A stretch of DNA of 64,000 nt from NCBI GenBank assembly GCA_913055685.1, contig CAJXKC010000003.1, forward strand, positions 62,001 to 126,000, in the 5' to 3' direction. The notes under the pieces were generated by a model, which was not told the DNA's origin, made no database searches, and worked only from the letters and a program-made list of their open reading frames with translations. Shown here piece after piece: positions 1 through 64,000 of the stretch (positions are counted from its first letter, which is position 1; each line of letters opens with the position of its first letter). The translations under genes were made by a program, and so were the position numbers. Source of the DNA: an uncultured Flavobacteriales bacterium (GTDB lineage: Bacteria; Bacteroidota; Bacteroidia; Flavobacteriales; Schleiferiaceae).

Positions 1-1398
1 AAAACGGGTAGTAATAAATTGGGTTCCGGCTTTATTGTGTTTTCCCAAACTCTGCGTATACAATTCGGCAGTACGTTTTGTGGCACCCATAACATTCGTG
101 GGATTTACCGCCTTATCGGTACTAACCATCACAAATTTCTCCGCACTAAACTCAACCGCAAGGTCAGAGATGTGCTTGGTTCCAAAGATGTTCACTCCCA
201 CCGCTTCGTATGGGTTTTCCTCCATCAATGGCACATGCTTGTATGCCGCAGCATGGAAAACCAATTGCGGTCTATAGGTATGGAAAACTTTACGCATCCT
301 GCGGTAATCTCGCACGTCACCAATTACACAAGTGGCACTTTTACAAAATTCGGGATGGCGTGATTTCAATTCGTTTTCCAAATCGTAAATAGCCGATTCG
401 GCTTGATCAAGTAGAACAACTAGCTTAGGCTGATAATGCAAAACCTGACGGGCAATTTCACTACCGATAGACCCCGCCGCTCCGGTCACCAGAACCACCT
501 TATCTAAAATTTCGCGCTCAATGTTAATATTGTTCAATTCGATTGGAGCACGTTCTAAAAGATCCTCAATCCGAACCGATTTGATCTGTTTGGTACTTAA
601 TTCACCTTGTATCCAATTATCTACCGGTGGAACAACCTTAACCTCAAGATTATTCTTCAAGCACTGGTCCACTATTTCATTACGACGCTTTATCGGTAAA
701 GCGGTTTGAATAGAAATAATAACCTGGTCTACTTTATTCTTTAAAAGGTAACTTTCAGAAAAAGCCTTCTGATTATCAATGATAGATATCCCTTCGATGG
801 ACTTACCGACCTTATTATCATTGTCGTCTATAAAAGCTACAATTTGATATTCGCGACTGGTGTCGTGCATCAAAGTGTTTTTGGTAATTATTCCTGATGC
901 TCCTGCACCATAAATCATTACTCGGGTGGCCTTGTGGTCAATTGAGGTTTTAAAACGAACATAAAGCAGCTTCACCATGAAGCGTGAGCCAATTAAAACC
1001 ACTAAGCTCAGCAGGAAGTGTATAAGTAAAATGGAATTGGGAACTAGCAGATAAGATTTAAACCAATCTATTCCTCCATAATTGTAACTCAGGTTAACTG
1101 CAACGCCTAAAAGAAGACCCAAGAATCCACCTTTAGCAATATTATAGGCATCATTAACCCCAGTATGACGAATAACGCCAACATGAGATTTACTTATAAG
1201 AAAGCCCACCAGGTAAATAAATAAAACAAATGGGGTCTTTTCTAAAATATGACCTTGCGGGATGCTTGTAAACTCAAAATTGTAACGGAGAATTACAGAT
1301 AGATGAAAGGCGCCCGTGATAATTATCAGGTCGAAAAGAAGTACCAACCACCTGGAGAGGAAACGGTCGGAATTGCGAAGAATAAACTTCCTAATCAT
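1..1398 (-). CDS. CapD/FlaA1-type nucleoside-diphosphate-sugar dehydratase (C-terminus beyond window)
   Basis: The first 466 codons can be read from an ATG at 1398 down to the window edge, where the frame ends in FITTRF. This matches the segment just before the conserved GNVLGS motif of CapD/WbpM-type UDP-sugar 4,6-dehydratases. About four N-terminal membrane helices come first. Then there is a Rossmann fold (MIYGAGASG) and a second NAD-binding domain with VTGAAGSIGSE. The catalytic core of extended short-chain dehydrogenases follows (HAAAYKHVPLME, VSTDKAVNPTNVMGATKR). Full-length family members have about 600-650 residues, so roughly a quarter is missing here. The likely role is making a modified sugar nucleotide for surface polysaccharide at the inner membrane. 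The family is certain; the exact sugar product is not. Confidence 0.93.
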   Translation of the reverse strand, partial: MIRKFILRNSDRFLSRWLVLLFDLIIITGAFHLSVILRYNFEFTSIPQGHILEKTPFVLFIYLVGFLISKSHVGVIRHTGVNDAYNIAKGGFLGLLLGVAVNLSYNYGGIDWFKSYLLVPNSILLIHFLLSLVVLIGSRFMVKLLYVRFKTSIDHKATRVMIYGAGASGIITKNTLMHDTSREYQIVAFIDDNDNKVGKSIEGISIIDNQKAFSESYLLKNKVDQVIISIQTALPIKRRNEIVDQCLKNNLEVKVVPPVDNWIQGELSTKQIKSVRIEDLLERAPIELNNINIEREILDKVVLVTGAAGSIGSEIARQVLHYQPKLVVLLDQAESAIYDLENELKSRHPEFCKSATCVIGDVRDYRRMRKVFHTYRPQLVFHAAAYKHVPLMEENPYEAVGVNIFGTKHISDLAVEFSAEKFVMVSTDKAVNPTNVMGATKRTAELYTQSLGKHNKAGTQFITTRF

Positions 1399-1443
1399 AG
1401 GCCAGTTCGGTCAATTAGTATTACTCCTCCCCTATAGAGCCCT

Positions 1444-1451
1444 CAAATATA
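1444..1451 (-). promoter_or_regulatory. -7 box of capD promoter
   Basis: TATATTTG on the minus strand fits the Bacteroidota TAnnTTTG element and lies about 46 bases before the capD ATG. No good -33 TTG is visible at the usual distance, so this is a moderate call. The rest of the 1399-1580 gap is AT-rich with no gene. Confidence 0.4.
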
Positions 1452-1580
1452 GTAAAATATAGGATTACTATGGAGAAGCCTATTCTAGAAAGAGTAATAA
1501 AGGTTTTATAAAATATTGTTTTACAGACTTTTACATCACCTTAATTTAGGGGTATCAAATCCTTAACTTAAAGGTAATAT

Positions 1581-2771
1581 TTAGGCTTCGAAATCGAGCG
1601 ACTCCTCACTAGATTGAATCGATTCAATTTCCACATTGCGATAGTAATGACGCAGGATACTTTTATAGGAATACCCCTTTTTACTCATTTCAATCGCCCC
1701 ATCTTGAGACATTCCCACCCCGTGACCAAAACCGTGGCCTTTTAGAATTAAATCCTTACCCTCCGGCTCAATGGTGAAATAGGTGGATTTAAGCCGGAAG
1801 GCCGATCTAACCTTAGTTAGTTTTAAGCTTTTACCCGCAAACATAAAGTAGGCTTCACGCTGATCTCGATTAAGGTTTAGTAAGGCTTTCTGCAGCTGCA
1901 AGTCATTTTTAACTCCAAACATCCGAGCGAAGTAATTATAAAAACGATCGGCTTCAATACGCTTTTCCCAATTATAGGAACCAACGTTTAAACTAAAGCT
2001 ATCTTCTACCGAGCGCAAATGATCGATCGCTTGAAACCAGACATCCTCGGAAGCGACAGTAAAACCGCCGCTATTAGCGTGAAAAACCCCTAAAATTGGC
2101 CGACAGTCGATCCCCACCACGATACTATCCCTAGTCTCTTCAACTGCCCTTTCAATTAGCTCTTTATGAGTATAATGGGCCCGTGAGTGATATACTTGTG
2201 AACTTACATCATCTTTTAGGTTGTAGCCATCCTTACTATGTTTTTCAAGATTCCTTAGGGCGAAGGTGCGGGCTAAAACAGCCTGAGCTTTAAAAAACTC
2301 AAATTCAGGAACATGCCCTGCCTCAGACTCCACTACTCCGGCAACATACAATTCTAAGTTAACCTCATTGATCACATACAAGGCCTTGTCTGCCGGGCGA
2401 ATAAGAATATTACCATAATAAGAACGCTCTTTGCGATTGGCTAAAATCCTAAACTGTTGTAAGGTATCGAGGCCTAAAAAACGTAAGGCCGAATACGTTC
2501 CAATGTCTTGATCTCCCCACTTTAAATTTACGCCTCCCGCCTTCCGACTCATTACAAAGGTTCGTGCCGGGTCTGCGACATAAATATCATGTATAGTGTC
2601 GATGGTTTCCAGGTCTTCATTTAAGGCTAAAATCAAATAGTCTACACTATCGGTGGTTAGCATTAGGCGTTGCACCTCTTGATCGGAGTACAAGCGCACC
2701 TTCAAGTCCACTTCAGCGAAAGCGTAAAAAGAAAAAAGTAGAAAGAAAAAAACTAAACTACGATTGCGCAT
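1581..2771 (-). CDS. SpoIID/LytB-domain secreted protein
   Basis: 396 residues with a Sec signal peptide (hydrophobic stretch at residues 6-18, cleavage likely near AFA). The C-terminal half carries the SpoIID/LytB hallmark GHGFGHGVGMSQDGA followed by the family's closing YKSILRHYYRNVEI. In Firmicutes SpoIID is a lytic transglycosylase that trims denuded glycan during engulfment. Bacteroidota homologues are not sporulation proteins and probably act on peptidoglycan in the periplasm, which is inference here. The ATG lies inside the end of lpxB (14-base overlap), so the two are translationally coupled. The domain call is secure and the physiological role open. Confidence 0.88.
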   Translation of the reverse strand: MRNRSLVFFFLLFSFYAFAEVDLKVRLYSDQEVQRLMLTTDSVDYLILALNEDLETIDTIHDIYVADPARTFVMSRKAGGVNLKWGDQDIGTYSALRFLGLDTLQQFRILANRKERSYYGNILIRPADKALYVINEVNLELYVAGVVESEAGHVPEFEFFKAQAVLARTFALRNLEKHSKDGYNLKDDVSSQVYHSRAHYTHKELIERAVEETRDSIVVGIDCRPILGVFHANSGGFTVASEDVWFQAIDHLRSVEDSFSLNVGSYNWEKRIEADRFYNYFARMFGVKNDLQLQKALLNLNRDQREAYFMFAGKSLKLTKVRSAFRLKSTYFTIEPEGKDLILKGHGFGHGVGMSQDGAIEMSKKGYSYKSILRHYYRNVEIESIQSSEESLDFEA

Positions 2772-3873
2772 AATCGATTAGAATTTCTGCCGCACGATCG
2801 GAGGCCCCGGTGCCGCCTAGTTTTTGCTCCAATTCTAGATAATCGGCATGCAACTTATTTTTACCCTCTTCACTAAGACAATAGTCTAATTCTTTAAGCA
2901 CATTTTCCAGCTTATAATCGGACTGGATTAACTCCTTAACTACCATGCGGTCCATCACTAAATTGACTAATGATATGTATTTTACTTTGACCAATCGCTT
3001 CGCTATTTGATAGCTGATAGCCGATCCCTTGTAGCAAACTACTTCTGGCACTTTGAAAAGAGCGGTTTCGAGGGTTGCAGTTCCCGAGGTAACTAAAGCC
3101 GCATCGGCCAATTCCAATAAATCATAGGTTTTCCCGAATAGGATTGGCAAATCAGTTTCCCCGGATACTTCTTGGTAAAAACTGAGATCCTGCGAAGGAG
3201 CACCAGCAATTACATAATTCACCTTTCTCGCTCTAACCGTCTGCAGCATAAGCGGAAGCATGGTTTTAATTTCCTGTTTACGACTGCCAGGTAAAATAGC
3301 CACCAATGGACCTTGAGACTTATCGATGCCCAAATTCGCTAAGCCTTCATCACGTTTTACTTCGGGCCGATCTTTTATGGCGTCTAGCAGCGGGTGACCC
3401 ACAAAGTCCACCTCGAAATTAAACGAAGCATAGAAGTCCTTTTCAAAAGGCAGGATAGTAAGCATTCGGCCCACATCCCTCTTAATTTTGTGCACTCGAC
3501 TTTGCTTCCAAGCCCAGATCTGTGGCGATATATAATAGAGAACTTTAATTCCTCTTTGCTTTGCCCATTCGGCGATGCGCAAATTAAAGCCAGGGTAATC
3601 AACGAGAACCAAGACTTCAGGATTATAATCAAGGATATCTTTTTTACAAAGCTTTAAATTGGAGAGAATGGTTCTAATGTTCATGAGAACTTCCACAAAG
3701 CCCATAAAGGCTAAATCTCGGTAATGCTTAACTATCTCCGCTCCAGCTTCCTGCATAAGGTCTCCACCCCAAGCTCTAATTTCGGCCTCAGATTGCTGCT
3801 TGCGTAAAGCTTTAATCATATTAGAAGCATGGAGATCACCACTTGCCTCTCCAGCTATGAAATAGTATTTCAA
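2758..3873 (-). CDS. lpxB: lipid-A-disaccharide synthase
   Basis: Condenses UDP-2,3-diacylglucosamine with lipid X to form the lipid A disaccharide on the cytoplasmic face of the inner membrane. The length, 371 residues, is close to the E. coli enzyme (382). The N-terminal GEASGD motif (residues 8-13) and the GT-B features (WAWKQSRVHKIKR, LPGSRKQEI, SGTATLE) are all present. The start is TTG: an in-frame TAG stands two codons upstream, and GEASGD must be close to the N-terminus, so no other start is available. It is the upstream partner of the SpoIID-domain gene and follows a small membrane-protein gene after 62 bases. Confidence 0.96.
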   Translation of the reverse strand: MKYYFIAGEASGDLHASNMIKALRKQQSEAEIRAWGGDLMQEAGAEIVKHYRDLAFMGFVEVLMNIRTILSNLKLCKKDILDYNPEVLVLVDYPGFNLRIAEWAKQRGIKVLYYISPQIWAWKQSRVHKIKRDVGRMLTILPFEKDFYASFNFEVDFVGHPLLDAIKDRPEVKRDEGLANLGIDKSQGPLVAILPGSRKQEIKTMLPLMLQTVRARKVNYVIAGAPSQDLSFYQEVSGETDLPILFGKTYDLLELADAALVTSGTATLETALFKVPEVVCYKGSAISYQIAKRLVKVKYISLVNLVMDRMVVKELIQSDYKLENVLKELDYCLSEEGKNKLHADYLELEQKLGGTGASDRAAEILIDYAQS

Positions 3874-3935
3874 TTTCTAAAGTTTGGATAAAAGTAATTC
3901 TTGCTGCTTTGCCTTCTAGAAAGAGTTCAAAAACT

Positions 3936-4223
3936 TTACAACAAGAACCTGTAGATAAACACTGCAATCATTGCTAGTACCGATGCAGCCAAAAGACCCC
4001 GACTAAACTCTTCCTTATCTAATTTAATCGCCAAGAAAAAAACCGCTCCATTTAAAAGCAGTCCTAAGCTTAAAATTTGGGCGTTCAAATTTCGAACCAC
4101 CTGATAATCGAATTTCTGTATACCTAGGAGCTCTGGCCTTAATTGAAAAAGTAGAAAAAGGGCTACTAGAGGTAGTAACAGGCCGGTAATAAAGCCTAAA
4201 CCTAAAGCTGTTTTAGCATTCAT
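3936..4223 (-). CDS. small three-helix membrane protein, unknown function
   Basis: 95 residues, almost entirely three hydrophobic helices (about residues 7-27, 47-65 and 75-94) separated by short charged loops. No recognised catalytic motif. It sits 31 bases after surE and 62 bases before lpxB on the same strand, so it is probably cotranscribed with them. I recall similar small proteins in this position in other Bacteroidota genomes, but cannot name a family. Confidence 0.7.
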   Translation of the reverse strand: MNAKTALGLGFITGLLLPLVALFLLFQLRPELLGIQKFDYQVVRNLNAQILSLGLLLNGAVFFLAIKLDKEEFSRGLLAASVLAMIAVFIYRFLL

Positions 4224-4254
4224 TCTTTGCTAACGATAAGAAGTGGTCTTTAGT

Positions 4255-5025
4255 CTATAACTGCCAGCCGGCTAGTTTAGCTTTCGCATGATGTGCGGTT
4301 AAATCGCTCGTTACTGGCACTAGAGAAATGTAATAATTTTCCAGGGCCCATTGGTCGGTTTCGTCTCCGGAATCGTAATTCACAAATTTACCCGTAAGCC
4401 AATAGTAGTTTCTCCTGCGAGGATCTTGTCTTTGATCAAATTCCTCCTCCCAATTACCACGGCATTGGCGAGCAACGCGAATCCCTTTATATTCTTCTCC
4501 CCTGTACTTAGGGATATTTACATTGAGAACCACGTCTTGCGGAAGACCCTCGACCAAAACCTTTTCCGCTATTTTACGGATGTACGGTAATGCAGGATCA
4601 AAGTCTGCTTCCCAGGAATAATCACAAAGGGAAAATCCAATCGAGGGAATACCTTCTAGGCAGCCTTCCATGGCAGCCGACATGGTCCCTGAATAAATAA
4701 CATTAATTGATGCATTAGATCCATGGTTAATTCCACTAACTACCAAATCTGGCTTGCGGTCTAAGACTACATTCACTGCCAGTTTGACGCAATCTACAGG
4801 AGTGCCGCTACAAGCATATTCCTTTTGGGGTCCTGCCTCAATTTTAATCGGGTCGCAGCGCAATATTCCTTCAATAGTGATGGCGTGCCCCATGCCACTT
4901 TGAGGACCATCTGGAGCGACTACCACTACTTCTCCTAATTCATTCATTACCTGGATAAGCTTTCGAATACCCGGTGCATTTATCCCATCGTCATTACAGA
5001 CTAATATGAGTGGTTTTTCTGCCAT
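4255..5025 (-). CDS. surE: 5'/3'-nucleotidase SurE
   Basis: Metal-dependent nucleoside monophosphate phosphatase. The 256-residue protein begins with the SurE signature LVCNDDG (metal-binding D12 and D13). The SGMGHAIT loop (Ser43) and the GINHGSN segment that completes the metal site follow. The C-terminal part has the WLTG...DETD region usual for the family. It is the first gene of a minus-strand run continuing to lpxB, and divergent from the zinc-peptidase gene. A TAGCTTTG box on the minus strand at 5042-5049 could be its -7 element. Confidence 0.96.
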   Translation of the reverse strand: MAEKPLILVCNDDGINAPGIRKLIQVMNELGEVVVVAPDGPQSGMGHAITIEGILRCDPIKIEAGPQKEYACSGTPVDCVKLAVNVVLDRKPDLVVSGINHGSNASINVIYSGTMSAAMEGCLEGIPSIGFSLCDYSWEADFDPALPYIRKIAEKVLVEGLPQDVVLNVNIPKYRGEEYKGIRVARQCRGNWEEEFDQRQDPRRRNYYWLTGKFVNYDSGDETDQWALENYYISLVPVTSDLTAHHAKAKLAGWQL

Positions 5026-5080
5026 AATCTAAAATTGAATTCAAAGCTATAAACTTTATACAATGAGGCATACCATTTGA

Positions 5081-5088
5081 TATATTTG
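5081..5088 (+). promoter_or_regulatory. -7 box for zinc metallopeptidase gene
   Basis: TATATTTG, 23 bases before the ATG at 5112, in the divergent region shared with surE. No clear -33 TTG is seen. Confidence 0.42.
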
Positions 5089-5111
5089 AATTGAATTAAA
5101 AATTAGATCTG

Positions 5112-5798
5112 ATGTTGTTAATCATCTTAATCGGTTTCATGATTGTGGGCTTTATTGTACAAAGCCGCTTGAAATCAAAATTTCGCAAATACAGTGAAGT
5201 AGGCCTACAAAATGGTCTTAGTGGTCGAGAAATTGCAGAGAAAATGCTAGCGGACCACGGAATATACGATGTAAAGGTTATTTCCACTCCTGGTCGTTTA
5301 ACCGACCATTACAATCCGAATGACAAGACTGTTAATCTAAGTGAGGACGTTTACCATGAGCGCTCGGTAGCTGCAGCGGCCGTAGCAGCCCATGAGGTAG
5401 GGCACGCGGTTCAGCATGCCAAAGCCTATAGCTGGTTGTCATTTCGATCTGCGATGGTGCCGATAGTAAACTTTAGTGGCAAAGCCATGAATATCATTTT
5501 CATGTTAATGCTTTTCGGTGGATTTGTATTAGAAATGTTCCCTTTCGAATTAATATTCTTGGCAGTGGTAATTATGCAAGCTACTATTACTGTGTTCTCC
5601 CTGGTAACCTTGCCGGTGGAATACGATGCCAGTAATCGGGCTTTGGCTTGGCTAAAAACAACTAACACTGCCCTTCCCCAAGAGCATGATATGGCCAAAG
5701 ACGCCTTAAATGCAGCTGCAAATACCTATTTGGTATCAGCTTTAGCAGCGCTAACCACCTTGGCCTACTATTTATTTGCGCTTTTAGGCAACGACTAA
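5112..5798 (+). CDS. membrane zinc metallopeptidase, YugP family
   Basis: 228 residues of the neutral zinc metallopeptidase family represented by YugP. An N-terminal membrane helix comes first. A soluble segment then carries the zinc motif HEVGH at residues 94-98 inside AAHEVGHAVQHA. Two or three further helices follow, with an intervening VEYDASNRAL segment that supplies the usual third ligand region. The active site probably faces the membrane or cytoplasm; the substrate is unknown throughout the family. The gene is monocistronic: it is followed by a good terminator, and the BlaI pair downstream has its own promoter. Confidence 0.88.
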   Translation: MLLIILIGFMIVGFIVQSRLKSKFRKYSEVGLQNGLSGREIAEKMLADHGIYDVKVISTPGRLTDHYNPNDKTVNLSEDVYHERSVAAAAVAAHEVGHAVQHAKAYSWLSFRSAMVPIVNFSGKAMNIIFMLMLFGGFVLEMFPFELIFLAVVIMQATITVFSLVTLPVEYDASNRALAWLKTTNTALPQEHDMAKDALNAAANTYLVSALAALTTLAYYLFALLGND

Positions 5799-5817
5799 AA
5801 CCCAATAACACTATAGG

Positions 5818-5850
5818 ATCCCGAGCATTTATAGGTTCGGGATTTTTTTT
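5818..5850 (+). terminator. intrinsic terminator after zinc peptidase gene
   Basis: ATCCCGA (5818-5824) pairs with TCGGGAT (5837-5843) and is followed at once by a run of eight T. Confidence 0.85.
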
Positions 5851-5865
5851 GCCTCTATTATTTTC

Positions 5866-5906
5866 AACTAAATTATTAGTTTAAACTAAAACTTTAGTTA
5901 TATTTG
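5866..5906 (+). promoter_or_regulatory. blaI promoter with four-half-site operator
   Basis: Four copies of the hexamer AACTAA alternate in orientation: plus at 5866-5871, minus (TTAGTT) at 5876-5881, plus at 5884-5889 and minus at 5894-5899. They form overlapping palindromes, including a perfect 14-mer at 5876-5889 and AACTAAA-AC-TTTAGTT at 5884-5899. The last half-site runs into the -7 box TATATTTG (5899-5906). BlaI/MecI repressors bind inverted repeats as dimers and usually control their own gene, so this is very likely the autoregulatory operator. The sequence evidence is direct; protein binding is inferred. Confidence 0.75.
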
Positions 5907-5922
5907 TTTCAAATACTATCTC

Positions 5923-6288
5923 ATGAAGGAGCTAACTAAGGCCGAAGAAGAAATTATGCAACATTTGTGGAAGCTTGAAAAAGCAGCTGTAAAGGAAATA
6001 GTGGCTGAATTTCAAGACCCAAAGCCGGCTAATAATACCGTATCTACGATTGTGCGAATCCTTGAGCAGAAAGGTTTCGTGGGACATGAGCCCAAAGGTC
6101 GTGGCTATGTTTACTTTCCCATCATAAGCAAGGATAAGTACCAAGGCTTTTCGGCGAAAAACCTGATGCGTTCCTACTTCGAAGGAAGTCTTAGTAAAAT
6201 GGTAAGCTTCTTCGTTGAGAAAGAAGACCTTAACGCGAAGGAGCTAGATGACATTCTGAAAATCATTAATGAAAAGAAGGACCAATGA
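5923..6288 (+). CDS. BlaI/MecI/CopY-family transcriptional repressor
   Basis: 121 residues: an N-terminal winged helix (LTKAEEEIMQHLWKLEKAAVKEI, then NTVSTIVRILEQKGFVGHE as the recognition region) and a C-terminal dimerisation helix (about residues 75-118). Such repressors hold target promoters shut until a partner membrane peptidase triggers their cleavage. The partner follows with a 4-base overlap (ATGA), so the two are translationally coupled. An operator array lies directly upstream. The inducer is unknown, and nothing here points to a beta-lactamase target. Confidence 0.93.
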   Translation: MKELTKAEEEIMQHLWKLEKAAVKEIVAEFQDPKPANNTVSTIVRILEQKGFVGHEPKGRGYVYFPIISKDKYQGFSAKNLMRSYFEGSLSKMVSFFVEKEDLNAKELDDILKIINEKKDQ

Positions 6289-7628
6289 TTCTTAAGATTC
6301 TATACTACCTCCTTTTCAGCGGATTATTCTATTTAATCTACCGGGGTCTCTATGCGCGCATGAGCTTTCATAGAGTAAACCGATTTACCTTATTACTTAT
6401 TCCTCCGGTAGCCGCCTCTATCGCTCTAGTAGCACCAGAGTTTAGCTTGCCATGGCAATCGCAAGTAGCACTGGAAATAACCTTGCCGGAGGTTGTGATT
6501 GAAGGAGAACGCCTAAACAACATGGCCAAAACTTCGAGGGTACCGACTTATTGGACCTATATCTACCTCAGTGGCATCCTATTATCTATCCTTTACTTCT
6601 TTAGTGGGATTCTGCTTTTGGCTCGTATAATCCGTAAATCGGAAAGCACCCTGCACGAGGGAAACAAAATCTATTACAGTGACCTGGTAAAGAGTGCCTT
6701 TTGCTTTGGTCCTTATGTTATTGTTCCGGCCAAACTAAAAGGCAGTAGTGAGCTAAAGCTGATGATTGAGCATGAGCTTTTACACCAAAAATTAGGACAT
6801 AGCATTGACCGCCTTTATTATAAAGTTATCAGTACGATTTTATGGTTTGACCCCTTCGTACACTTCTTTTCGAAAGAGTTAAGACAAGTGCATGAATATG
6901 AGGTAGACGCCCATATCATTCAAGATCAAAAAATTGAAAATTATGCGCATATGCTGCTAAGCAGCACCCTAGGTGCGGACCTGGCCTATCCGGAAAAAGC
7001 TTTAAGTCCAAGCCCATTTTTTAATTCATCTTTAATTAAATCAAGAATTACTATGTTGTATCGAAATCCAAGTCCTGCTTGGCGCAAAAGCTTTTATTTA
7101 AGCGCTCTGCCAATTATTGCAGCGATGACCCTCTTTGCTTGTAATAAGAGTGAAGAAGCCGTGGTAGAAGGGAGAGAACTAAAAACAGAAGCGGTAAGCG
7201 ATCTTAACACATTAGACCAATTACCAGTTGCGCCTGGATGTGATGCGCAGGCCGAAAAGGAGAGTATTAAAAGTTGTGCTTTCCAGCATATTTCTAGTCA
7301 CATCGCTAAAAACTTCAAATACCCCGAACTAGCCAAGGAAATTGGACTTCAAGGTCGGATAATGATTGCCTTTGTAATCGATGAAGGCGGAGCAGTAAAT
7401 GAAGTGGAAATAGTTCAGAGTATGATTGAGGGCCAAGAAGGAGTGAATGGCGAGCCTATTGCAGATCAAGGCATTGATCAAGAGAAAATAGACCAAGCAG
7501 TCGACCAAGCAGAAAGTGAAGCTTTAAAGCTTGTAGGGTCTATCCCCTCATTTGAAAGCGGTGCGCTTAAAGATGGGCACCCGGTGGCACTTCGAATGGT
7601 AATTCCCATTCAACTTAAGCTTAACTAG
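6285..7628 (+). CDS. M56 (BlaR1-type) membrane peptidase with C-terminal TonB domain
   Basis: 447 residues. Membrane helices lie near residues 5-20, 33-50 and 92-115, and the gluzincin motif HELLH is at residues 163-167 on the cytoplasmic side. A fourth helix near residues 273-286 leads into a periplasmic tail. The last 110 or so residues form a TonB C-terminal fold (YPELAKEIGLQGRIMIAFVIDEGG). The N-terminal part is the BlaR1/MecR1 antirepressor peptidase. The usual penicillin-binding sensor is replaced by the TonB-like domain, as is common in Bacteroidota. It is expected to cleave or release the upstream BlaI protein on a periplasmic cue, which is inference. A terminator follows. Confidence 0.9.
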   Translation: MILKILYYLLFSGLFYLIYRGLYARMSFHRVNRFTLLLIPPVAASIALVAPEFSLPWQSQVALEITLPEVVIEGERLNNMAKTSRVPTYWTYIYLSGILLSILYFFSGILLLARIIRKSESTLHEGNKIYYSDLVKSAFCFGPYVIVPAKLKGSSELKLMIEHELLHQKLGHSIDRLYYKVISTILWFDPFVHFFSKELRQVHEYEVDAHIIQDQKIENYAHMLLSSTLGADLAYPEKALSPSPFFNSSLIKSRITMLYRNPSPAWRKSFYLSALPIIAAMTLFACNKSEEAVVEGRELKTEAVSDLNTLDQLPVAPGCDAQAEKESIKSCAFQHISSHIAKNFKYPELAKEIGLQGRIMIAFVIDEGGAVNEVEIVQSMIEGQEGVNGEPIADQGIDQEKIDQAVDQAESEALKLVGSIPSFESGALKDGHPVALRMVIPIQLKLN

Positions 7629-7648
7629 CCTAGTGCTCTTCCTAAAAC

Positions 7649-7680
7649 AAAAAAGGCTCGTCGCAATGACGAGCCTTTTT
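7649..7680. terminator. bidirectional intrinsic terminator
   Basis: A stem of GGCTCGTC/GACGAGCC with A-rich and T-rich flanks on both sides, placed between the convergent M56 peptidase gene and the DUF3467 gene. It can end both transcripts, including the long rpo operon. Confidence 0.9.
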
Positions 7681-7701
7681 ATTTTATTAGCTAGTAATAG
7701 C

Positions 7702-8043
7702 TTAAGCCTGACCTTGAGGTCCTCCAAAGTTTAGCGGAAAAGACTGGTTAGCCTCCACATCACGAATTTCACCGTGCTGCGCTTCGTAACGGGTAACATT
7801 CTCACCTAGCGCTCTTAATAAACGCTTGGCATGCTGCGGAGTTAATACAATCCTCGATTTAACCTTCGCTTTTGGAACCCCGGGCATCACTCGAATAAAG
7901 TCAAGGACAAATTCGCTGGGCGAGTGATTAATGATCGCTAAGTTCGAGTATTCTCCCTCAGCCACTTCTTCACTAAGCTCAACATTCAATTGCCCCTCCT
8001 GCATTTGGGCTTGCATCGATGCCTTTTTCTGGTCGTCGCTCAT
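7702..8043 (-). CDS. DUF3467-domain protein
   Basis: 113 residues. The centre (VELSEEVAEGEYSNLAIINH, DFIRVMPG, SRIVLTPQHAKRLLRAL) is the DUF3467 pattern, and the C-terminal tail is low-complexity. Only 2 bases separate its ATG from the rpoC stop codon and a terminator follows it, so it is the last gene of the rpoBC operon. This linkage is common in Bacteroidota, which suggests a role near RNA polymerase or ribosome synthesis, but the function is unknown. Confidence 0.85.
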   Translation of the reverse strand: MSDDQKKASMQAQMQEGQLNVELSEEVAEGEYSNLAIINHSPSEFVLDFIRVMPGVPKAKVKSRIVLTPQHAKRLLRALGENVTRYEAQHGEIRDVEANQSFPLNFGGPQGQA

Positions 8044-8045
8044 GC

Positions 8046-11000
8046 TTATACTTTCTCTTCTACGTTAAGATCCTGAATAGCTTTTAATTTCTCGTATTCC
8101 TCTTTGGAACCTACGATAATTTGCTCGTATTCTTTCATACCGGTACCGGCAGGAATCTTATGTCCAACGATTACATTTTCTTTCAATCCTTCTAAGTAAT
8201 CGCGCTTACCATTAACCGCAGCTTCGTTAAGAACCTTAGTGGTTTCCTGGAATGAAGCGGCAGAAATGAAGCTCTTAGTCTGTAAAGACGCACGAGTAAT
8301 ACCTTGCAATACAGGCTTAGCTGTTGCAGGGTTCGCATCGCGAGCGACTACTAAGGCCTTATCAGCACGACGTAATAAAGAATTCTCATCACGTAAACGA
8401 CGGGCGGTAATAATTTGTCCGGCCTGTAAGGTCTCAGACTCACCTGCATCTTCAACAACTTTCTTGTCGAAAATCCAATCGTTTTGCTCAATGAAATCGT
8501 TCTTATGAACTAAGCTACGCTCTAAGAATAAGGTGTCACCTGCATCTTGGATTTCCACCTTACGCATCATCTGGCGCACGATAGTTTCGAAGTGCTTATC
8601 GTTGATTTTCACACCTTGTAATCGATACACCTCTTGAATCTCATTTACTAGGTATTCTTGAACACGATTTGGCCCTTGAATAGATAGGATATCAGCCGGA
8701 GTAATAGCTCCTTCTGAAAGTGGCATACCTGCACGCACAAAGTCGTTTTCCTGAACAAGAATTTGCTTACTTAAGTTAATCAAGTATTTCTTGATCTGAC
8801 CGGTACGGCTTTCTACGATAATCTCGCGGTTACCACGCTTGATTTTACCATAAGATACTACCCCATCGATCTCAGATACTACCGCTGGGTTAGATGGATT
8901 ACGCGCCTCAAACAATTCGGTTACCCTTGGTAAACCACCGGTAATATCACCCGCTTTAGCTGACTTACGTGGGATTTTAACCAAGGTCTTACCTGATTTG
9001 ATTTTATCGCCATCCTCAACAATAATATGAGAACCTACTGGTAAGGTGTAATGCTTTAATTCCTCTCCTTTCTTATCAACGATAGAAATAGTTGGAACTA
9101 ATTTCTTATTACGGTTTTCCGAAATAACTTTTTCCATGAAACCAGTCTGCTCATCAATCTCTACACGGTAGGTTAAACCTTGCTCGATATCAGAGAACTT
9201 GATGGTACCAGAAGTTTCAGAGATAATAACCGCGTTGTAAGGATCCCATTGGCAAATTACATCACCCTTCTTCACCTTAGCACCATCCTTTTTACGGATA
9301 TAGGATCCGTAAGGGATGTTACTGGTCATTAAGTTAATTCCCGTTTTATTATCTACTAAGCGGAATTCACCGGTACGACCGATTACAATCTCCACCTTAT
9401 TACCTTCGCTATCTTCTCCTTCAACAGTACGTAATTCATCGAATGCAACTTTACCGTCGAATTTAGCTGTAATGCTAGACTCTTCCGAAATGTTACCCGC
9501 AGTACCACCCACGTGGAAAGTACGAAGCGTAAGCTGAGTACCTGGCTCACCAATAGACTGAGCCGCGATAACACCAACTGCCTCACCTTTTTGTACCATT
9601 TTACCGGTAGCAAGGTTGCGACCATAACACTTGGCACAAATACCGCGCTTACTTTCACAGGTAAGAGCAGAACGTACTTCAATCATTTGGATAGCTGACT
9701 CCTCGATCGCAGCAGCTTCTTTCTCATTGATTAGTTCACCCGACTTTACGTAAACCTCGTTAGAGATAGGGTCAACTACATCATGAAGTGAAACACGACC
9801 AAGAATACGATCGTAAAGTGGCTCTACCACTTCTTCGTTCTTTTTCAAGGCAGTAACTTCTAGACCGCGAAGGGTATCGCAATCCTCCTCCATGATAATC
9901 ACATCCTGAGCAACGTCTACCAAACGACGAGTTAAGTAACCCGCATCCGCAGTCTTAAGGGCGGTATCGGCAAGACCTTTACGGGCACCGTGAGTAGAGA
10001 TAAAGTACTCAAGGATAGATAGACCCTCTTTAAAGTTTGCGATAATTGGGTTTTCAATAATCTCACCACCTGATGATCCTGATTTCTGAGGCTTGGCCAT
10101 CAGACCACGCATTCCAGAAAGCTGACGAATCTGCTCTTTAGATCCCCGTGCACCAGAATCAAGCATCATGTAGATGGGGTTGAAACCTTGACGGTCGGAT
10201 GAAATATAGTGCATGGCACGCTCAGTAAGTCGAGCGTTAGTATTGGTCCATACGTCAATTACCTGATTATAACGTTCGTTATTGGTAATAAGACCCATGT
10301 TATAAGAAGAAATAATAGTATCAATTTGCTCTTGAGCATCATTGATTAACTCCTCTTTCTCCTGTGGAATAATAATATCACCTAATGAGAAGGATAGACC
10401 CCCACGGAAGGCAGTCATAAATCCAAGACTCTTAATATCATCCAAGAAGTTCGCTGTAGTAGGAACGTCAGTTTGTTTTAAGATGTCTGAGATAATCTCA
10501 CGTAAGGCCTTTTTGGTAAGTACTTGGTTAATGAAACCAACGTTCTCTGGAACCGCTTTGTTAAATAAGATACGACCGAAAGAAGTTTCGATTACCTTAT
10601 GCTTTAACTCACCGTCTTCCTCTACACGAGCACGTACTTTTACCTTAGCGTTTAAGTCAACTTTACCTTCGTTATAAGCAATTTCTGCTTCTTCTGCTGA
10701 GTAGAAAGTTAGACCTTCACCTTTTACGGTAATGTCCTTATCACTCACCCGCATTTTGGTCATATAGTAAAGACCCAATACCATATCCTGAGAAGGTACG
10801 GTAATTGGTGAACCGTTTGCAGGGTTAAGGATATTGTGCGAAGCCAACATTAGAAGCTGCGCCTCTAGGATTGCCGCAGCACCCAATGGTAAGTGAACCG
10901 CCATCTGGTCACCATCGAAATCCGCGTTAAATGCGGTACATGCCAATGGGTGAAGTTGAATCGCCTTACCTTCAATCATTTTAGGCTGGAAGGCCTGAAT

Positions 11001-12356
11001 ACCAAGTCGGTGAAGAGTTGGAGCCCGGTTAAGTAATACGGGATGACCCTTCATTACATTTTCCAGAATATCCCAAACTACTGGCTCGCGTTTGTCGATA
11101 ATCTTTTTAGCCGACTTTACTGTTTTTACAATACCACGTTCGATAAGCTTACGAACGATAAATGGCTTGTAAAGCTCAGCCGCCATATCTTTTGGAAGAC
11201 CACATTCGTGTAATTTCAATTCAGGACCTACAACGATCACCGAACGAGCGGAATAGTCAACACGCTTACCTAATAAGTTCTGACGGAAACGACCTTGCTT
11301 ACCTTTCAATGAGTCTGAAAGAGATTTTAGAGCACGGTTGTTATCCGTCTTAACTGCACTTGCTTTACGAGTGTTGTCGAATAATGAGTCAACCGACTCT
11401 TGCAACATACGTTTCTCATTACGCAAGATTACCTCTGGCGCTTTGATTTCCATTAATCGTTTCAAACGATTATTACGGATAATCACACGACGGTAAAGGT
11501 CGTTAAGGTCGGAGGTAGCAAAGCGTCCACCATCTAATGGCACTAATGGACGTAATTCTGGTGGAATTACTGGTACCACTTTAACCACCATCCACTCCGG
11601 ACGGTTTTCGATACGTGAATTAGCATCACGGAAAGCCTCAACAACTACTAAACGCTTAAGCGCTTCTTGCTTACGTTGCTGAGAAGTTTCGGTATTGGCC
11701 TTATTACGTAACTGGTAAGAAAGTGAATCTAAATCTAAGCGTGAAAGAAGGTCGATCAATGCCTCACCACCCATTTTGGCGATGAATTTATTAGGATCGG
11801 TATCTTCTAAATATTGATTTTCTACTGGTAGGCGTTCTAAAGCATCGAGATATTCTTCCTCAGTAAGGAACTCCATGTATTGCATTGGAGTACCATCGTC
11901 CTTAGTAGCATTTCCAGCCTGAATTACTACGTATCGCTCGTAGTAAATAATCATTTCTAACTTCTTAGTTGGTAAACCTAGGAGGTAACCAATTTTGTTA
12001 GGCAATGATTTAAAGTACCAGATGTGCGCAACAGGAACTACCAAATTGATATGTCCAACACGCTCACGACGTACTTTCTTTTCGGTAACCTCTACTCCAC
12101 AACGGTCGCAGACGATACCTTTATATCGGATACGCTTATACTTTCCACAAGCACATTCGTAATCTTTAACTGGACCGAAAATTCGCTCACAGAAAAGACC
12201 ATCGCGCTCAGGCTTATGCGTACGATAGTTAATAGTCTCTGGTTTTAACACCTCGCCGTAAGAGCGCTCCAATAAATACTCGGGCGAAGCCAAGCTAATG
12301 GTGATACTCTTAAAGTTACTGTTGTAGGTGTTTTTATCGTTTTTCCTCAATGACAT
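8046..12356 (-). CDS. rpoC: RNA polymerase beta' subunit
   Basis: 1436 residues, normal for Bacteroidota. Near the N-terminus is the zinc site [19 protein letters not shown] (about residues 69-88). The catalytic NADFDGDQ that holds the active-site magnesium is at about residues 477-484, followed by the bridge-helix and trigger-loop region ([13 protein letters not shown]). A second zinc-binding cluster ([13 protein letters not shown]) lies between. The gene is 22 bases after rpoB in the same operon and 2 bases before DUF3467. No frameshift or inserted domain was noticed. Confidence 0.99.
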
Positions 12357-12378
12357 CTTCCAGGAATTAAATTATCAA

Positions 12379-15300
12379 TTAATCTAGGGTCACTTTTAAT
12401 CCTAAACCGTTCAATTCATGCAACAATACGTTGAATGATTCGGGTATGCCTGGCTCAGGCATGCTGTCGCCTCGAACGATTGTTTCGTAAGTCTTAGCAC
12501 GACCTACTACATCATCCGATTTAACAGTTAGGATTTCGCGAAGGATATTAGAAGCACCAAAGGCCTCTAATGCCCAAACCTCCATCTCACCAAAACGCTG
12601 ACCACCAAACTGAGCTTTACCACCCAATGGCTGTTGTGTAATAAGTGAGTAAGGTCCGATCGAACGCGCGTGCATCTTGTCGTCGATCATGTGACCTAGT
12701 TTAATCATGTAAATGATACCAACGGTTGCCGCTTGGTGGAATCGTTCACCGGTACCACCATCGTAAAGGTGCGTATGACCGAAACGTGGAACGCCAGCCT
12801 CATCGGTAAACTTGTTGATTTCATCTAAACTTGCACCGTCAAAAATTGGGGTGGCGAACTTGCGACCAAGTTTTCTACCTGCCCATCCCAATACGGTTTC
12901 ATAAATCTGACCAATGTTCATACGAGAAGGTACACCTAGTGGATTCAATACGATGTCCACTGGAGTTCCATCCTCTAAGAATGGCATATCCTCTTCACGT
13001 ACGATACGAGCTACGATACCTTTGTTACCGTGACGACCCGCCATTTTATCACCTACTTTAAGCTTACGCTTCTTAGCGATATAAACTTTGGCCATCTTAA
13101 CGATACCTGAAGGTAGTTCGTCACCCACACTGATGGTAAACTTGCGACGCTTGTAGGCACCTAAGTAATCGTTGTACTTGATTTTATAGTTGTGCAACAA
13201 GGTTGCAATCAAGTCATTCTTATCATTATCAGTAGTCCAAATACCACCGGTGATACGAGTGTAATCGTCGATGCTATTAAGGATTTTCTGAGTGAACTTG
13301 GTTCCCTTTGGAATAACCACTTCGTTAAGATCGTTCTCAACACCCTGACTAGTTTTACCAGCTACAAGGATGCTTAATTTTTCCAAGAAGTTTTGACGAA
13401 GTGTTTCCACTTGCATATTAAACTCTTGGTCTAATTTTTCGATCTCCTCTTTATCTTGAAGACGTGTCTTCTTGTCTTTACGTGCAAGAGAGAATAACTT
13501 CTTGTCGATAACTACACCACTTAAAGATGGAGAAGCTTTTAAAGAAGCATCTTTTACATCGCCTGCTTTATCACCAAAGATGGCGCGAAGAAGCTTTTCT
13601 TCTGGCGTAGGATCAGATTCCCCTTTTGGAGTAATCTTACCAATTAAAATATCGCCAGGTTTAACTTCAGCACCGATACGAATTAAACCGTTTTCGTCTA
13701 AGTCTTTGGTTGCTTCCTCACTTACGTTAGGAATATCAGCAGTAAGTTCTTCAACTCCTAATTTGGTATCACGTACATCTAAAGTGTACTCATCGATATG
13801 TAAGGAGGTGAAGATATCTTCACGAGCAACACGCTCAGAAATTACAATCGCATCCTCGAAGTTATAACCCTTCCAAGGCATGAAGGCTACCATCATGTTA
13901 CGGCCTAGCGCTAGCTCCCCGCTTTCAGTAGCATAACCTTCACATAAAACCTGACCAGCACTTACGCGCTCGCCCTTATTTACGATTGGCTTAATATTGA
14001 TACAAGTACTTTGGTTCGTCTTACGGAATTTCACCAAGTTGTAAGTTTTGAAGTCATCTTCAAAGCTTACTAGGCGCTCTTCGTCGGTACGATCGTACTT
14101 AATTACAATCTTTTGGGCATCCACGTATTCTACTACTCCATCGCCTTCAGCATTAACTAAAACACGACTATCGCGAGCAACACGCTTCTCCAGTCCGGTT
14201 CCTACAATAGGAGCTTCAGGACGCAATAAAGGTACCGCCTGACGCATCATGTTCGATCCCATCAAAGCACGGTTCGCATCATCATGCTCCAAGAATGGAA
14301 TTAGCGAAGCCGAAATAGAGGCGATCTGGTTTGGAGCTACGTCCATGTAATCCACCTTCTCGGGCTCTACCAATGGGTAATCCGCTTCGTCACGTACTTT
14401 AACACGATCGTTTTCGAATTCACCGCCATCGGTTACAGGAGCATTCGCTTGAGCGATTACTTTTTGTTCCTCTTCTTCTGCCGAAAGGTAAATTGGGTCC
14501 TGAGAGAAATCAATCTTACCATCTTTTACCTGACGGTAAGGAGTTTCCAAGAATCCCATTTTGTTTACCTTGGAGTACACACACATTGAAGAAATCAAAC
14601 CAATGTTTGGTCCTTCAGGAGTTTCGATCGGACAAAGGCGACCGTAGTGCGTGTAGTGAACGTCACGAACCTCAAAGCCAGCGCGCTCACGAGATAAACC
14701 ACCAGGACCTAATGCAGAAAGACGACGCTTGTGCGTAACCTCTGCAAGAGGGTTAGTTTGGTCCATGAACTGCGAAAGCTGGTTCGTTCCGAAGAAAGAG
14801 TTGATTACTGAAGACAAAGTCTTCGCATTAATCAAATCAATAGGAGTAAATACCTCATTGTCCCGTACGTTCATACGTTCTTTAATGGTACGAGCCATAC
14901 GCGCTAAACCAACCCCGAATTGGTTAGACATCTGCTCACCTACGGTACGAACACGACGGTTACTCAAGTGATCAATATCATCAATCTCCGCTTTAGAATT
15001 GATCAGCTCGATAAGGTATTTAACAATGCTTAAAATATCTTCTTTAGTTAAAACTTGAACATCAGATTCGATTTCAAGACCTAACTTTTTATTGATACGG
15101 TAACGACCTACTTCACCAAGAGAATAACGTTGTTCAGAGAAGAACAATTTATCGATAATACCGCGGGCGGTCTCCTCATCTGGTGGCTCTGCGTTACGAA
15201 GTTGACGGTAGATGTGCTCCACTGCTTCCTTCTCAGAGTTAGTAGGGTCTTTTTGTAAGGTATTGTGAATAATCGCGTACTCAGAAGCCTCAATCTCCTC

Positions 15301-16203
15301 ACGGTGTAACAAAATAGTTTGCACATCCGCATCAAGAATTTCTTCTAGGTGCTCTTTTTCAAGTACAGTATCACGATCTAAAACAACTTCGTTACGTTCG
15401 ATAGATACTACTTCACCAGTATCTTCATCTACGAAGTCCTCGATCCAGGTCTTAAGCACACGTGCTGCTAATTTGCGACCAATGGTTTTCTTTAGACCTG
15501 TTTTGGTAACCTTTACTTCCTCTGCAAGGTCGAAGATTTCCAAAATATCTTTATCCCTTTCGTAACCAATTGCACGAAGTAGGGTTGTTAAAGGCAATTT
15601 CTTTTTCCGGTCGATGTAAGCATACATCACCGAGTTGATATCAGTAGCGAATTCAATCCAAGAACCCTTGAAAGGAATTACACGCGCTGAATAGAGTTTA
15701 GTACCATTGGCGTGGTAAGACTGACCAAAGAATACACCAGGAGAACGGTGCAACTGAGATACAATAACACGCTCGGCCCCATTCACCACGAAAGTACCTC
15801 TAGGGGTCATGTAAGGAATTGTACCTAAATACACATCCTGTACAATCGTCTCGAAGTCCTCGTGCTCGGGATCGGTACAATAAAGTTTTAAACGAGCTTT
15901 TAATGGCACACTAAAAGTTAGGCCACGCTCGATACATTCTTCTTCAGAATAGCGAGGAGGATCGATAAAGTAATCGATGAACTCCAATACGAATTGATTA
16001 CGTGAATCGGTAATCGGGAAGTTTTCGCTGAAAGTCTTGTATAGACCCTCATCAGCACGATCATTGGCTTTAGTTTCCAGTTGGAAAAAATCCTTAAATG
16101 ACTGGATTTGAATAGCCAGGAAGTCGGGGTAATCGAACTGATTTTTAATGGATGCAAAATTGACTCTTTCCATGTCCTTTGCAGCTGTCGGGTTATTCAA
16201 CAT
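12379..16203 (-). CDS. rpoB: RNA polymerase beta subunit
   Basis: 1274 residues with all core landmarks: the rifampicin-pocket region ([32 protein letters not shown]), the [12 protein letters not shown] segment, and the C-terminal [24 protein letters not shown]. In the rifampicin region the usual sensitive-type residues (QFMDQ, THKRR) are unchanged. The start at 16203 gives a short unconserved leader ([10 protein letters not shown]) before ERVNFASIK; an internal ATG ten codons later is possible. It is separated from rplL by a strong hairpin (16235-16272). Confidence 0.99.
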
Positions 16204-16234
16204 GCGGAGAAAATAAATTATACAAACGCAAAAG

Positions 16235-16272
16235 GGTTTAGGTCTTTTGGGAGTATCCCAAAGACCTAAACC
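16235..16272 (-). promoter_or_regulatory. rplL-rpoB intergenic hairpin (possible attenuator or processing site)
   Basis: On the minus strand GGTTTAGGTCTTTGGGA pairs with TCCCAAAAGACCTAAACC: 17 pairs with one bulged base and a TAC loop. The 3' side continues CTTTTGCG, only a weak T-run, so partial termination or RNase III cleavage is more likely than full termination. An attenuator and an RNase III site sit at the same place in E. coli. Confidence 0.75.
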
Positions 16273-16304
16273 TTAATAAGTTAGCCACAAGGGCTATAGG
16301 GTGC

Positions 16305-16682
16305 TTACTTGATTTCTACCTCAGCACCAGCTTCTTCAAGCTGAGTCTTAAGAGCTTCAGCCTCGTCCTTAGCTACACCTTCTTTCAAAGGTTTTGGAGC
16401 TTCGTCAACAAGAGCTTTTGCTTCTTTCAGACCAAGACCAGTAAGTTCTTTTACAAGTTTAACAACTGCAAGTTTAGAACCACCAGCGGCTTTCAAGATT
16501 ACGTCGAACTCGGTTTGTTCTTCACCACCAGCGGCTTCGCCACCAGCAGCTGGACCAGCTACTGCAACTGCAGCTGCAGCAGGTTCGATACCGTATTCTT
16601 CTTTAAGGTAGTCAGCTAATTCGCTTACTTCTTTAACGGTAAGATTTACTAACTGATCTCCTAATTCTTTAATGTCTGCCAT
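16305..16682 (-). CDS. rplL: 50S ribosomal protein L7/L12
   Basis: 125 residues starting MADIKELG at 16682; a longer upstream reading has no homology and would overlap rplJ. It has the N-terminal dimerisation helix, an Ala/Gly-rich hinge (residues about 36-54) and the C-terminal globular domain ending [10 protein letters not shown]. It forms the ribosomal stalk that recruits EF-Tu and EF-G. The gene lies 64 bases after rplJ and about 100 bases before rpoB, with a hairpin between. Confidence 0.98.
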
Positions 16683-16746
16683 TTTTAGAATCTTTAAAAA
16701 AAAATTAATTACAACACTTAATATATGGAAGCTGAGTGCGTACTCA

Positions 16747-17271
16747 TTAAGCTGCACGCTCCTCTAAGGCCTTCAAAAGACCAGCCAATTTGCCACCGGC
16801 GCCATTTAGGCCGCTGATAACGTTTTTGGCAGGAGATTGCAGTAGGGCAATAACGTCGGCCACCAACTCTTCTTTGCTCTTCAAACTACTGAGCGGTTCA
16901 AGTTGATCGTCGCCAATGAAAATTGCCTCCTCGATAAAGGCGCCTTTAAGCACAGGTTTTTCTTGCTTCTTCTTACGCAAGTCCTTAATCATTTTCGCAG
17001 GAGCGTTAGCTACCTCAGCGATCATGATGCTTGTAGAGCCTTTCAAAGTTGGATATAAGCCATCAAAGTCTTTAGAACTACGCTCCATTGCTTTACGCAA
17101 TAAAGTGTTCTTAACTACCTTTAAGCTAATTCCAGACTTAAAGCACATACGACGCAAGTTGGAAGTTTGAACGGCATCCAAACCTGCGATGTCGGTAATA
17201 TATACCACTGAAGAGTTCTCTAATTGCTCTAAGAGAACCTCGATTTCATTATTTTTTTCTTCGCGAGTCAT
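16747..17271 (-). CDS. rplJ: 50S ribosomal protein L10
   Basis: 174 residues ([21 protein letters not shown]...). It is the stalk base protein that binds 23S rRNA and the L7/L12 dimers, whose C-terminal binding helix is the last 30 residues. It is cotranscribed between rplA (17-base gap) and rplL. In other bacteria the L10-L12 complex represses translation of its own mRNA leader; no such leader element is evident here. Confidence 0.97.
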
Positions 17272-17288
17272 TTCTCAATTGTTAATGA

Positions 17289-17981
17289 TTAGGAAATGGT
17301 TTTAGCGTCAATGCTAATACCAGGACTCATAGTGCTACTTAAGGTGATGCTCTTCACATAGGTACCTTTTGCAGCGGTAGGCTTCATACGAATCAAGGTC
17401 TTAAGAAGCTCCTCAGCGTTTTCCTTGATCTTATCAGCGGTAAAGGATACTTTTCCTACACCCGCGTGTACAATACCGTAACGATCTACTTTAAAGTCGA
17501 TCTTACCACCTTTTACATCAGCAACTGCTTTGGCTACATCCATAGTTACAGTTCCTGTTTTAGGGTTAGGCATTAAACCACGTGGACCAAGGATACGTCC
17601 TAATGGACCAATCTTACCCATAACACTAGGCATGGTTACGATTACGTCTACATCAGTCCAACCACCTTTAATCTTGTCGATATACTCCTCAAGACCTACG
17701 AAATCCGCGCCAGCTTCTTTAGCTTCAGCTTCCTTATCTGGAGTAACTAAAGCCAAAACTTTCACGTCTTTACCAGTTCCGTGAGGAAGGGTAACTACAC
17801 CACGTACCATTTGATTAGCTTTACGAGGATCTACTCCTAAACGTACCGCTAAATCAACGGTAGAATCAAATTTAGTACTGGTGATTTCTTTTAAAAGAGC
17901 ACTGGCTTCTTCCAAGTTATAAGCCTTGTTAGAATCGAATTTCTCCAATGCTGCTTTACGATTTTTACTTACTGTTGCCAT
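17289..17981 (-). CDS. rplA: 50S ribosomal protein L1
   Basis: 230 residues from the ATG at 17981 (a TTG one codon earlier is less likely). The family segment [15 protein letters not shown] is present, as is the C-terminal [18 protein letters not shown]1 builds the L1 stalk near the ribosomal E site and, in many bacteria, represses the rplK-rplA mRNA. It is 11 bases after rplK, consistent with coupled translation. Confidence 0.98.
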
Positions 17982-17992
17982 CAATAATCGCT

Positions 17993-18430
17993 TTAGAAAG
18001 GTTTAGGACCAGTTACTGTTAAACCCATACTACGAGCAGTACCAGCTACCATTTTCATAGCCGACTCGATGGTAAAGGCATTTAAATCTGCCATTTTATC
18101 TTCTGCGATAGCTCGTACCTGATCCCAAGTCACCTTACCTACTTTTTGCAAGTTAGATTGTGGTGATCCTTTTTTGATCTTAGCTGCCTCCATTAATTGA
18201 ACGGCGGCGGGAGGAGTCTTAATAACGAAGTCAAAAGACTTGTCGCTATATACGGTAATGATTACCGGCAATACTTTCCCTTGCTTATCTTGGGTACGCG
18301 CATTAAACTGCTTACAGAACTCCATGATGTTCACACCCTTTGCACCAAGGGCGGGACCTACGGGAGGAGAAGGGTTAGCAGCACCTCCACGAACCTGGAG
18401 TTTAATTAGTGCACTTACTTCTTTTGCCAT
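17993..18430 (-). CDS. rplK: 50S ribosomal protein L11
   Basis: 145 residues. The N-terminal proline-rich helix region ([25 protein letters not shown]) and C-terminal rRNA-binding domain are complete. L11 forms the GTPase-associated centre and is needed for RelA sensing. It is preceded by an 81-base gap after nusG containing a small hairpin pair. Confidence 0.98.
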
Positions 18431-18458
18431 TTTTATTCTATTCTTTTAAAACAATAAG

Positions 18459-18490
18459 GTGGGTTGGAAGCGACCCACTGGGTTAAACCC
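18459..18490 (-). promoter_or_regulatory. hairpin pair in nusG-rplK gap
   Basis: On the minus strand GGGTTTAACCC is followed by GTGGGT-8 bases-ACCCAC, then an AT-rich stretch. This could be an attenuator or an L1-type translational control element. Stems are short, so confidence is low. Confidence 0.3.
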
Positions 18491-18511
18491 TATATTGAGC
18501 TCACAATATTC

Positions 18512-19063
18512 TTAACTCTCTTTTTCTACCTGCATATAAGAAAGCTCTAATGGTGTTTTACGGCCAAAAATCTTAACCATAACTTCAAGCTTTCTTTTCT
18601 CTTCAAATACCTTTTCAATCGTTCCATTGAAACCATTGAATGGACCGTCGATAACTTTTACCGTTTCACCAACGATATATGGAATGTTGATTTTCTCTTC
18701 CGTCTCCGAAAGTTCATCAACTTTTCCTAACATGCGATTTACTTCGCTCTGACGTAAAGGCACTGGATCACCACCTTTGGTTTCTCCTAAAAAGCCAATT
18801 ACCCCTTGTACGCCTTTTATAGTATGTACCATCTCTCCTGCTAACTCGGCTTCGACCATAATATAGCCGGGGAAATAGTTACGTTCTTTACTAACCTTCT
18901 TGCCGTTTCGAATTTGAAAAACTTTCTCTGTCGGTACTAAAATCTGACCTAGATAGTCTTGCAAACCCGCGTATTCAATCTCGCTTTCGATATAGGTTTT
19001 AACCTTATTCTCCTGACCAGAGATAGCGCGAACTACATACCATTTTTTATTGCTCTCGCTCAT
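18512..19063 (-). CDS. nusG: transcription elongation/antitermination factor NusG
   Basis: 183 residues with an NGN domain (KKWYVVRAISGQENKVKTYIE, FPGYIMVEAEL) and a C-terminal KOW domain (VGETVKVIDGPFNGFNGTIEKV). It binds RNA polymerase, suppresses pausing and links to the ribosome or Rho. It is placed 10 bases after secE, the near-universal secE-nusG-rplK order. Confidence 0.98.
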   Translation of the reverse strand: MSESNKKWYVVRAISGQENKVKTYIESEIEYAGLQDYLGQILVPTEKVFQIRNGKKVSKERNYFPGYIMVEAELAGEMVHTIKGVQGVIGFLGETKGGDPVPLRQSEVNRMLGKVDELSETEEKINIPYIVGETVKVIDGPFNGFNGTIEKVFEEKRKLEVMVKIFGRKTPLELSYMQVEKES

Positions 19064-19073
19064 AATCGGCCTC

Positions 19074-19265
19074 TTAGAATGCGTTATAAATAGTTTCTAA
19101 AACTGTACTAATAACTTTATCCATACCGAAGATCACCAATGAGATAAGCACAGAGGCAACTGCAACAAGGACAGAAGTTTTTTGAAGCTCGGACCATGAA
19201 GGCCAGCTGGTTTTGTTAACCAACTCTTCGTATGACTCCTGGAAGTAAGATCTTACTTTGCTCAT
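19074..19265 (-). CDS. secE: protein translocase subunit SecE
   Basis: 63 residues from the ATG at 19265, giving MSKVRSYFQESYEELVNKTSWPSW. This is the amphipathic helix and the conserved TWPS-like motif, followed by one membrane helix (about residues 31-52). A longer reading frame upstream runs through tRNA-Trp and is not real. It clamps SecY in the Sec channel. The tRNA 3' end is only 14 bases upstream of the start codon. Confidence 0.95.
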   Translation of the reverse strand: MSKVRSYFQESYEELVNKTSWPSWSELQKTSVLVAVASVLISLVIFGMDKVISTVLETIYNAF

Positions 19266-19279
19266 TCCTTTAAACTTTG

Positions 19280-19352
19280 CACGGGTGGTAAGATTCGAAC
19301 TCACGACCTTTGGTTTTGGAGACCACTGCTCTACCAACTGAGCTACACCCGT
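19280..19352 (-). tRNA. tRNA-Trp (CCA anticodon)
   Basis: 73 nt cloverleaf. Acceptor ACGGGTG/CACCCGT, D-arm GCTC/GAGC, anticodon loop CTCCAAA, T-loop TTCGAAT, discriminator G. Position 27-43 is a G-A mismatch at the base of the anticodon stem. The 3' CCA is not encoded. It is inserted between tuf and secE and must be processed out of the operon transcript. Confidence 0.95.
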
Positions 19353-19362
19353 ATTTAGTGAG

Positions 19363-19394
19363 AAAGGTATCCCGATAAAATCGGGACACCTTTT
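19363..19394 (-). terminator. tuf-tRNA-Trp hairpin (weak terminator or processing signal)
   Basis: On the minus strand AAAGGTGTCCCGAT pairs with ATCGGGATACCTTT over 14 pairs (one G-U) with a TTT loop. Only three T follow, so it may attenuate rather than stop transcription from tuf into secE-rpoC, or protect the tuf mRNA 3' end. Confidence 0.6.
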
Positions 19395-19419
19395 AACTAA
19401 AATCTATTTAACACTAAAA

Positions 19420-20607
19420 TTAATCAGTGATTTCAGTAACCTGACCAGCACCTACGGTACGACCACCCTCACGGATAGCGAAACGTAGACCCTTGTTGAT
19501 GGCTACAGGAGCGATAAGCTCAACAGTGATTGATAAGTTATCACCTGGCATTACCATTTCAGTACCTTCTGGTAACTTGATCTCACCAGTTACGTCAGTT
19601 GTACGTAAGTAGAACTGTGGACGGTAGTTGTTATGGAATGGAGTGTGACGACCACCTTCTTCTTTCTTAAGGATATAAACCTCAGCTTTGAAAGATTTGT
19701 GTGGGGTGATAGAACCTGGCTTACAGATTACCATACCACGACGGATCATTGATTTCTCAATACCACGTAATAAGATACCTACGTTATCACCAGCTTCACC
19801 GCGATCTAAGATCTTACGGAACATCTCAACACCAGTAATGGTAGAGGTTAATTTCTCATCACCGAAACCGATAATGTCTACAGGGTCTCCAGTGTTAGCA
19901 ACACCAGTTTCGATACGACCAGTAGCTACAGTACCACGACCAGTAATAGAGAATACGTCCTCGATAGGCATCAAGAATGGCTTCTCGTTGTCGCGCTCTG
20001 GCTCTTCGATCCAAGTATCACAAGCATCCATAAGAGCCATTACAGTGTCTACCCATTTTTGCTCATTGTTCAATGCACCAAGTGCAGAACCTGAGATTAC
20101 AGGAGTTTCATCACCATCATACTCGTAGAAAGAAAGTAATTCACGTACTTCCATTTCAACTAGCTCAAGTAGTTCCTCATCGTCTACCATATCCACTTTG
20201 TTAAGGAATACAACGATTTTAGGAATACCTACCTGACGACCTAATAGGATGTGCTCACGAGTTTGTGGCATAGGACCATCAGTAGCAGCAACTACTAAGA
20301 TAGCTCCATCCATTTGGGCAGCACCAGTTACCATGTTCTTTACGTAGTCGGCGTGACCCGGACAGTCTACGTGTGCATAGTGACGGTTTGCAGTTTCATA
20401 CTCTACGTGTGCAGAGTTAATTGTAATACCTCGCTCTTTTTCTTCAGGAGCGTTGTCAATTGAATCGAAATCACGTTTTTCGGAAAAACCAGCATTAGCC
20501 AAAACATTTGTAATGGCGGCAGTCAAAGTGGTCTTACCGTGGTCAACGTGTCCGATGGTACCGATGTTTAAGTGCGGTTTGTTACGAACAAAAGTTTCCT
20601 TTGCCAT
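19420..20607 (-). CDS. tuf: elongation factor Tu
   Basis: 395 residues from the ATG at 20607 ([17 protein letters not shown]). It has a complete G domain with GHVDHGKT at residues 19-26, DCPGHADY and NKVDMVD, followed by domains II and III ending [13 protein letters not shown]-Tu delivers aminoacyl-tRNA to the ribosome. It follows four tRNA genes and precedes tRNA-Trp, as in the ancestral thrU-tyrU-glyT-thrT-tufB block. The 20 codons upstream of this ATG are open but unconserved and were excluded. Confidence 0.99.
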
Positions 20608-20671
20608 GGTTTGTGTCTTAAATATTAAAACTTCTACAATATAAGCGAGACCACTGTGGTCTTTCACTTAG

Positions 20672-20743
20672 AGCCAATGAGGGGATTTGAACCCCTGACC
20701 TCTTCCTTACCAAGGAAACGCTCTACCCCTGAGCTACATCGGC
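20672..20743 (-). tRNA. tRNA-Thr (GGT anticodon)
   Basis: 72 nt. Acceptor GCCGATG/CATTGGC (one G-U), D-arm GCTC/GAGC, anticodon loop TTGGTAA, T-loop TTCAAAT, discriminator T. CCA is not encoded. It lies 64 bases before tuf. Confidence 0.96.
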
Positions 20744-20819
20744 TTTTGGAACAATGTTCCTTTTTTAAGCACCAAAATTCTACCCACCACCCAAAGATGA
20801 TTAGTAGAACAAGAACTTG

Positions 20820-20893
20820 AGCGGGAAACGGGATTCGAACCCGCGACCCTCAGCTTGGAAGGCTGATGCTCTAGCCAGCTGAGCTACTCCCGC
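20820..20893 (-). tRNA. tRNA-Gly (TCC anticodon)
   Basis: 74 nt. Acceptor GCGGGAG/TTCCCGC (one G-U), anticodon loop TTCCAAG, T-arm GCGGG/CCCGT with TTCGAAT loop, discriminator T. CCA is not encoded. Confidence 0.96.
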
Positions 20894-21002
20894 TTATTCA
20901 TCCAAAAAAGCTGTTGCTTTTCCGAATCTGGCTATACCCTTTTAAGCTATTGCCTAATCGAGTACTACTATCTACCTTCACCAAAGCTTCGGCAGATGAT
21001 AG

Positions 21003-21085
21003 TGGGGAGAGCAGGATTCGAACCTGCGAAGGTGTATACCAACAGATTTACAGTCTGTCCTCGTTGGCCGCTTGAGTATCTCCCC
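21003..21085 (-). tRNA. tRNA-Tyr (GTA anticodon)
   Basis: 83 nt with the long variable arm of class II tRNAs. Acceptor GGGGAGA/TCTCCCC, anticodon loop with GTA, T-arm GCAGG/CCTGC with TTCGAAT loop, discriminator A. CCA is not encoded. Confidence 0.96.
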
Positions 21086-21135
21086 GAACAATATTTAAAG
21101 AACCTTTTCAAAGAATTCACAACCTTAAAAAGTAG

Positions 21136-21209
21136 AGCCTGTGGAGGGATTCGAACCCCCGACCAGCTGATTACAAATCAGCTGCTCTGGCCAACTGAGC
21201 TACACAGGC
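21136..21209 (-). tRNA. tRNA-Thr (TGT anticodon)
   Basis: 74 nt. Acceptor GCCTGTG with CACAGGC, anticodon stem GCTGA/TCAGC with loop TTTGTAA, T-arm CGGGG/CCCTC with TTCGAAT loop, discriminator T. CCA is not encoded. It is the first tRNA of the block after the promoter. Confidence 0.96.
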
Positions 21210-21225
21210 AATTTATGGTCTCTAT

Positions 21226-21259
21226 AAAAAAAGAGCAGCCCGCTCTAAAAACGGACTGC
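21226..21259 (-). terminator. intrinsic terminator between hpf and the tRNA block
   Basis: On the minus strand GCAGTCCG (21259-21252) pairs with CGGGCTGC (21242-21235), one G-U, nine-base loop, followed by TC and seven T. Its 5' arm begins exactly at the last base of the tRNA-operon -7 box. Confidence 0.75.
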
Positions 21260-21288
21260 AAATGTAACAAGATTTGTTATTGCCACAA
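21259..21288 (-). promoter_or_regulatory. promoter of the tRNA-tuf-secE-rpo operon
   Basis: TTG (21288-21286), 19 bases, TACATTTG (21266-21259): an excellent match to the Bacteroidota sigma-A consensus. The predicted start point falls inside the 5' arm of the overlapping terminator hairpin. Confidence 0.75.
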
Positions 21289-21306
21289 TAGGCAAGAAAA
21301 AAAAAT

Positions 21307-21612
21307 TTAGGAGACTAATGCACGAGTTTTATCCTTGTGCTTAATTAGCAGTCTACGCAAGGCTTCAGTAGCCATATCAGCAGCTGCTTCAAATGATCTA
21401 TTTTGCTTTTTTACTACCAACTCATGACCCGGAATATGCAATTTGATTTCCGTAATCTTATTTTCCTTGTCGGATGTGTTGTCAACTTTCAGGAAAACCT
21501 CTCCACTAATAATGCTATCATTAAACAATTCTAACTTGTCGAGTTTAGCTTGGATGAAGTTGATCAATTTCACATCGGCAGTGAAATTCACAGACTGAAA
21601 AGTAGCTTTCAT
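21307..21612 (-). CDS. hpf: ribosome hibernation promoting factor (short form)
   Basis: 101 residues of the HPF/RaiA fold (MKATFQSVNFTADVKLINFIQAKLDKLELF... then AAADMATEALRRLLIKHKDK). It lacks the C-terminal dimerisation domain of long HPF. It binds the 30S decoding region to park ribosomes in slow growth. It is 5 bases after xerC, in a rpsU-xerC-hpf operon ending at a terminator just before the tRNA genes. Confidence 0.93.
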   Translation of the reverse strand: MKATFQSVNFTADVKLINFIQAKLDKLELFNDSIISGEVFLKVDNTSDKENKITEIKLHIPGHELVVKKQNRSFEAAADMATEALRRLLIKHKDKTRALVS

Positions 21613-21617
21613 AGATC

Positions 21618-22517
21618 TTAAGATTTATCAGCTCGAGGGTGAGCTTGGTTATACAATGATTTAAGCCTTTCAATGGAATTGTGAGTATAAACCTGGGTTG
21701 CTGCTAGCGAAGCGTGGCCTAAAAGTTCTTTTACAGAATTTAGATCTGCCCCCCTATTTAGCAAGTGACTGGCAAAAGAATGTCTAAGCACGTGCGGACT
21801 TCTTTTCTCAATTCCACTAACATAACTAAGGTACGCATTTACGCTATTGTAAACAAGCTTCGGATAGAGCTTTTTACCCTTACGACTAAGGAAAAAATAC
21901 GCTTCCTCTTCAGCAGTCTGAGCTGCAGGTCGATGCTCTTTTAAATAACGATCCAAATAAGTAATTAACGGACCTGAAATAGGAATCTCCCTCTGTTTAT
22001 TTCCCTTACCCAATACTCTAATGTAGGCACCTTCTTTCCTAAAGTCTTCCTGCTTAAGGTTAATCAACTCACTAAGACGAATTCCAGTCTGATAGAAAAG
22101 GTCTAAAATTAATCTTTGCGCATAGGCCCATGAATCATCTTGACTATAATCTTCACTTAAAAGCTCCAGCATCGAATCCTCCGGAACCACTCTTAGAAGT
22201 TTCTTTGGAGGCTTAGGGACATCTACTAAACCCGCCACATTCGTCTTAACCAAAGAGCGCCTCAGCATGAATTTATAAAAGGAACGCAGGGAACTTAACT
22301 TTCGTTTGATGGTGGTTCGAGCCAAACCCAAATCCACCAGATGCACTAACCAGGATCGCACCATACCTTTATGTACGGCACTTAAATCATCCTCCTGAAA
22401 GGCTTCTTCTAGGAAAGTCTCAAAAGACTTTAAATCGTTTCGATAGGCCTCAAGGGTGTGATCCGAGAAAGCCTTCTGATGATGTAGGTAATCTAAAAAT
22501 TGATCGCGGTAGGACAT
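21618..22517 (-). CDS. xerC: tyrosine recombinase XerC/XerD family
   Basis: 299 residues from the ATG at 22517 (MSYRDQFLDYLHHQK). It has an N-terminal SAM-like core-binding domain and a C-terminal catalytic domain with all active residues: TGIRLSEL (Arg), HVLRHSFASHLL (His-x-x-Arg), LLGHASL (His) and VYTH (nucleophile Tyr). Chromosome-dimer resolution at dif is the expected role, because the gene is single, lies among housekeeping genes and has no mobile context. No dif site was identified in the window. Its ATG immediately follows the T-run of the rpsU terminator. Confidence 0.93.
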   Translation of the reverse strand: MSYRDQFLDYLHHQKAFSDHTLEAYRNDLKSFETFLEEAFQEDDLSAVHKGMVRSWLVHLVDLGLARTTIKRKLSSLRSFYKFMLRRSLVKTNVAGLVDVPKPPKKLLRVVPEDSMLELLSEDYSQDDSWAYAQRLILDLFYQTGIRLSELINLKQEDFRKEGAYIRVLGKGNKQREIPISGPLITYLDRYLKEHRPAAQTAEEEAYFFLSRKGKKLYPKLVYNSVNAYLSYVSGIEKRSPHVLRHSFASHLLNRGADLNSVKELLGHASLAATQVYTHNSIERLKSLYNQAHPRADKS

Positions 22518-22556
22518 AAAAAAGCAAGGGAATGTAAAGATATACAAACCCTTGCT
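22518..22556 (-). terminator. terminator/attenuator between rpsU and xerC
   Basis: On the minus strand AGCAAGGG pairs with CCCTTGCT across an 18-base loop, followed by six T. The T-run ends at the xerC start codon. Confidence 0.7.
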
Positions 22557-22582
22557 GAAAAATATCTATTAAGAGAAAAGGT

Positions 22583-22774
22583 CTATTCCTCTTCCTGACG
22601 CTTCTGCTGAATGTATGCCGCCTTAATGATTTCCTTACGACGAGATACAGAAGGCTTCACAAATTGCTTACGTGAGCGAACCTCTTTCATTACACCAGTG
22701 CGGTCGTATTTACGCTTGTAACGCTTTAATGCACGGTCGATAGATTCTCCTTCTTTAACTGAAATTACTAACAT
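22583..22774 (-). CDS. rpsU: 30S ribosomal protein S21
   Basis: 63 residues (MLVISVKEGESIDRALKRYKRKYDRTG...), highly basic, with the family's ALKRYKRK and SRKQFVKPS segments. S21 binds near the anti-Shine-Dalgarno end of 16S rRNA; in Bacteroidota it helps to sequester that end. It leads the rpsU-xerC-hpf operon from the palindromic promoter at 22798-22827. Confidence 0.97.
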   Translation of the reverse strand: MLVISVKEGESIDRALKRYKRKYDRTGVMKEVRSRKQFVKPSVSRRKEIIKAAYIQQKRQEEE

Positions 22775-22797
22775 TCTCTGCTTTAATTTTAGGGCTG

Positions 22798-22827
22798 CAA
22801 ATATAGCTATATTTCCTTTCTCCCAAA
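22798..22827 (-). promoter_or_regulatory. rpsU promoter overlapping a 16-bp palindrome
   Basis: TTTG (22827-22824), 18 bases, TATATTTG (22805-22798). The -7 box lies in the perfect palindrome AAATATAGCTATATTT (22799-22814), 24 bases before the ATG. Confidence 0.62.
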
Positions 22828-22829
22828 CT

Positions 22830-23990
22830 TTATTTCTTTAATTCTCTCGAGATAACTAACTTTTGTATCTCTGAGGTTCCTTCTCCGATGGTACACAGCT
22901 TCACATCACGGTAAAACTTCTCTACTGGAAAGTCCTTGGTAAAACCATAACCACCAAAAATTTGCACCGCTTCGTTGCAGGCTTTAACAGCCATTTCGGA
23001 TGCATATAATTTAGCTTTTGCCCCGGCCATGGTTACTCTTTCACCTTTCTCTTTTAAATGACAAGCATTAAAAGTTAAAAGCTCTGCTGCCTCCATTTCG
23101 GTAGCCATATCCGCCAGTTTAAAGCTCACGCCTTGAAATGCAGAAATAGGTTTACCAAATTGCTCGCGCTCCTTGGAATATTTTAAGGCTGCCTCTAAAG
23201 CGCCGAAACCACAACCTAAAGAAAGAGCGGCGATAGAAATTCTTCCTCCATCTAAAACTTTCATGGCTTGAATAAAGCCTTCCCCTTCCTTACCTAAAAG
23301 GTTTGTATGAGGAATACGACAGTTTTCAAATATCAGTTCGGCCGTTTCGGAGGCACGCATACCTAATTTATCTTCCTTACGGCCGCCACGGAAACCAGGC
23401 GTTCCTTTTTCGATTACAAAGGCACTCATCCCGTGTGAGTCACCTTTTTCACCGGTGCGTACTATAACCACCGCAACATCACCACTAATCGCATGGGTGA
23501 TGAAGTTCTTGGAACCATTAATCACCCACTCATCTCCCTCACGCACAGCGGTAGTATTCATGCCTCCCGCATCCGAACCTGTGCCTACTTCAGTTAAGCC
23601 CCAAGCCCCAATATGTTCGGCCGTAGCCAGTTTAGGTAGATACTTCTTCTTTTGCTCCTCATTACCAAACATCAAAATATGATTGGTACAAAGGCTATTA
23701 TGGGCGGCCATACTTAAGCCAATCGAAGGATCAACTTTTGCCAGTTCTTTAATCGCCGTTACATAATCGAAATAGCTTAAACCAGAGCCACCATACTCTT
23801 CGGGCACTAAAACTCCCATTAAGCCCATCTCCCCTAATTGTTTGAAAACGGAAACAGGGAACTCCTGACTCTCATCCCACTTCATAATGTTAGGACGAAT
23901 GTGCTGCTCGGCAAAATCGCGAACAGATTCGGCAATCATCTTCTGCGTTTCACTCATCGCGAAGGTCATTCCACTAGATGTATTTGTCAT
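22830..23990 (-). CDS. acyl-CoA dehydrogenase
   Basis: 386 residues, the standard flavoprotein length. N-terminal helical domain (MSETQKMIAESVRDFAEQHI), mid beta-barrel (WGLTEVGTGSDAGG, NGSKNFITH) and C-terminal helical domain with VQIFGGYGFTKDFPVEKFYRD. The motif IGEGTSEIQKLVISREL positions the catalytic glutamate as in short- and medium-chain enzymes. It catalyses the first step of fatty or branched acyl-CoA beta-oxidation, passing electrons to ETF. Which chain length it prefers cannot be read. It precedes the rpsU promoter by a few bases and follows the HhH-protein gene by 41 bases. Confidence 0.95.
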   Translation of the reverse strand: MTNTSSGMTFAMSETQKMIAESVRDFAEQHIRPNIMKWDESQEFPVSVFKQLGEMGLMGVLVPEEYGGSGLSYFDYVTAIKELAKVDPSIGLSMAAHNSLCTNHILMFGNEEQKKKYLPKLATAEHIGAWGLTEVGTGSDAGGMNTTAVREGDEWVINGSKNFITHAISGDVAVVIVRTGEKGDSHGMSAFVIEKGTPGFRGGRKEDKLGMRASETAELIFENCRIPHTNLLGKEGEGFIQAMKVLDGGRISIAALSLGCGFGALEAALKYSKEREQFGKPISAFQGVSFKLADMATEMEAAELLTFNACHLKEKGERVTMAGAKAKLYASEMAVKACNEAVQIFGGYGFTKDFPVEKFYRDVKLCTIGEGTSEIQKLVISRELKK

Positions 23991-24031
23991 CGTTAATCTT
24001 TGGTGTTATTCTAAGAGCTTGCCCCGAGCAT

Positions 24032-25081
24032 TCAGTTGGAGATGCTCAAATAGGGTGCAAGTTTACGTAATAATACGTCGTCGACCAATTCAATGTTCAC
24101 GAGTTCATCTAGGGATTTGAAAAGACCGATGCGCTCCCTAAATTCTACAATATTTCGAGCCAAACCGTAAGAAATGTAAGGATGCTCCTTTAAGTCAGCT
24201 AAACTTGCTTTATTAATATTCAAACTTGGACTAATGCTATCGACCCTTATACGAGACTGGTTAGTGGCTATCCATAGACTATCAATGAAAAATAAGTCTT
24301 CTAACTGATAGAGACTATGAAAGCCTCCTAAAGCTTTACGGTAATCTAAAAAATAGTTCACTGTAAGCGGACCAATACCAGGTAAAGAGCGCAAGCTAGC
24401 CGAATCGGCTGAGTTTATATCAATTACCTTATTAAACCTAAGCGTATCTGAATTGGAAACTTTCGCATAAGGCAAAAGTCTTTTAACTAATCCTGAATCT
24501 AGATTATACACCTCGTAAAGATCCTTAGCTTTTTGAAAGGGTCGAAAGTGTTCGCGAAAAGCCATGATTCCTCTTATTTGCTTAGCCTTTAGTCCCATCC
24601 GCTTAAGCTCATCTTCCCCAACCTCATTTGGATTAAAAGAATCAAGCCGAAGTACTTGCTGACTTTCCTTAGAATTATTCTTAAAAGTTGCACCTAAATT
24701 AAAGTGACCTTTTCCGGCCTTTAACCAATTTGTGTCAATGCCATAGATATTTTGCAGCTGACCAAGAGAATCAAAACCTGAAAGGGAAGCTCGATAAGCG
24801 ATTAATCTTTTTGCTAGGCTCTCATTTAGTCCGCTTTGCTGCAAGTCATCGTAATTGGCACTATTGAGATTCAATTGATCCGGCATTTTTCGATTATATT
24901 GATGCAACTTTGCGGAATCGGCTTGTTGCCAGGAAGCATTTATCGCTTCTAATTCTTCAAGCGAAAATGATTGATTTAAGGGAAAGACCTTATACCAGTA
25001 GTAATCCAAGCCATGAAGAAGTAGGCCAATTAAAAGGAGTAAAAAAGTGGCACGGCGAAAACGCGGACTATTAATTGTCAT
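24032..25081 (-). CDS. membrane-anchored four-fold helix-hairpin-helix protein (ComEA-like)
   Basis: 349 residues. One N-terminal membrane helix (about residues 12-27) is followed by four successive HhH modules. Each opens with the ComEA-type phrase (LNLNSANYDDL, FNPNEVGEDEL, IDINSADSASL, LNINKASLADL) and contains the Ar-x-x-hydrophobic GI/GL hairpin. The fourth runs to the C-terminus. HhH units bind DNA backbone non-specifically. A role in DNA uptake at the membrane, as for ComEA, is the natural guess, but no other com gene is nearby. ComEA proteins usually have one or two modules. Confidence 0.85.
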   Translation of the reverse strand: MTINSPRFRRATFLLLLIGLLLHGLDYYWYKVFPLNQSFSLEELEAINASWQQADSAKLHQYNRKMPDQLNLNSANYDDLQQSGLNESLAKRLIAYRASLSGFDSLGQLQNIYGIDTNWLKAGKGHFNLGATFKNNSKESQQVLRLDSFNPNEVGEDELKRMGLKAKQIRGIMAFREHFRPFQKAKDLYEVYNLDSGLVKRLLPYAKVSNSDTLRFNKVIDINSADSASLRSLPGIGPLTVNYFLDYRKALGGFHSLYQLEDLFFIDSLWIATNQSRIRVDSISPSLNINKASLADLKEHPYISYGLARNIVEFRERIGLFKSLDELVNIELVDDVLLRKLAPYLSISN

Positions 25082-25219
25082 AGCTCCAAATTAGAACTTG
25101 CCTTAAACAATTGCCCTTTTTAAACATTTAGTTCATAATTCAAGGCAGCAAGGCCCTGCGGAATTTTCCCAAGTGGCAATTTTTTGCGATTATTGTGCCC
25201 TCACCAAAAAGAACACTAA

Positions 25220-27013
25220 ATGCGTAAGCTTTCCCTACTTTTATTAAGCCTCTTAAGTTTAGGTCTATTCGGTCAAGGAAAATTAAAGGTTGATAATTTC
25301 GAAATTTCCAATCCCAGTCCTGAGATTAACGATGGACGGGCGAGCATCGAAATTAGTGGGGGTGAAAAGCCTTATCATTATAAATGGTCCAATCAAGGGA
25401 CCGACACCCTTTCGCGTACTTCCAATAAATTAGTGGAAGGTCTAAATTACAATGTGGTGGTGACTGATGCTGCTGGCAATACGGTTAGTCAAGAGTTTAG
25501 CATTCCTAGTGAGTCCATCGCCGAAACCCTAAATGGCATCATGAAGCCGGTTGTAGATGGTATTGCTACCGTAATTTTTTGGGATCCTTTTTACGCCATG
25601 GGTCTCTACGATAATCGTGTTCTAACGGACGAGGGGGAATTGGCAAAATTCCCTAATGGTGATGTACGTACCAATAATATTCCCTTCATCGTAATTTGGT
25701 TAATCTTCGGAGCCATTTTCTTTACCATACGCATGGGCTTCGTAAACTTCTGGGGCTGGAGACACTCCATAAAACTAGTACGTGGAGTTTATGATGAGGA
25801 TGATGCTCCGGGTGAGGTTACTCACTTCCAAGCTCTAGCAACGGCGGTAAGTGCCACGGTTGGCTTAGGTAATATAGCCGGGGTAGCGGTAGCTATTTCC
25901 ATTGGAGGCCCTGGGGCAACCTTCTGGCTAATTGTAGTGGGTTTATTTAGCATGGCTTCCAAGTTCACCGAATGTACCTTAGGGGTAAAATACCGAGATA
26001 TTGGTGAAGATGGCGTAGTAGAAGGTGGACCAATGCGTTACTTACGCAAGGGCCTTGCAAATAAAGGCATGGCCGGCTTAGGAAAAACCCTTGCGGTGAT
26101 TTTTGCCGTGTTGGCCATCGGAGCAAGTTTTGGAGGTGGTAATATGTTCCAAGCAAACCAGGCCTTTGAAATCCTAGCCGGTGAATTCACCTTTATGGAA
26201 GGTCATGGTACCGCTTTTGGAATTTTAATGGCTCTTTTAGTTGGAGCCGTAATCCTAGGAGGCATTAAAAGTATCGCTAAGGTTACCGAAAAGATTGTGC
26301 CTTTCATGGCTGGCCTATACATACTTGCCGCTCTCATTATCATCTTTAAAAATATTGCAAACATCGGTGATGCCTTTGCCCTAATTATAGACGGTGCTTT
26401 TAGCCCTTCTTCGATGTTAGGTGGTTTTATTGGTGTAATGATCCAAGGCGTCCGTCGTGCTGCATTCTCTAATGAAGCAGGAGTTGGTAGTGCCGCAATT
26501 GCGCACTCCGCCGCTAAGACTAAACACGCAGTGAGTGAAGGATTTGTAGCCCTTTTAGAGCCTTTTATCGACACCGTGGTAGTTTGTACGCTAACTGCCT
26601 TAGTATTGATCTTTACAGGATTCTATAATGATGGCGGATTAGGGGGTGCCCAATTAACCTCGCAAGCTTTTGGCTCGGTGATTTCTTGGTTCCCTTACGT
26701 ATTGGTAGTGGCTATTTTCCTATTTGCCTTCTCCACCATGATTAGCTGGTCTTATTATGGCTTACGGGCCTGGACCTTCTTATTCGGTCGTAATCAAACC
26801 ACCGAAATTACCTACAAAGTGCTCTTTATGTTCTTCGTGGTAATTGGTTCTTCGGTGAGCCTAGGGGCAGTGCTCGATTTCTCAGATATGATGATTCTAG
26901 CCATGGCCTTCCCTAATATTATTGGCTTGCTATTACTAAGTGGAGAGGTTCGCGCTGAATTGAAGGACTATTGGGAAAAAATTAAGAAAGGAGAAATCCT
27001 TACCAAAAAGTAA
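25220..27013 (+). CDS. alanine/glycine:cation symporter (AGCS) with secreted N-terminal domain
   Basis: 597 residues. The first 18 form a signal peptide and about residues 20-95 a beta-sandwich-like domain of the SprB/gliding-motility repeat style ([30 protein letters not shown]). From about residue 100 the protein is an AGCS transporter ([56 protein letters not shown]) with roughly ten or more helices. It imports small neutral amino acids with Na+ or H+ across the inner membrane. The extra domain would sit in the periplasm. It is monocistronic or the first of a loose run with the ABC exporter 43 bases later. Confidence 0.92.
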
Positions 27014-27030
27014 TCCTAAGGCATAAAGCT

Positions 27031-27038
27031 TACCTTTG
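27031..27038 (+). promoter_or_regulatory. -7 box for ABC exporter gene
   Basis: TACCTTTG, 19 bases before the ATG; no clear -33 element. Confidence 0.42.
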
Positions 27039-27056
27039 CCAGCCTCATAAATAATT

Positions 27057-28835
27057 ATGGCGGATACAAAAAAGGAGAAGCGCAAACTGAGTAAATCAGC
27101 GCTTCGGAAGTCCTTACGTCTTTACAAATACGTTAAACCTTATCGCGGGGAGTTTCTGATAGGCTTAGTCTTTTTAGTACTTAGCTCTGCGGCTAATTTA
27201 GCCTTCCCGAAGTTCCTGGGAGACCTAGTGGATGCCTCTAATTCGGATCAAATATTTGAACGAATTGAGGAAATATCTCTATTACTGATTGGTATTCTAC
27301 TCGCCCAAGCGATTGTATCTTTTTTCCGGGTAGTACTCTTTGTGAATGTTACGCAAAAGACGCTAGCCTCTTTGCGCCAGGCTACCTACGAACACCTTAT
27401 TAAACTACCAATTAACTTTTTTAATAGTAAAAGGGTAGGCGAACTTAATAGTCGTATCTCCTCCGATATATCCTTACTGCAGGAAACCTTTACAACTACC
27501 TTGGCCGAGTTTATTCGCCAAATGATTATCATCTTTGGTGGTATATCCATCCTTCTGGTAACCTCTACTAAACTCACCCTCTTTATGCTGGCTATTGTAC
27601 CCGTAGTAATGTTGGTAGCGGTTTTCTTTGGTCGTTTCATCCGCCGCTATGCAAAAGACATGCAATCAGAAGTGGCGAGTTCCAATACTATTGTGGAAGA
27701 AACCTTACAGGGGATTTTTAATGTGAAAGCTTTCGCGAACGAGTTTTTTGAAATAAGTCGCTATCGCCTCAAAACCAATGAAGTGGCCAAAATAGGGATG
27801 AAAGGCGGTGTTTACCGTGGGGCTTTTAGTTCCTTCATCATTTTGGGAATGTTTGGGGCTATTGTTGCCGTTATTTGGCGTGGCGTTAATCTTATTGCCG
27901 CCGGTGAATTGGCTACTGGCGAATTGTTCAGCTTCGTTATTTACTCGGCCTTTATTGGTGGTTCTATAGGAGGTTTAGCCAATGTATATGCCAACCTTCA
28001 AAAGGCTATTGGTGCGACTGAGGACTTAATGGATATTTTCGACGAAGAAACTGAAACCTTGCAAAACCCCGAGGATCGCGAAAGCTTGGAGCAATTTAAA
28101 GGTAGTCTCGAAGTCAGAAATCTCAATTTCCGCTATCCGAATCGCCCCGATGAACAAGTCTTGAAAGACCTTAGTTTCAAAGTGGATGCCGGGGAGCAAT
28201 TGGCGATAGTAGGACCAAGTGGAGCGGGAAAATCTACCCTTGTCTCCTTAATCTTACAATTCTACCAAGCGGAAAATGGAGCCATTATTTTTGATGGCAA
28301 AGAGGCTACTGAATATCAGTTGTCTAGTATTCGTGCGCAAATGGCAGTAGTACCCCAAGATGTATTTCTCTTTGGCGGTAGTATCCGTGAAAACATCGCT
28401 TATGGTAAGCCCAATGCCAGCGAAGATGAAATTATTGCTGCGGCTAAAAAAGCCAATGCCTATGATTTCATTTTAGGTTTTAAAGAAGGCTTAGAGACCA
28501 TCGTTGGTGAAAGAGGGGTGCAATTATCAGGTGGACAAAGACAAAGAATCGCCATTGCCCGAGCTTTACTTAAAGATCCTAAAATCCTCATCTTAGATGA
28601 GGCCACATCGGCCTTGGATTCGGAATCAGAGCGATTAGTGCAAGAAGCTTTGGATAATTTAATGCAAGGACGCACCTCTATTGTTATTGCCCACCGCCTT
28701 GCTACTGTTCGTAAAGCGGACCGTATTTTGGTGCTGGACCAAGGTGAAAAAGTAGAGCTCGGCAGCCATGAGGAGCTCATTCAAAATACAGAGGGGCTTT
28801 ATTACAGCCTTAGTGAACTGCAATTCAATTCTTAA
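27057..28835 (+). CDS. MsbA-like ABC exporter (fused permease and ATPase)
   Basis: 592 residues. A type-IV exporter membrane domain (six helices, residues about 30-315) is followed by an ATPase domain with Walker A GPSGAGKST (about residues 386-394), Q-loop VPQDVFLFGG, signature LSGGQ (about 490-494), Walker B ILILDEATSALD and H-loop AHRLAT. It works as a homodimer moving lipid or drug substrates outward. It could be the lipid A flippase MsbA, but Bacteroidota carry several close paralogues, so no symbol is given. Confidence 0.93.
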   Translation: MADTKKEKRKLSKSALRKSLRLYKYVKPYRGEFLIGLVFLVLSSAANLAFPKFLGDLVDASNSDQIFERIEEISLLLIGILLAQAIVSFFRVVLFVNVTQKTLASLRQATYEHLIKLPINFFNSKRVGELNSRISSDISLLQETFTTTLAEFIRQMIIIFGGISILLVTSTKLTLFMLAIVPVVMLVAVFFGRFIRRYAKDMQSEVASSNTIVEETLQGIFNVKAFANEFFEISRYRLKTNEVAKIGMKGGVYRGAFSSFIILGMFGAIVAVIWRGVNLIAAGELATGELFSFVIYSAFIGGSIGGLANVYANLQKAIGATEDLMDIFDEETETLQNPEDRESLEQFKGSLEVRNLNFRYPNRPDEQVLKDLSFKVDAGEQLAIVGPSGAGKSTLVSLILQFYQAENGAIIFDGKEATEYQLSSIRAQMAVVPQDVFLFGGSIRENIAYGKPNASEDEIIAAAKKANAYDFILGFKEGLETIVGERGVQLSGGQRQRIAIARALLKDPKILILDEATSALDSESERLVQEALDNLMQGRTSIVIAHRLATVRKADRILVLDQGEKVELGSHEELIQNTEGLYYSLSELQFNS

Positions 28836-28890
28836 CCTCTTTTTGTTAGTAAGGCTTAAAGCAGGACCCCAAATTCGATTCGGGCCTTTG

Positions 28891-28898
28891 TATATTTG
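28891..28898 (+). promoter_or_regulatory. possible -7 box in front of ftsB
   Basis: TATATTTG ends only 3 bases before the ATG, which would make the mRNA leaderless or start inside the gene. It may be chance. Confidence 0.25.
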
Positions 28899-28901
28899 AC
28901 T

Positions 28902-29225
28902 ATGCGCAAATTCTGGGAAATCATCCAGTCTAAATTATGGTTCCAATTCGTTTCGAACCGCTATATCCTAGCTCTTATCCTATTTGGCTTATGGATGGGG
29001 TTTTTGGATGTTAACTCTTGGCTAATCCACCGCGAATTAAATCAGGAAATAGAAAAGCTCGAAAATAGTATTGAATACTATAAAGGCGAAATTGAGAAAG
29101 ACGAAGCGCAACTTGAGCAATTAAACTCGAGTCCGGAAGCGCTGGAGAAATTCGCCCGTGAGCAATATTTTCTGGTCGGACCCAAAGAAGAAGTTTACCT
29201 CATCGAGGACGAGCCAGCATCATAA
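28902..29225 (+). CDS. FtsB/DivIC-type septum formation initiator
   Basis: 107 residues from ATG 28902. A short cytoplasmic N-terminus, one membrane helix (about residues 22-38), a coiled coil (REL-NQEIEKLENSIEYYKGEIEKDEAQLEQL) and the family's closing LEKFAREQYFLVGPKEEVYLIE. It acts in the FtsQLB divisome complex. In many Bacteroidota it sits directly before the methylmalonyl-CoA mutase genes. Here that order holds, except that a large sortilin-type gene lies between. Confidence 0.9.
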   Translation: MRKFWEIIQSKLWFQFVSNRYILALILFGLWMGFLDVNSWLIHRELNQEIEKLENSIEYYKGEIEKDEAQLEQLNSSPEALEKFAREQYFLVGPKEEVYLIEDEPAS

Positions 29226-29275
29226 TGTTAAAATCTATTTGAAGCTTCGTATTTTAGGCGGAAAGAAAATTTCCA

Positions 29276-32200
29276 ATGAAGCAAAGCAAATACTACTATT
29301 CCTTCCTTAGCCTATTATTAATCAGTCTTTTCCAGCCAAGCTTTGGACAAATAGACACCAATTACCTTGGTAGTCTAGAATGGCGAAATATTGGTCCCTT
29401 TAGGGGAGGTCGTTCTTGTGCAGTTACTGGCGTCCCAGGTAAAGCCAATCTCTTTTATTTTGGCAGTGCGGGCGGCGGAGTTTGGCGCAGTAATGACGCC
29501 GGGAACAGCTGGGAAAATATTTCGGATGGCTTTTTCGGAGGTAGTATTGGCGCTATTGCAGTTGCTCCAAGTGATCCCAACGTTATTTATGTAGGTCAGG
29601 GTGAAGAAACCGTGCGCGGAAACGTGAGCTCTGGCTTTGGCCTCTGGAAATCTGTCGACGCCGGAAAAACATGGTTCCACATTGGCTTAAAAGATAGTCG
29701 CCATATTGGGCGCATCCGGGTTCACCCAAAAAACCCAGATATCGTCTACGTTGCGGCCATGGGTAATTTATACAAAGACACTGAAGAAAGAGGGGTCTAT
29801 AAAAGTACTGATGGGGGTAAAAACTGGCAGCGCGTACTTTTCTCCGATGCTGCTAGTGGTGCAGTGGATTTATTGATTGATCCGCAAAATCACCGCACTC
29901 TTTACGCTTCCACCTGGACCATTCGTCGCACCCCCTACTCACTTTCCAGCGGAGGTAAGGGCTCTAAGCTTTGGAAAAGTACCGATGAGGGGGAAACTTG
30001 GACCGAGCTATCTAATAACGATGGTTTTCCAGCGGGCTTAAAGGGAATTATTGGGGTAGCGGTATCACCAGTTAACAATCAAAGGGTCTGGGCCTTGGTA
30101 GAAAACGAACCCGATGGTGGACTCTACCGCAGTGAAAATGGTGGTAAGACTTGGCGTAAAATCAATAATCAGCGTTCCATCCGCCAAAGAGCCTGGTATT
30201 ACACTCGCATTTACGCCCATCCTACTGATGTAGATCAACTTTATATTATGAATGTCCGCTACCACCACTCTAAGGACGGAGGCAAGACTTTCGGTCGTTA
30301 CAATGCGCCGCACGGCGACCACCATGATTTATGGATTGACCCAACTGAGCCGAGTCGGATGATAATTGGTGACGACGGAGGTGCGCAAGTAAGTTTTGAT
30401 GCGGGAAATAATTGGACTACCTATTACAATCAGCCTACCGCTCAGTTTTATCGCGTTAAGACCGACAATCATTTCCCGTTTCGCATTTATGGTGCCCAGC
30501 AAGACAATAGCTCCATTCGCATCAATCACCGCAGCGACGGTAGTTTTATTGGCGAACGTGATTGGGAGGTAACCGCCGGTGGTGAAGCAGGGCATCATGC
30601 TATTTACCCTAAAAATGAGGATATCGTATTCGGAGGGGAGTACGGTGGATTTATGGCGCGACTAAATCACCAAACTGGTCAGCGACAAGCTACCAACGTA
30701 TGGCCAAATAACCCTTTGGGGCATGGTGTGGAGGATATGAAATACCGCTTTCAATGGAACTACCCTATCTTTTTCTCTAAACATGATCCAGAGGTACTCT
30801 ATGCCTTTTCCAATCACGTGCACAGAAGCACAGATTTAGGTAAAACATGGGAAACCATTAGTCCGGATTTAACCACCGACGATAAATCTAAACAAGGTCC
30901 TTCTGGTGGTCCCATCACCAAGGATAACACGGCGGTGGAATATTACTGCACCATTTTTGCCGCCGCCGAATCCCCCATCAAAAAAGGAATTCTTTGGACC
31001 GGTAGCGATGATGGGAAGATTCATATTAGTCGCGATAATGGCGAGAACTGGCAGGATGTTAGCCCTAAAGGTTTACCTGAGTTTAGCCAAATTAATAGCA
31101 TCGAAGCCGATCCTTTCAATGAAGGGGGCTTATACGTGGCAGCAACGCGCTACAAATGGGGCGACTTTAATCCTTATCTGTACTATACCAAGGATTTTGG
31201 TAAATCTTGGAAACGTATTGATAAGGGCATCGACCGCATGCATTTTACGCGTGTGATTCGCACCGACCCCCACCGAGAAGGTTTATTATTCGCTGGAACG
31301 GAGTACGGCCTATACCTATCGATAGATGGTGGCGCCAATTGGCAAGCCTTCCAAAATAATTTACCTCTAGTACCCATTACCGACTTGGCTTTAAAAGACC
31401 GTCATTTAATTGCCGCTACTCAGGGCCGTGGCTTCTGGCTTATAGATGATTTAAACCCCTTATATGAACTAAGCCCTAGTTTTAACAAGGACTTGCATGT
31501 TTTTAAACCAAAGCCAACCTATTTGATGCAGGCGGGCTATGGGGGTAAATCGAAGACCATGGGAGAAAATCATCCTAATGGACTCATCCTAAACTACTAT
31601 ATCGCAAATCTCGATTCTACCATTGACTACCAGATTCGGTTTGTAGATGAGCAAGGAGCGGAAGTGCGCAAATTTAGCTCCCAAGCAAGCGCCAAGAACG
31701 AAAAATGGGAGCCCAAAGAGGGAGCCAATCGTTTTATCTGGAACTTACGCAAGAAAGGCTTTGAACAAATTGAAGGTATGATACTTTGGTACGTTTTACG
31801 ACAAGGACCTTATATTATTCCTGGGAATTACGAGGTACAGCTTATCGCTGATGGCGACACCTTGCGACAATCTTTCCCCGTAATCCTAGACCCACGGCTA
31901 TCAATTGAGCCCCAGGATTTGGAAGCGCAACATCAGTTCTTGGATGAAGTAATTGCCGGTATGGATAGCATCAATAAATGTATCCGGGAAATACGCTCTT
32001 TAAACGCAGATCTTAAGACTGCTAAGGAAAGGATAAGTGACACTGCCTTAATTGCGCGCATAGACCAATTGATGGAACTTGGTTCTGCGGTAGAGAAAGC
32101 CCTTTACCAGACTAAGAACCGCAGTCCCCAAGACCCCTTAAACTTCCCCATTCGTCTCAATAACAAGTATGGTCATGTAGGTGCTCTAGCCTCAATTGGC

Positions 32201-32353
32201 TTCCAGGCCCCCACAGCAGCCATGTACAGCGTAAAAGCAGAGTTGGAAGAAGCAATTAATGCGGAATTCGAAAAATGGAAAAAAGTAAAAGCCCAAGCCC
32301 AAACTTTAAACCAGGATTTACGCAAGAGTGATTTTCCAATTTTGAAGTGGTAA
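29276..32353 (+). CDS. secreted sortilin/BNR beta-propeller protein
   Basis: 1025 residues with a signal peptide (about 1-24). Many Asp-box/BNR turns (SNDAGNSWENIS, SVDAGKTWFHIG, STDGGKNWQRV, SRDNGENWQDV, SIDGGANWQAF) define a VPS10/sortilin-like ten-bladed propeller over about residues 30-730. A C-terminal beta-sandwich and helical tail follow. Bacteroidota encode several of these, annotated as glycosyl hydrolases or VPS10-domain proteins; the enzymatic activity is not established. There is no C-terminal type IX sorting domain: the last residues are SDFPILKW. It is inserted between ftsB and mutA on the same strand. Confidence 0.88.
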   Translation: MKQSKYYYSFLSLLLISLFQPSFGQIDTNYLGSLEWRNIGPFRGGRSCAVTGVPGKANLFYFGSAGGGVWRSNDAGNSWENISDGFFGGSIGAIAVAPSDPNVIYVGQGEETVRGNVSSGFGLWKSVDAGKTWFHIGLKDSRHIGRIRVHPKNPDIVYVAAMGNLYKDTEERGVYKSTDGGKNWQRVLFSDAASGAVDLLIDPQNHRTLYASTWTIRRTPYSLSSGGKGSKLWKSTDEGETWTELSNNDGFPAGLKGIIGVAVSPVNNQRVWALVENEPDGGLYRSENGGKTWRKINNQRSIRQRAWYYTRIYAHPTDVDQLYIMNVRYHHSKDGGKTFGRYNAPHGDHHDLWIDPTEPSRMIIGDDGGAQVSFDAGNNWTTYYNQPTAQFYRVKTDNHFPFRIYGAQQDNSSIRINHRSDGSFIGERDWEVTAGGEAGHHAIYPKNEDIVFGGEYGGFMARLNHQTGQRQATNVWPNNPLGHGVEDMKYRFQWNYPIFFSKHDPEVLYAFSNHVHRSTDLGKTWETISPDLTTDDKSKQGPSGGPITKDNTAVEYYCTIFAAAESPIKKGILWTGSDDGKIHISRDNGENWQDVSPKGLPEFSQINSIEADPFNEGGLYVAATRYKWGDFNPYLYYTKDFGKSWKRIDKGIDRMHFTRVIRTDPHREGLLFAGTEYGLYLSIDGGANWQAFQNNLPLVPITDLALKDRHLIAATQGRGFWLIDDLNPLYELSPSFNKDLHVFKPKPTYLMQAGYGGKSKTMGENHPNGLILNYYIANLDSTIDYQIRFVDEQGAEVRKFSSQASAKNEKWEPKEGANRFIWNLRKKGFEQIEGMILWYVLRQGPYIIPGNYEVQLIADGDTLRQSFPVILDPRLSIEPQDLEAQHQFLDEVIAGMDSINKCIREIRSLNADLKTAKERISDTALIARIDQLMELGSAVEKALYQTKNRSPQDPLNFPIRLNNKYGHVGALASIGFQAPTAAMYSVKAELEEAINAEFEKWKKVKAQAQTLNQDLRKSDFPILKW

Positions 32354-32414
32354 AATGAGCTTTTTTCCTTCTAGAAACTCAAAGAATTAAGAACTTTGTT
32401 CAAAATTAAAACTC

Positions 32415-33806
32415 ATGTCTGAGTCCAGTCTTTTTAAGGATTTCCCGGAAATATCCGAAGCGGAGTGGAAAGCGAAAATAATCAAGGACCTTAGAGGAAA
32501 AGCCTACGAAGAAATTGTAAGGCAAAGTCCCGATGGTATCGCAATCCAACCCATTTACACCGAAGAGAGCAGTCCGATTAAAGCCCAAGCGCTTAAGGAA
32601 CATCCCAAATGGGATAATGTGATCGAGCTAGAAGTTAAGGATGCCAAAGAGGCGAATAAAGAAGCATTGCTCTACCTAAACCGCGGCGCTACTTCGCTGC
32701 TATTTTACCTCGATGCAAAGGTGGATTTATCGGTCTTGTTAAAAGATATCCAATTGGAGTACATCTGTTGCAATTTTGTATTGGCAGGAGACACCGAGTA
32801 TTACCGTGATGCCTTCAAAGATTTGATTGCCCAAAGAGGCATAGATGAAGCAGAGTTGGAGGGAAGCATCAATTTTGATCCTTTGGAAAATTTAGCCCGC
32901 ACCGGAAACTGGTTCCGTAGTGAAGAGCAGGATTTCCAAGACTTAGCAGGATTACATCAGGGGAATTTTAAAGGTTTTAGGTCCATTGCCATAAACGCCA
33001 ATTTGTTTGCAAATGCCGGGGCCACTCCTGGACAGCAGCTAGGCATCGCCTTGGCCATGGCTTACGAATACCAGAACCGATTAAAATTAAAAGACAGTCG
33101 CTCCTATTGGCTAAACTTCGCCATTGGCTCCGATTATTTTTCGGAAATAGCCAAGCTTAGGGCCTTCCGTCGACTATGGTCGCAATGGCAATCCGAATTA
33201 GGTTTAGAGCCTAAGGAAGTACGGATCTATGCCGAAACTATGAGTCGAAATAAAAGTATTCTGGACAAGTACAATAATCTTATTCGCACCACTTCGGAAG
33301 CCATGGCTGCAGTTATAGGAGGCGCGACCGAAGTATGTGTAAAGGGCTTTGGAGAACCGCTAGAAGATTTGGGTTTCTTTCCCCGTCGGCTCGCTTTAAA
33401 TCAGTTGAGCATCATCCAGCACGAGAGTCGCTTCGACCAGGTACGGGATATGGCCGCCGGTAATTATTGGGTTGAAAGCCTTACTGAAGCATTGGCTAGC
33501 AAAGGCTGGGACTTCTTTCAGGAAATTGAAGCCCAAGGTGGCTATATAAAGGCCATAGAAAGCGGATGGTTGCAGAATAAAATTGAAAACGTGGCCAATG
33601 CCGAGCAGGCAAAATTTGATCGCGGAGAATTAAAAATGATTGGGGTAAACATTTACCGTAATGAAGCGGAGGCGTTTTCGGATGAGGTAAAAGCGGCTTT
33701 GCAAAGCAGCTCTAAATCCATTTCGACCCTAGTCAAGCCAATCGCAAGTAAAAGGCTCGCCGAAGCTTTAGAAAAGCAAATAATCCTTGAAAATTCTGCA
33801 TCATGA
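32415..33806 (+). CDS. mutA: methylmalonyl-CoA mutase small (beta) subunit
   Basis: 463 residues related to the TIM-barrel half of the large subunit ([26 protein letters not shown] parallels the active-site region) but without the B12-binding domain and with the substrate residues degenerate. It pairs with MutB to form the heterodimer that isomerises methylmalonyl-CoA and succinyl-CoA. It overlaps mutB by 4 bases (ATGA). It belongs to an operon with mutB, ybaB and meaB. Confidence 0.95.
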
Positions 33807-35935
33807 GTCGCCATCAATTCAGTTCAAGCTATCAGGCGAAAGCCTATGAAGCTCCCCAAAGTGAAGTCCATTTATGGCAATCGCATGAGGGATTAGAAAT
33901 CCCCAGTTTATTTAGCAAAAAGGATTTCGAAAAACTACAGCATACCCGTTTCGTTGCAGGCCTACCTCCCTATTTGAGAGGACCTTACAGCAGTATGTAC
34001 ACCCTGCGACCTTGGACCATTCGACAATATGCCGGCTTTAGTACTGCCGAGGAATCGAATGCCTTTTACCGCCGAAATTTAGCCGCCGGACAGAAGGGAC
34101 TATCGGTGGCCTTTGACCTAGCTACCCACCGGGGATATGATTCAGATCACGAAAGGGTGGTTGGTGATGTAGGAAAAGCGGGCGTAGCGATAGACAGCGT
34201 CGAAGACATGAAAATCCTATTCGACCAAATACCGCTCGACCAGATGTCGGTTTCCATGACTATGAATGGCGCGGTAATTCCCGTTATGGCTTTTTACATT
34301 GTCGCCGCCGAGGAACAAGGCGTAAAACCAGAACAACTTAGCGGTACTATTCAGAATGATATTCTGAAGGAATTTATGGTACGTAATACCTATATCTATC
34401 CGCCGCTTCCATCGATGCGCATAATCGCCGATATCTTCGAGTTTACCAGTAGGAATATGCCACGTTTTAACAGCATTTCCATTAGTGGTTATCATATGCA
34501 TGAAGCGGGAGCTACAGCTGATATCGAACTTGCTTATACCCTTGCCGATGGCTTGGAATACATTCGCACCGGGTTAAAGGCGGGACTAAAAATTGACGAT
34601 TTCGCCCCGCGACTCTCCTTCTTCTGGGGAATAGGCATGAATCATTTTATGGAGATTGCCAAGTTGCGCGCCGGCCGCATGCTCTGGGCCAAATTGGTTA
34701 AACAGTTTGAGCCGCAAAATGCCAAGTCTATGGCCTTGCGTACGCATAGTCAGACTTCGGGCTATAGCCTCACCGAGCAGGATCCTTTTAACAATGTTGC
34801 GCGCACTACTATCGAGGCCATGGCTGCTGCCTTTGGAGGCACCCAAAGTTTACACACGAATTCTTTGGATGAAGCGATTGCCTTACCAACTGACTTCTCG
34901 GCGCGTATTGCTCGTAATACCCAGCTTATTTTACAAGAAGAATTGGGCATAAACCGCAGTGCCGATCCTTGGGGTGGTAGCTGGTATGTAGAATATTTAA
35001 CCGATCAAATTGCCCAAAAAGCTTGGAAGCTGATTGAGGAAGTAGAAGAATTGGGAGGTATGGCCAAGGCCATTGAAACCGGTTTACCCAAGATGCGGAT
35101 CGAGGAAGCGGCAGCCAAGAAACAAGCGCGGATCGACTCAGGAAAAGAAATGATCATCGGGGTTAATGTTTTCCGCAATGAAAAAGACGAGGCAATAGAG
35201 TTGCTGGAAGTAGACAATGCTGAAGTGCGTCGCAAGCAAATAGAACGCATCAATGCCATTAAAGCCAGCCGGAATGAAGCCAAGGTTCAAGATTGTTTAA
35301 ATAAGATTGAAAGCGCGGCTAAAAGTAGTGAAGATAACCTCTTGGCCCTTGCAGTTGATGCTGCTCGAGAAAGGGCTACCTTAGGAGAGATTAGTCTAGC
35401 CATGGAAAAAGCTTTTGGTCGTTACAAAGCGACCATTCGTTCTATCTCTGGTGTATACAGTAAGGAAATGAAATCTGATTCGAAATTCCATAAAGCGCAA
35501 GAGTTAGCCAATAAATTCGAAGCACAAGAAGGTCGTCGCCCCCGCATTATGGTGGCTAAAATGGGGCAAGATGGCCACGACCGCGGCGCCAAAGTGGTAG
35601 CTACTTCTTTTGCCGACCTCGGATTTGATGTAGACATCGGTCCTTTATTCCAAACCCCAGCCGAAGCGGCTAAACAGGCAGTAGAAAATGATGTTCATTT
35701 ATTAGGAGTCTCCTCTTTAGCTGCTGGTCATAAGACGCTGGTTCCCCAAGTAATTGCCGAATTAAAAAAGCTGGGCCGAGAAGACATTCTAGTAATTGCC
35801 GGTGGGGTAATACCTCCGAATGATTACGATTATCTCTTTGAAGCCGGCGTGGTCGGTGTCTTTGGTCCGGGTACCGTTATTGCCGACGCGGCCGCCAAAA
35901 TTCTAGCCCTGATGTTAAACGAAGAAGCCCCTTAG
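33803..35935 (+). CDS. mutB: methylmalonyl-CoA mutase large (alpha) subunit
   Basis: 710 residues. The N-terminal barrel holds [20 protein letters not shown], the [10 protein letters not shown] segment and [19 protein letters not shown]. The C-terminal cobalamin domain has the base-off D-x-H-x-x-G motif at residues 590-595 (DGHDRG) and [15 protein letters not shown]. The enzyme uses adenosylcobalamin for propionate, odd-chain fatty acid and branched amino acid breakdown. Its Mg-GTP chaperone MeaB is two genes downstream. Confidence 0.98.
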
Positions 35936-35938
35936 AGC

Positions 35939-36247
35939 ATGTTTGGAAATTTAAAAGATATGATGGGCAAGCTGCAAGAAGCGCAGGCCCAATCAAAAAA
36001 GATGAAAGAACGCCTTGCCGAAGTCCAGATCAAGGAAGGCGACAATGATCTTTGGGTTTTAATTAATGCCAATCGTGAGGTCAAGGATATTCATATTGAC
36101 GATTCGCTCATGCAGGATTCCGAAGAGCTTTCGGATCGTTTGGTGCTTTGTTTAAACAAGGCCTTGGATAAAGCTGCCCAAATTCACGAACAGGAAATGC
36201 AGTCGGTAGCAAAAGACATGATGCCGGGCTTAGATATGTTTAAATAA
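35939..36247 (+). CDS. YbaB/EbfC-family nucleoid-associated protein
   Basis: 102 residues: an N-terminal helix rich in Met, Gln and Lys (KDMMGKLQEAQAQSKKMKERLAEV), a central beta layer and a C-terminal helix ending KDMMPGLDMF, the normal YbaB layout. These proteins form dimers that bind DNA; many are encoded with dnaX-recR. Here the gene starts 3 bases after mutB, and its stop overlaps the meaB start (TAATG), so it is locked into the mutase operon. Its role there is unknown. Confidence 0.85.
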   Translation: MFGNLKDMMGKLQEAQAQSKKMKERLAEVQIKEGDNDLWVLINANREVKDIHIDDSLMQDSEELSDRLVLCLNKALDKAAQIHEQEMQSVAKDMMPGLDMFK

Positions 36248-37275
36248 TGGATTCGATAAATCCCAATTTTAAGCGCAGACCGCAACGGCCACTTAGCAAT
36301 GCCGATGATCTATTAAAAGGCATCTTGGCGGGTAATCGGTCAAAATTGGGTCAGGCTTTAACCTTATGCGAATCTAAACTAGCCACGCACCGCAAAGAGG
36401 CGGAGAAGCTTTTACAAATGGCCCTTCCGCATAGCGGCAATTCGGTGCGCATAGGCATTACCGGGGTGCCTGGAGTAGGTAAAAGCACCTTTATTGAAGC
36501 TTTTGGAGAATACCTTATTTCACAAGGAAATAAAGTGGCGGTACTGGCTATAGATCCCAGTAGTGCTAAAACAGGCGGTAGTATTTTAGGGGATAAGACC
36601 CGCATGGAGCTTCTCACCCAAAACGAAAATGCCTTTATAAGACCATCGCCATCTGGAGGCTCCTTGGGAGGTGTAGCCCGTCGTACGCGCGAAAGCATTC
36701 TACTTTGTGAAGCAGCTGGCTATAATGTGATTTTGGTCGAAACTGTCGGGGTAGGCCAAAGTGAGACCACCGTAAAAAACATGGTCGATTTCTTCATGCT
36801 CTTAATGCTAGCTAGCGCTGGTGATGAACTTCAAGGAATCAAAAGAGGCATCATGGAAATGGCCGATTTGGTTTTAATTAATAAGGCCGACTCTCCCGAC
36901 GATCCACAAGTTAAAATGGCCATGGGCGATTATAAACGCGCCCTCCATTTATTTCCAGCTAATGACAATGAATGGATTCCTCCGGTACAGGCCTGCAGCG
37001 CATTAAATAAAACTGGTTTAGAAGCGGCTTGGTCTAGTATCGAGCAGTTTCAAAATCAGCAAAAGCTTAAGGGTTATTGGGCTCAAAATCGAAGTAAACA
37101 GGCCCTAAGCTGGTTTGAAGATAGCATTGGTGAGATTATACTGGAGCAAGTTAGAGCTAGCGACAAGTTTAATACCTTTTATCAAGCGAAAAAAGAAGCG
37201 GTAGCCCAAGGAGAAATTGAACCAGGACTAGCAGCTCATGCTTTAGCGAATGAAATTTTAAAGCATTCTTTTTAG
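36247..37275 (+). CDS. meaB: methylmalonyl-CoA mutase-associated GTPase MeaB
   Basis: 342 residues of the ArgK/MeaB G3E family: Walker A GVPGVGKS at residues 73-80, AIDPSS (switch), ETVGVGQSE and NKADSPDD for guanine. MeaB loads and protects the adenosylcobalamin cofactor of the mutase. The operon position confirms MeaB rather than the arginine-kinase label once used for this family. Confidence 0.97.
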   Translation: MDSINPNFKRRPQRPLSNADDLLKGILAGNRSKLGQALTLCESKLATHRKEAEKLLQMALPHSGNSVRIGITGVPGVGKSTFIEAFGEYLISQGNKVAVLAIDPSSAKTGGSILGDKTRMELLTQNENAFIRPSPSGGSLGGVARRTRESILLCEAAGYNVILVETVGVGQSETTVKNMVDFFMLLMLASAGDELQGIKRGIMEMADLVLINKADSPDDPQVKMAMGDYKRALHLFPANDNEWIPPVQACSALNKTGLEAAWSSIEQFQNQQKLKGYWAQNRSKQALSWFEDSIGEIILEQVRASDKFNTFYQAKKEAVAQGEIEPGLAAHALANEILKHSF

Positions 37276-37407
37276 GCCAATGCCCTTTCTTAAAAATTGA
37301 TCTCTATCAACTTATACTTTAGCCGCTTAGGTTGAAGGCCTAGCATTTTAAATCTATCCTTTGCTTTAGCTGGCAAAAAATAAAATGGCTATGAGGCAAA
37401 ATTGAGA

Positions 37408-37439
37408 TTTGTAAATGCTGGCTGTGGCGGTTATATTCG
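37408..37439 (+). promoter_or_regulatory. promoter of outer-membrane protein gene
   Basis: TTTG (37408-37411), 20 bases, TATATTCG (37432-37439), 21 bases before the ATG. The spacing equals that of the ssrA promoter. Confidence 0.5.
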
Positions 37440-37460
37440 CTTCACTAATCAATTTTTACT

Positions 37461-38141
37461 ATGAAAAAAACAACTACCCTGATAGCTTTGCTCGCTATCC
37501 TTTTCTCTGGTTTTAATGCTGTCGCTGAAGGAGAAGACGATGATGATCGTCGTCGCCGAGGAGGAGGAAACTTTGGTGTTCACCTCAATCTACCGCCTAT
37601 GGCATTTGGCGTATTCTCTGGTAATGTGGAATATGGCTTTGCTAAAAACATGAGTGCGGTGATGAGCCTTGGCGGCATATACCGTAGCTTCAAATCTGAA
37701 CTCACCACTCCGAACGGAACAATTGAGAACGGTTATACCTATACTGGATTTATGGCTGCACCAGAATTTCGCTATTACGTAAAACCTAATCGTCGACCAG
37801 GTTTGGACAAATTTTTTATTGGTGGATATTTAAAAGTGCGTAGCATGTCTACCGGAGATTCAGCCTTTGCCTCAGTAAGGGTTACTCAAGACCCCAATGA
37901 TCCATTTAATATTACCACCGAAGAATTCAACTACGGGATAAGCTATTTTGGTTTATCAGCCGGAGTAAACTTTGGTTATGTGTATGCCATGAAATCGGGC
38001 CTTACCTTCAGTGGCTGGCTTGGTTTCGGATACTTCATCGTAAACAACGTTAAATACACCGTGGAGGATATTGACGCCGAATTCTCGGACTTCTTAAGCA
38101 TTGACCCACGTTTAGGAATTACCGTTGGTTATAGATTCTAA
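37461..38141 (+). CDS. outer-membrane beta-barrel protein, unknown function
   Basis: 226 residues. Signal peptide (MKKTTTLIALLAILFSGFNAVA), then a short acidic/basic linker (EGEDDDDRRRRGGG), then alternating amphipathic strands ending in the outer-membrane signature GITVGYRF with a C-terminal aromatic. The size suggests an eight-stranded barrel. It resembles the next gene in strand pattern and ending, so the two are probably diverged paralogues. A strong terminator separates them. Confidence 0.78.
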   Translation: MKKTTTLIALLAILFSGFNAVAEGEDDDDRRRRGGGNFGVHLNLPPMAFGVFSGNVEYGFAKNMSAVMSLGGIYRSFKSELTTPNGTIENGYTYTGFMAAPEFRYYVKPNRRPGLDKFFIGGYLKVRSMSTGDSAFASVRVTQDPNDPFNITTEEFNYGISYFGLSAGVNFGYVYAMKSGLTFSGWLGFGYFIVNNVKYTVEDIDAEFSDFLSIDPRLGITVGYRF

Positions 38142-38164
38142 TTCATTTCGAATCGAATAATTTT

Positions 38165-38193
38165 GGGGGAATCTTTTCGGATTCCCCTTTTTT
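38165..38193 (+). terminator. intrinsic terminator
   Basis: GGGGAATC (38166-38173) pairs with GATTCCCC (38180-38187), followed by six T. Confidence 0.88.
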
Positions 38194-38207
38194 GATTCCT
38201 TTAGCTT

Positions 38208-38861
38208 ATGCTTCGTTACCTCCTTATTCTACTCGCATTAATTCCTGGATCAGTTTGGGCTCAATACGATGAGTACCAAGAATTGGAACCTAGCCCTTCC
38301 CTATCCAGCTTAGATCTTCAAGCAAATGGTGTCTTTTTGGATGATAGTCCGAACTATGCCTTTGGTTTGTATTATAACCATAATGGAAACTTAAGTATCG
38401 GCTTTACCACAAGCTTATGTTCGGCACTTGAACAATCTAAACTCCCTTACTCCAGAGGCTTTCAGAGTATTTTTGAGTTTCGTCGCTATTTAAAATCAGA
38501 TCTCGGTAATCACCAAGGTTTTTACCTAGGAGCCTATCTCAACTTAAAGTACATGGACTCCGATAATGAAAAAGCCTTTGGTGGCTATAAAGAAAGTTAT
38601 TTTTGGTCCTGGAACGGGATGAATCGAACCGTATTACCCTATTATTACTCCAAGCAGTATTTTGGCATAGCTCCCGGATTAAGCATAGGCTATCAAAGGC
38701 CAATTGGTCCGAAGCTTTACTGGCAGGCTTGGTCACAAATCGGATACTTCCTTTTGCACGAAGAGCAGTTTAGCAATGAGCCGGTTGCCAGCCTCGATAC
38801 ACGCCCCGAGCTCAACCAGTTAGACCTGCGTTTAGCGATAGGCCTCAGTTACCGTTTTTAG
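38208..38861 (+). CDS. outer-membrane beta-barrel protein, probable paralogue of preceding gene
   Basis: 217 residues with a signal peptide (cleavage near VWAQ) and a barrel-like pattern ending LAIGLSYRF. Shared features with the upstream protein are FRRYLKSD/FRYYVKP, the FYLGAYLNLKYM/FFIGGYLKVRSM strand, YFGIAPGLSIGY/YFGLSAGVNFGY and the terminal aromatic. It begins 15 bases after the terminator. It converges on the next gene with a 4-base overlap. Function is unknown. Confidence 0.75.
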   Translation: MLRYLLILLALIPGSVWAQYDEYQELEPSPSLSSLDLQANGVFLDDSPNYAFGLYYNHNGNLSIGFTTSLCSALEQSKLPYSRGFQSIFEFRRYLKSDLGNHQGFYLGAYLNLKYMDSDNEKAFGGYKESYFWSWNGMNRTVLPYYYSKQYFGIAPGLSIGYQRPIGPKLYWQAWSQIGYFLLHEEQFSNEPVASLDTRPELNQLDLRLAIGLSYRF

Positions 38862-39379
38862 AAATTCGCTTTGATTTCCCCTTTAAGGTAGCGCAGAGCT
38901 TTTTTGGTAGGGAATCCTTCCATTTCCATCACCTTATTAAGGATGTGTTTACTAAGGTCGAAGGCAGGCGCATCAGGGCTTATTTCCTGCGCCCAGTTAT
39001 TAATCATTCCTACGGTTGCACTCTTTGCATTCACCACCAAATTCCAAGCTTCATCACTAAGGTAAATTTGCTGGGATAAATTATGCTCAAATTCAATTCG
39101 AATACTGTCTACCAAGAGATTGCGGTAATGTCGCGCCTTCATATCCTTGGCTGGCACACGAATTAAAAGACGATCGGGATGAATGCGTTCTAAAAATAGC
39201 GCTACTCTTTCGTAGGCAGCCATGCGCACTGGCAAGGCACTTTTCTGGGTTTCCTTTTTTAGGAAATACATTCGGCGCTTTTCCTCATTATCCATGAAAT
39301 TGGACAGCATCATGTAGGTTAAAACCAACAAAAAGATGGAAGGAAGGGCGTATTTTAGGATTTCAATGAATACCTCCAT
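38858..39379 (-). CDS. membrane-anchored protein of unknown function (DUF7935-like)
   Basis: 173 residues. One N-terminal membrane helix (about residues 9-26) is followed by a conserved soluble helical region (LPVRMAAYERVALFLERIHPDRLLIR, then LSQQIYLSDEAWNLVVNAKSAT). This is a Bacteroidota protein pattern I associate, without a check, with DUF7935. Its function is unknown. It is transcribed divergently from the aminotransferase operon and overlaps the barrel gene end by 4 bases. Confidence 0.7.
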   Translation of the reverse strand: MEVFIEILKYALPSIFLLVLTYMMLSNFMDNEEKRRMYFLKKETQKSALPVRMAAYERVALFLERIHPDRLLIRVPAKDMKARHYRNLLVDSIRIEFEHNLSQQIYLSDEAWNLVVNAKSATVGMINNWAQEISPDAPAFDLSKHILNKVMEMEGFPTKKALRYLKGEIKANF

Positions 39380-39443
39380 GTATAGGGTGAAATTTACAGG
39401 GCTTCAAATATCGGAAAAATACTGAGGCGGTAATTGAAATTAT

Positions 39444-39451
39444 TAGCTTTG
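39444..39451 (+). promoter_or_regulatory. -7 box of aminotransferase operon
   Basis: TAGCTTTG, 19 bases before the ATG at 39470; -33 element not clear. Confidence 0.45.
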
Positions 39452-39469
39452 CTGCCTTAGCTTTTCTTT

Positions 39470-40669
39470 ATGAAACAACTTTCAAACCGTATCCAAGCCC
39501 TCTCTGAGTCGGCCACCATAGCTATGAGTCGACGTAGTCGAGAACTCAAAGAGCAGGGTATTGATGTTATTAGTTTATCCTTGGGGGAGCCCGATTTTGA
39601 GACCCCTGACTTTATTCGTGAAGCAGCTAAGGAAGCTATTGATGTGGGTTACAGCCATTATCCCCCCATTCCAGGTTACGCAGATTTACGTGCATCTATC
39701 GCTAAGAAATTAAAACGCGATAATAATCTGGATTATAAGGCTAGTGAGATAGTAGTCTCTACCGGCGCCAAGCAATCGATTGCCAATGTGGTTTTATGTT
39801 TGGTTAATCCTGGCGATGAAGTTTTGCTACCAGCTCCTTACTGGGTTTCCTACTATGAACTGGTAAAATTAGCCGGTGGTGTACCGGTGGTAATTCCGAC
39901 CTCAATCGAAAATGATTTTAAGGTTTCTTTAGAGGAGCTAAGAGCCCACCATAGTGATAAAACCAAGCTTTTAATTTTTAGCTCCCCTTGTAACCCTTCG
40001 GGCAGTGTTTTTGAAAAGGAGGATTTAGCCGAAATCGCAAAATACCTAGAAGAAAATTCTCAGGTCATGGCCCTTAGCGATGAGATTTATGAATTGATAA
40101 ATTTTGACGGCATTAATCATAGTCTCGCTTCCTTTAACACCATTAAGGAGCAAGTTATTACCGTTAACGGATTTAGTAAAGGCTTTGCCATGACTGGCTG
40201 GCGATGTGGCTATATTGCTGCTCCACAATGGGTTGCGGATGCCTGCACTAAGATGCAAGGGCAATTTACCTCTGCTACCAGTGGCATAACACAAAGAGCC
40301 GCAAAAGCAGCGGTGGAAGCCGATCCCAGTACCGTAAGTTTTATGGTAGAGGCCTTCCGCGAACGCCGAGAAAAGGTGGGAGCCTGGTTAAAAGAAATTC
40401 CTGGCTTTAAAACCAATCAGCCGAAAGGCGCCTTTTACTTTTTCCCCGATGTATCGGCCCTTTTTGGTAAAAAAATTGGGGAGCGCGTGATTAGCAATGA
40501 CGAAGACCTATGCTTCTATCTTTTGGAAGAAGCCAAAGTAGCCACTGTTCCCGGTGGTGCCTTTGGAGACCCCAATTGTATTCGCCTTTCTTATGCCTCA
40601 TCTATTGCTGATTTGGAGAAGGCCCTGACCCGTATTAAAAACGCAATTGAAAAATTAGAGGATGCTTAA
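39470..40669 (+). CDS. PLP-dependent aspartate/aromatic aminotransferase (class I, subgroup gamma)
   Basis: 399 residues. PLP lysine K236 lies in SKGFAMTGWRCGY, and NPSG and YFFPD elements match bacterial AspC/AAT of the Iγ type. It transfers the amino group between aspartate (or aromatic or prephenate-type donors) and 2-oxoglutarate. The exact substrate cannot be assigned from sequence alone. It overlaps the DUF4254 gene by 8 bases. Confidence 0.93.
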   Translation: MKQLSNRIQALSESATIAMSRRSRELKEQGIDVISLSLGEPDFETPDFIREAAKEAIDVGYSHYPPIPGYADLRASIAKKLKRDNNLDYKASEIVVSTGAKQSIANVVLCLVNPGDEVLLPAPYWVSYYELVKLAGGVPVVIPTSIENDFKVSLEELRAHHSDKTKLLIFSSPCNPSGSVFEKEDLAEIAKYLEENSQVMALSDEIYELINFDGINHSLASFNTIKEQVITVNGFSKGFAMTGWRCGYIAAPQWVADACTKMQGQFTSATSGITQRAAKAAVEADPSTVSFMVEAFRERREKVGAWLKEIPGFKTNQPKGAFYFFPDVSALFGKKIGERVISNDEDLCFYLLEEAKVATVPGGAFGDPNCIRLSYASSIADLEKALTRIKNAIEKLEDA

Positions 40670-41267
40670 AGCAGACGAAATGATGGCCATTTTTAATCTG
40701 GCCGTGGAAGACTATCATAAAACGGATAATGTAGACCAAGTAATAAAGAATCCTTTTCCTAAGGACAGCATGCAGGAAATGCTTTATGCTAAAAACTGGA
40801 TTGACACGGTACAGTGGCATTTGGAAGACATTATTCGCGACCCCGCAATTAAAGCCGACAAGGCCCTAGAAATAAAACGTAGGATTGACGCCAGTAATCA
40901 GGATCGCACCGATATGGTCGAGCAAATTGATGACGCCATCCTAGCCCTTTACCAAGGAGTTAAGCTGCAATCCTTTGCCCGCTTAAATACCGAGAGTCCG
41001 GCTTGGGCTATCGACCGCCTATCGATTTTGGCCCTGAAGATTTACCACATGGAAATCGAAGCCAATCGGGATGATATTGCAGAAGAACTTAAGGCTAAAA
41101 ATCAGCATAAACTTTCGGTATTAAAGGTACAGGAAGTGGATCTTTCTTCGGCTATTAATCAGCTCTTGGAAGACCTAGCCACCGGCAAACGCATTGCAAA
41201 GGTGTACCGACAAATGAAAATGTATAATGATCCAGAACTAAACCCAGTCCTGTATCAAAATAAATAG
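40662..41267 (+). CDS. DUF4254-domain protein
   Basis: 201 residues, mostly alpha-helical and acidic, with the family's W-H-L-E-D (VQWHLEDIIRDP) and KRRIDASNQDRTDMVE segments. Function unknown. It starts within the aminotransferase gene and ends one base before a family 9 glycosyltransferase. That pairing is frequent in Bacteroidota and hints at a part in lipopolysaccharide core assembly, which is inference. Confidence 0.85.
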   Translation: MLKADEMMAIFNLAVEDYHKTDNVDQVIKNPFPKDSMQEMLYAKNWIDTVQWHLEDIIRDPAIKADKALEIKRRIDASNQDRTDMVEQIDDAILALYQGVKLQSFARLNTESPAWAIDRLSILALKIYHMEIEANRDDIAEELKAKNQHKLSVLKVQEVDLSSAINQLLEDLATGKRIAKVYRQMKMYNDPELNPVLYQNK

Positions 41268-41268
41268 C

Positions 41269-42306
41269 ATGCGAGTTGTAGTACAGCGCTACTCCGCTTT
41301 AGGAGACATACTAATGCTATTGCCAATTCTGCAAGCAGCCAAAGCGCAGCGACCCGATTTGGAAATTGCTTTAGTTAGCCGCCCCTACCTCGCTCCTCTT
41401 TTTAAAAACTTCGATATCGACTTTATCCCGGCCGATCTTAAAGGTCGGCATAAAGGCCTTTTTGGCCTCTACCGCTTGGCCAATGAAATTTATGCGGGTT
41501 ACCAAGCGGATCTGGTAATTGATGCCCATCAGGTTTTACGGTCCAAAGTGGTAAATCGCTTTCTAGGGTTTTTTGGACTACCCACTTTTTCCATTCGTAA
41601 AAACCGTAAAGAACGCGCGGCACTTACCCGTAAAAAAAACAAGGTCTTCAAACCCATTCGCCCGGTTTATAAATTGTATTTAGAGGCCTTCGAAAAGGCG
41701 GGAATTGCCATTGACTTTGATCCTAAAAAAGCCCCCATTGCACCTTATAAACTAATGAAAAGCAATAGCCAGTGGTGGGATGCCGAAAAGGGCGCCCTTA
41801 ACATTGGTATTGCCCCTACCGCCAGACATCAAGGGAAGCAATGGCCGCTCGAGCAAATGCAATATTTAATGCAAAGCATGGGTGTTAATAAAGTTAAAAT
41901 CTTCCTTTTTGGCGGACCCGATGAAGCACCGATGCTAAATGCCCTCGGTGAAAACAGTGGGGCTAATTTTACAGTGGTAGCCGGTGCCTTTAGCCTCGAT
42001 CAGGAAATCGCTTTGGTGAAAAACTTGGACTTCATGATAAGCATGGACTCCAGCAATATGCATTTAGCCGCTTGGGCTGGCACTAAGGTTATTAGTATAT
42101 GGGGGGCAACGCACCCCTATGCTGGCTTTAAAGCCTATGGTCAATCCGACCTAAATCAAATCCAGATTCCCGCCAAGAAACTGAGCTGTCGACCTTGTAG
42201 CGTTTTCGGAAACAAGGGATGCTGGCGGGGCGATTATGCCTGCTTAAATGGCATTAGTCACCAGCAGGTACGGGACTACCTAAACCAGGTCATTTCTGAT
42301 AGCTAA
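41269..42306 (+). CDS. glycosyltransferase family 9 (heptosyltransferase-like)
   Basis: 345 residues of GT-B fold. The N-terminus MRVVVQRYSALGDILMLLPIL carries the RxSALGD-type motif of GT9, and the donor site holds FGGPDE and MSMDSSNMHLAAWAGTKVISIWGATHPYAGF. Four closing cysteines (CRPCSVFGNKGCWRGDYAC) are usual in Bacteroidota members. It likely adds a heptose or Kdo-proximal sugar to lipopolysaccharide core. Confidence 0.9.
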   Translation: MRVVVQRYSALGDILMLLPILQAAKAQRPDLEIALVSRPYLAPLFKNFDIDFIPADLKGRHKGLFGLYRLANEIYAGYQADLVIDAHQVLRSKVVNRFLGFFGLPTFSIRKNRKERAALTRKKNKVFKPIRPVYKLYLEAFEKAGIAIDFDPKKAPIAPYKLMKSNSQWWDAEKGALNIGIAPTARHQGKQWPLEQMQYLMQSMGVNKVKIFLFGGPDEAPMLNALGENSGANFTVVAGAFSLDQEIALVKNLDFMISMDSSNMHLAAWAGTKVISIWGATHPYAGFKAYGQSDLNQIQIPAKKLSCRPCSVFGNKGCWRGDYACLNGISHQQVRDYLNQVISDS

Positions 42307-42365
42307 TTATTTCGATTCTAAGCTTTTAAGCTGTTTTATTTTCGTAACTTCAATAAAAATTGGTC

Positions 42366-43223
42366 ATGGTACGCCAGGTCCTCTTCATATTGCTATTAGT
42401 ATTAAGCCCTTTCTTTAGCGCAGCCCAATCCGACAGTACTAAAGCTAAACCCAAATTAGCCGAAATAGAACTTAAGTCTGGTAAAGAATACCAGGGAAAT
42501 ATTGTGCGGCAAGACCAAGAAAAATTGCGTTTACGCCAATTAGACGGCACCGAAATCGAAATCAGTTTAGACCACATCGCTTCAATCAACTTTATAAGCG
42601 AATTGGATTTAGTGCGTCGTTATGCACAGACTCGATACTTTTTTGCTCCAAATGCCTTTAGTCTCAAAAAGGGGGAAGCCTACTATCAGAATGCCTGGAT
42701 TTTTTTCAATCAAGTCTCAGTCGGACTAAGCGATAACTTTACCCTTGGGATGGGAACGGTGCCTTTGTTCCTATTCGACCCCGAAGTACTTGGACCACTA
42801 TGGATAACCCCAAAATTATGTTTACCCGTAATTGAAGACAAAATGAATGTTGCGGTAGGTGGCCTGTACGGTACTATTCTAGGGGAAAACGTCACCTTCG
42901 GCATCACGTATGCCAGTGCCACATTTGGGAATATTGATAATAATGCAACTGTTTCCATAGGCTACGGAGTAGTAGATGGTGAATGGGCCGATTTACCCAC
43001 TTTTGCTTTTAGCGGAATGGTCAAGGCCGGGCATCATACCTATTTGGTGACCGAGAATTATTACATCGATGGCTTTTTGATTATGTCCTTCGGTGGCCGA
43101 ACCGACTTTCGTAAACTTAGTTTGGATTACGGCTTAATGGTACCAGGCGAATTTGAAGGCTTCTTTTTACCTTGGCTCGGTGTAACAGTACCCTTTAAAT
43201 TTAATGATCCGAAAAAATCTTAA
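42366..43223 (+). CDS. secreted/outer-membrane protein of unknown function
   Basis: 285 residues from the ATG at 42366 (a TTG two codons earlier is less likely). The signal peptide ends near FSAAQ. Residues about 30-75 form a small beta unit (IELKSGKEYQGNIVRQDQEKLRLRQLDG) like those seen before Sm-type or DUF domains. The remainder has barrel-like alternation (VSVGLSDNFTLGMGTVPLFLF, FGITYASATFGNI). The last 20 bases overlap the next gene, so the two are coupled. Confidence 0.7.
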   Translation: MVRQVLFILLLVLSPFFSAAQSDSTKAKPKLAEIELKSGKEYQGNIVRQDQEKLRLRQLDGTEIEISLDHIASINFISELDLVRRYAQTRYFFAPNAFSLKKGEAYYQNAWIFFNQVSVGLSDNFTLGMGTVPLFLFDPEVLGPLWITPKLCLPVIEDKMNVAVGGLYGTILGENVTFGITYASATFGNIDNNATVSIGYGVVDGEWADLPTFAFSGMVKAGHHTYLVTENYYIDGFLIMSFGGRTDFRKLSLDYGLMVPGEFEGFFLPWLGVTVPFKFNDPKKS

Positions 43224-43770
43224 GACCATAATTTTAGTTCTAATCTGCCTCCCCAGCGTGGGGCAATGGCATATTGTTGAACATTTCGAATGGCGAGGAA
43301 AAGAGGTTACGGTTCTATTTCATGACTACTTAGTCGCTTACGCTGATGCAGGTGAGGGCAAGCTAGAAAGCTTATTTTCCAGCAAACAAAACTGGGAATC
43401 CTTGGATAGTTTTCGCATCATGAGACCCTCCTTCCTTTTCGAAATTTACGAGAACAGCGATTCCTACCACTACTTTATTGTACGCCCACGTCTTGAAGGA
43501 AATCAAGCGAAGGACTTTATGGAATACCTGAGCTTAGATCATAAAACGAGTCCGCTCCGTTTTATGGAGCCCCGTGAAGCGCGACCAATGCATCGCTTTA
43601 ATGAGGCACCGCTCTTAAACAATCAGATGTACCACTTTAAAAAGTCAAAAGCCCCTGCATTTGAGCGCAAAAGCGACCAAAAGATCTTTCGCATTTATAA
43701 CTGGGAGGAGCTTAAACCACGCTACTGGAAAGTCATCGAAGAATTCTACCGTTCCGAATCTAATAAATAG
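43204..43770 (+). CDS. secreted protein of unknown function
   Basis: 188 residues. A signal peptide (MIRKNLKTIILVLICLPSVGQW) is followed by a charged soluble domain with no motif I can name. Its start lies 20 bases inside the previous gene, in another frame. No comparable protein comes to mind. It is followed by a clear new promoter for ubiE. Confidence 0.65.
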   Translation: MIRKNLKTIILVLICLPSVGQWHIVEHFEWRGKEVTVLFHDYLVAYADAGEGKLESLFSSKQNWESLDSFRIMRPSFLFEIYENSDSYHYFIVRPRLEGNQAKDFMEYLSLDHKTSPLRFMEPREARPMHRFNEAPLLNNQMYHFKKSKAPAFERKSDQKIFRIYNWEELKPRYWKVIEEFYRSESNK

Positions 43771-43794
43771 CATTGATAAGCTCCATTTTAAAGC

Positions 43795-43824
43795 TTGACT
43801 CTGAAGCTTTTCCCCTTACCTTTG
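43795..43824 (+). promoter_or_regulatory. ubiE-porT operon promoter
   Basis: TTG (43795-43797), 19 bases, TACCTTTG (43817-43824), 18 bases before the ATG at 43843. Near-perfect Bacteroidota consensus and spacing. Confidence 0.75.
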
Positions 43825-43842
43825 CGGCCCAGAATTAGTTAC

Positions 43843-44568
43843 ATGACGAAGGAAGTAAAACCTTATCAAGAACAAGGAAGTAAAAAAGAACAAGTGGCCG
43901 ATATGTTCGACAATATCGCGGCCCGCTACGATTTATTAAATCACGTTCTTTCACTAAGCATCGATAAGGGTTGGCGTAAGAAGGTAGTTAAGATGGCCTC
44001 CGAGGGAGAACCAAAATTAATTTTAGACGTAGCAACTGGCACCGCTGATTTAGCAATTGCCCTTAAAAATGCGGCGCCCGATAAAATTACCGGCATCGAT
44101 ATTTCGGCCGGAATGCTGGAAGTAGGCCGGGAAAAAATTGAAAAGAAAGGACTCAGTAAACTGATTAGCCTCGAGCAGGCCGATTCTGAAAACTTACCTT
44201 TTCCAGATAACACCTTCGATGCCATTACCGTGGCCTTTGGGGTGCGCAACTTCGAGAATTTAAAGAAGGGCCTTAGCGAAATGCAAAGGGTTCTAAAACC
44301 AGGCGGACGCTTATTGGTTTTAGAGTTTTCTCAGCCCCGGAAGTTTCCATTCAAGCAGATCTATAATTTTTACTTCAAAAACATTTTACCTACTGTCGGT
44401 AAGCTAATAAGTAAAGATAGTCGCGCTTACACCTATTTACCCGAATCGGTGCAAGCATTTCCTTATGGTGAGGCATTTATGAAAATCATGAGCGAATGTG
44501 GCTATCAAAAAGGAAGAAGAATTCCGGTTACTTTTGGAATTGCCACTATTTACGAAGGTTTAAAATAA
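43843..44568 (+). CDS. ubiE: demethylmenaquinone methyltransferase
   Basis: 241 residues from the ATG at 43843; the longer open frame would cover the promoter. It is a class I SAM methyltransferase with [12 protein letters not shown] (motif I), the [16 protein letters not shown]-terminus and the FGVRNF segment specific to UbiE/MenG. In this menaquinone-using phylum it carries out the last step of menaquinone synthesis. It leads an operon with porT, an order well conserved in Bacteroidota. Confidence 0.97.
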
Positions 44569-44597
44569 TGCCGTCCTTAAAGCGTTCCTAAAGCGTA

Positions 44598-45308
44598 ATG
44601 CGCAAGTACTTTTACATATCCTTCTTACTACTTGTTTTCGGCTTACCGAGCGCGGAAGCACAGTTTTCGGGTCAAATAAAAAACAATCCGCGCTACGATC
44701 GTAAGCCTTTGCATTTCGGCTTTTCGATTGGCGCTAATTACTTCAGTTTTCGTCATCGTTACCAAAGCGACTTAACTAGTGCTGTTCCCGGATATTATCG
44801 CTTAAAGAGCCATGTCTCCCCTGGTTACAGCATTCGCATTATTAGTAACTTACGCTTAGGGGACCACTGGGATTTACGTTTTAGCCCTGGTTTTGGCTCA
44901 ACGGTTCGAACCTTGGAATTTGATGTGGTTAATCAATTTACCCAGCAGCGGGAAACCGAAGAACGTAAAATTGAATCCTCCTTGATGGAGTTTCCTTTAT
45001 ACCTCAAGTTTAAATCGGAGCGAATTAGTAACTATCGACTTTATGTGATGGGCGGACCAAAATATGCTTTGGACCTTGCTAGCGATGAGGATATTGAGGA
45101 TGATCGTGTTTTTAAACTCCAGCAAGATGATTTTTGCTACGACCTCGGATTTGGGGTAGATATTTACTTCGAATACTTCAAGTTTTCGCCCCAAATCATC
45201 TACTCCTTTGGAATGACCAATTTAAAGGTAGAAGACCGTACTTTTTTAGTGGAAGGCATTCAAGGGATCTACACGCGCGCCTTATTGATCAATTTCACCT
45301 TCGAATAA
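44598..45308 (+). CDS. porT: type IX secretion protein PorT
   Basis: 236 residues. A signal peptide (cleavage near AEAQ) precedes an eight-stranded barrel-like domain typical of PorT/SprT (LHFGFSIGANYFSFRHRYQ, SYRLK-type strands) ending LINFTFE. PorT is an outer-membrane protein needed for type IX secretion and gliding in those species that have it. The ubiE-porT neighbourhood supports the call. No other type IX gene is in this window. Confidence 0.88.
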   Translation: MRKYFYISFLLLVFGLPSAEAQFSGQIKNNPRYDRKPLHFGFSIGANYFSFRHRYQSDLTSAVPGYYRLKSHVSPGYSIRIISNLRLGDHWDLRFSPGFGSTVRTLEFDVVNQFTQQRETEERKIESSLMEFPLYLKFKSERISNYRLYVMGGPKYALDLASDEDIEDDRVFKLQQDDFCYDLGFGVDIYFEYFKFSPQIIYSFGMTNLKVEDRTFLVEGIQGIYTRALLINFTFE

Positions 45309-46868
45309 ATGAAACGCCTTAAGCTTAGTCTTAAGCCGGAAGTGGCCTTTCAAGAAGATTCCTTCTTAAAGTATTTAAGAAATTACTTAAAGCTTAAAGC
45401 TGAAGACCGCCTTTTCTATCGTTTGGAAAAAAGAAATGTTGATGCTCGTTCGAGGAATATAAAGGTCAATATTGAACTCATCTATGCTCTAAATGAGGAG
45501 CTCCCCGCTCGCGAGATTACTCCCTTCTCTTTTAAAGATGTTTCCCAAGCTCCGCCGGTGCATATTATTGGTTTTGGGCCGGCTGGCATGTGGGCCGCCT
45601 TACGTTGTATTGAACTTGGCTATAAACCCATCGTTTTTGAACGAGGTAAAGACGTGCGTAGCCGTCGCCGTGATCTAAAGGCGGTTACCCGCGATAATAT
45701 TGTAGATAGCGATTCCAATTATTGCTTTGGAGAAGGCGGTGCCGGCACCTACTCCGACGGAAAATTGTACACCCGTAGTAAAAAGAGAGGCAGCGTAAAA
45801 CGCATCCTGGATTCTCTTTATTTTCATGGGGCGGTAGAAGACATTTTGTTTGAAGCCCATCCGCATATCGGCACCAATAAATTGCCTAAGATAGTAGCCG
45901 CCATTCGCGAAACCATTCTTGAATATGGAGGCGAAATTCACTTTGAAAGTCGTTTGGAAGATTTAAAAGTGGAGGCTTTTAAAATAAGCGAGATCAAAAC
46001 CAATAAGCTTGGCTGGCAAGGGGTGGAAAGTCTCATTTTGGCTACTGGCCATAGTGCACGTGACATTTATTATCTACTCGATAAGCGCAAGATTAAACTC
46101 GAAGCAAAACCCTTTGCAATGGGGGTAAGAGTAGAGCATCCGCAGAAGCTGATTAATAAGATTCAGTACCACGGAAACGACTACGATGACATTTTACCCG
46201 CCGCTTCATACAAACTTGTTCAGCAAGTAAAAAATCGCGGTGTATATAGCTTCTGTATGTGCCCCGGCGGTTTCATCGTTCCCGCCGCCACCGATCAGAA
46301 TGAATTGGTGGTTAATGGTATGAGTCCTTCTAAACGCGACAATCTATTTGCCAATAGTGGCATCGTAGTAGCGATAGAATTAGAAGACCTTAAAGATTTT
46401 GAAAAGTACGGCGCATTAGCCGGATTAGAATTCCAGAAGTCGGTTGAGAAACAAGTTTGGGAAGCTGGCGGTCAAAGCCAAATGGCTGCGGCACAGCGTA
46501 TGGTAGATTTTGTAAAAGGTCGCATCAGCCCAGAGCTTAATCCCAGTTCCTACATTCCAGGCTTGGTATCTAAACCCATGCATGAAATATTACCGCCTTT
46601 TATGGCGCAAAGACTGCAAGCCGCTTTCGTGGAATTTGGTAAGAAAATGCCCGGTTATTATACCAATGAAGCGAATATTATTGGTATCGAAAGTCGTACT
46701 TCGAGTCCGGTTCGCATTCCCCGAGACCGGCAAAGCCTGCGGCATCCGCAAATTGAAAACCTATTCCCGGCTGGTGAAGGAGCCGGTTTTGCGGGCGGCA
46801 TCGTTTCGGCGGGTATCGACGGTGAAAACTGCGCAGATGCAGCTGCAAATTATTTGGCTGCCCATTAA
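45309..46868 (+). CDS. FAD-dependent oxidoreductase (COG2509-like)
   Basis: 519 residues. An N-terminal ferredoxin-like region (residues 1-80) precedes the dinucleotide-binding GFGPAG (88-93). GEGGAGTYSDGKLYTR and SFCMCPGGFIVPA follow, and the C-terminal FPAGEGAGFAGGIVSAGIDG flavin-contact segment closes it. It resembles uncharacterised FAD dehydrogenases annotated next to tRNA or quinone genes; the substrate is unknown. It follows porT directly (no gap). Confidence 0.88.
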   Translation: MKRLKLSLKPEVAFQEDSFLKYLRNYLKLKAEDRLFYRLEKRNVDARSRNIKVNIELIYALNEELPAREITPFSFKDVSQAPPVHIIGFGPAGMWAALRCIELGYKPIVFERGKDVRSRRRDLKAVTRDNIVDSDSNYCFGEGGAGTYSDGKLYTRSKKRGSVKRILDSLYFHGAVEDILFEAHPHIGTNKLPKIVAAIRETILEYGGEIHFESRLEDLKVEAFKISEIKTNKLGWQGVESLILATGHSARDIYYLLDKRKIKLEAKPFAMGVRVEHPQKLINKIQYHGNDYDDILPAASYKLVQQVKNRGVYSFCMCPGGFIVPAATDQNELVVNGMSPSKRDNLFANSGIVVAIELEDLKDFEKYGALAGLEFQKSVEKQVWEAGGQSQMAAAQRMVDFVKGRISPELNPSSYIPGLVSKPMHEILPPFMAQRLQAAFVEFGKKMPGYYTNEANIIGIESRTSSPVRIPRDRQSLRHPQIENLFPAGEGAGFAGGIVSAGIDGENCADAAANYLAAH

Positions 46869-46924
46869 TTGCTTTTAAGAAAAGGGGCCTCCTTAAACTA
46901 GCTGCTTTTTTATAACTTCCCTCA

Positions 46925-47986
46925 ATGGCACGCTTTTTCAAAAAACGAATCGAGAACAAAGGTTTAGCTCCCGGTTCCCTGATCTTCATCGGTCAAAAAA
47001 AATTAGAGCAGGTAAGTCTTTCCTTACATCATTATGATGAGGATGACTATGCCCAACAATCGATTGCCAAAGTCGAAGATATTCCCTTGGAGACCGGCGG
47101 CAAAAACCGCTGGTTAAACGTAGTGGGTATTCATGATGCAGATATCATGGATACCATTCAAAGGCGCTTTATCCTACATCCATTGGCGATGGAAGATGTG
47201 ATGAATACCGGACAAAGAGCCAAGTTTGAAGAATACGAGGATCACCTATTCATCACTTTAAAGATGCTGCAGTTTAATGAAAAAACGCTGCAGGTTCAAT
47301 CCGAACAATTAAGCCTTTTATTTGGGAAAGACTATTTAATAAGCTTCCAAGAGCAAGAGGGTGATGTCTTCGATGCCGTGCGGCAACGATTAGCTGAAGG
47401 CAAAGGTAGGATCCGTCGCAGCGGTCCCGATTATTTGGCTTATGCCCTCCTTGATTCGGTGGTCGACTCCTACATTTATCTCATCGAGCATTTAGGCGAA
47501 AAAGTGGATGATCTCGAACTAAAAGTTTTGGATGACCCCGATAATGATATTGTAAGTCAGATCAATAATTACAAGCGGGAGCTTCACTTTATCATGAAAG
47601 TGGTAAAGCCCGTAAAAGAATTAATAGGTAATATCGTGCGGAGTCCCGAGGCCTTAATCGATAAAAGCTCGAAGCCCTATTTTAAGGATTTGGAAGGCCT
47701 GGTAGTGCATGCTTTGGAGTCGGTCGACACTTATCGAAATTTGTTGAGTGACTACCTTAATTTATACCACTCCACTTTAAGTACCCGCATGAATGACATC
47801 ATGAAAGTACTCACCATTTTTTCCGCGATTTTTATTCCGCTCTCCTTTTTCGCCGGAGTATATGGAACCAATTTTGAATACTTCCCCGAACTGCAGTATC
47901 GTTACAGTTACTTCATTTTTTGGGGAATAATTGTAGTAATCGCGGGCTTAATGCTTTGGTATTTCCGTCGAAAACGCTGGCTTTAA
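46925..47986 (+). CDS. corA: CorA-family magnesium/cobalt transporter
   Basis: 353 residues. Cytoplasmic alpha/beta domain with WLNVVGIHD, the long stalk helix, then two C-terminal membrane helices. The pore signature is YGTNF (residues 313-317), where most CorA have YGMNF: the Met is replaced by Thr. The family periplasmic loop EYFPEL follows. It pumps divalent metal into the cell as a pentamer. Confidence 0.9.
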   Translation: MARFFKKRIENKGLAPGSLIFIGQKKLEQVSLSLHHYDEDDYAQQSIAKVEDIPLETGGKNRWLNVVGIHDADIMDTIQRRFILHPLAMEDVMNTGQRAKFEEYEDHLFITLKMLQFNEKTLQVQSEQLSLLFGKDYLISFQEQEGDVFDAVRQRLAEGKGRIRRSGPDYLAYALLDSVVDSYIYLIEHLGEKVDDLELKVLDDPDNDIVSQINNYKRELHFIMKVVKPVKELIGNIVRSPEALIDKSSKPYFKDLEGLVVHALESVDTYRNLLSDYLNLYHSTLSTRMNDIMKVLTIFSAIFIPLSFFAGVYGTNFEYFPELQYRYSYFIFWGIIVVIAGLMLWYFRRKRWL

Positions 47987-48336
47987 GGAGCGAAGCCCTC
48001 AGCTTGCCAAGTTTGGAATAAAGCAATTTCTTCGGCCGTCCAGCCGGCTTTCTTTTGCTTGTAAGGCATATAATCGGCTTTGGAGGGATCCAATTGCACA
48101 CGGTATAAAATACCTCTGATATGACGACGTACCTTATCGTAATCATTCAACATATCTGCCTTTCCTTTATCGGGAAAATGGCAAGGGGCGCAATTTTTTT
48201 CCATCAAAGGCGCTAAATCGCGAGCATAGGAAACCGTCGCATCAGCCGCAGCTTCGCTAGCCGCTCCTTTGAACATGGCGCATTGGCTCACTAAAAAAGT
48301 GGCCAGACTTAGTACTAACAACTTCTTGATCTTCAT
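47983..48336 (-). CDS. small cytochrome c-type lipoprotein
   Basis: 117 residues from ATG 48336. Lipoprotein signal with lipobox LVSQC (Cys19), then a single haem site CAPCH (C49, C52, H53). Closing region WTAEEIALFQTWQAEGF is like the haem-binding domain of Bacteroidota monohaem proteins. It is probably an outer- or inner-leaflet electron carrier. It overlaps the corA end by 4 bases in convergent orientation. Confidence 0.8.
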   Translation of the reverse strand: MKIKKLLVLSLATFLVSQCAMFKGAASEAAADATVSYARDLAPLMEKNCAPCHFPDKGKADMLNDYDKVRRHIRGILYRVQLDPSKADYMPYKQKKAGWTAEEIALFQTWQAEGFAP

Positions 48337-48463
48337 GGTTAAAATTTGGATTTGCACTAAGGTAACTTTTCTGCCTTAATCTCTTCCGTTTTTCATAGCT
48401 AAAGTCGATTGGGCATCGGCAAAAGCTGAATTAAAAAGGTGACCTTTGCCGCGAATTTCAAGG

Positions 48464-49324
48464 ATGAAGAAAGCGGTAATTTATATGCTCATTTCGGTTT
48501 TAGGTTTTGCCCTGATGAACCTTACCGTAAAATATTTACATCGATTACCGGCTACCGAATTGGTTCTGTTTCGCTCTATAGTTTCCTTAGTGCTCAGCTT
48601 TTACTTTCTAGCTCGGCGCAAAGTTTCGCCTTGGGGTGTGCAAAAGAAATACCTCATCGCCAGGGGCGTTTTTGGAGTTGCAGCCCTTTCTATGTTCTTC
48701 TATACATTGCAAGAATTGCCTTTGGGATCAGCAATAACCATTCAGTACCTCTCCCCTATTTTTACCGCCTTGTTTGGCATCTTTATTTTAAAGGAAAAGG
48801 TTCAATGGTGGCAGTGGTTGTTCTTTGCCATTAGTTTTGGCGGCATCGCCTTAATTAAAGGTTTTGATGCCAGTATATCTCCCCTGCTTTTCTTTATGGG
48901 ATTGGGTTCCGCTATTTGTGCTGGCCTTGCTTACAACTTCATTCGCAAGGTTAAAAATACCGACCATCCATTGGTAGTAGTGCTTTACTTCCCTTTAATC
49001 GCCACCCCGGTGATGGCAGTCATTTCGATCTTTAACTGGGTGCAGCCCATGGGTTGGGAATGGCTACTTTTATTGCTGATGGGGGTGCTTACCCAAATTG
49101 CTCAAATAAATATGACCAAGGCTTTACAGCTGGTAGAGGTGAATGAAATCACAGGCCTAAAGTATCTGGGGGTAATTTTTGCCCTTGGCTTCGATTACTT
49201 CCTCTTCGATCACCGTTATACCTACCTGGTGCTCATCGGCATGTTTATGGTAGTTGGCGGCGTAGTCCTCAATCTTATTTTTAAGGCCTATTTAAAGCGC
49301 CGCAGGAGACAAAGCCTGCATTAA
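48464..49324 (+). CDS. EamA/DMT-family transporter
   Basis: 286 residues from ATG 48464 (MKKAVIYMLISVLGFALMNLTVKYL). Two EamA repeats with about ten helices, including the PATELVLFRSIVSL and SAITIQYLSPIFTALFG segments. This drug/metabolite transporter subfamily resembles S-adenosylmethionine or riboflavin/nucleotide carriers; the substrate is undetermined. Its 3' end overlaps the TrmH gene by 33 bases on the other strand. Confidence 0.9.
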   Translation: MKKAVIYMLISVLGFALMNLTVKYLHRLPATELVLFRSIVSLVLSFYFLARRKVSPWGVQKKYLIARGVFGVAALSMFFYTLQELPLGSAITIQYLSPIFTALFGIFILKEKVQWWQWLFFAISFGGIALIKGFDASISPLLFFMGLGSAICAGLAYNFIRKVKNTDHPLVVVLYFPLIATPVMAVISIFNWVQPMGWEWLLLLLMGVLTQIAQINMTKALQLVEVNEITGLKYLGVIFALGFDYFLFDHRYTYLVLIGMFMVVGGVVLNLIFKAYLKRRRRQSLH

Positions 49325-50005
49325 AATTCCGCCTGCTACCGCAACATTTAGGCTGTCAATAGCGCTTGAGGAGCCTTTGGCAATGGTAATTGCTTCTGTT
49401 TTATCCTGCCAGAAATCACTTGGACCATGACTTTCACTCCCCATTACTAAAATTAGCTTTTGGCTACTAAACTCAATTTGCTCAAGGGGGCTACCCTTCA
49501 TGTCGGCACGCAATAACTGGTGACTCTCATTATAATTATCCCAAATTTCTTCTTGCGAGCTATAATGGATTGCTAAACGCGCTAAACTTCCCATGGTACT
49601 CTGGACCGTTTTGGGATTATAGACATCAGCGGTTCCTTTGGTGCATATTATCTGGTCGAAACCAAACCAATCGGCGGTTCTAATTAAAGTACCCAAGTTT
49701 CCGGGATCGTTAATTTGATCCAAAACCAGAATGCGATCATCCTTGGCGGTGGACAAGTGTGGAAAGTCGAATATCCCCATCACCTGATTAAAAGTAGAGA
49801 AGCTGCTAAGTTTAGCCAGTTCCCGCTCATCCACCAATTCTGCCCCTGGGAAATCTTCGCTGGCCCAAAGAAATAGAGGCTTTAAACCTTCATCAATAAA
49901 ATCTTGCACTACCTTAGGACCTTCTGCTAAAAACTTTTGTTCCTGCCAACGATGTTTGCGTTGTTGCAGCTTTCGAACTAACTTTTGTGCGGATGCGCTG
50001 AGCAT
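49292..50005 (-). CDS. TrmH/SpoU-family RNA 2'-O-methyltransferase
   Basis: 237 residues. An N-terminal L30e-like substrate-binding domain (LVRKLQQRKHRWQEQKFLAEGPKVVQDF) precedes the SPOUT knot with DQINDPGNLGTLIRTADWFG (motif 1), LVMGSESHG (motif 2) and SSSAIDSLNVAVAGGILM (motif 3). It methylates ribose in rRNA or tRNA; the target is not fixed by sequence. It is divergent from tamL, whose promoter starts within this coding sequence. Confidence 0.92.
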   Translation of the reverse strand: MLSASAQKLVRKLQQRKHRWQEQKFLAEGPKVVQDFIDEGLKPLFLWASEDFPGAELVDERELAKLSSFSTFNQVMGIFDFPHLSTAKDDRILVLDQINDPGNLGTLIRTADWFGFDQIICTKGTADVYNPKTVQSTMGSLARLAIHYSSQEEIWDNYNESHQLLRADMKGSPLEQIEFSSQKLILVMGSESHGPSDFWQDKTEAITIAKGSSSAIDSLNVAVAGGILMQALSPAAL

Positions 50006-50017
50006 AGTTTACTTTTG
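49983..50017 (+). promoter_or_regulatory. tamL promoter
   Basis: TTTTG (49983-49987), 22 bases, TACTTTTG (50010-50017), 15 bases before the ATG at 50033. The -33 part lies in the 5' end of the divergent trmH-type gene. Confidence 0.55.
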
Positions 50018-50032
50018 CAAAAAATTGGATTA

Positions 50033-52333
50033 ATGGCGAAACGCCTTTTACTTTTCCTCTTTCTCCTTTATGGGCTTGGAGCTTGTAAATATAGCCGATA
50101 TGTCCCTGATGGGGACTACCTGCTTTGGGAAAACAAACTGGACTTGGTAGACGGTGGCCGAGCTTCGGCCCTAGCCGAGGGAGTAATTCGTCAAAAACCC
50201 AATGACAATCTTATTTTTAATAATGTACGGCCCGGCCTCGGTTTATACTCCTGGGGAAATGGTGAAGAGGGAAGTTTTTGGTCGAGATTAGGCACGAAGC
50301 CGGTTATCTTTGATATCAATAGCCAAAAGACCTCAAGAACTAACTTAAGGAGCTTCTACTTTAACCGCGGTTATTTCCAGGCAGAAGTTATAAGCAAGGT
50401 TAAATACAACGAAAAGCGTAAAAGAGCGACGGTAACTTATGATGTTAAAAGAGGTCCGCGCTACCGCATTTCAAAAATTGAATACGACATCAATGAGAGC
50501 CTGCAAGAAATTGATCTTAAGAAGGCCAAAAACTCCCTTATAAAAATTGGGCAGTACTACGATCTCAGTCGCTTAGATGCCGAAAGACTGCGCATTCGTG
50601 ACATCTATCGCAATAATGGCTATTACAACTTTTCAGAAAGTTACATCAGCTATGATGCCGACACCAATAACAGCAATGGCGAACACTTGGTGGCTCTTAA
50701 ATTAAGTATCAAAGGAATTCCAAAGCGCGTAGGTGATAGCATCATTTATAAAAACCCAACTCAATATCGGATGCGCAATATCCACATCGTACCCGATTAC
50801 AATTTTCAATTTGGCTCTAAAGCAAAGGACACCCTACTACATCGCAATTACTATATCGCTTACGATGACTTAGCCTATAAACCGCGCTACCTAACCGATG
50901 CCATTCACCTTTACCCCGGAAGTTTATACCGGCAAAGACTGGTCGATGAAAGTTACCAGCATTTGGCCAGTTACAATGCTTTTAATGTTAATGAAATCAT
51001 TTTTAAACCGGTGGAGACTAGTGAAGGTACTTTCCTGGATGCCGAGGTTAGATTAGTACCTAGAGATAAACGAACTTATTTAAGTGAAGTAGAGGTAACC
51101 AATACCTCGGGGAATTATGGAATCAGGGGCTCCATTGGTATCATAAATCGAAATTTATTTGGCGGTGGCGAAGCCTTAAGTTTTAATATCACCAGTGGCC
51201 TAGAATACCAACCTACGGTAGCTAACAATGAAAATCTTTCAAGAACCTTTGAGCTAGGTGCAGAACTGAGAGTCGATATTCCGCGCTTCCTCCTTCCTTT
51301 TAATACCGAAGGCCTCTTACCAAAGCGGATGTTGCCACGCTCTAGTCTATCCATTTACGCTAGCCGGATTGCACGTATCGAATTCGACCGAGAAACCTTT
51401 GGTGGACGCCTTAGCTATCAATGGAATGAGAGCACCAAGAAAAATCACAAAGTAGATTTACTAAGCATTAGTTTCTCGAATTTATTTTCAATTGATACCA
51501 ATTTTATCAATCAGCTGGACCCCATTCAAAGCTTAGCTTTTAATTCCGAATTTATATCGAGTACTTCCTACAGTTTCACCTACTCGGGGCAGGAATCTGT
51601 GAGTCAGCGTAGCTACCACTTTTTTAACTCCAATGTAGAAATTGGGGGTAGCCTGCAATCTTTACTCACCCGCAGTGTAGGCGAAGTAAATGAAAATCAA
51701 GTAAGCCGCTTATTTGGCGTGCCAATCTACCAGTTTGGTCGGCTGGAAATGGATTACCGCTATTACTTTCACCCAAGCCCCGAACAATTGTACATTTTCC
51801 GCTTATCGGGCGGAATGATTAGACCATTTGGTTTAAGCGCAATTTCGATAGGAGATCAGGTATTACGCCTTCCCCCTTTTAGTCGTTTCTTCTTTTTGGG
51901 AGGTACTAATGATCTTAGGGCTTGGCCAGCCTACCGGGCGGGTGGTGGTACCGCACAAGTATCTAATTACAGCGGTGCTAACAATTCCAGTTTTGCCATT
52001 GGCACCTTGAAATTACTGACCAATCTCGAATACCGTTTCCCTATTTACAGCAGTTTAAAAGGAGCCCTATTTGTTGATGCGGGAAATATCTGGCTTACTG
52101 GAGGCCTGGAAACTGAGGAATCCCGATTCGAATTTCAAAACTTAGGACGCGATTTATATATCGGCAGTGGTCTTGGACTGCGCTTGGACCTGGATTTCTT
52201 TGTAATTCGACTTGACACTGGATTACGCCTAAGAGACCCGGGTTACCTCGCTAGTGGAGACGAATGGGTGATCCTGAGCAAGCCTGTTTTCCCCAACTTA
52301 ACTTATAATGTAGCTTTAGGCTATCCTTTCTAA
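50033..52333 (+). CDS. tamL: TamL-type lipidated BamA/TamA-family outer-membrane protein
   Basis: 766 residues from ATG 50033. The N-terminus is a lipoprotein signal (LLYGLGAC, Cys18) followed by [13 protein letters not shown], the mark of Bacteroidota TamL proteins. POTRA-like repeats cover about residues 30-340, and a 16-strand barrel with [19 protein letters not shown] (the RGF-like motif), ending NVALGYPF, the remainder. It inserts or supports outer-membrane proteins. In other species tamB follows tamL; here the next gene is fructose-bisphosphate aldolase. Confidence 0.9.
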
Positions 52334-52353
52334 GGCTGCGTAGGAAAAAAATC

Positions 52354-52361
52354 TATTTTTG
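52354..52361 (+). promoter_or_regulatory. -7 box of fbaB
   Basis: TATTTTTG, 26 bases before the ATG; upstream -33 not evident. Confidence 0.45.
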
Positions 52362-52386
52362 TCCTGTAAAATCTTACACAATTGAT

Positions 52387-53463
52387 ATGACAGTCAACCA
52401 AATCCAAGAATTACTGGGGAATGAAGCTGATTCACTTTTGAATCACGAATGCAAAACCATTGATAAGAGTTTACTCCACTTACCAGGAGGTGATTTCGTA
52501 GACCGTGTTTTCATGGACTCGAATCGAAGCCCTCAGGTTTTGAGAAGTTTACAACAACTATACGGAACTGGTCGTCTTGCTGACACAGGTTACCTTTCTA
52601 TTTTACCGGTAGATCAAGGTATTGAGCACTCAGCTGGAGCCTCATTTGCGAAAAATCCAATTTATTTTGACGGCGAAAACATCGTAAAGCTAGCTATCGA
52701 AGGTGGCTGTAATGCTGTAGCTAGTACCTACGGAGCATTGGCCAGTGTATCGCGCAAATACGCTCATAAAATTCCTTTCGTGGTTAAGATTAACCACAAT
52801 GAATTAATGACGCATCCTAATACTTTTGACCAAATTATGTTTGGTACCATTCGCGATGCTTACAATATGGGAGCAGTAGCCGTTGGTGCTACAATCTACT
52901 TTGGTTCTGAAGAAAGTAACCGTCAGATCGTTGAAGTAGCAGAGGCCTTCGAATATGCCCATGAACTAGGAATGGCCACCATCCTTTGGTGTTACATTCG
53001 TAACTCAGCCTTCAAAAAAGATAAAGATTATCACGTAGCGGCGGACCTTACCGCTCAGGCTAACCACTTAGGAGTAACACTTCAAGCGGATATCATCAAG
53101 CAAAAGCTTCCTGAAAACAACGGAGGTTATAAAGCCCTAAACAGTGGTGATAGCAGCTATGGTAAATTAGACGAGCGCATTTACACCGTACTTACTTCCG
53201 ATAACCCTATCGATTTAACCCGCTACCAAGTAGCTAACTGTTACATGGGAAGAGCCGGACTTATTAATAGCGGCGGCGCTTCTAGTGGCGATGTGCAAGG
53301 CGATTTAGCCGCGGCGGTTAAAACCGCAGTAATTAACAAGCGTGCTGGTGGTCAGGGTCTAATTTCTGGTCGTAAAGCCTTCCAAAAACCAATGAAGGAA
53401 GGAGTAGAATTATTGAATGCTATTCAAGACGTATACTTGAACAAGGATATCACTATCGCCTAA
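52387..53463 (+). CDS. fbaB: class I fructose-bisphosphate aldolase
   Basis: 358 residues of the bacterial/archaeal DhnA type. [29 protein letters not shown] and the Schiff-base region around VVKINHNEL are present. It interconverts fructose 1,6-bisphosphate with DHAP and glyceraldehyde 3-phosphate for glycolysis and gluconeogenesis. It stands alone with its own promoter and a strong terminator. A fba-accD neighbourhood is common in Bacteroidota. Confidence 0.95.
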
Positions 53464-53501
53464 GATTTGTGAATCCCGCATATTTTCAAGATTTTTGATA
53501 G

Positions 53502-53535
53502 AAGTCTGCACTTCGTAACTGGGTGCAGACTTTTT
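53502..53535 (+). terminator. intrinsic terminator after fbaB
   Basis: AAGTCTGCAC pairs with GTGCAGACTT around an 11-base loop, followed by a T-run. Confidence 0.88.
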
Positions 53536-53556
53536 CACTTTAAAAAAAATTCACCT

Positions 53557-54426
53557 ATGGGTTGGTTTGTACGAAACAAAGAAGGTATCACTACCAAAAC
53601 CGAAGACAAGAAAGAAACCCCCGAAGGACTGTGGTATAAGTGCAAGAAATGTAAGGTTATTAGCAGTGTGGAAGACCATGCCGAAAACCTTTGGGTATGC
53701 CATAATTGTGGCTTCCACGAAAGAGTAAATGCCAAAGAATATTTCAGCTTTCTTTTTGACGAAGGAAAATTTACGGAGCTCAATGCAAAAATGACTTCCG
53801 CCGATCCTTTGAAATTCGAAGACAAGAAAAAGTACACCGAACGCTACCAAGCTACGGTTAAGAAAACAGGCCTTAATGATGCGGTAACTACCGGTTATGG
53901 CAAAATGGAAGGGCGCGATGTGGTTATTGCCGCCATGAACTTCAACTTTATTGGAGGTTCTATGGGTTCGGTTGTAGGCGAGAAAATCGCTAAGGCGATT
54001 GATCATGCCTTAAAGTACCACAAGCCATTTATTATGGTTTCTAAATCGGGTGGTGCCCGGATGATGGAAGCGGCCTTTTCCTTAATGCAATTGGCCAAGA
54101 CCAGCGCTAAATTAGCCCAATTGGGTGATGCTGGCATTCCTTATGTATCGGTGCTAACCGACCCTACGACTGGCGGGGTGACCGCCTCTTACGCTATGTT
54201 GGGTGACATTAACATAGGTGAGCCCGGAGCATTAATTGGCTTTGCTGGACCACGGGTTATTAAGGAAACCATTGGTAAAGATTTACCCGAGGGATTCCAA
54301 ACCTCCGAGTTTTTATTGGAGCATGGCTTCCTCGACTTTATTGTTGAACGAAAAGACATGAAAGCAAAAATTGCCGCTTTCCTTAAAATGGTTCACAATG
54401 AAGATAAAAGCAAGGCTAGCAAATAA
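53557..54426 (+). CDS. accD: acetyl-CoA carboxylase carboxyltransferase beta subunit
   Basis: 289 residues. An N-terminal zinc ribbon (WYKCKKCK...[12 protein letters not shown]; four Cys) is followed by the crotonase-fold carboxyltransferase ([35 protein letters not shown]). With AccA it transfers CO2 from biotin to acetyl-CoA to make malonyl-CoA. It ends 72 bases before rpsO, whose promoter lies in between. Confidence 0.97.
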
Positions 54427-54440
54427 TTAGAAATAATTAG

Positions 54441-54448
54441 TACTTTTG
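54441..54448 (+). promoter_or_regulatory. -7 box of rpsO
   Basis: TACTTTTG, giving a leader of about 45 bases to the rpsO ATG, a place where S15 autoregulates in other bacteria. Confidence 0.5.
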
Positions 54449-54498
54449 CAAGCCAAAATAATTTATTCATACATAACATCGATCTAAAGGATTTTGAA

Positions 54499-54768
54499 AT
54501 GTATTTAAGCACAGAGAAGAAACAAGAGATTTTCAAAAAACACGGAAAATCTGAAACTGACACCGGTTCACCAGAAGGGCAAGTTGCTCTTTTCACTTAT
54601 CGCATCAACCACTTAACAGAGCACTTGAAGCAGAATCGTAAAGATTTCGCCACTGAGAAAGCTTTGGTGGACTTAGTAGGAAAGCGTCGTCGTATTCTAG
54701 CCTACCTTAAGAAGAAAGACATCGAAAGATATCGTGCGATTATCGCCGAACTAGGTATTAGAAAGTAA
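54499..54768 (+). CDS. rpsO: 30S ribosomal protein S15
   Basis: 89 residues (KHGKSETDTGSPEGQVALFTYRINHLTEHLKQNRKDF... KRRRILAYLKKKDIERYRAII). All family landmarks are present, including the DTGSPEGQ loop that binds 16S rRNA. It is upstream of pnp across a perfect hairpin, the order found in many bacteria. Confidence 0.98.
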   Translation: MYLSTEKKQEIFKKHGKSETDTGSPEGQVALFTYRINHLTEHLKQNRKDFATEKALVDLVGKRRRILAYLKKKDIERYRAIIAELGIRK

Positions 54769-54777
54769 TTTCTCCCC

Positions 54778-54807
54778 AAAGAAGGCAATTTTCGAATTGC
54801 CTTCTTT
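54778..54807 (+). terminator. rpsO-pnp hairpin (terminator or RNase III site)
   Basis: AAAGAAGGCAATT and AATTGCCTTCTTT pair perfectly over 13 bases around a TTCG tetraloop. The following T-run is short and interrupted (CGTCTTTG), so partial readthrough into pnp is likely. Confidence 0.78.
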
Positions 54808-54841
54808 CGTCTTTGTACACATTTACACAGATATATATTAG

Positions 54842-56965
54842 ATGATTCCAAAAGCAATTACCCAGGAAATTCGCCTGGAAGATGGAAGAACTATTACCCT
54901 GGAAACAGGCAAGTTGGCTAAGCAAGCCGATGGTTCAGTAGTAGTTCGCATGGGTGACACTATGTTACTCGCAACCGTAGTTTCTAGCAAAGAAGCTAAA
55001 GAAGGAGTAGACTTCCTTCCCTTAACCGTTGATTATCGCGAAAAATTCTCTTCTGCCGGTCGTATGCCCGGAGGTTTCTTAAAAAGAGAAGCACGTCCTT
55101 CTGACGAAGAAATTTTAGTGATGCGTTTAGTAGACCGCGTATTGCGTCCACTATTCCCTAAAGATTACCATGCCGAAGTACAGGTAATGATTTCCCTTAA
55201 CTCATGGGATCCAGATGTTAAGCCAGATGCCTTAGCCGGTTTAGCCGCTTCGGCTGCAATTGCTATATCTGACCTTCCTTTCAACGGACCAATGTCTGAG
55301 GTGAGAGTAGGTCGTATCAATGGTCAATTTGTAATTAACCCTAGCCCTAGCCAATTAGAAGAGTCGGATATCGACATGATGGTTGGTGCCACTGCCGATA
55401 GCGTAGTAATGGTAGAGGGTGAAATGGATGAGATTTCTGAGCAAGAAATGCTGGAGGCGATTAAGGCCGCTCACGAAGCGATCAAAGATCAAATCAAAGC
55501 CCAGCTTGCCCTTGCTGCTGAGATCGAAAAAGCCCAGGTAAAAAGAGAGTACAGCCACGAAACGCATGACGAAGAGTTACGCGATAAAATCATGGCCGAC
55601 CTTTACGATAAAGTTTACGAAGTAGCCAAAAGTGGTCTTAGTAAAGAAGAGCGTTCTGAGCAATTTAAAGCGGTTCGCGACGAATATATGGAAGCCAATT
55701 TCAGTGAAGAAGAACTGGAAGAAAAAGGCGGCCTTATTAAGACTTATTACCACGAAGTAGAATACCACGCCATGCGTAAAATGATCTTAAAAGATCGTCA
55801 GCGCTTGGACGGACGTAAATTAGACGAAGTACGCCCTATCTGGTCGGAAATTGACTATTTACCTTCTACCCACGGTTCAGCGGTATTTACCCGCGGTGAA
55901 ACTCAGTCGCTTACCACCGTAACTTTAGGTAGTAAATTAGACGAAAACAGAATCGATAACGTAACCTTTAGTGGTTCGGAGCGTTTCTACCTACACTATA
56001 ACTTCCCTCCATTCTCTACTGGTGAAGCCCGCCCTATTCGCGGAACCAGCCGTCGTGAAATTGGACACGGAAATTTAGCACAGCGTGCACTTAAGAACAT
56101 GATTCCGGATGACAATTACTACACCATTCGCGTAGTATCTGACATCTTAGAATCGAATGGTTCTTCTTCTATGGCCACTGTATGTGCCGGTACCCTAGCC
56201 TTGATGGATGCGGGTATTAAAATGAAGGCCCCGGTTTCTGGAATTGCCATGGGTTTAATTACCGATGAAAGCGGCGACTATGCTATCCTAAGTGATATCC
56301 TTGGTGACGAAGACCACCTAGGGGACATGGACTTTAAAGTTACCGGTACCAAAAAAGGTATTACCGCTTGTCAAATGGACATTAAGATTTCTGGTCTTTC
56401 TTACGAGATCTTGGAAAAAGCCTTAATGCAAGCTAATGCTGGTCGCTTACACATCATGGATGAAATGATGAAGACCATCGATAGCCCACGTACCGAAATG
56501 AAGCCTCATGCTCCAAAACTAGAAATGATGAAGATTCCGAAGGAATTCATCGGAATGGTAATCGGACCAGGAGGAAAGAATATTCAGAAACTACAATTAG
56601 ATACTGAAACCACCATTACCATTGAGGAAGAAGGTGAATTTGGTATCATTGAAATTAGCGGAACCAATGCCGAGGGTATGGCGAAAGCTGCTGCTCGTAT
56701 CAAAGAAATTGCCTTTGTACCAGAGGTAGGTGATGTATTTGATGGCAAAGTGCGTTCCATCCAGCCTTACGGTGCCTTCGTGGAGCTTGCGCCAGGAACC
56801 GACGGTTTATTACACATCTCGGAGATTGCCCACCGTCGCCTTAAAACTGTAGACGAGGAAATCAAAGAAGGTGATATCGTTAAGGTTAAGTTGATCGGAA
56901 AGGATGAAAGAGGAAAGCTTAAACTTTCCCGTAAAGTTTTACTGGAAAAACCAGCTGAAAACTAA
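54842..56965 (+). CDS. pnp: polyribonucleotide nucleotidyltransferase (PNPase)
   Basis: 707 residues: two RNase PH domains ([31 protein letters not shown]; then [22 protein letters not shown]), with the phosphate-binding [18 protein letters not shown]. The KH domain ([11 protein letters not shown], about residue 575) and S1 domain ([23 protein letters not shown]) follow. It degrades RNA 3' to 5' with phosphate. In other bacteria it represses its own leader after RNase III cleavage of the hairpin just upstream. Confidence 0.98.
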
Positions 56966-57015
56966 AAAGTCCTTTTTGTAGTTATTTTTAATACTGCTTT
57001 TAATTTTTTGAGCCG

Positions 57016-57879
57016 ATGAGACAGTTAAAGATCACGAAACAGGTTACCAATCGCGAAACCGCTTCACTTGATAAATACCTACAGGAAATTGGTAAGGTCG
57101 ACCTTATCACTGCCGAGGAAGAAGTGGAGTTGGCGCAGCGTATTAAAGCTGGCGACCAGGTCGCTTTGGAGAAATTAACCAAAGCCAACCTTCGATTTGT
57201 GGTTTCTGTGGCTAAGCAATACCAAAACCAAGGTCTAACCCTTCCGGATTTGATTAATGAAGGAAACCTAGGTCTAATTAAAGCGGCTCAACGTTTTGAT
57301 GAAACCCGTGGTTTTAAATTCATCTCTTATGCGGTATGGTGGATTCGTCAGAGTATTCTTCAGGCATTAGCCGAGCAATCGCGTATTGTTCGTCTTCCGC
57401 TTAACAAGATTGGCTCTATCAATAAGATTAATAAATCTTACGCCCAATTGGAGCAAGAACACGAGCGTGCTCCTTCTCCCGAGGAAATTGCTGATAACCT
57501 CGAAATGGGTGAAAATGATGTAAAGGAAAGCATGCGTAACAGCGGTCGCCACATCTCCATGGATGCGCCATTGGTAGAAGGTGAAGACAGCAACCTTTAC
57601 GACGTATTAAATACGGGTGAGAGCCCAAATCCGGACGACGATTTAATGCAAGATTCTTTGCGTACCGAAATCGAGCGTTCTTTAGCCACCCTCACTCCTC
57701 GCGAAGGAGATGTGGTGCGTCTTTACTTTGGATTAGGGGGTCAACACCCGATGACCTTGGAAGAGATTGGTGAGAAATTTGATTTGACCCGTGAGCGCGT
57801 GCGTCAGATTAAAGAAAAAGCGATTCGCCGCTTAAAACACACTTCTCGAAGCAAGATTTTGAAAACCTATTTAGGTTAA
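57016..57879 (+). CDS. rpoD: primary sigma factor (RpoD/SigA type, short Bacteroidota form)
   Basis: 287 residues, lacking region 1.1 as usual for the phylum. Regions 1.2-2 ([58 protein letters not shown]), region 3 and region 4 helix-turn-helix ([27 protein letters not shown]) are complete. It directs transcription at the TTG/TAnnTTTG promoters seen throughout this window. A terminator with the rpe promoter follows. Confidence 0.96.
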
Positions 57880-57900
57880 TCAAATAGTAAAACAAACAGA

Positions 57901-57937
57901 AACCCCGATCTTGAGAAGCAAGCGTCGGGGTTTTTTT
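57901..57937 (+). terminator. intrinsic terminator after rpoD
   Basis: CCCCGA (57903-57908) pairs with TCGGGG (57925-57930), followed by seven T. Confidence 0.85.
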
Positions 57938-57942
57938 ATTCA

Positions 57943-57950
57943 TACTTTTG
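57943..57950 (+). promoter_or_regulatory. -7 box of rpe
   Basis: TACTTTTG, 17 bases before the ATG and only 5 bases after the rpoD terminator T-run. Confidence 0.5.
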
Positions 57951-57967
57951 CCAAAACAATTTTCTCC

Positions 57968-58615
57968 ATGGCCTTAATTGCACCCAGTCTTTTAGCAGCA
58001 GATTTCCTAAATCTAGAACGCGATTGTAAAATGGTAAATGAGAGTGAAGCCGATTGGTTCCACCTCGATGTAATGGACGGACTATTCGTTCCCAACATTT
58101 CCTTTGGTTTACCGGTAATTGAAGCTATTAATCGGGTGGCTAACAAGACCTTGGATGTTCATTTAATGATTGAGAAACCCGAACGTTATGTTAAGGATTT
58201 TAAAGCAGCTGGGGCTGATGTATTAACCGTTCACTACGAGGCGTCTACCCATTTGCATCGCAGCTTACAAGCTATAAAGGCAGAAGGTATGCAAGCGGGG
58301 GTAGCCCTAAACCCCCATACTCCGGTTGAGCTATTGGAAGATGTTTTGGAAGACATCGACCTAGTTTGCATTATGAGCGTAAACCCTGGTTTTGGTGGCC
58401 AAAAGTTTATTGAGAATACCTATCGTAAAGTGGAAAAGCTCAAGAATATGATCGCTAAAAGAGCGGGTCAGACTTTAATTGAAATCGATGGTGGGGTAAA
58501 TAACGACAATGCGCCAAAATTAATTGAAGCGGGTGCGGATGTTCTAGTAGCGGGTAGTTTTGTCTTCCGTTCCGAAGATCCCATTGCTACTATCGCCGAT
58601 TTAAAGAAGCATTAA
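57968..58615 (+). CDS. rpe: ribulose-phosphate 3-epimerase
   Basis: 215 residues from ATG 57968 (MALIAPSLLAADFLNLERD). TIM barrel with HLDVMDGLFVPNISFG (metal-binding His and Asp), DVHLMIEKP, MSVNPGFGGQKFI and IDGGVNNDN. It interconverts ribulose 5-phosphate and xylulose 5-phosphate in the pentose phosphate pathway. Longer upstream codons overlap the promoter and were excluded. It converges on the N-acyltransferase gene with no gap. Confidence 0.97.
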   Translation: MALIAPSLLAADFLNLERDCKMVNESEADWFHLDVMDGLFVPNISFGLPVIEAINRVANKTLDVHLMIEKPERYVKDFKAAGADVLTVHYEASTHLHRSLQAIKAEGMQAGVALNPHTPVELLEDVLEDIDLVCIMSVNPGFGGQKFIENTYRKVEKLKNMIAKRAGQTLIEIDGGVNNDNAPKLIEAGADVLVAGSFVFRSEDPIATIADLKKH

Positions 58616-59578
58616 CTAGGACTCGGGCTTGTACAAAGGTCCTTTGTATTCAGCATTATCCTCATAGGTGTGGATATAGCGCTCCTTGCGGGCTGGATCT
58701 ACATCCTCAAACTTCAATAAGATTCCGGTTTCCTCAACCGTACCAAAAGATTTATTCTCCGCTGTTCCAAAACTGCGCATAGTGGCGGTAAGGGACATAT
58801 AACTATTGATGAGCGGTGGAATGGCCTCACCGTGTTTGCGTACCTCTTGCCCCAAGACCTTGCGCGCTTCCTTATAGGCTAAGCCTTCGAATAAGGCAAA
58901 GTGGGGCTCCAATTCGGCATCCGAAACCAAGGGAACCCTTGGGCGTACCAATTCATCTGGATCAGGGAAAAAGTACTTCATAAAGGCCAAAATCATATTG
59001 CGCGCCTCACGATCGTAATGAGGGTACATGGTAACCTTACCAAACATGTATTTTAGGTGAGGATTATCCATCATAATCGAGGCTAAGCCATCCCATAAAT
59101 TATCGAGGGCAAAGAGACCTTTACGCTGCGATCCTCTTTGGTATTGAGGCTGCACAAAAGAACGACCTAATTCAATGGTTATCGGCAAGAAATCTTCCAC
59201 AAACTTATCCGATAAATCGAAAAGCTTAGAGGTGGCCGACATCAGCTTACCATTTTCATCACGCTCACCATCAGCACATTTTAAAAGACGGTAGCCCGCT
59301 AAAATTTCTTTATCCTCGGCATCCCAGACAATTAATTGCTGGTAAGGATTATCGGATAAATCGTATTGGTCTAAATCGACCGACTTCCCAGTTCCCCCGC
59401 CGGCAGTGCGAAATGCTACTTCGCGCAAGCGACCCACCTCTTTAACGATATTAGGCGCGGTGCGATGATCGCAAACATAAAGTTGGTTGCCCCCTTTAGA
59501 GGTATGGCGCAGAAAATGCTCCTCGGTAAGTTCTGCTATGATGGCGTCCCGGTCGACCGGCTTTATGATGTCTTCCAT
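58616..59578 (-). CDS. glsB: GNAT-type lipid N-acyltransferase (GlsB/OlsB-like)
   Basis: 320 residues from ATG 59578. The centre (EVGRLREVAFRTAGGGTGKSVDLDQYD, ILAGYRLLKCADGERDENG, ELGRSFVQPQYQRGSQRKGLFALDNLWDGLA) is the acyl-ACP-type fold shared by OlsB and hemolysin-like acetyltransferases. In Bacteroides, GlsB joins a 3-hydroxyacyl chain to glycine as the first step of glycine lipid synthesis. The gene starts on the last base of an O-acyltransferase stop codon (TAATG), which supports a GlsA/GlsB pair. Ornithine instead of glycine is possible. Confidence 0.75.
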   Translation of the reverse strand: MEDIIKPVDRDAIIAELTEEHFLRHTSKGGNQLYVCDHRTAPNIVKEVGRLREVAFRTAGGGTGKSVDLDQYDLSDNPYQQLIVWDAEDKEILAGYRLLKCADGERDENGKLMSATSKLFDLSDKFVEDFLPITIELGRSFVQPQYQRGSQRKGLFALDNLWDGLASIMMDNPHLKYMFGKVTMYPHYDREARNMILAFMKYFFPDPDELVRPRVPLVSDAELEPHFALFEGLAYKEARKVLGQEVRKHGEAIPPLINSYMSLTATMRSFGTAENKSFGTVEETGILLKFEDVDPARKERYIHTYEDNAEYKGPLYKPES

Positions 59579-60417
59579 TACTTTTTCATCTTTTGAGGCA
59601 AGGCATAGGTCAAGGATCTCATGTATTCCGCCCACTCTACCAGTGACTTCGACTTATCAAAAGTCTGCCAAGGCACTGGCTCCCCAAAACGAATGGTGAT
59701 GGTCTTTCCCCTCTGCTTAAACATCTCATCTGCTAGATAGAACATCTCCAAATTCGCTTTCACGCCTAATTTACTACGCCATTTGGAAAGATTATAGAAC
59801 CAATTCGAATTTCTTCCTTCAATATGTACCGGAATGATGTCTTTTTGGTATTTCTTGGCGCGGGCAATAAAGCTCTTTTGCCATTCCAAATCACCAATTC
59901 CTTTATCTAACTTCCTAGAAACCATTCCCGAAGGAAAAACAAGAATCGCTAATTCCTTGGCATAGGTTTCTTCAATTATCTGCAAAGCTTTGCGCGGATT
60001 CGCTCCTACTTTATTTACCGGAATAAATAAAGGCTCCAGGTTTTTGATATTCATTAATATGTCATTCACCAAAAACTGGATATCGGAACGCACCTCCCCC
60101 ACTGCCTTCATAAAAGCAATGCCATCGAGGCCTCCTAATGGGTGGTTCGCGGCAAGAATAATCCCTTTCTCTTTAGGTACATTTTCCAAACCGATGGTCT
60201 CAACGCGAGTATCCAAAAAGTCCAAGCCCGCCCGAACAAAATCCAAACCTATTCGGTCGCCATAGAGATTCATGCATTCATTAATCTCTTTTTGATGGAT
60301 GATGCGCTTGATATAAGCCATCACAAAACCTGGCAACCATTTAGCTAGGCTGGGGTTTTTCTCCGCCACTACCTGCTCAATATCAATGTATTTCTCGCTT
60401 GCTAAGTTCGGACTCAA
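59578..60417 (-). CDS. glsA: PlsC-like lipid O-acyltransferase (GlsA/OlsA-like)
   Basis: 279 residues. PlsC fold with AANHPLGGLDGIAF (the acyltransferase box, with His and Asp separated by five residues rather than four), LFIPVNKVGANPRKAL, LVFPSGMVSRK and IPVHIEGRNSNWFY. It probably adds the second, ester-linked acyl chain to the N-acyl amino acid made by the downstream enzyme. The start codon is TTG at 60417; no in-frame ATG lies upstream before a stop, and the TACCTTTG box sits 27 bases ahead. Confidence 0.72.
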   Translation of the reverse strand: MSPNLASEKYIDIEQVVAEKNPSLAKWLPGFVMAYIKRIIHQKEINECMNLYGDRIGLDFVRAGLDFLDTRVETIGLENVPKEKGIILAANHPLGGLDGIAFMKAVGEVRSDIQFLVNDILMNIKNLEPLFIPVNKVGANPRKALQIIEETYAKELAILVFPSGMVSRKLDKGIGDLEWQKSFIARAKKYQKDIIPVHIEGRNSNWFYNLSKWRSKLGVKANLEMFYLADEMFKQRGKTITIRFGEPVPWQTFDKSKSLVEWAEYMRSLTYALPQKMKK

Positions 60418-60443
60418 GGTTATCGCTTGCTTTTAATTGCGCT

Positions 60444-60451
60444 CAAAGGTA
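60444..60451 (-). promoter_or_regulatory. -7 box of glsA-glsB operon
   Basis: TACCTTTG on the minus strand, 27 bases before the TTG start; no clear -33. Confidence 0.48.
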
Positions 60452-60470
60452 GCTAAATGTTGAGGATTTT

Positions 60471-61676
60471 CTAGGCTACATAGTCGGCTAGATAGGCATA
60501 GTAGGGACTTAAATTACCGTCCAAATCGGTTTCACTAGCCCGAGCTAAAATTTCCTGACCATCGCCATTAAAGAAATGAGGAATCACATTCTTTAGTAAT
60601 TCATTGCCGAAGTCTTCCGAAGCATCTCTTGGTAATTCACCCGGAAGATTGTCTACTGCGCTTACCGCGATACTCTTAGCGCTGCCAAAGGCTACTTCGC
60701 CTTCGCTGATGGGATCATAGCTGTAAAAAGGGTCCGCAATGGTTGAAGGCCGGATAGTACTAGCTACTGGTCCATCAATATCACAAGAGATATCGGCCAC
60801 CAATTTTATATTGAAACGGGGGTCTCTCGCCTCTTCTCGACTAAAAATTAAGGGTGAGCCTTCGCCCCAAAAGTGACAAGCGATGTACATATCCGCACAT
60901 TCGGCATAGGGTAAGAAATTGGACTCGTAACCTTCACTATTCTGATAGAACTCCTTACGCGTAAAAGGCTTTCCGTCTTTACGTTTAAAGTAATCTTGGA
61001 CATTAATTTGCGTAAACACCGCCTCGCGATTAAAATCATTGCGCAAAAACTCATCCGGGTACACCTGGGTAATCTTAAGTGCCGATAATATTTCCATGGC
61101 TCCGCCGGCCACCTTGCCGGCCCCACTTAAGGCAATTCTAAAGTTTTCCGGTAACTGCACTTTTACCAGCTCCTGCTCTAATTCGCGGCGATCTTTACAT
61201 TGATGCGCGGGTTTTAGTTGGAAATCACCAGTTAGTTCCCCATAAGCTCTAAAACCGTTATAGGCGCCCACAATACCTGCGTAACGGCCAAAACCCAACA
61301 AGCGTTTTCCACCTGGATCTTTTAGCATCTCATAGTCTATCAAGCGAATTTTCTTATTGAGAATAGCCCGTAATAAATCTCGATTATAAGGCTGCTTCTT
61401 ACAGGTATGGGAAAAGAATAAATAGGTCTTATTGGGAATAAGGTCTTCTATTCTAACTTCCTTCACCCCCAATAGCACATCGCAATCACTTAAATCTTCT
61501 TGCAGTTTTAAGCCTTGTTCTTGATACTCCGCATCACTAAAACAGCGAATGGGACTGGGTTCAATGGCGATTTCGAGATTGGGATATTTTTCGATTAGTG
61601 CCTGGCATTGTGCCGGACTAAGAGGCACGCGTTTATCGGGTGGATTCTTTCCTTCGCGGATTATTCCAAATTTCAT
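60471..61676 (-). CDS. saccharopine/alanine dehydrogenase-like NAD(P)-dependent oxidoreductase
   Basis: 401 residues from ATG 61676. It opens with MKFGIIREGKNPPDKRVPLSP, the AlaDH/PNT N-terminal domain. A Rossmann segment follows (IALSGAGKVAGGAMEIL), then VADISCDIDGPVASTIRPSTIADPFY near the C-terminus. This is the pattern of lysine-forming saccharopine dehydrogenase relatives found in Bacteroidota. Its actual substrate is uncertain, since no other lysine-degradation gene is adjacent. It is divergent from ssrA, 5 bases from its promoter. Confidence 0.8.
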   Translation of the reverse strand: MKFGIIREGKNPPDKRVPLSPAQCQALIEKYPNLEIAIEPSPIRCFSDAEYQEQGLKLQEDLSDCDVLLGVKEVRIEDLIPNKTYLFFSHTCKKQPYNRDLLRAILNKKIRLIDYEMLKDPGGKRLLGFGRYAGIVGAYNGFRAYGELTGDFQLKPAHQCKDRRELEQELVKVQLPENFRIALSGAGKVAGGAMEILSALKITQVYPDEFLRNDFNREAVFTQINVQDYFKRKDGKPFTRKEFYQNSEGYESNFLPYAECADMYIACHFWGEGSPLIFSREEARDPRFNIKLVADISCDIDGPVASTIRPSTIADPFYSYDPISEGEVAFGSAKSIAVSAVDNLPGELPRDASEDFGNELLKNVIPHFFNGDGQEILARASETDLDGNLSPYYAYLADYVA

Positions 61677-61681
61677 GCAGC

Positions 61682-61713
61682 TTTGTTTATCGCGTAAAGA
61701 TAAGGTAGCTTTG
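61682..61713 (+). promoter_or_regulatory. ssrA promoter
   Basis: TTTG (61682-61685), 20 bases, TAGCTTTG (61706-61713). It lies 27 bases before the mature tmRNA 5' end, leaving a short leader for RNase P to remove. Confidence 0.78.
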
Positions 61714-61740
61714 CGGCTTCCTACAAGTTCTTTATTTAAT

Positions 61741-62140
61741 GGGGCTGATCGGTTTCGACAGCAAGATGAAAGGGGATGTAAGCATGCCGGGCTATGGAGA
61801 TGTCGCCCGTAAATAAGATGCTTCAAACTATAGTTGGCGAAAACAATTTCGCACTTGCCGCCTAAGCACGCAGTATGCGGCTTTGAGCTAATCCACGCGT
61901 AAGACGCGGGAGCAAGTCATTCCTCCGAACCTAAGTCTAGATGGTTTGGATCCAGGAGTGTCATTAAATCTGGACTAACGGGCAAAGGATTGCGTAGTGC
62001 CCGCGACACTGTAATCCGCAAATAAGCTAGTACTCGGGTGTTTGTTCCCAGGTCCTAGTCGAAAATCGAATAACAAAATAAGCATGTAGAAAGCCTTCCG
62101 TTTCCTTGTTTGCACCGGGGTTCGACTCCCCGCAGCTCCA
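61741..62140 (+). ncRNA. ssrA: transfer-messenger RNA
   Basis: About 400 nt. The 5' GGGGCTG pairs with the 3' CAGCTCC to form the alanine-type acceptor, with the tRNA-like T-arm CGGGGTTCGACTCCCCG before it and discriminator A at 62140. The next bases are CC then T, so only part of CCA is encoded. Between them lie the tag reading frame and the pseudoknot region. It rescues stalled ribosomes with SmpB. Confidence 0.96.
61836..61865 (+). other. tmRNA tag-peptide reading frame
   Basis: Resume codon GGC followed by codons for GENNFALAA and a TAA stop. With the alanine carried by the tmRNA the tag is A-GENNFALAA, ending in the ClpXP-type LAA. Confidence 0.93.
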
Positions 62141-62145
62141 CCTTC

Positions 62146-62194
62146 GCTTGCCGAAGCTCTCGAACACCGTGAGAGAGCGAAGGCAAGCTTTTTT
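62146..62194 (+). terminator. ssrA terminator
   Basis: GCTTGCC, then GAA, then GCTCTC pair with GAGAGC, GAA and GGCAAGC. The two helices of 7 and 6 pairs are joined by a symmetrical GAA/GAA internal loop and followed by six T. Confidence 0.85.
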
Positions 62195-62238
62195 ATTTTG
62201 GACATACCGATATTCATCATTCAAACCTTTCGGCAAGA

Positions 62239-62266
62239 TTCGGTGGAGACACTCCACTTCTTCCAT
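62239..62266 (+). repeat. 28-base direct repeat, copy 1
   Basis: Identical to 62413-62440. Its core GTGGAG-ACA-CTCCAC is a perfect 6-pair hairpin; the tail reads TTCTTCCAT. Confidence 0.92.
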
Positions 62267-62412
62267 ATCAAGCATTGTTCGGCGAAGCTCTCGATCCTTG
62301 AGAGAGAGCGGAGGCAAGTTTTTTATTTTTAGACCCCTTACATACCCTAACCTCAACTCGGCAAGCCTTGATTACCGAAGCTCTCTAACGTAGTGTAAGA
62401 GTGCAGAAAACC

Positions 62413-62440
62413 TTCGGTGGAGACACTCCACTTCTTCCAT
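62413..62440 (+). repeat. 28-base direct repeat, copy 2
   Basis: Exact copy of 62239-62266, start to start 174 bases apart. Flanks differ beyond the 28 bases. Confidence 0.92.
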
Positions 62441-62694
62441 TCCAAAATATCAATCGTATAAGCCAGCGAACAAAGTGTGTGAAAGTAGGCAGGCCCTTTT
62501 TTTGCATCTACGACCATTACATATCAAAGGTTATTGCCGCAAGCCATGCTTGCTGAAGCTCCCAAACGAAGAGAGGGATCAAAGGCGAGAATTACTCGTA
62601 AAAGCTCTAGGACATAGTGAGCCCCGAGAACATTTTAATTATTTGAAAAGTCGTTAAAATGCTTTCCTAGGCAAATTTCTCCTTACCATCCCAC

Positions 62695-62937
62695 ATGGAG
62701 AAACATTTTGTTTATATCGCTAGGTGCAGTGACGACTCTGTCTACGTTGGATGTACCAAAGATCTTCAACGACGCATCAAGGATCATAATTCTGGAAAGG
62801 TTAAATCGACCTCCTACCGCAGACCCATTACTATTTTGAGCTACCTAGTATTTACTGAAAAGTATAAAGCGTTCTATTTTGAGAAGTACCTAAAGACAGG
62901 TTCAGGAAGGGCCTTTCTTAATAAAATGCTGGTTTAA
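62695..62937 (+). CDS. GIY-YIG nuclease-family protein (UPF0213-like)
   Basis: 80 residues: VYI (6-8) and YVG (17-19) give the GIY-YIG core. The catalytic Arg region (LQRRIKDHN) and the metal-binding Glu63 in AFYFEKYLKTG complete the domain. Single-domain members of this family are scattered after tRNA and tmRNA genes in Bacteroidota. Their substrate is unknown; a mobile or repair origin is possible. It lies 554 bases after ssrA, beyond the repeats. Confidence 0.87.
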   Translation: MEKHFVYIARCSDDSVYVGCTKDLQRRIKDHNSGKVKSTSYRRPITILSYLVFTEKYKAFYFEKYLKTGSGRAFLNKMLV

Positions 62938-63055
62938 GAATTGGGCCCGCTTTATCAAAAACCCTCCATCGTCTGGGAAGTTTCCCTTCATTGCCAAAAC
63001 CATCATTCAAAAGTTTCACTACCTTTCATCCACCTATTAAGCATTCTCTTCGCTC

Positions 63056-63712
63056 ATGAAAACCTTCACCTTTTTACCCAACTACTTTGGAGCATTGCTT
63101 TTTCTCATCTTTTTTAGCGCCTGTAATAAAGCTGGTCCCGAGACTATTACCACAACTGTAAGTGGTAAACTAACTGCGGCTAATTCTAATAGGGTGTTGC
63201 CGAATGCAAAAATCGACTTAGTTAAAGTAGTTGGTGTGGGGCATACCCTTCAAGACAGAATTCTGGACTCCATCCGCAGCGATGCTTTCGGTAACTACTC
63301 CTTTACCTTTGATGAAAGTTCCTATGAGGCTTACAATAGATTTCAGATAGTATGTTACTATCCCGACTATTACTCCGCCCGCGATTTAACGGGTCCATAC
63401 CCTAGAGACCGACACTTTGAACTGGGAGGCAATCAGGTCTACAACCCTGAATTACACCCCTATGCTTGGGTTAAGATTCAATGTGATCTGGATAAGAAAT
63501 ATACCCGCGTAGAAATCAATTCCACCTTTGGAGAGAATGACGCAGTAGTAATAACAAACCCTGATGGGAAATCAGTTATCCTTAAAACAAAGGGTAATGC
63601 ATGGAATAAAATCAATCATTTTATCTTCCTAGACAATGGAAACTATTATCCCGTGTCTGATTCAGTTTACTGTGGAAATAATGACACGACAACTTTTATA
63701 ATTAAACGTTAA
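63056..63712 (+). CDS. lipoprotein with carboxypeptidase-regulatory-like domain
   Basis: 218 residues. Lipobox FFSAC (Cys23), then a CarboxypepD_reg-like beta-sandwich (TTVSGKLTAANSNRVLPNAKIDLVKV, IRSDAFGNYSFTFDESSYE), then an unassigned tail. Probably an outer-membrane lipoprotein. No function can be named. Confidence 0.78.
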   Translation: MKTFTFLPNYFGALLFLIFFSACNKAGPETITTTVSGKLTAANSNRVLPNAKIDLVKVVGVGHTLQDRILDSIRSDAFGNYSFTFDESSYEAYNRFQIVCYYPDYYSARDLTGPYPRDRHFELGGNQVYNPELHPYAWVKIQCDLDKKYTRVEINSTFGENDAVVITNPDGKSVILKTKGNAWNKINHFIFLDNGNYYPVSDSVYCGNNDTTTFIIKR

Positions 63713-63772
63713 GAATTACTGGCGATTCTTTATTTTCAAGCTTCTTCTTTTTAATATTCTAAACCACCCAAC

Positions 63773-64000
63773 ATGCTCTGCATCAAACACCGCAGTACCG
63801 ACCCTTTTTTCAATATCGCCACCGACGAATACATTTTTAAGCATCTAAAAGAAGATTGTTTCATGCTTTGGCAAAACGACAATGCCATTATCGTGGGGAA
63901 GCACCAAAATGCCTTGGCCGAAATAAACTTAGACTACGTTAAAGCGCATGATATTAAAGTGGTGCGTCGCTTAAGTGGTGGCGGAGCGGTTTACCACGAC
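63773..64000 (+). CDS. lplA: lipoate-protein ligase A (5' part)
   Basis: The first 76 codons from ATG 63773 reach the window end. MLCIKHRSTDPFFNIATDEYIF, FMLWQNDNAIIVGKHQNA and VVRRLSGGGAVYHD are the LplA signature (RRxSGGGAVYHD binds the lipoyl-AMP). It attaches scavenged lipoate to E2 subunits. The rest, including any accessory domain, lies outside. Confidence 0.95.
   Translation, partial: MLCIKHRSTDPFFNIATDEYIFKHLKEDCFMLWQNDNAIIVGKHQNALAEINLDYVKAHDIKVVRRLSGGGAVYHD

Follow-up and report, generated by a model that had tools for sequence, protein, structure and literature searches.

A putative intrinsic terminator built onto the promoter of the tRNA-tuf-rpo operon in Flavobacteriales

The locus and the shared element

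We analyzed a window of 64,000 nucleotides from an uncultured Flavobacteriales bacterium (GenBank assembly GCA_913055685.1, contig CAJXKC010000003.1, positions 62,001 to 126,000). On its minus strand, rpsU, a xerC-like gene and hpf are followed by an operon that opens with tRNA-Thr(TGT) (Table 1). Downstream of the element described here lie four tRNAs, tuf and tRNA-Trp. The later genes of this operon are presumably secE, nusG, rplK, rplA and rpo, names taken over in part from a first-pass annotation. Four proteins of the locus were tested against profile models.

Table 1. Genes and sequence features around the shared element, in the direction of transcription
Feature	Position in window	Strand	Basis
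rpsU (S21), upstream, co-directional	22583..22774	-	TIGR00030, above cut-off
xerC-like tyrosine recombinase, upstream, co-directional	21618..22547	-	TIGR02224 best match, 314.8 bits, below cut-off of 335.15
hpf, end of the operon that the terminator would serve	21307..21612	-	TIGR00741, above cut-off
-33 TTG element	21286..21288	-	TTG 18-21 nt from box in 106 of 111 distinct orthologous leader upstream sequences (shuffled: mean 10.2, maximum 19)
-7 box TACATTTG, TAnnTTTG type	21259..21266	-	sequence; box of the Flavobacterium psychrophilum primary sigma factor (accessible part of PMC9723704)
Terminator 5' arm GCAGTCCGTTT; first arm base is last base of -7 box	21249..21259	-	sequence and fold
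Promoter-proximal CAGTCCG, putative discriminator and first transcribed bases, also within terminator 5' arm	21252..21258	-	persists in hairpin-less genera, e.g. f1 g16, g18; boxes of 16S leaders precede similar G+C-rich runs
Putative transcription start, about +/-2 nt	21254	-	from F. psychrophilum, where the box occupies -12 to -5
Terminator 3' arm GAGCGGGCTGC	21235..21245	-	sequence and fold; compensatory pair changes, alignment columns 14:30, 15:29, 17:27, 18:26
U-tract TCTTTTTTT	21226..21234	-	sequence
tRNA-Thr(TGT), first gene of downstream operon	21135..21209	-	tRNA call
tuf, downstream operon; listed ORF has early GTG start	19420..20667	-	EF-Tu models above cut-offs from residue 21 on

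Read on the minus strand, the box TACATTTG passes directly into GCAGTCCGTTT-TTA-GAGCGGGCTGC-TCTTTTTTT (21259-21226). The spacer between the TTG and TACATTTG measures 19 nt, and the TAnnTTTG box with a TTG about 19 nt upstream is the arrangement of a Bacteroidota primary-sigma promoter. The hairpin (21259-21235) comprises 11 pairs and the loop TTA and is followed by TC and T7 (21232-21226). Folding of the 34-nt RNA 21259-21226 gave -17.0 kcal/mol (z = -5.7), and none of 200 shuffled sequences was equally stable. These are the features of an intrinsic terminator, namely a G+C-rich stem of about 8-12 bp, a short loop and an adjoining U-rich tract, and the site lies 3' of a gene that needs an end, with 48 bases from the end of hpf to the stem. 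The first-pass annotation had claimed that the -7 box ends on the first base of the terminator's 5' arm. This is exact, as base 21259 is shared by both. A dyad, TTGCC-TATTGT-GGCAA, surrounds the -33 TTG (window 21295-21280, minus strand), and by eye similar short dyads are present in the same position in other genera of the family.

Comparison within and beyond the order

For the comparison, 124 leaders of tRNA-Thr(TGT)-led operons were assembled from 122 genomes (G), representing 50 genera (g) and 14 families of the order (f). Since g32 was entered twice, with two loci in different states, the 50 genera give 51 groups. In the family sample an HPF match was obtained for 77 of 88 genomes and 70 loci (L) were taken; G012, G013, G014, G048, G056, G058 and G072 were left out. 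In the order sample at least 147 of 156 genomes had a match among the matches listed, and 60 places were picked by hand for family spread. Excluded by hand before the screen were the duplicates L131, L135 and L156, ten loci that showed no such operon and loci of genomes already represented. Screening of 139 loci then removed 13 without a tRNA-Thr(TGT)-led operon and two without a box (L159, L160). A hairpin was scored as nested at an arm offset of 0-3, an energy of -9 kcal/mol or lower, a length of up to 43 and at least 6/8 U. The gap to hpf was limited to less than 100 nt, and a separate terminator was one of -11 kcal/mol or better. All cut-offs were chosen after the sequences had been inspected. 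The weak upstream hairpin of L011 (-9.6) was not scored as separate, nor did L075 and L079 (g16), whose hairpins are long and loose, score as nested.

The nested hairpin with its U-tract was found in 55 of the 124 leaders, from 27 genera and nine families (f1, f2, f3, f6, f8, f10, f13, f14, f15). Its register is fixed, as the arm begins 0-2 nt from the last G of the box in every one of the 55. The non-nested share comes largely from two heavily sampled genera, g16 (15 loci) and g18 (19 loci). Of 20 genomes searched for the sequence TACATTTGCAGTCCG, 13 contain it at exactly one site each and 7 lack it. A pattern scan returned 52 hits, seven of which were set aside (six from Desulfobacterota/Deltaproteobacteria and one from Clostridia, with neither hpf nor tRNA). 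The remaining 45 all have hpf upstream and 43 of them scored as nested; many are genomes of the G set and hence not independent. In the records of Nonlabens tegetincola JCM 12886, three contigs share one hpf-tRNA junction (L195, L217, L239), which may reflect either a duplication or an artefact of assembly.

Nesting was closely associated with hpf. Of the 34 genus groups in which hpf lies less than 100 nt from the box without a separate terminator, 27 are nested. Of the 17 in which it is absent upstream (10 groups), separately terminated (3) or farther off (4), none is. Conservation of the overlap in related genomes, proposed earlier as a check, is borne out by these counts. Fisher's test gave p = 2e-8, a value that overstates independence because the genera share ancestry. 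The agreement of 44 of 51 groups was reached by none of 20000 within-family permutations. In the four groups with hpf farther off, no strong separate terminator was found either. Where hpf lies apart from the tRNA operon, it is followed by an ordinary terminator of its own in eight of nine loci examined; after hpf in the ninth, L275, none was found. The genomes G096, G124 and G206, all non-nested, gave no hpf in genome-wide searches. Both states occur in genome G100, which has a nested operon linked to hpf and a further, non-nested tRNA-Thr operon that lacks hpf.

The arrangement is not obligatory, since seven groups with a close hpf have neither kind of terminator as scored (f1 g16, f3 g50, f6 g45, f11 g30, g37, g44, g47). 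One of these, f3 g50, carries a weaker 6-bp version. L298 (order family f6, outside the 34-group count) is non-nested with hpf close by. The Flavobacteriaceae record L231 scored as nested; its hpf lies 138 nt off and lacks a terminator of its own, so that the locus fits the idea but misses the 100-nt cut-off. In L215 and L219 the stem is retained and the U-tract was too poor to be scored. In f3 g41 the hpf link and the hairpin are both lost, yet a co-directional gene precedes, which we take to be xerC from the end of its translation, read by eye. The hpf frame of L173 (f14, genome G101), as scored, extends 3 nt into the promoter box.

Within the stem, double changes replaced C-G by U-A in both f15 rows and G-C by C-G in six rows (f8, f13, f14, f15). 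Two of five covariation measures were unexceptional: pairs changed on both sides were reached by 17 of 500 shuffles and further pair types by 73 of 500. Rows of the alignment (A1) were selected as nested, so that its 95.7% paired positions are given by construction and the evidence lies in the double changes; f6 g60 and identical segments were omitted from it.

The two arms differ in their persistence. GCAGTCCG is retained in genera without a matching 3' arm (f1 g16, g18), and CAGTCTC persists without a partner in f15 g43, where hpf is lacking. In the nine 16S leaders that were read (L101 was not among these), boxes are mostly followed by CCGCCC, CCGACC or CAGCC-like runs; L098 has CACTCCCC and L099 one CCCTCCC. 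In E. coli, G+C-rich discriminators are associated with stringent control. Because GCAGTCCG outlasts the loss of the hairpin, the shared arm, as judged from sequence, is primarily promoter sequence that resembles 16S rRNA promoters, and the 3' arm would be the added part. Ahead of the 16S rRNA, L097 and other 16S leaders carry several TAnnTTTG boxes in tandem, with a G+C-rich run after each of them.

Beyond the order, 47 of 60 genomes matched in a search of the phylum. It yielded 26 new loci, 21 of them with a Thr-led tRNA group under a looser rule; two, L280 and L281, are second copies from the own order. One of the 21 is nested. This locus, L276, belongs to another family of the class and has hpf upstream and different arms, CACTCCC/GGGAGTG. 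L277 has no hpf within its locus, and in L278 and L279 hpf is farther off and separately terminated. The remaining Thr-led operons have no hpf upstream, most of them lack a TAnnTTTG box within 250 nt, and none is nested.

Putative start site and alternative readings

In F. psychrophilum TAnnTTTG is the box of the primary sigma factor and occupies -12 to -5, according to the accessible part of PMC9723704. This would place the start of the own promoter near 21254 and leave GCAGU out of the RNA. The earlier claim that promoter-started RNA lacks about half of the arm agrees well with this, as 5 of the 11 bases of the 5' arm would be missing. With a start at 21254 the predicted fold has -5.8 kcal/mol and consists of a different 5-bp hairpin directly at the U-tract, and the remnant of the original stem ends several bases short of the T-run. 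RNA from 21256-21257 would retain more of the stem (-9.4 to -10.5 kcal/mol). When one representative of each of the 27 nested genera was folded from a start five bases past the last G of the box, the mean energy changed from -13.2 to -5.8 kcal/mol. Geometry and predicted folding support the further claim that such RNA would escape termination. Against it, the 5-bp hairpin at the U-tract might terminate weakly in the own genome.

We also considered that a promoter and a terminator overlap by chance in a short gap. When GCAGUCCG was kept constant and the bases after it were dinucleotide-shuffled, a nested terminator arose in 37 of 2000 sequences and an equally stable one in 1 of 2000. Among the 331 TAnnTTTG boxes in 464 kb of the own genome (the window and a 400-kb sample), six were nested under a looser criterion, the own site being one of them; shuffled sequences gave 12 hits in 2622, so that about 1.5 would be expected per 331 boxes, and another hit is present at window 38158. 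Taken from one genome alone, the overlap is suggestive only. It is lifted above chance by its conservation across genera, and a fixed register in 27 genera and nine families, the compensatory changes and the dependence on hpf make coincidence extremely improbable.

Besides the own site, two of the six hits are strong simple hairpins. At window 38158-38195 (plus strand), TAATTTTG leads into GGGGGAATC..GATTCCCC and T6. This overlap sits between tandem related genes (37461-38141 and 38208-38861), and for the downstream gene the genus has only distant homologues of 28-31% identity. In L254, near 16752 (minus strand), TACATTTG stands four bases ahead of a terminator of -29 kcal/mol that separates two co-directional genes, of which the second presumably resembles a sigma factor, going by its reading.

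Alternatively, the hairpin and the following GCTCTTT or GTTCTTT could provide the tRNA-tuf-rpo operon with a boxB-boxA antitermination leader like that of rRNA operons, in which the U-run would be boxA and not a terminator tract. In rrn antitermination leaders boxB precedes boxA, and the 16S leaders of the same genomes show a box, a G+C-rich run and then a GTTCTTTAAAATATTG-like sequence. GTTC[AT]TT is found in many tuf leaders, including those of the nested f1 g4, g8 and g9, with GTTCTTT at the U-tract, and in L215 the full stem leads into GTTCTTTAACATA, which would make a poor tract for a terminator. However, the pairs at the base of the stem are located 5' of the putative start, and readthrough RNA alone could form them; with a start at 21254 the lower five pairs would fall outside the operon's own transcript. 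Nor does an antitermination leader explain why nesting tracks a close, unterminated hpf. Most f3 genera have a plain-T tract and a boxA-like site after tRNA-Thr instead, and in L276 a GATCTTTGAAA-like site is separate, downstream of the T-run. The own genome carries GTTCTTTAAATATTG between tRNA-Thr and tRNA-Tyr (21103-21089, minus strand), which nearly equals the boxA-like GTTCTTTAAAATATTG of its own 16S leader. The sequence near the hairpin, GCTCTTTTTTT, differs from GTTCTTTAAAATATTG, and the only clear copy is that after tRNA-Thr. We regard this leader as unlikely. As the sole explanation it was rejected and ranked second, because the pairs upstream of the start and the link to hpf are left unexplained. 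In some genera (f1 g4, g8, g9; L215) a boxA and a terminator tract may have merged.

It is very unlikely that the hairpin acts as a conditional terminator (attenuator) on promoter-started RNA, whether by choice of the start site or through a small AGAGC/GCTCT hairpin. The stability kept by RNA from 21256-21257 and the 5-bp hairpin of RNA from 21254 would be in its favor. On the other hand, the nested stem is missing wherever hpf is absent, a loss not expected if it attenuated the downstream operon. By eye, the AGAGC/GCTCT hairpin is not generally retained in the other sequences of A1, and this version was rejected for want of a conserved alternative structure there.

Proposed function and comparison with known systems

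We consider it highly probable that the rpsU-xerC-hpf operon ends in an intrinsic terminator built onto the promoter, of the rRNA type, that serves the tRNA-tuf-rpo operon, with start, termination and escape as we infer them. The promoter's GCAGTCCG would serve at the same time as the 5' arm of the terminator, with the matching 3' arm and the U-tract coming next. Polymerase arriving from hpf would transcribe the complete stem and stop near 21226. Polymerase starting near 21254 would produce an RNA without GCAGU, of which a weak remnant of the stem would fall short of the U-tract, and would proceed into tRNA-Thr.

The first-pass annotation had concluded that the operon is thereby insulated from upstream readthrough. 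With respect to readthrough RNA this insulation, read from sequence, appears well supported by the comparison of genomes. The claim does not extend to the promoter itself, as polymerases from hpf would have to pass through the -33/-7 region before they stop, so that transcription of hpf may occlude the growth promoter. A further reading, which we regard as doubtful, makes the overlap a regulatory coupler as well as an insulator: each polymerase completing the mRNA of the hibernation factor hpf would briefly occlude the tRNA-tuf-rpo promoter and directly lower its starts, and the position of the start would exempt the growth operon from its neighbor's terminator.

If the terminator works as proposed, it would sort polymerases by their origin without any protein, borrowing the first bases of the next promoter as an arm. 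The arrangement is kept at one locus across much of the order and is lacking where the neighbor that it would serve is absent or has a terminator of its own. Such sites could be misread by annotation in which promoters and terminators are taken as distinct elements, and the design would offer a compact insulator for Bacteroidota. A literature search, with most subscription journals outside its coverage, gave no description of a promoter whose first bases form a terminator arm.

In its dimensions the terminator is ordinary. Mapped terminators of Zymomonas mobilis have means of about 11 bp, 4 nt and -17 kcal/mol in the accessible part of PMC7566282, and the 11-bp stem, 3-nt loop, -17.0 kcal/mol and T7 described here lie near these values. 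Its placement is less so. According to the accessible part of PMC12207403, the majority of intrinsic termination sites mapped in E. coli precede the next start by up to 200 nt, and a start inside the stem is therefore not the usual layout.

With the Bacteroidota rRNA-type TAnnTTTG promoters, the element has in common the -33 TTG, TACATTTG and, after the box, a run rich in G+C; 16S leaders from the same genomes show these features too. In contrast to these promoters, the run here pairs with a 3' arm as a putative terminator; in the nine 16S leaders hairpin-like repeats were noted by eye. Like rrn boxB-boxA leaders, whose elements are named in the abstract of PMC10250234, it has a hairpin and then a GTTCTTT-like site in the leader of a stable-RNA operon. 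It differs in that the lower stem lies upstream of the putative start and that many genera have a plain-T tract.

Two systems with closely spaced transcripts are also comparable. At Neisseria meningitidis cbbA-fHbp, an example of an intrinsic (Rho-independent) terminator lying between co-directional genes and described in the accessible text of PMC8026042, a hairpin and T-run in a short gap set the read-in to a next gene that has its own promoter. There the terminator and the promoter are separate, whereas here bases are shared and the downstream start would lie within the 5' arm. The Lactococcus lactis sRNA ArgX, whose promoter lies in another gene's 3' UTR, resembles the present case in that, of two same-strand transcripts, one begins just before the other ends (accessible part of PMC6586332). 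In contrast to ArgX, which uses the shared terminator, the inner start would here lie deep in the arm and the new RNA should escape.
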